Made by a program: the position numbers and the translations under genes. DNA of 36,705 nt from contig CAADGB010000397.1 in assembly GCA_900696455.1 (NCBI GenBank), positions 1 to 36,705 of the forward strand, written 5' to 3'. Within the stretch, counting starts at the first letter, position 1, and every line of letters starts with the position of its first letter. Source of the DNA: an uncultured delta proteobacterium (GTDB lineage Bacteria; Myxococcota_A; Polyangia; Haliangiales; Haliangiaceae). The notes beneath the pieces were generated by a model, which saw nothing but the letters and a program-made list of their open reading frames with translations, was not told the origin of the DNA and searched no databases. Below are positions 1 through 36,705 of this stretch, one piece after another.

Positions 1-1161
1 GGCAGCGAGGCCCCGACCGCCGGGAGCGCGCGCGCCGGCGAGGAGCCCGCCCCGCCCGGCGCCGACGCCGACGCGGCGGTCGAGCCGCCGGCGCCACGGC
101 CGCCGCCGCCGGTGCCGGTGACGCGCGAGGCCCGCGCCGAGTACAAGCGGCGGCTCCTGGCCGGGCGCAAGGCGGCGAAGGCGGCGCGCTGGCCGCAGGC
201 GATCACGGAGCTCGAGGCGGCGCTGGCCGCGATCCCCGGTGACGAGCGGGCCCTGAGCGAGCTGTCGTGGGCGGCCCTGTCGGCGGGCGACTTCGAGCGC
301 GCCCGCATCGCCGGCCACCTGAGCGTGCGCGCGGCGACCGACCCCGCCGTCAAGGCGGCGTCGCTCTACAACCTGGGGCGGGTCGAGGAGGCGACCGGCC
401 ACGCGGCCGAGGCGGCGGCGCGCTACCGCGAGTCGCTGGCCCTGCGCCCCAACCGGACCGTCGAGGAGCGCCTCGCCGGCCTCGGCGCCGCCGGCGCGCT
501 CGCCGACGCCGCGCTGCCGTGCGCGACGCCGATGCCCGAGGCCCGGCTGTGCGCCTGCCTGAACGCGAGCGGCGGGCCCGAGGACGCGGCCGACGCCGCG
601 TGCGCGCTCCAGCTGACCGACGTGCCCGAGCTCAAGCTCGCGGTCTTCAACACCTACGGCGCCAGCGAGCAGCGCGCCCTCCTGGTGGCGCGCCAGCCCG
701 GCGGGTGGTCGGTGGTGGCGCACGTCGAGGACCTCTACAACCCGGGGATGGCCGGGATCTTCGAGGAGTGGGAGCTCGGCCGGGTCCGGACCGAGACCGT
801 GGGCGGCAAGCGCGTCTACCGCGTCACCAGCCGCAAGCTGCGCGCGGACACCGACGCCGGGATCGACGAGGCCGAGAACGAGGCCACCGAGCGCCTGGTG
901 GTGTGCGTGCGCGCCGGCGGCGCCGGCACCGCGATCACCTGCCCGCTGCGGGTGGTCACCTCGTACGAGTACGTGCGCGATCGCCTGGGGCTCGCCGAGG
1001 ACGGCGAGCTCGCCGACGTCGCCGACCTGCGCACCCGCGGCCTGCCCATCCGCGCCCGGACCCAGGTCTCGGTCGAGCTGGGCGCCGACGGCACGGCGCG
1101 GGTGCGGGCGCGCGCCGGCCGCCCCGATCCGGCGACCCTCGGCGACAAGCAGCTGTGGTGA
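1..1161 (+). CDS. TPR-containing protein, 5' end missing
   Basis: The frame is open from base 1, so the true start is probably upstream; a GTG at 112 is the first in-window start but lies inside a Pro/Ala-rich linker and has no convincing ribosome site. After the linker, about 110 residues show TPR-like helical pairs (alternating small and aromatic residues, with the PGDERALSEL and AVKAASLYNLGRVEEATG stretches). The remaining ~220 residues are a mixed domain with four closely placed cysteines (around 530-610) and a beta-rich C-terminus that I do not recognise. The Pro/Ala linker ahead of the TPRs fits an exported or membrane-anchored protein whose N-terminus lies outside the window. It converges with the kinase gene that follows. 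The TPR call is reasonably safe; the function is unknown. Confidence 0.75.
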   Translation, partial: GSEAPTAGSARAGEEPAPPGADADAAVEPPAPRPPPPVPVTREARAEYKRRLLAGRKAAKAARWPQAITELEAALAAIPGDERALSELSWAALSAGDFERARIAGHLSVRAATDPAVKAASLYNLGRVEEATGHAAEAAARYRESLALRPNRTVEERLAGLGAAGALADAALPCATPMPEARLCACLNASGGPEDAADAACALQLTDVPELKLAVFNTYGASEQRALLVARQPGGWSVVAHVEDLYNPGMAGIFEEWELGRVRTETVGGKRVYRVTSRKLRADTDAGIDEAENEATERLVVCVRAGGAGTAITCPLRVVTSYEYVRDRLGLAEDGELADVADLRTRGLPIRARTQVSVELGADGTARVRARAGRPDPATLGDKQLW

Positions 1162-1182
1162 GCCCGGCGCCCGCGCCGGGGC
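1162..1182. terminator. Hairpin between convergent genes
   Basis: GCCCGGCGC (1162-1170), a 2-nt loop and GCGCCGGGGC (1173-1182) pair almost perfectly immediately after the TGA of the TPR gene. The gene on the other strand ends at 1221, so this may be a shared terminator. There is no T-run, as is common in such GC-rich DNA, so the call is tentative. Confidence 0.35.
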
Positions 1183-1220
1183 GCGGCGCGTGATGCCTTC
1201 CCCCGCGCGGCGCCGGCGGA

Positions 1221-2198
1221 TCAGGCCGCGCGCGGCGCGAAGCCGCGGCGGGCGACGTAGGCGGCCTGGGCCTCGCGCAGACGCTCGGCGAGATCGTCGG
1301 CGCTGGCCGGCCGCTCCGCCGGGTCCTTGGCCAGGCAGGCCAGGATGATCTCGCGCAGCCCGCCGTCGACGTGGTCGGGCAGCGGCCGCGGCGGCTCGGG
1401 CACGATCGCCAGCATCTCGTCGCGCGCCGAGCCGCGGTCGCCGAACGGCAGGTGGGCGGTGATCATCTCGTAGGCGAGCACGCCCAGCGCCCACACGTCG
1501 GTCCGCTGATCGATCGTGTCGAGCGTGATCTGCTCGGGCGCCATCGTGCGCAGGGTGCCGACCACGCCCTCGCTGGGATCGGGGTCGTCGGGATCGGGCG
1601 TGAGGCGGCGGGCGATGCCGAAGTCGATGAGCTTGGGCACCAGGCGCCGGCCGTCGCGCACCAGCAGCACGTTGTCGGACTTGATGTCGCGGTGGACGTA
1701 GCCGGCGTCGTGGATCGTCGCCACGGCGTCGGCCAGGACGATCGCGGTGTCGAAGCACTGCGCGGTCAGCAGCGGCCCCCGCACCAGGCGTCGGGCCAGG
1801 CTCTCGCCCGCGGCCAGCTCCATCACGTAGTACGGCCGGCCGTCGCCGCCCTGGCCGAAGTCGTAGACGTCGATGATGCTCGAGTGGCGGATCGACGCCG
1901 TCACCCGCGCCTCGCGCAGGAACAGGCGGTGGGCCTCGGGGAACGGAGCGAGCGCCGGCGCGAGCTGCTTGATCGCGACCCGGCGGCCCATGATCGCGTG
2001 CTCGCCGAGGAAGACCTGGGCCATGCCGCCCTCGCCGAGGAGGGCGAGCAGCTCGTAGGCGCCCAGGCGCTCGCCGAGCTGCGACGAGCGGGTCTCGGCG
2101 CAGCCGCGGGTGAGCACGCGCGACCGCTCGCGGGTGACGTGACGGCAGGTGCCGTCGCTCACGCCGTTCCAGGTCGCGGTCTCGGTGCGGGCCTGCAT
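1221..2198 (-). CDS. Soluble Ser/Thr protein kinase (Hanks type)
   Basis: The protein has 325 residues and is almost entirely kinase domain. Visible motifs are the Gly-rich loop LGEGGMAQV (54-62), the ATP-anchoring lysine in VAIK (K77), the catalytic loop HRDIKSDN (169-176), the Mg-binding DFG (192-194) and an APE motif in MAPEQ. All key residues are present, so it should be active. It has no transmembrane segment and no sensor domain, unlike most myxobacterial kinases. The activation segment reads GTLRTMAPEQ where GTPxYMAPEQ is usual. I chose ATG at 2198 because GAGGGA lies about 5 nt upstream; an in-frame GTG at 2216 lacks this. A 40-residue N-terminal extension precedes the kinase fold. 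The substrate cannot be told from sequence. Confidence 0.93.
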   Translation of the reverse strand: MQARTETATWNGVSDGTCRHVTRERSRVLTRGCAETRSSQLGERLGAYELLALLGEGGMAQVFLGEHAIMGRRVAIKQLAPALAPFPEAHRLFLREARVTASIRHSSIIDVYDFGQGGDGRPYYVMELAAGESLARRLVRGPLLTAQCFDTAIVLADAVATIHDAGYVHRDIKSDNVLLVRDGRRLVPKLIDFGIARRLTPDPDDPDPSEGVVGTLRTMAPEQITLDTIDQRTDVWALGVLAYEMITAHLPFGDRGSARDEMLAIVPEPPRPLPDHVDGGLREIILACLAKDPAERPASADDLAERLREAQAAYVARRGFAPRAA

Positions 2199-2252
2199 GG
2201 TTCCCTCGCGCTCCACCCAACCACCGCGCGATCACGCGGGCAAGTTTCCGCC

Positions 2253-2267
2253 CCGCGCCCGGCGCGG
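2253..2267. repeat. Perfect 7-bp inverted repeat between same-strand genes
   Basis: CCGCGCC and GGCGCGG flank a single C within the 141-bp gap between the lipoprotein gene (ending at 2340) and the kinase gene (starting at 2198). It could end the lipoprotein transcript or be an operator for the kinase. No other signal is evident in the gap. Confidence 0.3.
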
Positions 2268-2339
2268 AGCCGAGGCACGGCGCGGACATGGCGGCGCGGC
2301 CTCGCGGCGGGCGCTCGCGCGTCCCACGGGCTGGTGAGC

Positions 2340-3788
2340 TCAGTCCCACTGGCTGGTGAGGTAGACCTGCCACCCGTGCAGCGTGCCGGCGGCGCCGGCG
2401 CCGAGGGTCTCGACCACCAGCTTCCAGCCGCCGTTGACGTAGGCGTCGCCGCTGATGCCGCCGCGCGGGCGCAGCCCGGCGCCGAGGAGCGCGCCGTCGG
2501 TGGCGCCGTCCCAGAGGAGGCCGCGATCGCCGTTCGGATCGTCGAGCCAGATCCGCACCCGGCGCGGGTCGACGCCGCGCAGATCGACGTCGACCAGGAT
2601 GTCGATGGGCACCGTGGCCAGGCCGTGGACCACCGCGGTGGTGGTGAACGACGCGCCGGCGGCGGCCGGCACCTGCTGCGGGACGTCCATGGTGAAGGTG
2701 CCGGTCATCCACCCGGCGACGCACACGCCCTGGTCCCACAGCGCGCCGCCGGCGCAGACCAGCCCGGCCGCGCACGCCCGGGTCGCCGAGCACGGGTCGC
2801 CCTGTCCGGGCTGGGTGCGGGTGTCCTGACACACGCCCAGCGCCGTCGAGCCGTCGTGGGCCTGGCCCCAGCATCGCCGCGGCAGGCCCCCGCAGTCCGC
2901 GTTGTCGACGCACAGCGGCGCCAGCTCGGCGGTCAACGCGTCGACGCAGGGCGGGACGTGGACGGTGAAGAAGGTCTCGTAGTCGACGCCGCAGAACGGC
3001 GCGCCCAGGGGGCCGGCGCACACCGCGTCGAACACCGGGCCCAGGGCCTCGGCGTCGACGCAGATCATCGCGGCCTCGGCCAGCGACACGCCGTCGACCA
3101 CCTGGGCCTCGACGCAGGCCCGCATGCCCGCGCGCAGGCCGGGGTGGCAGGTGACCTCGGTCGACGGCGCGCGCCAGCCGGGCGCCCACACCCGCAGCTT
3201 CTCGAGCGCCGAGGTCCCGACGTAGGCCACGGCGGCGACGGCGTGGAGGTCGGCGTGCGGCCGGCGGTCGACCAGGTTGCGGGCGGCGCGGACGTCGAGC
3301 GCGGCGTCGACGTCGAGCTCGGTCAGGGTCGCGCCGTTGGCGGCGGCGACGATCGCGGCGGCCTCGGCCGCGGTCAGGTGGACGCCCTCGACGTGGAGGG
3401 TGGGGATGCCGCCGATCGAGTCGACGTACGCCACCAGGCGCGCGATCGTCGCCGGACCGACCTGGGGGATGGCGTCGAGCTCGGCGATCGAGTCGAGCAG
3501 GTCGTCGTCACCGGTGCCGAGCAGCCCGTCCGGTCCCCGGACATGAGCCACGATGTTGCGGGCGGCCCGGACGTCGAGCGCGGCGGCCACGTCCAGGGTC
3601 GCGACGTCCGCGGCCGGGCTGTTGAGGAAGCGCAGGACGCCGATGGCCTCGGCGCTGCCGTCGGCGACCGCGCCCTCGTGGGCCCCCAGGTCGTCATCGA
3701 GGCAGCCGGCGAGGCCGGCGAGGCCCCCGAGGCCGAGGGCCAGCGGCAGGAGCAGGGAGGCGCGGGCGAGGGCGGAGAGGCGCGACAT
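2340..3788 (-). CDS. Lipoprotein with duplicated helix-hairpin-helix units and a C-terminal P-domain-like fold
   Basis: The protein has 482 residues. A signal peptide ends in the lipobox LAGC (C29), so it is exported and lipidated. Two related units follow, each opening with LDV(A/D)AALDVRAARN(I/L)V; the first continues into a ComEA-like helix-hairpin-helix (IAELDAIPQVGPATIARLV). A Cys-rich middle follows, including the NADCGG-type motif common in myxobacterial secreted proteins. The last ~120 residues resemble a proprotein-convertase P domain (RIWLDDPNGDRG, then GGWKLVVETLG, then GWQVYLTSQW). ATG 3788 is preferred over the in-frame ATG at 3800 because the sigma-54-type promoter upstream predicts a transcript starting at about 3791. 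HhH motifs usually bind DNA, so extracellular DNA binding is possible but unproven. Confidence 0.85.
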   Translation of the reverse strand: MSRLSALARASLLLPLALGLGGLAGLAGCLDDDLGAHEGAVADGSAEAIGVLRFLNSPAADVATLDVAAALDVRAARNIVAHVRGPDGLLGTGDDDLLDSIAELDAIPQVGPATIARLVAYVDSIGGIPTLHVEGVHLTAAEAAAIVAAANGATLTELDVDAALDVRAARNLVDRRPHADLHAVAAVAYVGTSALEKLRVWAPGWRAPSTEVTCHPGLRAGMRACVEAQVVDGVSLAEAAMICVDAEALGPVFDAVCAGPLGAPFCGVDYETFFTVHVPPCVDALTAELAPLCVDNADCGGLPRRCWGQAHDGSTALGVCQDTRTQPGQGDPCSATRACAAGLVCAGGALWDQGVCVAGWMTGTFTMDVPQQVPAAAGASFTTTAVVHGLATVPIDILVDVDLRGVDPRRVRIWLDDPNGDRGLLWDGATDGALLGAGLRPRGGISGDAYVNGGWKLVVETLGAGAAGTLHGWQVYLTSQWD

Positions 3789-3801
3789 GCCGCCGTCCAT
3801 C

Positions 3802-3816
3802 AGCAACCGCCGTGCC
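3802..3816 (-). promoter_or_regulatory. Sigma-54 (-24/-12) promoter
   Basis: On the minus strand the element reads GGCACG-GCGG-TTGCT, matching the sigma-54 consensus TGGCACG-N4-TTGC(A/T) at every informative position except the leading T (C here). The -12 C is at 3803, which predicts +1 at about 3791, 3 nt before the ATG at 3788. The same element at the same distance precedes the gene starting at 9138. Confidence 0.75.
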
Positions 3817-3866
3817 GCGACAACCCGTGTCGTGACGGTCGGTTGGACCCTGCGGCCGATCCCGGG

Positions 3867-3887
3867 AGTGTCGCCGCCAGCGACACT
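3867..3887. promoter_or_regulatory. Inverted repeat, candidate enhancer-binding-protein site
   Basis: AGTGTCGC (3867-3874) and GCGACACT (3880-3887) form a perfect 8-bp inverted repeat with a 5-nt spacer. The centre is about 86 bp upstream of the predicted sigma-54 transcription start, a usual place for an activator site. A second copy of the half-site in opposite orientation, GCGACA-N5-TGTCG, lies at 3817-3832 next to the -24 element. Confidence 0.5.
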
Positions 3888-3981
3888 GGCGGCCGCAGCG
3901 GCCAGGCCGCTCTGCCCGCCACGGGCCAGCCGCGCGCGGCCCTCCACCCCGCCCGCCACGCCAGCCGCCCGCGGCCCCTGC

Positions 3982-4869
3982 CTACCCCGCCGCGGCCGCC
4001 GCCTGCTCCTCGGCCTCGATCGCGGCCTCGCCCTCCCGGAACGTCGGGTAGCGCAGCGCCACGTGGAGCTCCTGCTTCAGGCGCGTGTTGCGGATGCGAC
4101 GGTTGCGGTGGGCGGCGCGGGGCGCGCCCGGCGAGAACAGCGGCCGCGACGGCGGCAGCGGCAGGCCCAGGCGCTCGCACAGCCAGGTGGCGTAGGCGCG
4201 CTGGGTGGTGGGCTCGTCGTCGGCGACCAGGTAGCGCGAGCCGCTGGCCGCGTGCTGCTCGGCGGCGAAGATCACGGCGACCACGTCATCGACGTGGACG
4301 CGGGAGATCGCGTGCTCGCCGTCGTCGAGCAGCTTGTAGGTGCCGGCGCGCAGCCGGGCGCGGACGCCGCGGCCCGGGCCGTAGACCGGGGCCAGGCGCA
4401 GGATGACCGTGCGCAGCCGGTCGAAGGTCGAGCCGTCGATCGCGGCCTCGTCGGTCAGCACCCCGGTCATCGGCGGATCGTCGCGCACGGTCGGCGTGTC
4501 CTCGTCGATCCAGGCCTCGTCGTCGGGGCGATCGCCGTAGAGCCCGCACGAGCTGAGGTGGACGAAGCAGGCGGCGCCGCCGCCGGCGGCGGCCTGCAGC
4601 GCGGCGCGCACGGCGTGCCCGGGCGGCAGCGTGCCGACCGGCGGGATCGAGTAGACGACGGTGGCGCCGTCCAGGCTGGCCATGGCCGGCCCGAACTGCT
4701 TGACCATGGCCGCGTCGACGTACTTGATCTGCGCGCCGAGCTCGGCGAGCGGCGCCAGCTTGCCGGTCGAGCGGGCGCACACCCGCACCGGACGCCCGGC
4801 GGCCAGGGCCGCCCGCGCCAGGCGGCTCCCGATGTAGCCGCAGCCCAGGATGATGAGCGGAGTCGTCAC
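3982..4869 (-). CDS. NAD(P)-binding SDR-family protein (YeeZ-like)
   Basis: The protein has 295 residues. It opens with the Rossmann motif GCGYIG (residues 9-14) after a beta strand (PLIIL). Further extended-SDR features are the strand and loop VHLSSCGLYGD, the segment LRLAPVYGPGRG and the conserved RVHVDDVV. The usual YxxxK catalytic pair is not evident (GLYGDRPDD), as in YeeZ-type SDR proteins, so the reaction is uncertain. The chosen start is GTG 4869, the first start upstream of the Rossmann strand; there is no strong ribosome site. It is divergent from the ABC1 kinase gene across 96 bp. Family assignment is secure; substrate is unknown. Confidence 0.85.
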   Translation of the reverse strand: MTTPLIILGCGYIGSRLARAALAAGRPVRVCARSTGKLAPLAELGAQIKYVDAAMVKQFGPAMASLDGATVVYSIPPVGTLPPGHAVRAALQAAAGGGAACFVHLSSCGLYGDRPDDEAWIDEDTPTVRDDPPMTGVLTDEAAIDGSTFDRLRTVILRLAPVYGPGRGVRARLRAGTYKLLDDGEHAISRVHVDDVVAVIFAAEQHAASGSRYLVADDEPTTQRAYATWLCERLGLPLPPSRPLFSPGAPRAAHRNRRIRNTRLKQELHVALRYPTFREGEAAIEAEEQAAAAAG

Positions 4870-4910
4870 CGCGCCATCGTCCCACGCCCGGCCGGGCGCC
4901 GGCAGCGGGT

Positions 4911-4925
4911 CCAGGATAGTATTCT
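4911..4925. promoter_or_regulatory. AT-rich patch in a divergent intergenic region
   Basis: CCAGGATAGTATTCT is the only AT-rich patch in the 96-bp gap. It offers -10-like hexamers on both strands (TAGTAT or TATTCT on plus, TACTAT or TATCCT on minus), each about 40 nt from its gene start. No clear -35 is seen. Confidence 0.4.
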
Positions 4926-4965
4926 CTCCGAGGTCGGCCCCGGGGGCCCGCCGCGCCCGGGACCG

Positions 4966-6315
4966 ATGCTGCGCAACAACCGCGTCTACCGCTTCCTCCG
5001 CGCCGGCGTCACGATGCTGGTGGCGATCGTCCGCTACCTCGCGCTGCGGGCGCGACGCTGGATCCCCGGGCTGCGCCCGACCGAGCGCTCGTGGCAGCGC
5101 GCCCACCGCAACACCGGCCGGGCCATCCATGGCCTCGCCACCAACCTCGGCGGCGCCTTCGTCAAGCTCGGGCAGGTGCTGGGCGCGCGCGCCGACGTCA
5201 TGCCGCCGGCGCTCATCGAGCCCCTGCGCGGCCTCCACGACCGGGTGCCGCCGCGGCCGTTCGCGGCGCTGCGCCACCACGTCGAGCGCGAGCTGGGGCG
5301 TCCCATCGCCAGCGTCTTCGCCGAGGTCGACGAGGAGCCGATCGCGGCGGCGTCGCTGGCCCAGGTCCACCGCGCCCGCCTGACCACCGGCGAGGCCGTG
5401 GTCATCAAGATCCAGTACCCCGAGGCCCGCCGCCTGTTCCCCATCGACCTCGGCTCGCTGCGGCGCTCGGTGCGCATCGTCCGCTGGCTGGCGCGCATCG
5501 ATCTGCGGCCGCTGGCCGACGAGCTGGCCGCGCAGATCGTGCTCGAGCTCGACGTCGCGCGCGAGGCGGCGTCGACCGACCGGGTGCGGGAGGCCTTCGC
5601 CGGCCAGCCCGGGATCCGCGTGCCGCTGGTCCACCGCGAGCTGTCGACCGATCGCCTGCTGGTGCTGGAGTTCGTCGAGGGCACCGCGCTCACCGACCTC
5701 GATCGCCTGCGGGCCGCCGGCGCCGACCTGCGCCGGATCGCCGGCGCGGTCGCCGACCTCTACGCCACGATGATCTTCGAGCACGGCTTCTTCCACGGCG
5801 ATCCCCACCCCGGCAACATCCTGGTCTCGCCCGATCACGGCACGATCGTGCTCCTCGACTTCGGCCTGACCAAGGAGCTGCCGCCCGGCTTCGGCGACGG
5901 CGCCGCCGCGATGATCGTGCGCGGCCTGAGCGGCGACCTCGACGGCGCGATCGCCGCCGCGCGCTCGATCGGCTTCGAGGCCACCGGCGATCCCGAGGCC
6001 TTCCGCGACCTGGTACGCGCGCTCATGGGCGACAACGATCGCGCCCGTCACGCCCTCGACTCGCTGCGGGCCGCCTCGGTCAAGGGCATCCCCAGCGACT
6101 TCGCCATCATCGGCCGCGCCTTCATCCTGCTCAACGGCCTGTCCCACCGCCTGGCGCCCGGCGAGCGCCTGATCGCCAGCGCGGTGGCGCGGCGGCTGAT
6201 GCCGCGGGTCCTGGCCGCCGGCGCCGCGGCGGACGCGCTACGTTCCGCGCCGGGAGCGATCCGCGACTCGCCGGCCGCTGGACTGGCTTCGGCACCAGCA
6301 TCTTCACCGAGATGA
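4966..6315 (+). CDS. ABC1/UbiB-family atypical protein kinase-like protein
   Basis: The protein has 449 residues and shows the ABC1/UbiB signatures in order: the KxGQ motif in FVKLGQVLGAR, the Ala-rich loop AAASLAQVHRA that replaces the Gly-rich loop, the lysine in VIKIQYP, the catalytic region HGDPHPGN, and the metal-binding LLDFG. UbiB/COQ8 proteins are ATPases or kinases that support isoprenoid quinone synthesis, and that role is likely here. A hydrophobic stretch near residues 12-27 may touch the membrane. ATG 4966 is the only sensible start. The last ~25 residues are low-complexity and overlap the sequence encoding the conserved N-terminus of the aminotransferase that follows, so the annotated C-terminus may be longer than needed. 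Confidence 0.92.
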   Translation: MLRNNRVYRFLRAGVTMLVAIVRYLALRARRWIPGLRPTERSWQRAHRNTGRAIHGLATNLGGAFVKLGQVLGARADVMPPALIEPLRGLHDRVPPRPFAALRHHVERELGRPIASVFAEVDEEPIAAASLAQVHRARLTTGEAVVIKIQYPEARRLFPIDLGSLRRSVRIVRWLARIDLRPLADELAAQIVLELDVAREAASTDRVREAFAGQPGIRVPLVHRELSTDRLLVLEFVEGTALTDLDRLRAAGADLRRIAGAVADLYATMIFEHGFFHGDPHPGNILVSPDHGTIVLLDFGLTKELPPGFGDGAAAMIVRGLSGDLDGAIAAARSIGFEATGDPEAFRDLVRALMGDNDRARHALDSLRAASVKGIPSDFAIIGRAFILLNGLSHRLAPGERLIASAVARRLMPRVLAAGAAADALRSAPGAIRDSPAAGLASAPASSPR

Positions 6316-7493
6316 CCGACCTCGCCCGCGCCCACGGCGCGGTCAACCTGGCCCAGGGCTTCCCCGACTTCCTGGGCCCGCCCGAGCTCCTGCGCGCGCT
6401 CGCCGACCACGTCGCGACCTCCCACCACCAGTACGCGCCCGGCATCGGCGAGGTGCGGCTGCGACGGGCGGTCGCGCGCCAGGTCGCGCGCGCCACCGGC
6501 GTCGAGCGCGATCCGGCGACCGAGGTCACGATCACCACCGGCGCCACCGAGGCCATCTACGCCACGATCAACGCCTTCGTGAACCCGGGCGATCGCGTGG
6601 TCGCGTTCGAGCCGCTCTACGACAGCTACGCCCAGGCCATCGCCAACGCCGGCGGCGAGCTGGTGCCGGTGCGGCTGCACGCGCCCGCCACGGGCGGCGC
6701 GAGCGGCGCGGGCCCCGGCGCGGGCCCCGACGCGGCGGGCGGCGACTGGGCCGTCGACTGGCCGGCGCTCGAGGCCGCGACCGCCGCCGGCTTCCGGCTG
6801 CTCGTCCTCAACACCCCGCACAACCCCACCGGCAAGGTCTTCACCGCCGACGAGCTGGCCCGGATCGCCGACGCCGTGCGCGCGGCCGGCGCCGTCGCCC
6901 TGTGCGACGAGGTCTACGAGGCCATGACCTTCGACGGCGCCGAGCACCGCTCGCTGTCGAGCCTGCCCGGCATGGCCGAGCACGTCGTGCGGGTGAGTTC
7001 GGCGGCCAAGACCTTCGGCTTCACCGGGCTCAAGGTCGGCTGGGCCACCGCCTGCCCGGCGCTGACCGCCGGCGTGCGCCTGGTCCACCAGGCCACCGTG
7101 TTCTCGACCACGCCCTTCCTGCAGACCGCGATCGCCAGCGTGCTCGAGGACGAGCCGTGGCTGACCGGCTACCTCGACGCGCTGCGCGTCGACTACCGGG
7201 CGCGGCGCGAGCTCCTGCGCGACGCGCTCGTCGCCGCCGGCTTCGACGTGCCGGCCGCCCGCGGCACCTACTTCCTCATGGCCAGCTACGCCCGGCTCGC
7301 GCCCGGCGAGGGCGACGTGGCGATGGCGCGGCGGCTGGTGGCGGAGCGAGGCGTGGCCGCGATCCCGCCCTCGGTCTTCTACGCCGCGCCGCCGGGCCCG
7401 CTGCCGTGGCTGCGCTTCGCCTTCTGCAAGCGCGACGAGACCCTGCGCGAGGCGGCCGCCCGCCTGCGCGGCCCCGTCGCGCGCCCGGCGTAG
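6312..7493 (+). CDS. PLP-dependent class I aminotransferase (YbdL / kynurenine aminotransferase III-like)
   Basis: The protein has 393 residues. It matches the YbdL/KAT family closely: VNLAQGFPDF, HHQYAPGIGEVRLR, TTGATEAIYATI, LNTPHNPTGKVF, DEVYEAMTF, the PLP lysine in SSAAKTFGFTGLKVGW (K233) and RGTYFLM. YbdL transfers amino groups from methionine and other amino acids to keto acids. Its start overlaps the ABC1 stop as ATGA, suggesting translational coupling. Oddly, the family's conserved segment FGTSIFTEM is readable in frame upstream of this ATG (about 6279-6312), but no ATG, GTG or TTG lies there. The N-terminus may therefore be short, start at a non-standard codon, or reflect a sequence error. 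A Gly/Ala-rich insertion (AGPGAGPDAAGG) sits near residue 135. Confidence 0.9.
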   Translation: MTDLARAHGAVNLAQGFPDFLGPPELLRALADHVATSHHQYAPGIGEVRLRRAVARQVARATGVERDPATEVTITTGATEAIYATINAFVNPGDRVVAFEPLYDSYAQAIANAGGELVPVRLHAPATGGASGAGPGAGPDAAGGDWAVDWPALEAATAAGFRLLVLNTPHNPTGKVFTADELARIADAVRAAGAVALCDEVYEAMTFDGAEHRSLSSLPGMAEHVVRVSSAAKTFGFTGLKVGWATACPALTAGVRLVHQATVFSTTPFLQTAIASVLEDEPWLTGYLDALRVDYRARRELLRDALVAAGFDVPAARGTYFLMASYARLAPGEGDVAMARRLVAERGVAAIPPSVFYAAPPGPLPWLRFAFCKRDETLREAAARLRGPVARPA

Positions 7494-7504
7494 CGCGGCC
7501 GCGC
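7493..7504. terminator. Perfect palindrome between convergent genes
   Basis: GCGCGGCCGCGC begins at the last base of the aminotransferase stop codon and fills most of the 13-nt gap to the convergent gene ending at 7507. It may act as a shared terminator stem, but a palindrome of this base composition could also arise by chance. Confidence 0.25.
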
Positions 7505-7506
7505 CG

Positions 7507-9138
7507 TCAGCGGCGGGCGGCGCAGGCGCGGCCGTAGATCGTGCTGCTCGACGAGCTCGCCACCAGCTTGCAGGTGTAGCCGTCGCCGCAGCCGGCGTCG
7601 GCGACGCAGGCCGCGGTGCAGGTCTTGCCGCCGGCGGTCGCGACGCACAGGTTGCCGGGCCCGCCGCAGTCGGCGTTGACGCGGCAGGCCTTGCCGAAGC
7701 CCGCGACCCGGGCCCACGGCACGACCGTCGGGTTGTCGTCGATGCCGTGCATCCCGTACATCGTGGCGAAGCCCCGCGACGACGCGTCGAGCTTGGTGAG
7801 CAGGCTCGACACCGGCTGCGGGCGCAGCCGCTGCAGGCTGTCGCGGGCGAGGAGCGTCGACAGGAAGTGCTGGACCGCGGCCGGCGACGACGCGTTGGAG
7901 AACGAGGTCGTGGTGATCACGTCGACGTGCTTGCCGGCCTTGGCCGGGTTCTCCTTGAACGCGGTGCCGATCTGGTAGGTGTCGCAGCCCTCGGCCAGCA
8001 CGAGCTGGTAGCGATCGGCGGGCATGGGCGCGACCCGGATGTCGTCGTCATCGAGGTCGCCCTCGGCGGTCTTCTTCCAGTTGGCGAGGGCGAAGCCGTA
8101 GAACGGCCCGGAGTGGCCGGAGTAGACGATGACGTCGCGGGTGGCGAGCGAGCCCAGGGCCAGCTCCTCCAGCAGGCGACCGCCGGCGTCGGTGTCGGGA
8201 TCGGTCGGGGTGCCGGGCTTGCCGAAGTACAGGCGGACCTCGACGTCGACCGTCCGGCCGTCGGCCTTGACCGTGCGCTTGAACGCGCCCGAGGTGTGGG
8301 TCAGGCGCTCCCAGCTCGACACCGGCGGGCGGAAGCCCTGGTTGTCGAGCCAGGTGAACATCTGCTTCGAGTGCTTGAGGTGGTACTCGGAGTGGTAGTC
8401 CCAGCCGAAGTAGACGTCGATGTCGAGCTTGCCGTCGGCGGTCAGCCGGGCGAGGTCGAAGAAGCCGTCGGTGGACGGCCGCTCGCGCTTGATCGAGAAC
8501 GTGATCGCCTCCTTGCGCGCCGCCGGCACGGTGGCCGGGTTCCAGCTCGACCACGGCGCGTTGCGGTACCACTCGGCGTTGGTCTCGAGCTGGGCCAGCT
8601 CGGCGTTGGTGGGCCGGCCGATCTCGAGATCGAACACGGTCTGGCCGCCGACCTGGCGCGTCGGCAGCTTGCTCATCAGGTTGCGGCCGCCGGCGGCGAT
8701 CTGGCGGAAGCGGAAGTCGTAGGTCAGGCCGTCGGCGCGGGGGCGGATATCCCAGTCCTCGTAGGCGCCGGCCTTGGCCATGCCGCCGAAGCCGCCGAAG
8801 CTGGCCGACGGATCGTCGTCCTCCTTGTCGACCAGGTACTGGGTGATGAACCAGGCGATGGCGACGTGCTTGAGGCCGATCAGCTCCTGGGCCGCGGCCA
8901 GGCGCTCGGCCTCCGGCTTGCCGGCCATCGCCGGGTCGAGCACCACCGCGCTCTGGCCCTCGAGCAGGTACTCCTGGGCGGTCAGGCTGTAGAAGTCGTC
9001 GGCCTTGCCGTCGTCGACGAAGATGCTGTCCTCGGGGTCGTCGGCGTCGAGCGCGTCGTCGTGACAGCCGGCGCCCAGCAGCGACAGGGCGAGACCGGCG
9101 GCGACCAGGGGAGCGGGCGAGCGGCGAGGCGGGCGCAT
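7507..9138 (-). CDS. Lipoprotein with a possible caspase-like (clan CD) His/Cys dyad
   Basis: The protein has 543 residues. A signal peptide ends in LLGAGC (C25), so it should be lipidated and exported. An acidic linker (DADDPEDSIFVDDGKADD) is followed by a ~400-residue domain I cannot name with certainty. It shows an order of elements typical of clan CD peptidases: a strand-helix unit ending in FTWLDNQGF, then a hydrophobic strand into YSGHSG (H342), then another strand into LAEGCDTY (C385). Gingipains and caspases carry their catalytic His and Cys at the ends of two neighbouring strands in this way. The C-terminus is Cys-rich (RVNADCGGPGNLC), like other secreted proteins here. ATG 9138 fits the sigma-54 promoter upstream. 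Export is fairly sure; peptidase activity is inference. Confidence 0.82.
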   Translation of the reverse strand: MRPPRRSPAPLVAAGLALSLLGAGCHDDALDADDPEDSIFVDDGKADDFYSLTAQEYLLEGQSAVVLDPAMAGKPEAERLAAAQELIGLKHVAIAWFITQYLVDKEDDDPSASFGGFGGMAKAGAYEDWDIRPRADGLTYDFRFRQIAAGGRNLMSKLPTRQVGGQTVFDLEIGRPTNAELAQLETNAEWYRNAPWSSWNPATVPAARKEAITFSIKRERPSTDGFFDLARLTADGKLDIDVYFGWDYHSEYHLKHSKQMFTWLDNQGFRPPVSSWERLTHTSGAFKRTVKADGRTVDVEVRLYFGKPGTPTDPDTDAGGRLLEELALGSLATRDVIVYSGHSGPFYGFALANWKKTAEGDLDDDDIRVAPMPADRYQLVLAEGCDTYQIGTAFKENPAKAGKHVDVITTTSFSNASSPAAVQHFLSTLLARDSLQRLRPQPVSSLLTKLDASSRGFATMYGMHGIDDNPTVVPWARVAGFGKACRVNADCGGPGNLCVATAGGKTCTAACVADAGCGDGYTCKLVASSSSSTIYGRACAARR

Positions 9139-9151
9139 GGCGAGGCCAGAG

Positions 9152-9166
9152 AGCAACCCCCGTGCC
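9152..9166 (-). promoter_or_regulatory. Sigma-54 (-24/-12) promoter
   Basis: On the minus strand this reads GGCACG-GGGG-TTGCT, again a near-consensus sigma-54 element. Predicted +1 is about 9141, 3 nt before ATG 9138. The 14-nt distance from TTGC to ATG is identical to that of the promoter at 3802-3816, although the intervening bases differ. Confidence 0.72.
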
Positions 9167-9361
9167 GCCACGCGGGCCCGTGATGACGCGGAGTTACTCG
9201 CCGGCGCGCCGGGGTCGACCGTGGGTGGCCAGTCGAGCCGCCGGCAACGCGCCCCGCGGCGCCGGCGCCCAGACACGCCGAGGCACCCGGGCGCGACCGC
9301 CAGGGCGGCGCCGGGACCCGGGCGAGGCGCCGTGGCGACGGCGACAGCGCGCGGCAAAGAG

Positions 9362-9374
9362 CGGCTGACAGCCG
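9362..9374. promoter_or_regulatory. Inverted repeat in a 327-bp divergent region
   Basis: CGGCTG-A-CAGCCG is a perfect 6-bp inverted repeat in the gap 9139-9465 between two divergent lipoprotein genes. It lies about 90 bp upstream of the plus-strand start at 9466 and about 220 bp from the minus-strand sigma-54 promoter. Apart from that promoter and the AAGGA ribosome site before 9466, I see no gene or other signal in this gap. Confidence 0.3.
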
Positions 9375-9465
9375 TCGGCCGTGGTGGCGCCGCGCCCCCG
9401 CGTGCAACGCTCCGGCCGGCGCGCGGGTCTGCTCGACCGCCGCCGCCTCCCACCAAGGATCCGCC

Positions 9466-11985
9466 ATGACCCGCGCCGTCTCGTGGCCTCGCCCCGTCCC
9501 CGCCCTCCTGGCCGCGCTCGCCGTCGCCGCGCCCGCCGTCGCCGCCTGCGGCGACAACGACCCCGGCGACACCATCGCCGACGTGGTGCGCCGCACCCCC
9601 GAGCTGTCGACCCTGGCCGGGGTCCTGGACGAGGCCGGCCTGATGGAGACGCTCGATCGCGAGGGCTCGCTCACGCTGTTCGCCCCCACCGACGAGGCCG
9701 TCGCGCGCTTCCTCGCCACCCAGGGCCGGGACCTGCCCGACCTGCTCGCCGCGCCCGAGCTGCGCGACCTGCTGCGCCACCACCTGATCGAGACCGCCGT
9801 CGACGGCGAGGCCCTGGCCGCCGCCCGCGAGCTCACGACCGCCTGGGGCGGCGCCATCCTCGTCGACACCGACCCGCTCGGCGTCGAGCTCGACAGCGAC
9901 ACCCGGCTGGTCGGCGAGCCGCTGCCCGCCTCCAACGGCGTCGTCCACCGCGTCGACGCGGTGCTGGCCCGCCCCACCGTCTCCACCCACGCCAGCGCCG
10001 CGCCCCGCCGCCTCGACACCTTCAACCAGGACGTCCTGCTCGTCGACGCCCCGGGCTTCGTGCGCGGGGTCGAGGTCGAGGTCGATCTCGACGCGGCGCG
10101 CGTGTTCGGCACCTACCTGTTCCTGGTCCACGAGGCGAGCGGCACCACGGTGCGGCTGGTGGGCGCGCCGGACACGCTCAACGCGGGGATCGAGACCACC
10201 TTCACCGATCGCGCGCTCCTCGACGTCGTCGACGACCTGCCGTTCGGCGAGGGTGGCGGGCCGGCGTTCCCGGCCCCGCGCTACCGCCCCCACGAGCCGC
10301 TGCGCTACTTCTACGGCCTGCCCGCCGCCAGCGAGTGGAGCCTCTACGTCTACCACTTCAGCGGCGGCGGCCCGTCGCCCCAGCCCGACACCCTCCAGCG
10401 CTGGACGCTCCGCCTCGTCACCACCGCCGAGCGCCCCGATCCGACCTTCGCCATGGCGCGGCCGCGCGGGGTGAGCGCGATCGTCGCCCACCCGGTGCGC
10501 AGCACGCTGCCGGTGGCGGTCAAGCGCCTGGCCGGGATGACCGAGCCCATCACCGTGACCCTCGCCGCCGACGGCCTCGACGCGACGCCGGTGGTGATCG
10601 CGGGCGACGCCGAGATCGCCCACGTCCCGTTCGCGGCCACCGGCCCCGAGCTGGGCGAGACCCGGGTCCGCGTCGACGCCGCCGCCAGCCGGCGCCAGCG
10701 CCGGGTCGAGCTCGGCGGGGAGCGGGTCACCGCCGACGCCCAGGGCACGGAGCTCCTCGCCCAGCTCCCGCTGGCCGAGCTGGGCGCCGCCGGCGGCAGC
10801 GGCAACGACGTCTGGGGCTGGACCGATCCGGTCACCGGCGCCGAGTACGCGATCATGGGCACCTCCGCCGGCACCGCGTTCGTCGACGTCTCGACGCCGA
10901 CCCGGCCGCGCGTGGTCGGCGTCCTGCCCACCCACACCGAGCACAGCATGTGGCGCGACATGAAGGTCTACCGCGACCACGCCTACATCGTGAGCGAGGC
11001 CGCCGGCCACGGCGTGCAGGTCTTCGACCTGACCCGGCTGCGCGGCGTGACCACGCCCATGACCTTCACCGCCACCGCCCACCACGGCGGCGTCGGCCAC
11101 GCCCACAACATCGTCATCGACGAGGCCAGCGGCTTCGCCTACGTGGTGGGCGCGGTCGACGGGGGGCCGCAGCTCTGCAGCGGCGGCCTCTACATGCTCG
11201 ATCTCGCGGTGCCGGCGGCGCCGACCTTCGCCGGCTGCTTCGCGGGCGGCGTGCCCGCGGGCGCCAGCCCCGGCCCCGCGTTCCCCACCGGCGTCTACAC
11301 CCACGACGCCCAGTGCGTGGTCTACGCCGGCCCCGACGTCGAGCACCAGGGCAAGCAGATCTGCTTCACCTCCGACGGCGACGACGTCTCGCTCGGCATC
11401 GCCGACGTCACCGACAAGGCGACGCCGGTCCAGCTCGGCCGCTTCACCTACCTCGGCAACGGCTACAGCCACCAGGGCTGGCTGACCGAGGACCACCAGT
11501 TCTTCCTGCTCAACGACGAGTTCGACGAGCTCGACGGCGTCGACGCCACGCGCACCTACGTCTTCGACGTCCGCGACCTCGACGCGCCGGTGCTGCACGG
11601 CACCTTCGACAACCCGCGCGACGCCGTCGGCCACAACGCCTACGTCCACGAGGGCCTGCTCTACCAGGCCAACTACACCAGCGGCCTGCGCGTGGTCGAC
11701 CTCGCCGGGATCGCGACGATGGCGCTGGCCGAGGTCGCGTACTACGACACCTACCCCGACGACGATCGCGCCGACACCCCCGGCCAGCGCTGCGGCCGTC
11801 GCGGCGACGCCTCCGCCGGCGGGTGGTTCGCCGCGGCCGGCCCCCGCCCTCACCCCGGCGCCGGCCGCGCCTGCGGCGTGGCCACCTACGCCGGCGCATG
11901 GAGCACCTACCCGTTCTTCGCCAGCGGGACGATCCTCGTCAGCGACATGCAGCGCGGCCTGTTCCTGGTCCGACGCACGCCCTGA
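9466..11985 (+). CDS. Lipoprotein with fasciclin domain and choice-of-anchor-B (LVIVD-type) beta-propeller
   Basis: The protein has 839 residues. The signal peptide ends in VAAC (C28), indicating a lipoprotein. Residues ~36-170 are a fasciclin domain (TIADVVRRTPELSTLAGVL, then LTLFAPTDEAVARFL, then NGVVHRVDAVL). A middle beta-sandwich of ~180 residues resembles a P-domain-like fold (WSLYVYHFSGGG). From about residue 440 the protein matches the choice-of-anchor B family: GNDVWGWTDPVTGAEYAIMG, then TAFVDVSTPTRPRVVG, HAHNIVIDEASGFAYVVG and HDAQCVVYAGPD. Fasciclin and LVIVD modules are linked to adhesion at the cell surface. ATG 9466 has AAGGA 7 nt upstream. A short Gly/Pro-rich insertion with two cysteines (around 11,785-11,880) interrupts the last propeller blade. 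Confidence 0.9.
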   Translation: MTRAVSWPRPVPALLAALAVAAPAVAACGDNDPGDTIADVVRRTPELSTLAGVLDEAGLMETLDREGSLTLFAPTDEAVARFLATQGRDLPDLLAAPELRDLLRHHLIETAVDGEALAAARELTTAWGGAILVDTDPLGVELDSDTRLVGEPLPASNGVVHRVDAVLARPTVSTHASAAPRRLDTFNQDVLLVDAPGFVRGVEVEVDLDAARVFGTYLFLVHEASGTTVRLVGAPDTLNAGIETTFTDRALLDVVDDLPFGEGGGPAFPAPRYRPHEPLRYFYGLPAASEWSLYVYHFSGGGPSPQPDTLQRWTLRLVTTAERPDPTFAMARPRGVSAIVAHPVRSTLPVAVKRLAGMTEPITVTLAADGLDATPVVIAGDAEIAHVPFAATGPELGETRVRVDAAASRRQRRVELGGERVTADAQGTELLAQLPLAELGAAGGSGNDVWGWTDPVTGAEYAIMGTSAGTAFVDVSTPTRPRVVGVLPTHTEHSMWRDMKVYRDHAYIVSEAAGHGVQVFDLTRLRGVTTPMTFTATAHHGGVGHAHNIVIDEASGFAYVVGAVDGGPQLCSGGLYMLDLAVPAAPTFAGCFAGGVPAGASPGPAFPTGVYTHDAQCVVYAGPDVEHQGKQICFTSDGDDVSLGIADVTDKATPVQLGRFTYLGNGYSHQGWLTEDHQFFLLNDEFDELDGVDATRTYVFDVRDLDAPVLHGTFDNPRDAVGHNAYVHEGLLYQANYTSGLRVVDLAGIATMALAEVAYYDTYPDDDRADTPGQRCGRRGDASAGGWFAAAGPRPHPGAGRACGVATYAGAWSTYPFFASGTILVSDMQRGLFLVRRTP

Positions 11986-12008
11986 CGGGGCGCGGCCGGG
12001 GCGCGGCC

Positions 12009-12027
12009 GGGGCGCGCGGCCGGCCCC
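12009..12027. terminator. GC-rich hairpin between convergent genes
   Basis: GGGGC (12009-12013) and GCCCC (12023-12027) enclose a 9-nt loop. The hairpin closes a short tandem of an 11-bp unit (CGGGGCGCGGC, twice plus a partial copy, from about 11986). It lies between genes ending at 11985 (+) and 12037 (-), so it could serve both. Confidence 0.3.
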
Positions 12028-12036
12028 CAGACGAGG

Positions 12037-12528
12037 TCAGTCGGTCTCGCGCCCGGTCAGGCCGCCGTAGCCGGCGCCGCCGTACTCCTCGGCGTTGCCC
12101 GGGTTCCACGCGAGCGTGATGTCGTCGTCACCGAACCGCGTGAGGTAGCCGGCGCCGGGGCCGCGCTCGAAGGTGACCTCCATCGCGGCGTCGCAGTCGC
12201 CCCACGGGCAGAAGAACTGGCCGGCGAACTGGATCGTGCCGTCCGCGGTGAACTGCACGTCGCCGGTGAAGCGCTGCGAGCCGAGGAGCTTGGTCAGGCG
12301 CCAGCCGTCGCCCTCGCGCTCGAACTTGCACGGCTGCGGATCGTAGTCGCTGATCTGGCAGGTCCACAGCGCGCCGTCGGCGACCCCGGGCGGCAGCCCC
12401 GGCTGGCCGCCGGGCGCGGTGACCGCGGTGGTGGCGACCGCCGGCGACGACGACGACGAGCCGCCGCACGCGGCGACGGCGGGGAGCGCGGCCGTGACCG
12501 CCGCGAGCAGGGAGGCGTGGAGCTTCAT
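12037..12528 (-). CDS. Small lipoprotein of unknown function
   Basis: The protein has 163 residues. The signal peptide ends in AVAAC (C21), followed by a Gly/Ser/Pro-rich linker (GGSSSSSPAV) and a compact ~100-residue beta-rich domain with four cysteines (WTCQISDYDPQPCKFE and FFCPWGDCDAAMEV). The WTCQISDYDPQPCKF region looks like a disulphide-linked beta-hairpin. I do not recognise the family. It is divergent from the His-rich lipoprotein gene at 12640 across 111 bp that hold facing -10-like boxes. A TACGGT box ends 8 nt before the ATG, so the transcript may be leaderless. Confidence 0.8.
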   Translation of the reverse strand: MKLHASLLAAVTAALPAVAACGGSSSSSPAVATTAVTAPGGQPGLPPGVADGALWTCQISDYDPQPCKFEREGDGWRLTKLLGSQRFTGDVQFTADGTIQFAGQFFCPWGDCDAAMEVTFERGPGAGYLTRFGDDDITLAWNPGNAEEYGGAGYGGLTGRETD

Positions 12529-12536
12529 GGCCGGGG

Positions 12537-12542
12537 ACCGTA
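12537..12542 (-). promoter_or_regulatory. -10-like box, possible leaderless promoter
   Basis: TACGGT on the minus strand lies 8 nt before ATG 12528. A weak -35 (TCGACC, 12560-12565) sits 17 bp upstream. Transcription would begin at or within a few bases of the start codon. Confidence 0.45.
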
Positions 12543-12625
12543 CGCGATGGCGACGCCGCGGTCGAGCCGCCGCGGGCGTCAGGACGGGTCAGGACGAAGT
12601 CCGCGGTCACCGCGCAGCCCCGGTG

Positions 12626-12631
12626 TAGAGT
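12626..12631 (+). promoter_or_regulatory. -10-like box, possible leaderless promoter
   Basis: TAGAGT lies 8 nt before ATG 12640; no clear -35 is seen. It mirrors the TACGGT box of the divergent gene in the same 111-bp gap. Confidence 0.4.
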
Positions 12632-12639
12632 CCGCGGCC

Positions 12640-13203
12640 ATGCAGCGACGGATCCCAGCCTGGCCGGCGGCCCTGACCGCGGCCCTCCTCGTGGCCGGCG
12701 GCGGCTGCCGCGCCGAGGCCCCCGCGACCCGCCCGGCGCCGACCGAGGTGACCGCCGGCGCGCCGGCGGACCGCGCCCACGCCCACGCCCACGCCCACGA
12801 CCTCCACGACGCCGACGGCGCCGTCCCCCGGCGCGGCCCCGACAAGCCGCGGGCGCCGGTCGACGTCCAGCTCGCCCACCGGCCGCTCGGCGGCGGCGCC
12901 TACGAGGTGACGCTGTCGGCGACGCCCGGCCGCGACGTGACCGTGCTCGACCTCGTCCTCGACGGCAAGGTCGTGGCCGCCGGCCCGACCCGCGCCGGTC
13001 AGGTGCGGACGCTCACCGCCCGCGTCGAGCTCGGCGACGGCCGCGGCAAGCAGCTCGCTGGCAGCGCGATCGTCGAGGTCGGGCCGCACCGGCGGCGGGC
13101 CGCCGCCGTGACCTGGCTGGGGCCGGCGCCCGCCGCCGCCGAGCCGCCGCTGACGATCGTCCGGCTCCCGGACGGCACCGAGGCGGCGGAGGTGCGGCCG
13201 TGA
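12640..13203 (+). CDS. Small His-rich lipoprotein, coupled to a metallopeptidase gene
   Basis: The protein has 187 residues. The signal peptide ends in a lipobox-like VAGGGC. Shortly after comes an alternating His stretch, HAHAHAHDLHD, a possible metal-binding site. The remaining ~110 residues look like a beta-sandwich (VDVQLAHRPLGGGAYEVTLS, then DVTVLDLVLDGKV). Its stop overlaps the GTG start of the zinc metallopeptidase gene that follows (GTGA at 13200-13203), so the two should be co-translated. A role in handling zinc for the peptidase is possible but only inferred from context. The family is not recognised. Confidence 0.8.
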   Translation: MQRRIPAWPAALTAALLVAGGGCRAEAPATRPAPTEVTAGAPADRAHAHAHAHDLHDADGAVPRRGPDKPRAPVDVQLAHRPLGGGAYEVTLSATPGRDVTVLDLVLDGKVVAAGPTRAGQVRTLTARVELGDGRGKQLAGSAIVEVGPHRRRAAAVTWLGPAPAAAEPPLTIVRLPDGTEAAEVRP

Positions 13204-14855
13204 GCCGCCCGCGCTTCGCCGGGCGCGCGTGGCCGCGGGTCGCGGCCGCGATCGCCCTCGCGCTCGCCGGCTGCGGCGGCGACGACGACGGCGGCAGCGG
13301 CGACCCCGACGCCGCCGCCTGCGAGCTGCCCGCCGAGGGTCGGTGCGCCGGCAACGTGGTCGAGCGCTGCCAGGACGGGGTCCTCGTGACCGAGGACTGC
13401 ACGACGACCCAGGCCACCTGCACCGCCACGCCCGGCGCCGGCACCTTCGTCTGCCTCGACGCCTGCGCCGCCGCCGGCGTGACCGAGGCCGGCACCTGCA
13501 CCGGCGACAGCGTCCGCCGCTGCGAGGTGGTGGGCGGCGTGCGCACGGTCATCACCCAGGCCTGCGCGCCCGGCCAGGTCTGCGAGCAGCCCGACGGCCA
13601 GGCGGCGACCTGCGCCGCCGACGCCTGCGCCGGCATCGGGCCGCTCGGCCGCTGCGACGGCGACCGCCTGGTGCGCTGCAGCGGCGGCGCTCCGGCCACC
13701 ACCGACTGCGCCGCGGGCGGCCAGGTCTGCGGCTACGCCGACGCCGCCACCGGCTACGCCTGCGTCGCGCCCGGCGCCGCCTTCGTCGTCACCGGCACGG
13801 TGTCGTACGAGGACCGCCCGCCGCTCACCAGCGGCGCGCTCGGCGCCCTCGCGCCGGCGGTCGCCCGCGGCACCGAGGTCGCGGTCGTGCTCGATCAGGG
13901 CGGCACCGTCCTCGCCACCGCCCACACCTCCGACGACGGCAGCTACACGCTGCGCTACGACGCCGCGCCCGGCGCCATGGTCCACGTCATGGTCACCGCG
14001 CGCAGCACGGTGGCGCTGCGCCCGATCCGGGTCAACCGCACGCAGACCCAGGTCCACGCCTTCGGCGGCCCCAGCTTCGCGGCCACCGCCAGCGCGGTGC
14101 AGGACCTGCTCGTCACCGAGGCCTCGGGCCTGGCCCAGGCCTGGAACATCCTCGATCAGGCGGTGGCGGCGATGGACCTCCTCCGGCTCGAGCTCGGCCT
14201 CACCCCGGTCCAGCTCACCGCGCGCTGGGCCCGCGGCAGCAACACCGGCACCTACTACTCGGGCGGCACGATCTACATGCTGGGCAGCAACTCCGACGAC
14301 GACGGCTACGACGACACCGTCATCCTCCACGAGATCGGCCACTTCGTCGAGGATCGCCTCGGCCGCTCCGACTCGCCCGGCGGCAGCCACGACGGCTCGC
14401 CCACCGACCCCAACCTGGCGTGGAGCGAGGGCTTCGCGACCTACTTCGCCATGGCGGTGCGCCGGCGACCGCACTACATGGACTCCAACGCGGGCGGCGG
14501 CTGGGGCTACGACGCCGACACCAGCGTCACCGCGGCCCCCACCGGCACCACGATCGGCGGCGACGTCAGCGAGGACATGGTCAGCGAGATCCTGTGGGAC
14601 GTCGGCGACGGCGGCAGCGGCGACGACGATCCGGTGACCTCGGCCACCCACGTCGACGTGCTGCGGGTGGGCACGACCTACCTGCGCACCGCCACCCTGC
14701 GCGCCATCGGCGAGAGCGGCGCCGACCTCGTCGACTTCCTCGACGGCTGGTTCGTCGGCGACGGCCTCGGCACCTGCGCCGGCGTCCGCGACATCGTGAC
14801 CACCCGGCGCCGCTTCCCGTACGACTACGCCGGCCCCGCCGGCGCCTGTCCCTAG
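13200..14855 (+). CDS. Cys-rich lipoprotein zinc metallopeptidase (gluzincin-like)
   Basis: The protein has 551 residues and starts at GTG inside the preceding stop codon. A signal peptide ends in LALAGC. The N-terminal ~180 residues hold three or four repeats of a Cys-rich unit (C-x-G-x-x-(V/L)-x-R-C pattern, as in GNVVERCQDG, GDSVRRCEVV and GDRLVRCSGG). A carboxypeptidase-regulatory-like beta-sandwich follows (FVVTGTVSYEDRPP, then TSDDGSYTLRYD). The catalytic domain has HEIGH (377-381), with a downstream glutamate in WSEGFATYF (E410) at gluzincin-like spacing. All zinc ligands are visible, so it should be active. It is likely surface-bound and degrades proteins outside the cell. Confidence 0.88.
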   Translation: MSRPRFAGRAWPRVAAAIALALAGCGGDDDGGSGDPDAAACELPAEGRCAGNVVERCQDGVLVTEDCTTTQATCTATPGAGTFVCLDACAAAGVTEAGTCTGDSVRRCEVVGGVRTVITQACAPGQVCEQPDGQAATCAADACAGIGPLGRCDGDRLVRCSGGAPATTDCAAGGQVCGYADAATGYACVAPGAAFVVTGTVSYEDRPPLTSGALGALAPAVARGTEVAVVLDQGGTVLATAHTSDDGSYTLRYDAAPGAMVHVMVTARSTVALRPIRVNRTQTQVHAFGGPSFAATASAVQDLLVTEASGLAQAWNILDQAVAAMDLLRLELGLTPVQLTARWARGSNTGTYYSGGTIYMLGSNSDDDGYDDTVILHEIGHFVEDRLGRSDSPGGSHDGSPTDPNLAWSEGFATYFAMAVRRRPHYMDSNAGGGWGYDADTSVTAAPTGTTIGGDVSEDMVSEILWDVGDGGSGDDDPVTSATHVDVLRVGTTYLRTATLRAIGESGADLVDFLDGWFVGDGLGTCAGVRDIVTTRRRFPYDYAGPAGACP

Positions 14856-14865
14856 CGCACCGACC

Positions 14866-14898
14866 GGTTCGAGGCGCCTGCGCCGACGGCCTCGAACC
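14866..14898. terminator. Strong bidirectional terminator hairpin
   Basis: GGTTCGAGGC (14866-14875) and GCCTCGAACC (14889-14898) form a perfect 10-bp stem with a 13-nt loop. It lies in the 66-bp gap between convergent genes ending at 14855 (+) and 14922 (-), the expected place for a shared terminator. No T-run follows on either strand. Confidence 0.6.
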
Positions 14899-14921
14899 TG
14901 CGCCGCCCGGCCGCGCCGTCC

Positions 14922-17873
14922 TCAGCGCCGACCCGGGTTGGCGCGCCGCCACGCCGCGGCGCGCTCGCCCAGGGCCAGCATGTCGATGTAGGCCGAGGCG
15001 CCGGTGAACATCGGCATCAGCACGCGCTGGCGGTCCGGCGCCTGGTTGGCGACGTCCTGGAGGAAGTCGGGCACCAGGCCGACGTGGACCGGCCCGTCGA
15101 CGTTGACGTCGAAGGTGCGGCCACCCTCGGTGTAGGCCACCAGCGGGCGGTTGGCGCCGAGCGGGAGCTGCTTGCTCGTGTTGCCGTCCTTGAGTCGCCC
15201 CACCGGGTGGACGCTCAGGTCGGCCGAGGTCACCGTCGCGCCCGCCGGGTAGTGGGCGTAGCGGACGGCGCCGGTCTGGGCCATCGTGGTCGCGGGCACG
15301 GCCAGGCCGGTCGCCGGCAGGCAGTGGTTGCGGCCGAAGCGGGCGTGGGGCACCTGCAGGAAGCCGTTCATGTCGCTGCCCATCGGCATGCCGCGGCCGC
15401 CCATCAGCGTGGCGGCGGCCCGCCACGCCACCAGGAACGAGGTCGAGCTGTGCTGGCAGCCGCGCGCGCTCGGATCCTTGACCTCACCCAGGATCGACCA
15501 CACCGGGGCGACCGTGCCGCCCAGGTCGCGGATCGCCGTGATCTCGCGGTCGCGCAGCATGCCCTCGTTGGGATCGTCGTGGATCGAGAACACGTCGGTG
15601 TGCGACGACGTCAGCGGGTACCCGCCCTCGACCCGCCGGGCCATGGCGACGATCCGGTCGCGGGCCAGGAACGACGAGTGGTCGATGTCGATCACGAAGC
15701 CGCGATCCATGAGGGCGTGGATCATCCGCTCGCCGTCGCTGGAGAGCCCCTTGGCGTTCACCTGCGCCGGGGTCCGGAAGTACGATGGCAGCCCGAGGAC
15801 GAAGTTGTCGACCGTGTGCTGGTCGACCGTCCACCGGTTGATCTGGATGGGGAGGAACTCGCGGGCCGCGGCGATGGCCAGCCCGTACAGCGGGACCGGG
15901 GCGCCGGCGACCTCGATCGTCAGGTCGCCGAGCCCCGACGGGAACCACGTGCGCGTCGGCCGGACGCCCTCGGCGCTGCCGTCGCGGACCGCGAACAGCT
16001 CCTTGTTCAGGTACAGGTTGTTGAGGTTGAAGAGGTCGCCGTTGATGGCGGTGGCGCCGAAGGCGTTGTCGGTGTTGTGGATGGCGTAGACGTGGCGGAT
16101 GCCGTCCTTCCACAGCCGATCGGCGAGGTCGGCGAACGGGTCGGGCCGGCGGCGGTCGAGGAGCTGATCGATCGACCCGACCTCGATGCCGAGCACGATC
16201 GCGAGCTTGCCCTGGCCGACCGCGCGCCGGGCCTCGGCGGCCGAGGTGACCAGCGCCAGTACGTCGCTGTTGGCCGCGACCAGGGCGCGGGTGGCCGCGA
16301 TCTGCTTGCGCATGGCGTCGCCCACGTCCTGCTTGTTGCCCTGGACGTCGGAGAAGATGTCGGCGTGGCCGATCATCATGACCACGGTGCGGAGGCCGCC
16401 CTGGTGGGCGCGGCGCAGCCACGAGATGTGAGCCTGCTGGTGGAGGCGGGTGAAGTTGTTGGGCCAGCCCTCGAGCAGCGGGTTGTCGCGCTCGACGCCG
16501 CGCTGGGTCAGGCGCTGCGACGGCTGCGAGCGCGGGTAGTCGGGCGCGCCGCGATCGACGTGGGTGCGCGCGCCGGCCCACGCCGACCGCGCCTTGTCGA
16601 GGTCGTGGAGCACGATGCCACCGGCGATCGACCCCTCGAGGGGGCCGAGCACCAGCGGCGGCAGGGGCACGCCGCCGTTGGCGATCCACCACGCCGGCGT
16701 GGACTGGACCTTGAGCGCGAGCGCCTGGGCCAGCGCATAGAGCGTGACGCCGTCGTTGACGCCCAGGACGTCGAGCACGATGCGCGCGAGCGCCTTGTTC
16801 GTCTCCGGACCCATCGGCGCGCCCTCGATGACCTGGACCAGCTTGCTCGAGATCGGGAGCTTGACGGCGCGCCCCTTGACCTTGATCTCGGTGACGCTGC
16901 CGCCGTGGGCGTGGCCGTCGCACTTGAGCGGGCCGGTGGGCTCCCCGGCCAGCATGCGGCCGCCGAACCCGAGGTGCGCCATCAGGTGGAGGTGGGCGTC
17001 GGCGTAGCCCCAGACCGCGGGCGGGTCGTCGTGACGCTCCTCGCGCGTGTAGCGGACGCTGCCGAAGTCGTAGGTGACCAGCGGCATGGCGTCGGCGAAG
17101 CGGAAGTCGTCGACGTTGACGTGGCCCCAGCCGTCGTCGCGCCGATCGACGATCAGGAGGCGCGCCACCTGACCCTTGAGGTCACCGACCTTCCAGGCCA
17201 CGCGATCGAAGATCTCGCGGTTCCGCCCGGTCGCCCAGCGGGCGTCGCGCCAGGCCCCGCCCCGCCACACCTGCAGCACGACGCCGAGGCGGGCGGCGGT
17301 GATCGCGCCCGGCGGCGGCGAGTCGCCGGCCGGGCGGTCGCCGGTGATCCCGGGGTCCTGGCCGCCCGCGATCAGGAAGCCGATGAAGCCGGTCCGGATC
17401 GTGAACGCCGCCGAGGCCAGGATGCCGGTGGGCGCATCGCCCTGCGTCTCGCCGATGGCCGTGGCGGCGGAGCGCCGGTCGAAGGTCCCGATCCAGTTGG
17501 CGCCCTGGTGCCCGATCGGGAAGTAGGTCTCCCAGTAGTCGCCGCCGATGCGATCGAGGTCGAGGAGGTTCATCCCGGGCGGCTGCGCCCGCGTCGCGGT
17601 GACGTTGTGGCCGCGCACCGGCTGGGCGGCGAAGGCGTTGCCCTCCAGCACCGTCCAGCTCCGGAGCCCGCCCTCGAACGACCAGTTGTGGGGCTCGGTG
17701 TCGGGCACCGGCGCCGCGATCGGCGCGGGCCCCGGCGGCGGCGGCGGCGGCGCGGGCAGCGGCACCGGCCGGGGCTGGGCCGCGCTGGTGGCGGCGGCGG
17801 CGCCGAGCGCGACCAGCGCGGTGAGGGCGCGACCGCGACGACGGCGGCGGGACGACGGAGGGCGAGGACGCAT
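14922..17873 (-). CDS. Exported M19 dipeptidase-like amidohydrolase-superfamily protein
   Basis: The protein has 983 residues. An Arg-rich start and a hydrophobic segment form a signal peptide, followed by a Pro-rich linker. Residues ~60-260 look like a jelly-roll domain (NWSFEGGLRSWTVLEGNAF, ending in VNVDDFRF). The TIM-barrel follows, with metal motifs like those of renal dipeptidase (M19): DAHLHL (H294, H296), the Glu in VLGIEVG, IHNTDNAFG, DIDHSS, SSHTDV and GSDMNG. M19 enzymes cleave dipeptides and some lactams. A ~120-residue insertion separates the first metal motif from the rest of the barrel, making the protein much longer than standard M19 enzymes (~350-400). GGAG lies about 8 nt before ATG 17873. 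It follows the phospholipase-like gene by 84 bp on the same strand, probably in one transcript. Confidence 0.88.
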   Translation of the reverse strand: MRPRPPSSRRRRRGRALTALVALGAAAATSAAQPRPVPLPAPPPPPPGPAPIAAPVPDTEPHNWSFEGGLRSWTVLEGNAFAAQPVRGHNVTATRAQPPGMNLLDLDRIGGDYWETYFPIGHQGANWIGTFDRRSAATAIGETQGDAPTGILASAAFTIRTGFIGFLIAGGQDPGITGDRPAGDSPPPGAITAARLGVVLQVWRGGAWRDARWATGRNREIFDRVAWKVGDLKGQVARLLIVDRRDDGWGHVNVDDFRFADAMPLVTYDFGSVRYTREERHDDPPAVWGYADAHLHLMAHLGFGGRMLAGEPTGPLKCDGHAHGGSVTEIKVKGRAVKLPISSKLVQVIEGAPMGPETNKALARIVLDVLGVNDGVTLYALAQALALKVQSTPAWWIANGGVPLPPLVLGPLEGSIAGGIVLHDLDKARSAWAGARTHVDRGAPDYPRSQPSQRLTQRGVERDNPLLEGWPNNFTRLHQQAHISWLRRAHQGGLRTVVMMIGHADIFSDVQGNKQDVGDAMRKQIAATRALVAANSDVLALVTSAAEARRAVGQGKLAIVLGIEVGSIDQLLDRRRPDPFADLADRLWKDGIRHVYAIHNTDNAFGATAINGDLFNLNNLYLNKELFAVRDGSAEGVRPTRTWFPSGLGDLTIEVAGAPVPLYGLAIAAAREFLPIQINRWTVDQHTVDNFVLGLPSYFRTPAQVNAKGLSSDGERMIHALMDRGFVIDIDHSSFLARDRIVAMARRVEGGYPLTSSHTDVFSIHDDPNEGMLRDREITAIRDLGGTVAPVWSILGEVKDPSARGCQHSSTSFLVAWRAAATLMGGRGMPMGSDMNGFLQVPHARFGRNHCLPATGLAVPATTMAQTGAVRYAHYPAGATVTSADLSVHPVGRLKDGNTSKQLPLGANRPLVAYTEGGRTFDVNVDGPVHVGLVPDFLQDVANQAPDRQRVLMPMFTGASAYIDMLALGERAAAWRRANPGRR

Positions 17874-17957
17874 GCGGATCTCCAGGGCTCGAGGTGAAGG
17901 CCGCGCAGGGAGCGGGCGACGGCGTCCCTGGCGAGGGACAGCGTCACGTCGCTCGCG

Positions 17958-20900
17958 TCAGCGCGGCGTGATCGTGACGGTGGTGGTGACGGCGCGGCCG
18001 GTGCCGTCGCGAGCGACGCCGCGCAGGGTGACGACCGTCGGCCGGTCGACGGTGGCGGGCGCGCGATAGGTGGAGCGGGCGCGGGCGGCGGCGGCCACCG
18101 GCTCGTGCACCTGCTGTCGGTCGGCGCCCACGAACTGCTCGACCGTGAACGGCAGCGTGACCGGCGGCGCGAGCGGCGGCGCGGCCTTGCCGGTGGGCGC
18201 GACCGGCGGCGTGGCCTTGCCGGCGGGCGCGACCGGGGGCGCCACCTGGCCGGTGGGCGCGATCGGCGGCGTGACCTGGCCGGCGGGCGCGACCGGCGAC
18301 GGCGGCGCGACCTGGCCGGTGGGCGCGACCGGCGACGGCGGCGACGGCGGCCGGACCCCGCGGGGGACGGGCGCCAGGCGCGGCGGCGGCATGCGCCGGG
18401 CGAGGTCGTCGAGCGACGGCATCAGCCGCGCGCGCTCGGCGACGGGGACGCCGACCGTCCCCACCCCCCCGTCGACCACGGTCCACTCGACGGGCACCGG
18501 CGGGCTGACCTCCAGCTCGATCGTGCCGCCGGCGACCACGCGGGCCGCCGACGCGCTCAGCGCCGGCGGCGGCGGCCGCACCGTCAGCGCGAGCTCGGCG
18601 CTGCGCCCGTCCGCCGCCTCGACGCGGATCCGGACCGGCTCGGGCCCGGTGACGCGATCGGGGGCGATGTACGTGCGCTCGAGGACCGCCAGCTCCTCCC
18701 GGGTGCGCGCGACCTCGTCGTGCGCCTGCTGGACCTCGGTCTCGCGGCCGGCGATGGCCGCCGGCGCCGGCGCCCGGCACGTCGCGCCCGGCTTGCACAG
18801 GAGGCGCGCGGCGCGCTCCTGCGCGAAGGACCTGCCGACGCGGTCGAGGCGCGCCTGCTGGCTGGCCAGGCGGGTCGAGAGGGCGAGCGCCTCGTGCCGA
18901 TCGCCGAGCCGTCCCGGCCCGACGAGCGACCAGCGCACCGGGCTCGCCGGCGAGGTCGTGAGGACCACGCGCGTGCCGGCGGCGACGGTGCCGCCCGCCA
19001 CCAGCGGGTCCAGCCCCCCCGACGCCAGGGCCGGCGCCGCGCGCACGGTCAGCGGCGCACGCGCCGACACCACGGCGACGGCGCGCCGCCGAGGCTCGGC
19101 GCGATCGTAGGCCTCGACGAGGATGTCGGTGTCCTCGGTGACCGGCGGGACCACGTAGGTCACGGTGCAGGGCTGGCCGGCCGGGGCGGTGCACCCGGCG
19201 GCGATCGCGCCGTGACTGACGCGGAAGCCGACCTCGCGCGACGCCGTCAGGGTCACCCGCGCGCCGGCGTCGACCTGGACGAAGACCGGCGCCACCCGCA
19301 CCGGCGCGGGCGGAGGCGGCGCCGGCGAGACGACGGTCGCCGCGGGCGCGCACACGTCGTCGGGCTCGCCGGGGTGGAGGTGACCACGGCCGGCCGTGGG
19401 CTCGGGCGCGACCACGAACAGCCGCTTCCACGCCGCGCAGCCGTGGGCCGCCAGCGGCATGTCGAGGCTCCACTGGTTGGAGCCGTCGATGGTCTCGCCC
19501 CAGCCGAACATGATGTTGTCGCGATCGAAGGCGGGCAGCGGCACGCCGACGCGGGCGGCGATGGCCTGGTGGAAGTCGCGCAGGCCCTTCTCGCCGAGCA
19601 GGCTCAGCTTGGTGAGGACCACCGTGTTGTACATGGGCCCGAAGCGGCGCCAGTCGAAGCGCGTGATCGCCTGGCGCGGGTAGTCGGCGAAGTCGTCGTC
19701 GGCGGCCACGGGCAGCCCGAGGTCGCGGTTGACGGCGGCCCGGGCGCCGACGCCGAAGAGGGTGTCGATGGTGGCGTGCGGGCTGGCGTAGCGGGTCGCG
19801 AGGTCATCGGGCGACACGCCGAACAGGAGCGTGAAGGCGCGGGTGTGGAGCTCGCTGCGGACCGCCTCGATCCTCCTCATCGGCCGCTCGGCGACCCCGA
19901 CGGCCTCCTGCAGCCTGCGGATGACGTCGCCGTCGATGCCGGCCACCATGCCGGCGGCGACCGGGGCGAAGTCGCTCCACGCCTTCATGGCCTCGGCGAC
20001 CTTCATGCCGCCGGGGTTGAACGCCATCCAGTAGGTGAAGCGGTGGTTGGTCTCGACCCACTTGACCAGCCCCTCGTCGACGTTGTGGACCCACCGCCGG
20101 ACGATCATCGCGGCCGGGCCGGCGGTCGCGACCAGCGCGTGCCACGGCGCGAGGGTCGCGACGACCGGCCCCTCGATCGTCGCCAGGTAGAGCCCGACGG
20201 CCAGACAGGCGCCCGGGTTTCCGCGCATGCCGGCGTAGGGCGCCGGGCAGGTCGCCGGGCTCGCGCCGTCGACGGGGCACGGCGTGTTGCGGGTCAGATC
20301 GCACGCCCACGCCAGCGTGCGGTGGGCGAACGCGAGCTCCTGACCGAGCGGCCCGAGGTGGGCGAGGAGCGTGGCCTCGGCGCGGTCGTAGGCGGCCAGG
20401 GCCTCGCGCGCCGGGCGGGTCATGTCGGCGTAGATGGCGGGCAGCGAGGTGGCGCGGCCCCCCTCGGTGGCCAGGCCGCCGGGGATGTCGATCGTGTTGC
20501 GCGCGATGAAGTCGGCGAGCGCCGGCGGCATGCCCTCGCGCAGGAAGGCGTCGTACGGATCGCGGCCGCCGATCTTCGCCAGCGCGGGCGTCCGCTGCTC
20601 GAGGTAGCCCTCGAGCATCATGTGCTTGAGGCCGTTGAGGCCGAGCTGGAAGATGCCGCCGGTCCGCCGGTTGACGTAGGTGTGGGCGAAGTAGTCGCCG
20701 GCGGCGTGGGCGAGGTAGCCGTACGTGAACGCCAGCGCCGCCTGGTTGTGGCGCTCGACGCGCGCGCGCCGCCACAGGTGGCGGAGCCACGGCTCGGTGC
20801 CGGCGCCGTCGACGTTGAGGTCCGGATCGCCGGGCTGGCCCTCGCCCGGCGGGTGGACCCGCATCTGCCCGGTGATCAGGTCGGGGTAGCCGTCGGGGCC

Positions 20901-21164
20901 GATCACGCCGGCGAAGTACGCGGCGGGGAAGTTCCGGAACGCCGCCACCACCTCGGGATCGACCTCGAACTCGCCGAGCCGCGACCGCGCGCCGGTCGCC
21001 GGATCGATGAGCTCGATCGTCACCTTCCCGTCGAGGGCGTCGTCCCAGGCCTGCTGCGCGAGGTGGACGTGGGTGACCGGCTTCCAGGCCCGCGCCGGCG
21101 CGGGAGCCCACAGGGTCACGGCGAGCGCGAGCGTGACGAGATGCGCGCGTTGCTTCATCGCCAT
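17958..21164 (-). CDS. Exported zinc-dependent phospholipase C-like protein with beta-sandwich and Pro-rich C-terminus
   Basis: The protein has 1068 residues. The signal peptide ends in ARA, so cleavage would leave Trp27 as residue 1. In bacterial zinc phospholipases C the N-terminal Trp is itself a zinc ligand. Further ligand-like motifs follow: THVHLA, YPDLITG, GYLAHAAGDYFAHTYVN (the HxxxDxxxH pattern of this family) and HMMLEGYLE (HxxxE). The rest of the ~580-residue catalytic part is larger than the classical enzyme (~245). Next come two beta-sandwich-like segments separated by a short coiled coil (about 18,690-18,900), a Pro-rich tandem repeat, and a final strand-rich tail. ATG 21164 and ATG 21158 are both possible, since neither has a clear ribosome site. 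Likely role: secreted lipid hydrolysis. Activity is inferred from motifs. Confidence 0.87.
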   Translation of the reverse strand: MAMKQRAHLVTLALAVTLWAPAPARAWKPVTHVHLAQQAWDDALDGKVTIELIDPATGARSRLGEFEVDPEVVAAFRNFPAAYFAGVIGPDGYPDLITGQMRVHPPGEGQPGDPDLNVDGAGTEPWLRHLWRRARVERHNQAALAFTYGYLAHAAGDYFAHTYVNRRTGGIFQLGLNGLKHMMLEGYLEQRTPALAKIGGRDPYDAFLREGMPPALADFIARNTIDIPGGLATEGGRATSLPAIYADMTRPAREALAAYDRAEATLLAHLGPLGQELAFAHRTLAWACDLTRNTPCPVDGASPATCPAPYAGMRGNPGACLAVGLYLATIEGPVVATLAPWHALVATAGPAAMIVRRWVHNVDEGLVKWVETNHRFTYWMAFNPGGMKVAEAMKAWSDFAPVAAGMVAGIDGDVIRRLQEAVGVAERPMRRIEAVRSELHTRAFTLLFGVSPDDLATRYASPHATIDTLFGVGARAAVNRDLGLPVAADDDFADYPRQAITRFDWRRFGPMYNTVVLTKLSLLGEKGLRDFHQAIAARVGVPLPAFDRDNIMFGWGETIDGSNQWSLDMPLAAHGCAAWKRLFVVAPEPTAGRGHLHPGEPDDVCAPAATVVSPAPPPPAPVRVAPVFVQVDAGARVTLTASREVGFRVSHGAIAAGCTAPAGQPCTVTYVVPPVTEDTDILVEAYDRAEPRRRAVAVVSARAPLTVRAAPALASGGLDPLVAGGTVAAGTRVVLTTSPASPVRWSLVGPGRLGDRHEALALSTRLASQQARLDRVGRSFAQERAARLLCKPGATCRAPAPAAIAGRETEVQQAHDEVARTREELAVLERTYIAPDRVTGPEPVRIRVEAADGRSAELALTVRPPPPALSASAARVVAGGTIELEVSPPVPVEWTVVDGGVGTVGVPVAERARLMPSLDDLARRMPPPRLAPVPRGVRPPSPPSPVAPTGQVAPPSPVAPAGQVTPPIAPTGQVAPPVAPAGKATPPVAPTGKAAPPLAPPVTLPFTVEQFVGADRQQVHEPVAAAARARSTYRAPATVDRPTVVTLRGVARDGTGRAVTTTVTITPR
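18181..18342 (-). repeat. In-frame 30/36-bp tandem repeat encoding a Pro/Ala-rich linker
   Basis: Five units lie end to end: 18181-18210, 18211-18240 and 18241-18270 (30 bp each), then 18271-18306 and 18307-18342 (36 bp each, with an extra GACGGC). They encode a repeated PxAPxG(Q/K)-type decapeptide near the C-terminus of the phospholipase-like protein. All lengths are multiples of three, so copy number can change without frameshift. Confidence 0.85.
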
Positions 21165-21219
21165 GGGCACACAGCACGGCGGATGCCACCGGCGAGGCGG
21201 CGTAAGCCCGCGACCGCGC

Positions 21220-21237
21220 GCGAGCGCGCGCGCTCGC
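21220..21237. repeat. Perfect 18-nt palindrome in a divergent promoter region
   Basis: GCGAGCGCGCGCGCTCGC is a perfect palindrome about 55 bp upstream of the phospholipase-like gene start. It overlaps the first copy of the 21-bp direct repeat by 2 nt. It could be an operator or a structured leader element. Confidence 0.4.
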
Positions 21238-21297
21238 TGTCAACCGCGCGGCGACATCCGCCGGTGCGCGGCGCCGGCTGTGAACCGCCAGGTGACA
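21236..21297. promoter_or_regulatory. Two 21-bp direct repeats spaced 41 bp, candidate operator
   Basis: Copies at 21236-21256 and 21277-21297 share 17 of 21 bases, with the pattern GCTGTnAACCGC-n2-GG-n-GACA. Their start-to-start distance of 41 bp is close to four helical turns, so a regulator could bind both on one face. They lie in the 272-bp gap between the divergent phospholipase-like and metzincin genes. The rest of the gap holds only the palindrome at 21220 and no obvious gene. Confidence 0.5.
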
Positions 21298-21436
21298 GGC
21301 GCCGCCCGGTCCGCGCGTCGCCGACCGCGGCCATCGGCCTGGGTACCCCGGTCTCCGCCGCCACGTCGCAAGCCCACGGATTCGCTCGATCGGCGGCGGC
21401 TCGTCGCGTGGCCCCGACCTTGAAATGGCGGTGGTC

Positions 21437-22693
21437 ATGAGCACCCGCCGCGTCTCCGCCGCCGCCGTCGCCAGCCTCGTGTTCGGCCTCGGAGCCGGCC
21501 TCGCGGGGTGCGTCGACCCGCCGTCCCTGGGCGACAACCAGCACCGCGTGTCGTGGGAGGAGTTCCGGGCCGCGGTCTACCAGGAGCCCGACAGCGGCCT
21601 GTTCATCCTCGACTGGGATCACCCCATCCGCGGCGAGGCCGCGCTCCACGCGTACTGGTCGCGGCTCCAGCCCGGCGCGCTCACGATCTACAACAACGGC
21701 GCCGACGTGGCGTGGAGCGCCGCCCAGAAGAAGAACCTCACCTACTGCGTGTCGAACGGCTTCGGCGGCAACAAGAACGCGGTGCTGGCGGCGATGGTGG
21801 CGGCGACCGAGGACGGCTGGGAGAAGATGGCCGACGTCGACTTCATCTACCGGCCGGCCGAGGACGGCAACTGCACCGCCGCCAACCCCAACGTCGTCTT
21901 CGACATCCGCCCGGTCAACACCAGCGGCCAGTACCTGGCGCGCGCCTTCTTCCCCGACTCGCCGCGCGGCGATCGCAACGTCCTGGTCGACCTCGCCGCG
22001 TTCGACCCGCAGCAGACCGGCGGCATCCCGCTCGCCAACATCATGGCCCACGAGCTCGGCCACGCCCTGGGCTTCCGCCACGAGCACGTCCGCCCCGAGG
22101 CCAACGCCGCCGAGTGCTACGAGGACAACCAGTTCCGGCCGGTGACCGCCTACGACTCGGCGTCGGTCATGCACTACCCGCAGTGCAACGGCACCTCGAC
22201 CCCCCTCGCCTTCACCCAGCGCGATCGCGAGGGCGTGGCGCTGGTCTACGGGCCCCCGGTCGTCAACATGCCGCCGATGGCGCAGGTGACCTACCCCGGC
22301 GACGGCGCCACCGTGCCGCCGACGTTCACGGTCGAGACGTCGATCGTCGACACCGACGTGGCGCGGGTCGAGCTCCACGTCGACGGCGCGCCCTACGGCA
22401 CGTCGACCACGCCGCCGTACCGCTTCGAGGTGGTCGGGCTCGCCGCCGGCGCCCACGTCCTCGAGCTCGTCGCCGTCGACCGCGTCGGCCAGACGGTGTC
22501 GACGACCGTGAACGTCACGGTGCGCAGCGGCGGTGGCGGCGGCGGTGGCGGCGGCGGCGGGACCGGCGACGACCGGGCCGAGATCATCACCGGCGGCTGC
22601 CAGGCGAGCGGCCCGGACACCCCGACCGGCGCCGGCCTGACGTTCGGCCTGGTCCTGCTCGCCGGGCTGATCCGGCGCCGCCGCGCGGCCTGA
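21437..22693 (+). CDS. Secreted metzincin metalloprotease with lipobox and MYXO-CTERM-type tail
   Basis: The protein has 418 residues. The signal peptide ends in LAGC (C25). The catalytic domain has the full metzincin motif HELGHALGFRHE (H205, E206, H209, H215) and a Met-turn SVMHYP, as in astacins and matrixins. A beta-sandwich domain follows (VTYPGDGATVPP to TTVNVTV), like bacterial Ig-type domains. Next come an 11-Gly stretch and a tail with C388, a hydrophobic helix (LTFGLVLLAGLI) and RRRR, which fits a MYXO-CTERM sorting signal. ATG 21437 has GGCGG 5 nt upstream; ATG 21425 is an alternative. Likely a surface-anchored or released protease. Confidence 0.9.
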   Translation: MSTRRVSAAAVASLVFGLGAGLAGCVDPPSLGDNQHRVSWEEFRAAVYQEPDSGLFILDWDHPIRGEAALHAYWSRLQPGALTIYNNGADVAWSAAQKKNLTYCVSNGFGGNKNAVLAAMVAATEDGWEKMADVDFIYRPAEDGNCTAANPNVVFDIRPVNTSGQYLARAFFPDSPRGDRNVLVDLAAFDPQQTGGIPLANIMAHELGHALGFRHEHVRPEANAAECYEDNQFRPVTAYDSASVMHYPQCNGTSTPLAFTQRDREGVALVYGPPVVNMPPMAQVTYPGDGATVPPTFTVETSIVDTDVARVELHVDGAPYGTSTTPPYRFEVVGLAAGAHVLELVAVDRVGQTVSTTVNVTVRSGGGGGGGGGGGTGDDRAEIITGGCQASGPDTPTGAGLTFGLVLLAGLIRRRRAA

Positions 22694-22738
22694 CGGTCGC
22701 TCCCGCACACGCGCCGCGCGCGAGATGGGCGGAGCGGT

Positions 22739-22744
22739 TATGCT
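22739..22744 (+). promoter_or_regulatory. -10-like box before the first AgmX gene
   Basis: TATGCT lies 17 nt before GTG 22762, leaving room for a short leader that carries GGGGAG. No -35 is evident. Together with the 68-bp gap after the metzincin gene, it suggests a separate promoter. Confidence 0.35.
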
Positions 22745-22761
22745 CGCAGGTGGGGAGTCTC

Positions 22762-24432
22762 GTGCGCACACACCGCAGGTCCGCGTTCGTCGTCACCATC
22801 CAGCCCCGGCGCCTCGGGCGCCTCGGACGCCTCGGCCACGTCGGGCTCGTCGGCGCCGGCCTGTTCGCGCTGGGCGCATGCGGCGGCAAGGAAGCCACGC
22901 CGAGGCCCGGCCCCGCCGCGCCCGCCGCGCCCGCCGCGCCCGCCGCGCCCGCCCTCGCCACCGCGGTCGATGGCCAGTACCAGCTCCCGGCGGCGAGCGC
23001 CGGCAAGCCCCTGCCGGTCGCGCCGCTCGCGCACCTGTTCGTGTCCGCCGACGGCACGATCCGCGTGGGCAAGGCGGCTGCCCTCGCGCAGGCCGTCGCG
23101 GTCGCCGACGTCGACGCCCTGCGTGCGGCGCTGCCGCCCGACGTGGCCGCGCCGGCGCCGGTCGCGCCGCGGCCGGCGCGCGCCGACGTCCCGACGCCCG
23201 AGCCCGGCGGCACCAGGCCCCGTGACACCCGCGACACCGGCGGCACCGGCACCGCCATGCCCCCCGAGGAGGGGCGGATGGGTTCCGGGCGCCCCTCCGG
23301 TCAGTACCGGATGCGGAGCGCCGACGATCCTGCCGCCGCCCGCGACGAGGCGCTCCGCGAGGCGCGCGCGGCCGGAGTCATCGGTTCGACCGCGCCCATC
23401 GAGGGCGGCGCGTTCGCGTCGATCACCGGCACCGGCGACGGGTCGGCCGGGTTCGAGGACGTCGATCGGTACGGCGGGATCCTGGGCCAGGAGCCGCACG
23501 AGGACGAGGCCGGCGGGCTCGGCACCACCACCGACGGCCGGGACTCCACCGGCTGGGGACAGCTCCGCATCCCCCGCGACCCGCGGCTGATCGGGCTCGC
23601 GACCCTGGGCCGCGGCGATCCCGCCACCGCGCGCGTGACCCTCGTCGGCGACCGAGGCGCGTCGGTCGGCGCCCTGCGCGCTGCCCTCTCCGCGATCGCC
23701 GCGCCGGTCGCGGTCGCGGTCGACGGCGGCGCCGGCAACGCCGCGGCGCTGCCCTTCGTGCTCGAGCCGGGGCGCCCGGGCGACCGGCCGCTCGGTCCGG
23801 TGCTGGTGGTGCGCGTCGACGGTGGACGCGTCCAGCTCAGCCGCGGCGCGCTCCCGGAGGTGGTCGAGCCGACGGCCGACGGCGGCGTCGACCGCGCCGC
23901 GTTGACACGCGCGATCGCGGCGACCGACGTCCCCGGCGACCCGCTCGTGGCCGTGGAGGTCCAGGCGACGTCGGCCGCGCGGTTCGCCGACCTGTGGGTC
24001 GCGCTGGAGGTGGCGGCGAGCGCCGCCGCCCCGGTGACCGTGTGGATGTACGACCCCTCCGCCCCCGCCCCGTACGGCGTCGGACGGGGACCTCGCGGCA
24101 GCGCCGCGCCCCGGGTCGAGATCGGGCAGCCCGGCGTCGCCGGCGAGCTCGATCGGAACCTCATCCGCCGCTACATCAAGCGCAACCTCGCGAAGCTCAG
24201 CTACTGCTACGAGAAGGCGCTCCTGGTCACCCCCGACCTCGCGGGCACGGTCGCGACCCGGTTCGTGATCGGCCCCAGGGGGACGGTCACCTCGGTCGAG
24301 GCCAGCGGCGTCGCCCCGGAGGTCTCCGCCTGCGTCGCCGAGGTGCTGCGCGCCATCGAGTTCCCGAAGCCGCGTGGCGGCGGACAGGTCGAGGTCACGT
24401 ACCCCTTCGACTTCCGCCCGGCGGGTGGGTGA
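22762..24432 (+). CDS. Lipoprotein with AgmX/PglI C-terminal domain (first of two paralogues)
   Basis: The protein has 556 residues. I chose GTG 22762 because GGGGAG lies about 5 nt upstream. A long signal peptide ends in LGAC, followed by a PAAPAAPAAPA linker. An N-terminal module (QYQLPAASAGKPLP to IRVGKAAALAQA) and a middle module (RVTLVGDRGASVGALRAALS) are shared with the next gene; the middle module vaguely resembles ExbD/TolR periplasmic domains. The last ~110 residues are an AgmX/PglI C-terminal domain: LIRRYIKRNLAKLSYCYEKAL, then FVIGPRGTVTSVEASGV and a second Cys in VSACVAEV, probably disulphide-paired. AgmX (AglX) is known from myxobacterial gliding work. Between the modules lies a ~130-residue acidic, Gly-rich stretch absent from the paralogue. 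Confidence 0.9.
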   Translation: MRTHRRSAFVVTIQPRRLGRLGRLGHVGLVGAGLFALGACGGKEATPRPGPAAPAAPAAPAAPALATAVDGQYQLPAASAGKPLPVAPLAHLFVSADGTIRVGKAAALAQAVAVADVDALRAALPPDVAAPAPVAPRPARADVPTPEPGGTRPRDTRDTGGTGTAMPPEEGRMGSGRPSGQYRMRSADDPAAARDEALREARAAGVIGSTAPIEGGAFASITGTGDGSAGFEDVDRYGGILGQEPHEDEAGGLGTTTDGRDSTGWGQLRIPRDPRLIGLATLGRGDPATARVTLVGDRGASVGALRAALSAIAAPVAVAVDGGAGNAAALPFVLEPGRPGDRPLGPVLVVRVDGGRVQLSRGALPEVVEPTADGGVDRAALTRAIAATDVPGDPLVAVEVQATSAARFADLWVALEVAASAAAPVTVWMYDPSAPAPYGVGRGPRGSAAPRVEIGQPGVAGELDRNLIRRYIKRNLAKLSYCYEKALLVTPDLAGTVATRFVIGPRGTVTSVEASGVAPEVSACVAEVLRAIEFPKPRGGGQVEVTYPFDFRPAGG

Positions 24433-24519
24433 GCGCCGGAGGCGCCGGGAACCAGGTGGCCGGTCGCGCTGTCGAGGTGACACCCGTTCGAGCGTGCGCC
24501 GGTCCGCCCGGCGCCGAAG

Positions 24520-24526
24520 GAGCCCG
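24520..24526 (+). promoter_or_regulatory. Strong ribosome binding site fixing the second AgmX gene start
   Basis: GAAGGAG (from about 24516 to 24522) sits 5 nt before ATG 24527, the best Shine-Dalgarno sequence in the window. It fixes this start over upstream in-frame candidates. Confidence 0.7.
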
Positions 24527-25963
24527 ATGATCGACCTCCCGCGCGGCTCGCGCCGCCCCCGCGCCGACACCCTCGCCCTCGCCCTCGCCCTCGCCGTCGT
24601 CACCGCCGCGGCGTGCGGAGGCGACACGCAGGCGTCGCCGCCGGTGGGCTCCGGGACCGGCGCGACCACGCCCGCCGCGCCGCCCGGGCCGACGCCGGCG
24701 CCGGCGCCGGCGCTGCCGGCGGTGGTCGCCGGCCAGTACCAGCTCGCGACGTCGACCGCGGGCACGCCCCTGCCCGCTCGCCCGGCGGCCTTCGTGTTCG
24801 TGACGACGAGCGGCGCGATCCGGGTGGGCAGCGGGCCGGCGTTCGCGGAGGCGGAGGAGCTCGCCGGCGTCGGCGTCCTGCGCGGCCGCCTGCCGCCGCC
24901 GGCCGCCGCCGCGACCGCGGACGCTGCCGCGGGCCCGGACGCCGACGCGGCCGAGCGTGCGCGGGCGCGGCAGCGCCTCGATCCCGGCGTGGCGGTGAAC
25001 CCGAACCTGCTCGGCCAGGGCCCCGGCTCCGGGGTGTTCGCGGAGCTGGCGAGCGACGCCGACGCCGACGCCGGCGCCGGGCTCGGGACCATCGGCGCGA
25101 GCCGTCACGGCACGTCGGCGGCCGGCGCCCACCACGTCGTCGTCGCCCGCCTGGATCGCACCGCGCCGGCGTCGGCCCGGATCGTCGTGGTCGCCGACCA
25201 CGGCGTCACCATCGGCACCCTCGACCGCGTGCTGCGCGGGATCGACGAGCCGGTGGCGCTGGCGGTCGCCGGCGCCGGCGACGCCGCGGCCGCGCTGCCC
25301 TTCACGATCGTCCCGGGGACCGCCGGCGCCGCCAGCGGCGCGCGCGAGCTCCGCCTCACCCTCGAGCGCCCGGGCGCGGTCACGCTGGCCGTGGATGGTC
25401 AGGTCTACTTCGTCGAGCCGCGCCCCGACGCCACCACCGATCGGGCCGAGCTCGACCGCGGCGTCGCCCACGTCGCCGGCGCAGCCCCGCTGTCGGCGTT
25501 CCGCCTCGAGGCGCGGCCCGAGCGCCTGCTCGGCCCCGCCGTCGCCGCGCTCGACGCCATGGCCCGCGGCGCCGCCCCCGGCACCATCTACCTCCGCGTC
25601 GATCGAGGCGGCGGGGGTATGCGGTCCGGACGCATCGCCCTCCCGCTCACGCGCTTCGGCAACGTCACCGCCGAGGGCGAGCTCGACCGCGCCATCATCC
25701 GCCGCTACCTCCGGCGCGCCGCCCCCAAGCTCACCTACTGCTACGAGCAGCGGCTCCTGACCCAGCCCAGCCTGGCCGGCACCGTGACCACCGACCTCGT
25801 CATCGACGGTCAGGGCCGGGTGACCAGCGCCCGGTCGAAGGGCGTGGATCCCAGCGTCGAGCGGTGCGTCGCCGCCGTCGTCAAGGCGATCGTGTTCCCC
25901 CGCCCCCACGCCGGGATCGTCCGGGTCAGCTTCCCGATCGAGTTCCAGCCCACGGGCGGCTGA
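24527..25963 (+). CDS. Lipoprotein with AgmX/PglI C-terminal domain (second paralogue)
   Basis: The protein has 478 residues and lies 94 bp after its paralogue. The signal peptide ends in TAAACGG (lipobox AAAC), then a Pro/Ala linker. It shares the order of modules with its neighbour: QYQLATSTAGTPLPARPAAFVF with IRVGSGPAFAEA, then RIVVVADHGVTIGTLDRVL with AVALPFTIVPG-like spacing, then the AgmX domain (IIRRYLRRAAPKLTYCYEQRL, LVIDGQGRVTSARSKGV, VERCVAAVV). The two domain cysteines are conserved. Identity is clear along the whole length apart from the acidic insert of the first copy, so this is an old tandem duplication. It converges with the kinase gene ending at 26006. Confidence 0.9.
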   Translation: MIDLPRGSRRPRADTLALALALAVVTAAACGGDTQASPPVGSGTGATTPAAPPGPTPAPAPALPAVVAGQYQLATSTAGTPLPARPAAFVFVTTSGAIRVGSGPAFAEAEELAGVGVLRGRLPPPAAAATADAAAGPDADAAERARARQRLDPGVAVNPNLLGQGPGSGVFAELASDADADAGAGLGTIGASRHGTSAAGAHHVVVARLDRTAPASARIVVVADHGVTIGTLDRVLRGIDEPVALAVAGAGDAAAALPFTIVPGTAGAASGARELRLTLERPGAVTLAVDGQVYFVEPRPDATTDRAELDRGVAHVAGAAPLSAFRLEARPERLLGPAVAALDAMARGAAPGTIYLRVDRGGGGMRSGRIALPLTRFGNVTAEGELDRAIIRRYLRRAAPKLTYCYEQRLLTQPSLAGTVTTDLVIDGQGRVTSARSKGVDPSVERCVAAVVKAIVFPRPHAGIVRVSFPIEFQPTGG

Positions 25964-26005
25964 GCACCGACGCGGGCGATCCGCTCCCCCGCCGGCGCGG
26001 CGCCG

Positions 26006-28852
<2,847 letters not shown>

Positions 28853-28861
28853 CCCCACTGG

Positions 28862-28867
28862 ATCATA
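28862..28867 (-). promoter_or_regulatory. -10-like box before the TPR kinase gene
   Basis: TATGAT on the minus strand, one mismatch from TATAAT, ends 9 nt before ATG 28852 and stands out in very GC-rich DNA. It gives the kinase its own possible promoter with a leader of a few bases at most. No -35 is seen. Confidence 0.45.
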
Positions 28868-28932
28868 TCGAACCCGGCGGCGGCGTGGCGCGGATTCACC
28901 CGGACGCCCGCGGGCCGCGCCCCGACGCCGGG

Positions 28933-29499
28933 TCAGGGCGGCGACTTCGACCGGCCGACGAGCCCCCACGCCCGCAGCCGCGCGAGGAGCGCGCCGCGCG
29001 ACATGCCGAGGCGGCGCGCCGCCTCGCTCTGGTTGCCGCCGGCGGCCGCCAGCGCGGCCTCGATCCGGGCCCGCTCCAGCTCCACCACCTCCTCGCGCAG
29101 GCGCTGGGCCTGCCGCCGCCCGTCGCGGACCAGGCGCACCAGCACGCTGCCGACCTCGAAGGCGTCGCCGACGCCGAGGCCCACCGGCACGCCGGCGGCG
29201 ATGCGCTCGCCGCGCACGAACGTGCCGTTGCGCGAGCCGAGATCCTCCACCGACGTCGCCGGGCCCAGCCGCAGCCGGACGTGCTCGCGCGACACCGAGG
29301 TGTGATCGAGCTGGAGGGTCGCGGTCCGCGACCGGCCGAGGACGACCTCGCCGGCGGCGGGGAGCGCGTGCACCTGGACGGCGCCGCCCAGCTCGACCTC
29401 GAGGGCGAGCGGGCGCGGCTCGGAGACGCCGGTCTCGGCGGTGTCGACCGGAGCGTCCGGAGCGTCCGGGCTTTCGGGGGTCGAGGGCGACACGCTCAC
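28933..29499 (-). CDS. FHA-domain regulator with Fis-type helix-turn-helix, no AAA+ core
   Basis: The protein has 188 residues from GTG 29499. After ~35 disordered residues comes an FHA domain (EVVLGRSRTATLQLDHTSVS, REHVRL, then DLGSRNGTFVRGERI), which binds phosphothreonine peptides. A short linker helix (LREEVVELERARIEAAL) leads to a Fis-type helix-turn-helix (GGNQSEAARRLGMSRGALLA). FHA plus Fis HTH is the layout of FHA-type sigma-54 activators, but the AAA+ ATPase domain is missing. It may therefore bind DNA and respond to a kinase without activating sigma-54 itself. The frame stays open to an ATG at 29775, but a -35/-10 pair right before 29499 supports this start. The next gene is a Ser/Thr kinase, its obvious partner. 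Confidence 0.85.
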   Translation of the reverse strand: MSVSPSTPESPDAPDAPVDTAETGVSEPRPLALEVELGGAVQVHALPAAGEVVLGRSRTATLQLDHTSVSREHVRLRLGPATSVEDLGSRNGTFVRGERIAAGVPVGLGVGDAFEVGSVLVRLVRDGRRQAQRLREEVVELERARIEAALAAAGGNQSEAARRLGMSRGALLARLRAWGLVGRSKSPP

Positions 29500-29505
29500 C
29501 CGCCG

Positions 29506-29535
29506 ACGTTCCGTGCTCGGGGCGCCGGGTGTCAA
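29506..29535 (-). promoter_or_regulatory. Sigma-70-type promoter for the FHA-Fis gene
   Basis: A consensus -35 TTGACA (29530-29535) is followed after 18 bp by GAACGT (29506-29511), a weak -10 that keeps the key A and final T. The box ends 6 nt before GTG 29499, predicting a leaderless or nearly leaderless transcript. Confidence 0.45.
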
Positions 29536-29620
29536 GCCGCGCGGGCCGCGGTCGGTCGCGACCTCGGTCACCGCGCCGGGCGCCGGCGGGGCGTCGGCCG
29601 CGCGCCCGGCGGCCGGCTGG

Positions 29621-29628
29621 TATACGCT
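29621..29628 (+). promoter_or_regulatory. -10-like box before the beta-helix lipoprotein gene
   Basis: TATACGCT contains TATACG (preceded by TGG, an extended -10) and TACGCT. These end 9 and 7 nt before GTG 29636, so a leaderless transcript is possible. It lies in the 136-bp gap between divergent genes. Confidence 0.45.
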
Positions 29629-29635
29629 CGCGCTC

Positions 29636-31069
29636 GTGACCTCCCGGTCGAGCGTGGTCGTGTTCGCGGTCCTCGCCGCGTGTTCGTGGGCCTGCACCCG
29701 CCAGAACCCCGACTTCTGCTGCACCTCCCTCGAGTCGTGCGGCGCGGTCGGCGTCACCAGCCTGGTGCCGTGCAACAGCGCCGGCAGCCGCCCCTACTGC
29801 GACGACACCGGTCAGTTCGGGCCGGCCCGCACCTGCATCGTCGATCCGTCGGCGCCGGCCTGCTCGCGGGACGAGGACTGCACCTCCCCGGGACGCCCGG
29901 TGTGCGACGTCGAGGACACCGGCACCTGCACCGGCTGCCAGGTCAGCGCGAGCTGCATGCGTTTCGGCGAGCGCGACCTCTGTCACCCCGGGACCGGCGC
30001 CTGCGTCGCCTGCATCGGCTCCGAGCACTGCACCCAGCCCACCGCGCCGGTGTGCGGGGACGACGGCACCTGCACCGCCTGCACCGCCGACGACCAGTGC
30101 GCGAGCGGGCTGTGCGACGAGGCCTCCGGCGCCTGCGCCGCCGAGGCCGAGATCATCCACGTCGACCGCGGCGGCGGCGGCACCGCGTGCACGCGGGCGA
30201 TGCCGTGCGCGACCTTCGCCGACGGCGTGGCCGCGATCACCGCCACCCGGCGCTGGATGCGGGTCGGCCCCGGCGACTACATGGAGCCGACGGTGACCCT
30301 CGACGGCCGCACGGTCACGATCGTCGCCCCCAGCGCCGGCCTCCGCCCCAGCGCCTTCGATCAGCCGGTCCTGCAGGTGCTCAACGCCAGCGTGGTGCAG
30401 GTCGAGGGCTTGCGCCTGTTCTCGGCGGGCGGGGACGGACGCGCCGACGGGCTGCGCTGCCAGGCCCCCTCCGGCGGCCGCCCGCGGGTCACCCTGATCG
30501 GCGTCCAGATCGACAGCAACGCCGCGTTCGGGATCGACGCCAGCGAGTGCGACGTCCGCATCGAGCGCAGCCGGATCGCCGGCAACCCCGGCGGCGGCGT
30601 CTCGATCAGCGCCGGGTCGTTCCACGTCACCAACACGTTCATCATCGGCAACGGCGGCAACACCCCGATCGGCGGGGTCCGCCTCCAGGACAACGACGCC
30701 ACCAGCGTCTTCGCGTTCAACACCGTCGCCGACAACTTCGCCGCGAACACGGTCGCGCGCGCCCTCATCTGCACCTCCACCCAGCCCCAGCGCATCACCA
30801 GCAACATCCTGTGGGGCAACGCCGCGCCCGATCAGGTCTCGACCACCAACTGCCAGCTCGACCACAACCTGTCCAACCAGAGCCTGAGCGGCTCGAACAA
30901 CCTGATGGCCAACCCGACCTTCGTCGCGGCCTCCGACTTCCACCTCGCCGCCGGCTCGCCCGGCATCGACGCGGCCGATCCGGCGGCCACCCTCGCCGTC
31001 GACTTCGACGGCGACACCCGGCCCCAGGGCGGCGGCCGCGACATCGGCGCCGACGAGGTCGTGCCCTAG
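29636..31069 (+). CDS. Cys-rich lipoprotein with right-handed beta-helix domain
   Basis: The protein has 477 residues from GTG 29636. The short signal peptide ends in VLAAC. About 150 Cys-rich residues follow (NPDFCCTSLESCG, ACSRDEDCTSPGRPVCDVE, CTACTADDQCASGLCDEASG), as in many exported myxobacterial proteins. From about residue 175 the protein is a parallel beta-helix (IIHVDRGGGGTAC, CATFADGVAAI, MRVGPGDYMEPTVTLDGRTV, then Asn-rich turns such as NTFIIGNGGN). The C-terminal DIGADEV is the typical end of this family. Such folds bind or cleave polysaccharides, but no catalytic residues can be assigned. The stop codon lies inside the first unit of a short tandem repeat. Confidence 0.88.
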   Translation: MTSRSSVVVFAVLAACSWACTRQNPDFCCTSLESCGAVGVTSLVPCNSAGSRPYCDDTGQFGPARTCIVDPSAPACSRDEDCTSPGRPVCDVEDTGTCTGCQVSASCMRFGERDLCHPGTGACVACIGSEHCTQPTAPVCGDDGTCTACTADDQCASGLCDEASGACAAEAEIIHVDRGGGGTACTRAMPCATFADGVAAITATRRWMRVGPGDYMEPTVTLDGRTVTIVAPSAGLRPSAFDQPVLQVLNASVVQVEGLRLFSAGGDGRADGLRCQAPSGGRPRVTLIGVQIDSNAAFGIDASECDVRIERSRIAGNPGGGVSISAGSFHVTNTFIIGNGGNTPIGGVRLQDNDATSVFAFNTVADNFAANTVARALICTSTQPQRITSNILWGNAAPDQVSTTNCQLDHNLSNQSLSGSNNLMANPTFVAASDFHLAAGSPGIDAADPAATLAVDFDGDTRPQGGGRDIGADEVVP

Positions 31070-31116
31070 CTCGCCCTAGCTCGTGCCCTGGCTCGTGCCC
31101 TGGCTCGATCCCTGGC
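31059..31116. repeat. 12-bp minisatellite across the 3' ends of convergent genes
   Basis: Units are 31059-31070 (TCGTGCCCTAGC), 31071-31080 (10 bp, TCGCCCTAGC), 31081-31092 and 31093-31104 (both TCGTGCCCTGGC) and 31105-31116 (TCGATCCCTGGC). The first unit contains the TAG stop of the beta-helix gene. The array ends 4 nt before the stop of the convergent gene at 31121. It fills the whole intergenic space. Confidence 0.85.
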
Positions 31117-31120
31117 CCGA

Positions 31121-31600
31121 TCAGAACGTGCCGCGCACCAGGGGCAGCCGGACCTCGACGTAGCGCTCGCCCAGGAAGCTGCGCGGCACCACCTCGAAGT
31201 CGGGGAGCTCGAGGCGCACCCCGCGGCCGGCCAGGGTCAGGTCGATCGCGGCCTCGACCTGGGCGCCGCCACCGCGGAAGTGGACGTCCCCCTCGATCGT
31301 GAGCGAGAGCCACCGGCTCTCCCCCGCCAGGCGGAGGTGGGCGCGGCGGGCCCGGCCATCGAGGCGGAAGCGGACGGCGTCGAGGCTGAGCGCGCCGACG
31401 TGGTCGCCGATGGCATCGCCCAGCTCGGTCAGTCGATCGGCGAGCTGCTCGCTGAAGGTCCGCCCGCCCCCCGCCACCCCGGCGCCCCCGGCGCCGGCGG
31501 GATCGTCGGCCCGCGCCACCCCCGGCGCGCCGGCGGCCACGGCCGCGGCCACGGCCCCGACGAGGGCCAGGCGGTCCACCGGAGCACGTCCGCCGCGCAT
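31121..31600 (-). CDS. Small exported protein of unknown function
   Basis: The protein has 159 residues. ATG 31600 begins a signal peptide (LALVGAVAAAVAAGAPGVARA) with a likely signal peptidase I site after ARA. A Gly/Ala-rich linker and an amphipathic helix (FSEQLADRLTELGDAIGDHV) lead into a ~90-residue beta-rich domain (LSLDAVRFRLDGRARRAHLRL) with short alternating strands, perhaps a small beta-barrel or lipid-binding sandwich. No cysteines remain after the signal, so it is probably soluble in the periplasm. I do not recognise the family. Confidence 0.72.
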   Translation of the reverse strand: MRGGRAPVDRLALVGAVAAAVAAGAPGVARADDPAGAGGAGVAGGGRTFSEQLADRLTELGDAIGDHVGALSLDAVRFRLDGRARRAHLRLAGESRWLSLTIEGDVHFRGGGAQVEAAIDLTLAGRGVRLELPDFEVVPRSFLGERYVEVRLPLVRGTF

Positions 31601-31606
31601 CCCTCG

Positions 31607-31635
31607 ATCGTCGCCGGCGCGCCGCCCGCGGTCAA
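31607..31635 (-). promoter_or_regulatory. Sigma-70-type promoter for the small exported protein
   Basis: TTGACC (31630-31635) and GACGAT (31607-31612) are 17 bp apart on the minus strand. The -10 ends 6 nt before ATG 31600. This layout is nearly the same as for the FHA-Fis gene, and again implies little or no leader. Confidence 0.4.
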
Positions 31636-31662
31636 GGCCGCGCTCGCCGGGCGCCGGCCTGC

Positions 31663-31668
31663 TACGGT
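31663..31668 (+). promoter_or_regulatory. Extended -10-like box before queE
   Basis: TGC-TACGGT forms an extended -10 that ends 8 nt before GTG 31677. The same TGC-TACGGT string occurs before the gene starting at 32755. Confidence 0.45.
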
Positions 31669-31676
31669 TGGCGCCG

Positions 31677-32318
31677 GTGTACGCCGTCAAGGAGATCTAC
31701 TACACGCTCCAGGGCGAGGGCGCCCAGACCGGGCGGGCCGCGGTCTTCCTGCGCTTCACCGGCTGCAACCTGTGGTCGGGGCGGGCCCAGGATCGCGGCC
31801 GCGGCGCCGGCGGCTGCTCGGCGTGGTGTGACACCGACTTCGTCGGCACCGACGGTCCGGGCGGCGGACGCTTCGCGACCGCGGGCGAACTGGCGGCGGC
31901 GGCGCGGGCGCGCTGGCCGGCCGGCGCCGGCGGCGAGCCGCTGGTGGTCGCGACCGGCGGCGAGCCGCTCTTGCAGCTCGACGCCGCGCTGGTCGCGGCG
32001 CTCCACCGCGAGGGCCTGGCGGTCGCGATCGAGACCAACGGCACCCTGGCGGTCCCGGCCGGCGTCGACTGGGTGTGCGTGTCGCCCAAGGCGCACGCGC
32101 CGCTGGTGGTCACCGGCGGCGACGAGCTCAAGCTGATCTACCCCCAGGCCGAGGTGCCGCCGACCGCGGTCGAGCACCTCGCGTTCCGTCACTTCTTCCT
32201 CCAGCCGCTGGACGGCCCCGACGCCGCCGCCCACACCCGCGCCTGCCTCGCCTACTGCCTGGCCCATCCGCGGTGGCGGATCTCGCTGCAGACCCACAAG
32301 CTGCTGAACATCCCCTGA
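31677..32318 (+). CDS. queE: 7-carboxy-7-deazaguanine synthase (radical SAM)
   Basis: The protein has 213 residues from GTG 31677. It matches QueE along its length: YAVKEIYYTLQGEG at the N-terminus, FLRFTGCNLWSGR, CDTDFVGTDG, VVATGGEPLLQLD (the SAM-contacting GGEP), AIETNGT, VSPKAH and the C-terminal SLQTHKLL. QueE uses a 4Fe-4S cluster and SAM to contract 6-carboxytetrahydropterin to 7-carboxy-7-deazaguanine, the precursor of queuosine in tRNA. The cluster cysteines are C30, C47 and C51, a C-x16-C-x3-C spacing rather than the C-x14-C-x2-C I know for this subtype; the aromatic residue before the last Cys (W50) is kept. No other queuosine gene is in the window. Confidence 0.92.
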   Translation: MYAVKEIYYTLQGEGAQTGRAAVFLRFTGCNLWSGRAQDRGRGAGGCSAWCDTDFVGTDGPGGGRFATAGELAAAARARWPAGAGGEPLVVATGGEPLLQLDAALVAALHREGLAVAIETNGTLAVPAGVDWVCVSPKAHAPLVVTGGDELKLIYPQAEVPPTAVEHLAFRHFFLQPLDGPDAAAHTRACLAYCLAHPRWRISLQTHKLLNIP

Positions 32319-32350
32319 CGCCCGCGGGCCCGCGACCGTGACGCGCCGGG

Positions 32351-32367
32351 CGTCCGTGCGCCGGACG
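32351..32367. terminator. Hairpin after queE
   Basis: CGTCCG (32351-32356) and CGGACG (32362-32367) enclose a TGCGC loop. A perfect 18-nt palindrome (GCGCGCCGC-GCGGCGCGC) follows at 32370-32387. Both lie in the 74-bp gap between convergent genes ending at 32318 and 32393, so shared termination is likely. Confidence 0.4.
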
Positions 32368-32392
32368 GCGCGCGCCGCGCGGCGCGCGGCGG

Positions 32393-32755
32393 TCAGTTCA
32401 GGTGGATCTTCTTGCCGTCGATGTCGACCTCGCCCTCGGCCTCGACCTTGACCTCGCCGCGGGACTTCATCGTGATCGACTCCTCGGTGGTCACCGTGAG
32501 CTGGCGGGTGGCGATGTCGATCGACTCGGCGGCGCGCAGCTCGAGGCGCGCGCTCTCGAGCTGGAGGACCGGCCCCTGCTCGGTCAGCCGGATGCGGACC
32601 TCGACCTGGCCCGACGAGCTGCGGATCTCGACCAGCTCCTCGCCACCGGCGGTGGCCACCGTCAGCGTGCGCCCCTCGCGCAGGTAGACCTCTCGGGTCT
32701 CGGTGGTCTCCTCGGTCGCGACCTCCCCGAGCTGCTCCTTGGGATCGCCCGACAT
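32393..32755 (-). CDS. Small beta-repeat protein resembling VgrG/gp5 spike tails
   Basis: The protein has 120 residues. After a short acidic N-terminus it is made of short strands of about 8-10 residues: REVYLREGRTLTVATA, VEIRSSSGQVEVRIRL, then ESIDIATRQLTVTTEESITM, EVKVEAEGEVDIDGKKIHLN. The last part, with alternating hydrophobic residues and a closing GKKIHLN, is very like the triple-stranded beta-helix tails of T4 gp5 and T6SS VgrG proteins (the DUF2345 and DUF3540 type). It has no signal peptide, no gp27/gp44-like part and no T6SS genes nearby. An adaptor or orphan spike tip is one idea; a general beta-solenoid is another. TACGGT ends 9 nt before ATG 32755. Confidence 0.78.
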   Translation of the reverse strand: MSGDPKEQLGEVATEETTETREVYLREGRTLTVATAGGEELVEIRSSSGQVEVRIRLTEQGPVLQLESARLELRAAESIDIATRQLTVTTEESITMKSRGEVKVEAEGEVDIDGKKIHLN

Positions 32756-32764
32756 GCGGCCGAC

Positions 32765-32770
32765 ACCGTA
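32765..32770 (-). promoter_or_regulatory. Extended -10-like box, divergent partner 1
   Basis: TGC-TACGGT on the minus strand ends 9 nt before ATG 32755, predicting an almost leaderless transcript for the spike-like gene. Confidence 0.45.
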
Positions 32771-32822
32771 GCACACCGGCGCCGGTCGCCGGCGCGCGGC
32801 GCACCGCCGTTCGCCGATCGGA

Positions 32823-32828
32823 TATGCT
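32823..32828 (+). promoter_or_regulatory. -10-like box, divergent partner 2
   Basis: TATGCT ends 6 nt before ATG 32835. At this distance transcription would start on the A of the ATG. It faces the TACGGT box of the divergent gene across a 79-bp gap. Confidence 0.45.
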
Positions 32829-32834
32829 GGGGGC

Positions 32835-33083
32835 ATGGACATCAACCAGGCCTCGCAGCAGGTGGAGGAGTTCCTGGCCGCCTACGTCGGCCACGGCGGT
32901 CGCCAGGCCAGGGAGACCCGCGTCCATCCCTCGGGCGACGACGCCGGGGCGATCAAGGTCTGGGTCGATCTCGGCGGCGGGGTCAGCGACGATGACTGCC
33001 ACGCCTGGGCCGCGCAGTGCACCACCGACGCGGCGGCGGCCGCCGCGGGCTTCGCGCTCGAGGTCCGCGCCGAGTCGCTGTGA
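32835..33083 (+). CDS. 82-residue protein of unknown function
   Basis: The protein has 82 residues from ATG 32835, with an N-terminal amphipathic helix (INQASQQVEEFLAAYVG), a strand (AIKVWVDLGGGV), and a second helix with an Ala-rich core (CHAWAAQCTTDAAAAAAGF). It has no signal peptide. Acidic and Ala-rich features suggest a small cytoplasmic alpha/beta protein. The family is not recognised. The codon pattern matches its neighbours, and the -10-like box just before the start supports it being real. Confidence 0.65.
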   Translation: MDINQASQQVEEFLAAYVGHGGRQARETRVHPSGDDAGAIKVWVDLGGGVSDDDCHAWAAQCTTDAAAAAAGFALEVRAESL

Positions 33084-33148
33084 TCGGCTCCTGACCGGGC
33101 GGCCGGGGCCCGATCGCCCGCCGGTCGCCCCGGCGGTCGCCCCACGCC

Positions 33149-33931
33149 ATGTGTACCTTGCTCGCCCTGATCGGCGTGGTCCCCGACACGCCGGTGGTCC
33201 TCGCCGCCAACCGCGACGAGCTCTACGACCGGCCGGCGCGCGCGCCGGTGGCGCTCGGGCCCGGCCTGGTCGGCGGCCTCGACCTGCGCGCCGGCGGGTC
33301 GTGGCTGTGCGTGGCCCGGGACGGCCGCTTCGTCGGGGTCACCAACCAGCGCGAGGCGCCGGGGCGGGGCGGACCGGCGCCGCGCTCGCGCGGCGAGCTG
33401 GTGCGCGCCCTGGCCGCCTGCCCCGATCGGGCGGCGATGCGCGCGCGCCTGGCCGCGGTCGATCCGGCCGCGTACGCCAGCGCCAACCTCCTGTTCGGCG
33501 ATCCCGGCGGCGCCGATGTCGCGTACCTGCGCCGCGGCGGCACCCTCGAGACCCAGGGCCTGCCGCCCGGCGTCCACGTCCTCACCAACGATCGCCTGGG
33601 CTCGCCCGACTTCCCGCGGGCCGACCGCGCGGCGGCGCTGGTCACGCCGCGGGTCGCCGGCGGCTGGGCCGCGCTCGCCGCCGCCCTGCCGGCGATCCTC
33701 GCCGACCACGTGACCCCGCCGCCCGCGCAGGTCCCGCCGCTGCCGCCCGGGCTGCCGCTGGCGCCCGAGCTGGCCGCCGCGCTGCAGGCGCTGTGCGTCC
33801 ACACCCCGAGCTACGGCACGCGCTCGTCGACGATCGCCGCGATCACCGCCGCCGGCACCCGCGCGCTGGCGTGGGCCGACGGCCCGCCGTGCACGACCCC
33901 GTTCGTCGACGCCATGCCGCTCTACGCGTAA
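33149..33931 (+). CDS. NRDE / TANGO2-family protein
   Basis: The protein has 260 residues. It starts MCTLL with the family's N-terminal Cys2 and carries the defining NRDE motif (residues 21-24, AANRDELYDRP). Other family features are GGSWLCVARDGRFVGVTNQRE, SRGELV, NLLFGD, HVLTNDRL and SYGTRSSTI near the C-terminus. The Cys2 layout recalls N-terminal nucleophile hydrolases, but enzyme activity is not established for the family; human TANGO2 is linked to heme and lipid handling. ATG 33149 is the natural start because the second residue must be Cys. It is followed by a NUDIX gene 9 bp downstream, so the two are probably in one operon. Confidence 0.92.
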   Translation: MCTLLALIGVVPDTPVVLAANRDELYDRPARAPVALGPGLVGGLDLRAGGSWLCVARDGRFVGVTNQREAPGRGGPAPRSRGELVRALAACPDRAAMRARLAAVDPAAYASANLLFGDPGGADVAYLRRGGTLETQGLPPGVHVLTNDRLGSPDFPRADRAAALVTPRVAGGWAALAAALPAILADHVTPPPAQVPPLPPGLPLAPELAAALQALCVHTPSYGTRSSTIAAITAAGTRALAWADGPPCTTPFVDAMPLYA

Positions 33932-33934
33932 CCT
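33929..33934 (+). promoter_or_regulatory. -10-like box overlapping a stop codon
   Basis: TAACCT starts at the TAA of the NRDE gene and ends 6 nt before ATG 33941. It may be an internal promoter for the NUDIX gene, though a stop codon produces TAA by necessity, so this is weaker than the other boxes. Confidence 0.25.
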
Positions 33935-33940
33935 CCGGCC

Positions 33941-34519
33941 ATGGCCGACCCCGACGACGACCTGCGCTGGCGGGTCCTCGCCCGCACCGCCGTCCACGAC
34001 TACCGCATCTTCCGCGCGCTCGCGGTGCGCGCCGCCCACCCGCGCACCGGCGCCGCGCGCGACTTCACCGTCCTCGACACGCCCGACTGGGTCAACGTGG
34101 TCGCGCTGACGCCGGCCGACGAGGTCGTGCTCATCCGCCAGTACCGGCACGGCGCCGAGCGCGTCCACGTCGAGATCCCGGGCGGCATGGTCGATCCCGG
34201 CGAGGCCCACGCGGCCGCCGCCCGGCGCGAGCTGGCCGAGGAGACCGGCTACACCGCGACCACCTGGCGACATGTGGGCACGGTCGAGCCCACCCCGGCC
34301 ATCCACGGCAACCGCCTCTACACCTGGCTGGCCCTCGACGCCGTGGTCACCACCGCCTGCGCCCACGATCCGGGCGAGGTCATCACGACGTTCACCGCGC
34401 CGCTGGCCGAGGTCACCGCCATGCTCCGCGACGGGCGCATCGATCACGCCCTGGTCGTGGCGGCCTTCGCCCACCTCGCGCTCGCCGCCGGGGAGCTGCG
34501 CCGGCCTGACCGCGGCTGA
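33941..34519 (+). CDS. NUDIX hydrolase (ADP-ribose pyrophosphatase-like)
   Basis: The protein has 192 residues. The NUDIX box is complete: GGMVDPGEAHAAAARREL followed by AEETGY (G-x5-E-x7-REx-x-EE-x-G). The upstream strands VNVVALTPADEVVLIRQYRHG and the VEIPGGM segment are typical of the ADP-ribose pyrophosphatase (NudF) group, as is the PTPAIHGNRLYTWLA region. These enzymes split nucleoside diphosphates linked to another moiety, commonly ADP-ribose. It follows the NRDE gene closely and is probably co-transcribed with it. Exact substrate cannot be set from sequence. Confidence 0.92.
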   Translation: MADPDDDLRWRVLARTAVHDYRIFRALAVRAAHPRTGAARDFTVLDTPDWVNVVALTPADEVVLIRQYRHGAERVHVEIPGGMVDPGEAHAAAARRELAEETGYTATTWRHVGTVEPTPAIHGNRLYTWLALDAVVTTACAHDPGEVITTFTAPLAEVTAMLRDGRIDHALVVAAFAHLALAAGELRRPDRG

Positions 34520-34597
34520 CCGCGCCCGGCGCCTCCGGGGCCTCGGCACGGGCCAGGAAGCGGCCCGCCGCCCTTGTGTCCTCGCCGAGCGCGCGGC

Positions 34598-34603
34598 TAC
34601 GCT
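34598..34603 (+). promoter_or_regulatory. -10-like box before the exported beta-sandwich gene
   Basis: TACGCT ends 13 nt before ATG 34617, leaving space for a short leader with the GAGGG ribosome site seen at 34611-34615. The rest of the 97-bp gap shows no other signal. Confidence 0.4.
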
Positions 34604-34616
34604 GGATCCCGAGGGT

Positions 34617-35321
34617 ATGCACCTGCGCTCGCTCTGCGTCGCCGCCGTGCTCGCCATGGCCGCGCCGGCCGCCGCCGGCACGGTGTCCGGAAAGCTCGAG
34701 CTCCCGCCCGGGCCTCCCGAGCGCCCGCCGGTCCGCGGCAAGGCGTTCGTCGACCGGACGCCCAACCCGCTGACCCCGGTCCGCCCGGTGGATCCGCTGC
34801 CGTCGATCATCATCGCGCTCGAGCCCGCGCCGACCACCCAGTACACGCCGCCGCCGCCGGCGGCCGTGATCTGGGACCTCCTGGGCGAGAGCTTCACCCG
34901 CCCGGTGTTCCCGGTGCGCGTCGGCGGGGAGGTGCTCATCCGCAACAAGGGCCGGTCGTCGCCGGTGCTGGTCGCGGCCGGCCAGCCGCAGCTCCTGGTG
35001 CGCAAGCCGCTCAACCCGACCGCCGAGCTCCTGTTCATCCCGGGCACGGCGCCGGGGCCGGTCGAGATCGTCGACGAGACCAGCCCGCACCTGCGCGGCC
35101 GGCTCGTGGTCATGCCGTCGCCGTTCTTCGCCGTCCCCAACGCCAGGGGCGAGTTCGAGGTGCCGGCGGTGCCACCCGGCGAGTGGGTCATCAAGGTCTG
35201 GTACGACACCGGCTGGATCGATCGCCCCGACGAGCGCATCACCGTCCCGGCCGGCGACAAGAAGACCGAGGTCACGCTCAAGCTGCCGGCGCGCTGGCCG
35301 ATCAAGGCCGGGCGGGAGTAG
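34617..35321 (+). CDS. Exported protein with plastocyanin-like / carboxypeptidase-regulatory-like fold
   Basis: The protein has 234 residues. A signal peptide (LRSLCVAAVLAMAAPAAAG) precedes a strand-rich region. The order GTVSGKLELPPG, IIIALEP, FPVRVGGEVLIRNKGRSSP, VEIVDETSPHLRGRLVV and GEFEVPAVPPGEWVIKVWYD matches the cupredoxin-like proteins often annotated as methylamine-utilisation-like, combined with a carboxypeptidase-regulatory-like ending (VTLKLPA). Classical copper ligands (HCxxxH) are absent, so metal binding is unlikely. It is 5 bp from the sensor gene that follows, so a shared transcript and function are likely. Confidence 0.82.
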   Translation: MHLRSLCVAAVLAMAAPAAAGTVSGKLELPPGPPERPPVRGKAFVDRTPNPLTPVRPVDPLPSIIIALEPAPTTQYTPPPPAAVIWDLLGESFTRPVFPVRVGGEVLIRNKGRSSPVLVAAGQPQLLVRKPLNPTAELLFIPGTAPGPVEIVDETSPHLRGRLVVMPSPFFAVPNARGEFEVPAVPPGEWVIKVWYDTGWIDRPDERITVPAGDKKTEVTLKLPARWPIKAGRE

Positions 35322-35326
35322 GCGCC

Positions 35327-36705
35327 GTGTTCTGGTCCAAGATCTGGATGTTCATCGTCGCCGCCGCCGCCGCGGTGGCGCTCACCGTCGCGCTCCTCTT
35401 GCCCCGCCCCGCCCAGCGCGAGCGCGTGGACGAGGAGCGCCAGCGGCTGGTGGTGGCATGCGACGTGGTCGCGATCCAGCTCCGCGACAGCGCCCGCGTC
35501 CAGGTCGACGTCGCCGGCGCGTTCGCGCGCCAGCCGGCGGTGGTGACGACCCTCGACAAGGCCAGCGGCGCCGACGCCATCGACGAGAGCCGCGCCAAGG
35601 CCGCGCGCGAGCTGGCGGCCGACACCATCGCCGAGGTCCAGGGCACCCGCCCCGACTTCGCGATCCTCATCGATCGCCGGGGCCGCGTGGTGGCGCGCGC
35701 CGGCATCGACGAGCGCGAGTTCGGCGACACCCTGGCGGGCCGCTGGCTGGTCGACGACGCCCTCGCTGGCTTCCTGCGTGACGACCTGTGGTTCTCCGAC
35801 GACCGGCTGTGGCGGGTGGCGGCGTCGCCGGTGATCAACGGGCCGACCTACGTCGGCGCGGTCGTGGTCGGCAACGCCATCACCAAGGAGTACGCCGAGA
35901 GCCTGATGCGGCCGCTGGGCGCCAAGATCGCGTTCTACGCCGACGGCCGCAGCGTGGCCGCGTCGTCGACGGTGGCCATCGACAAGGTCGCCGACGAGCA
36001 CGCCCGGCTGGTCGCCAGCGGCGCCGATCTCGGCACCGACTGCCGCGCCAACAAGCCGCTCACCAGCCGCGCCGGCCGCGAGGAGTACAGCGCGGTGGTG
36101 GCGCGCCTGCCGGGTGAGGCCGAGAGCCGGGGCGCGTACTACACCGTCTTCGTCGAGCGCGCCCGCGCCCTCGGCCTGACCGCCACCCTCGACGCCGTCA
36201 CCAAGGACGACATGTCGTTCGCGACGTTCCCGTGGCCGCTCATCGCCGTCGCGTTCCTGGTCGCGCTGGGGATCGGCATCGCGCTCATGATCCTCGAGGC
36301 CGACCGGCCGGCGCGCCGGCTGGCGGCCGACGCCGTGCTCCTGGCCAAGGCCCAGATCGAGCGCCTGCCCGAGGAGCAACACCGCGGCCGCTTCGGCTCG
36401 ATCGCGCGCTCGATCAACATCCAGATCGACAAGCTCGGCCGCGAGGCCCGCGCCGCCCGCCGCGACCTCGATCAGCTCCTCGGACCGAGCGAGGGCGGCG
36501 AGGGCGGCCTCGGCACCCTCGATCTCGGCGGCCCGCCGCCGGCGCGCCCGCAGGCGCCGAAGCCGCCGCCGCCGTCGGAGTTCCGCTTCCACGATCCGCT
36601 GCCGCCGCCCGACCTCGACCTGTCGACCGGCAAGCCCGGCCGCGCCCCGGCGCCGCCGCTGCCCGGCACCGGCTCGGGGCCGGTCGCCCGGACGCCGACG
36701 CCGCC
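35327..36705 (+). CDS. Two-TM sensor-like membrane protein with HAMP-like region, 3' end missing
   Basis: The frame runs off the window after 459 codons. GTG 35327 is 5 bp after the previous stop, with GGGAGTAGG just upstream. TM1 covers about residues 6-25 (MFIVAAAAAVALTVALLL) and TM2 about 301-322 (PWPLIAVAFLVALGIGIALM). The ~275 residues between them look like a double-Cache-type sensor (FAILIDRRGRVVARAGIDE, VVVGNAITKEYAESLM). TM2 is followed by a HAMP-like linker (EADRPARRLAADAVLLAKAQ, FGSIARSINIQIDKLG) and then a Pro-rich stretch that continues to the end. The output domain, if any, lies outside the window. A chemoreceptor, kinase or cyclase partner cannot be decided here. Confidence 0.85.
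   Translation, partial: MFWSKIWMFIVAAAAAVALTVALLLPRPAQRERVDEERQRLVVACDVVAIQLRDSARVQVDVAGAFARQPAVVTTLDKASGADAIDESRAKAARELAADTIAEVQGTRPDFAILIDRRGRVVARAGIDEREFGDTLAGRWLVDDALAGFLRDDLWFSDDRLWRVAASPVINGPTYVGAVVVGNAITKEYAESLMRPLGAKIAFYADGRSVAASSTVAIDKVADEHARLVASGADLGTDCRANKPLTSRAGREEYSAVVARLPGEAESRGAYYTVFVERARALGLTATLDAVTKDDMSFATFPWPLIAVAFLVALGIGIALMILEADRPARRLAADAVLLAKAQIERLPEEQHRGRFGSIARSINIQIDKLGREARAARRDLDQLLGPSEGGEGGLGTLDLGGPPPARPQAPKPPPPSEFRFHDPLPPPDLDLSTGKPGRAPAPPLPGTGSGPVARTPTP

Follow-up and report, generated by a model that had tools for sequence, protein, structure and literature searches.

The closest described systems are the canonical σ54 (RpoN) −24/−12 promoters, which work with enhancer-binding proteins and which surveys associate with lipoproteins and with the outside of the bacterial cell (Francke et al. 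2011, PMC3162934; a 2025 survey, PMC12316311). As usually described, they come with a leader and a Shine–Dalgarno sequence. The distances in the earlier survey are binned by 100 nt, so that a peak at a 2–3-nt leader is not resolvable (PMC3162934), and leaderless genes go unmentioned in the later one (PMC12316311). For leaderless genes, a −10 box abutting the start codon has been described (Zheng et al. 2011, PMC3160421; a −10 motif of Deinococcus–Thermus, PMC12340547), and a map of transcription start sites in Bradyrhizobium contains leaderless mRNAs with σ70-type extended −10 elements (PMC4842269). Lipoproteins under σ54 control are known from spirochaetes, namely Leptospira (PMC5243855) and, through the Rrp2–RpoN–RpoS pathway, Borrelia (PMC3037356).

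Here we describe two lipoprotein genes, A and B, from a 36,705-nt stretch of DNA (the window) of an uncultured member of the Polyangia, whose genome is a metagenome assembly of 8.0 Mb in 554 contigs. Their promoters resemble canonical σ54 promoters in consensus, spacing, upstream inverted repeats and the link to lipoproteins and the cell exterior, but have a predicted leader of 2–3 nt. They resemble −10-box leaderless genes in that the promoter core is predicted to set the transcript start (+1) at the start codon and that a Shine–Dalgarno sequence is absent; those genes, however, use the σ70 element TANNNT, whereas a σ54 promoter requires an activator. As in Leptospira and Borrelia, lipoprotein genes appear to be driven by σ54, although spirochaetes are another phylum, the Borrelia effect runs through RpoS, and we saw nothing in PMC5243855 or PMC3037356 to say that their lipoprotein transcripts are leaderless. 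In the open-access journal literature on σ54 and leaderless genes or on myxobacteria and leaderless genes, we found no published class of near-leaderless σ54 genes. Leaderless expression has been described as a σ70 feature; the set described here is a class-wide one of predicted σ54 promoters that abut start codons. The genes and their core features are as follows.

2340–3788, minus strand: gene A, a 482-amino-acid lipoprotein with lipobox LAGC; two genomes of the same genus hold orthologues (67–73% identity)
3803–3816, minus strand: −24/−12 σ54 element of gene A, GGCACG-GCGG-TTGC(T), an exact match that is also present in orthologues L045 and L046
3789–3791, minus strand: predicted 3-nt leader of gene A, GGC, with the predicted +1 at G 3791, placed from the −12 position
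7507–9138, minus strand: gene B, a 543-amino-acid lipoprotein with a GAGC lipobox and a DGKADD motif; no Pfam family
9153–9166, minus strand: −24/−12 σ54 element of gene B, GGCACG-GGGG-TTGC(T), an exact match that 14 orthologues keep
9139–9141, minus strand: predicted 3-nt leader of gene B, GCC, with the predicted +1 at G 9141, placed from the −12 position

Relative to the σ54 consensus TGGCACG-N4-TTGCW, both genes match GGCACG-N4-TTGCT exactly and lack the T that precedes GGCACG, a position at which C or G is frequent in place of the usual T. At gene A, GGCACG occupies 3816–3811, TTGC 3806–3803 and the ATG 3788–3786 (3816–3802 for the element with its final T); at gene B the corresponding positions are 9166–9161, 9156–9153 and 9138–9136 (9166–9152). 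The initial annotation had proposed a −24/−12 element at gene A and the same element, at the same 14-nt distance from TTGC to ATG but with different intervening bases, at the gene that starts at 9138; the coordinates bear out both statements. These are the only zero-mismatch copies of GGCACG-N4-TTGCW in the window. With up to two mismatches the window has 8 copies against 21 expected from shuffles, which is no excess, and the window alone is therefore uninformative about enrichment.

Taking the C of TTGC as −12 places +1 at the twelfth base after it. This base is G in 8/8 sites of the same genome with a 14-nt distance, and elsewhere in 21 of 37 and 13 of 21 sites (34/58). In five genomes of family f14, the base directly 5' of the ATG is C in 34 of the 37 sites with a 13-nt distance, far above neighbouring positions. 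The sequence fits a 2-nt leader or initiation on the A of the ATG equally well, so that the leader could possibly measure 0–3 nt. Neither A nor B has a Shine–Dalgarno sequence between promoter and ATG, and a predicted leader of 2–3 nt leaves no room for one.

In both genes, a signal peptide and lipobox follow directly from the proposed ATG (...GLAGC in A, ...LGAGC in B; lipoboxes were called with a regular expression or by eye, without a trained predictor). Gene A has no curated Pfam family above the cut-off, and weak matches to Flot and HHH fall below it. For gene A, the start at 3788 is favoured over the in-frame ATG at 3800, as had been suggested, because the orthologues have no counterpart of the latter and because 3800 is located 5' of the position at which transcription is predicted to start. 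The longest open reading frame of gene A (2340–3959) opens at a GTG at 3959, 5' of the promoter, and a gene finder could pick this GTG or the ATG at 3800.

Conservation and enrichment are evident beyond the window. The gene A element is kept at 13 nt from the ATG in both available orthologues. The gene B orthologues (n = 14, 60–79% identical) also keep the element, with TTGC-to-ATG distances of 12–16 nt (13 in seven, 14 in four); remoter relatives mostly lack a recognizable element. Named records place gene B relatives in Myxococcales, Kofleriaceae and Sandaracinaceae assemblies, which points to a Kofleriaceae-like myxobacterium as the source of the window. Across the whole home genome, GGCACG-N4-TTGCW occurs at 22 sites versus 4 for the reversed-pattern control. 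An ATG or GTG exactly 13–14 nt 3' of TTGC is present at 14 of these 22, where about one is expected (binomial p ~4e-14), so that motif plus spacing clearly exceeds chance. Allowing any spacing of 5–35 nt gave 41 rows versus 4 in the control, with about 20 distinct sites at 13–14 nt. In 0.97 Mb of contigs that were not picked for matches, GG-N8-TTGCW stands 13–14 nt before coding starts nine times, against about 0.5 for each other position, and the looser GGC-N7-YTGCT 13 times. Extrapolated very roughly from this sample, the genome may hold about 70–100 near-leaderless σ54 genes. It encodes RpoN as one Sigma54_DBD protein; this gene may be essential, as is reported for M. xanthus (cited in PMC12316311).

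The same arrangement extends across the class. With spacing fixed at 13–14 nt, 59 genomes of the class (the home genome included) gave 277 matches, versus 13 for the reversed pattern and 57 at a decoy spacing of 23–24 nt, in hand-made sums that may include some sites twice because of the variable gaps; 11 class members gave 97 matches versus none in the control. In the five f14 genomes, which are among these 11, free spacing yielded 127 rows with peaks at 13 nt (37) and 14 nt (21). A family outside the class, f31, shows the inverted order, with 12 matches at 13–14 nt versus 27 at 23–24 nt, and many of its sites at 23–24 nt have GGAGG before the ATG. The distance of exactly 14 nt noted at the outset thus holds for A and B but is not a fixed value, since 13 is the commonest distance, 14 the next and 12–16 the range. 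The idea that selection acts on the position of the transcript start gains support.

We consider it very likely that A and B have σ54 promoters at which transcription starts 2–3 nt before the start codon, that their mRNAs are translated as leaderless messages, and that the two genes share a sigma factor and a promoter layout but probably not an activator. RNA polymerase with σ54 would form a closed complex at each site, with its start point 2–3 nt (possibly 0–3 nt) 5' of the start codon, and an enhancer-binding protein about 50–60 bp upstream of the −24 box would remodel this complex. The resulting mRNA would begin 5'-G(N)C-AUG, without a Shine–Dalgarno sequence, and would have to enter translation by the leaderless pathway. 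This layout is part of a lineage with many promoters abutting start codons, the σ70 counterpart being TANNNT 6–9 nt before ATG or GTG. Many different activators would control the σ54 targets of the class, which are chiefly lipoproteins along with other exported proteins.

The equal spacing of A and B had been read as suggesting a common regulon of surface lipoproteins. A lipoprotein-rich set of σ54 targets is indeed supported. Ten of the 17 best sites in the home genome precede lipoproteins (simple lipobox pattern and by eye), and a similar pattern applied to the home genome, the only one so measured, gives a background of 13–17% (Fisher p 0.01–0.02 for 9/24 versus each comparison set). In other genera, lipoproteins account for 29/48 near-leaderless and 11/20 leadered σ54 genes (p = 0.79), counts in which some entries of one genus, g33, may be orthologues counted repeatedly; the remainder are mostly exported. 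The equal share with and without a leader means that the bias goes with σ54, and a short leader as the cause of the lipoprotein link was rejected.

It is unlikely, however, that A and B form one co-regulated set under a single activator with equal spacing as its signature, even though both encode lipoproteins in a class whose σ54 targets are rich in them. The near-leaderless spacing is genome-wide and class-wide, also precedes cytoplasmic genes and does not depend on lipoprotein content. Moreover, this genome has a general habit of placing promoters right next to start codons: in 0.97 Mb of it (for example, L150–L229), TANNNT ends 6–9 nt before a coding ATG or GTG in 159 cases, versus about 5 for each other position. 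Equal spacing therefore needs no shared regulon. Extrapolation of this σ70-type signal suggests leaderless genes on the order of a thousand in the genome. The σ70 pattern was found in every sampled Myxococcota family; a correlation across clades between σ54 and σ70 leaderless use was accordingly rejected, and by itself this phylum-wide pattern does not explain why the σ54 version is concentrated in one class.

The candidate activator sites, which were picked by eye, also differ between the two genes.

3869–3885, minus strand: gene A, candidate site for an activator, TGTCG-N7-CGACA, located 52 bp 5' of GGCACG
9227–9245, minus strand: gene B, candidate site for an activator, degenerate, GCCGGCGGCTCGACTGGCC; the window copy falls under a confident score

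The half-sites of the first lie exactly 52 bp upstream of GGC in 3/3 gene A orthologues, with one mismatch in L045. Gene B orthologues carry CCGGCTAG-N4-CTAGCCGG at 37, 46–48 or 57–59 bp 5' of GGC, in steps of about 10 bp, or about one helical turn, a pattern noticed post hoc. In the sampled genome, the exact gene A repeat adjoins a σ54 site at gene A only, and the exact gene B site occurs nowhere; no shared A/B regulon could therefore be assembled. Nor was a common candidate activator site found for A and B, whose conserved inverted repeats are not alike. The window proteins scanned with Pfam include no activator gene, and the genome as a whole has 76 PF00158 rows, about 65 of them strong σ54 activation domains. 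On the indirect evidence of the differing repeats and the many activators, separate activators are the simpler reading, and A and B are probably controlled by two different ones. The step from equal spacing to a shared A/B regulon is thus not supported.

Under a further alternative, the element next to the ATG would be a secondary or weak promoter, with most mRNA coming from a σ70 promoter farther upstream and carrying a normal leader. We regard this as very unlikely, common as it is for one gene to have multiple promoters, given that orthologues keep motif and spacing though their flanks diverge and that a sequence resembling Shine–Dalgarno precedes the ATG in just 6 of 75 near-leaderless rows. 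These rows are the f14 sites at 12–16 nt; at 22–37 nt, such a sequence is present in 27/33, which implies two coexisting layouts, one near-leaderless without Shine–Dalgarno and one leadered with it. It is extremely improbable that the motif arises by chance or from base composition in a GC-rich genome, or that it serves translation and has nothing to do with σ54: the relaxed motif does not exceed shuffles in the window, but the counts against reversed controls (22 versus 4, 97 versus 0 and 277 versus 13), the exact −24/−12 spacing and the same motif farther from the start codon in leadered, Shine–Dalgarno-bearing σ54 genes all speak against it.

The class-wide set of predicted near-leaderless σ54 promoters yields a sequence rule, GGCAYG-N4-TTGCT-N12/13-ATG, that predicts σ54 targets and fixes start codons where gene-finding programs may go wrong in the GC-rich genomes of myxobacteria. 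It also supports, for one more phylum, the idea of σ54 control over surface lipoproteins. More speculatively, and somewhat less likely than not, Polyangia might express most of a large, activator-gated σ54 regulon of surface lipoproteins from leaderless mRNAs, coupling stringent on/off transcription to translation independent of Shine–Dalgarno sequences. Were this the case, such mRNAs could be translated selectively upon changes in ribosomes or initiation factors, for instance in starvation or development. With the class-wide set, a possible coupling of leaderless translation to activator-gated transcription can be examined.

Some further features of these loci are worth recording. Gene B and a fasciclin-domain gene (9466–11985) are divergently oriented, and the intergenic region (9139–9465) carries both the σ54 site and the candidate activator site of gene B. 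Gene B and another σ54 lipoprotein, L242, share a short DGKAD motif that comes after the lipobox region (DGKADG in L242). Two loci of the home genome, L009 and L012, encode paralogous, apparently cytoplasmic proteins (VPTIDHEAPVAVLREA...), each with a near-leaderless σ54 site; a similar-looking protein in a distant genus, L289, which possibly belongs with them, also has such a site, and a conserved non-lipoprotein target is possible. Repeated units resembling TGGCCGGGATCCGGACG occur 5' of the σ54 site at L009, L012, L146 and L175, at some of these loci more than once. Next after L146 comes a transposase-like protein, and these units may be REP-type repeats.
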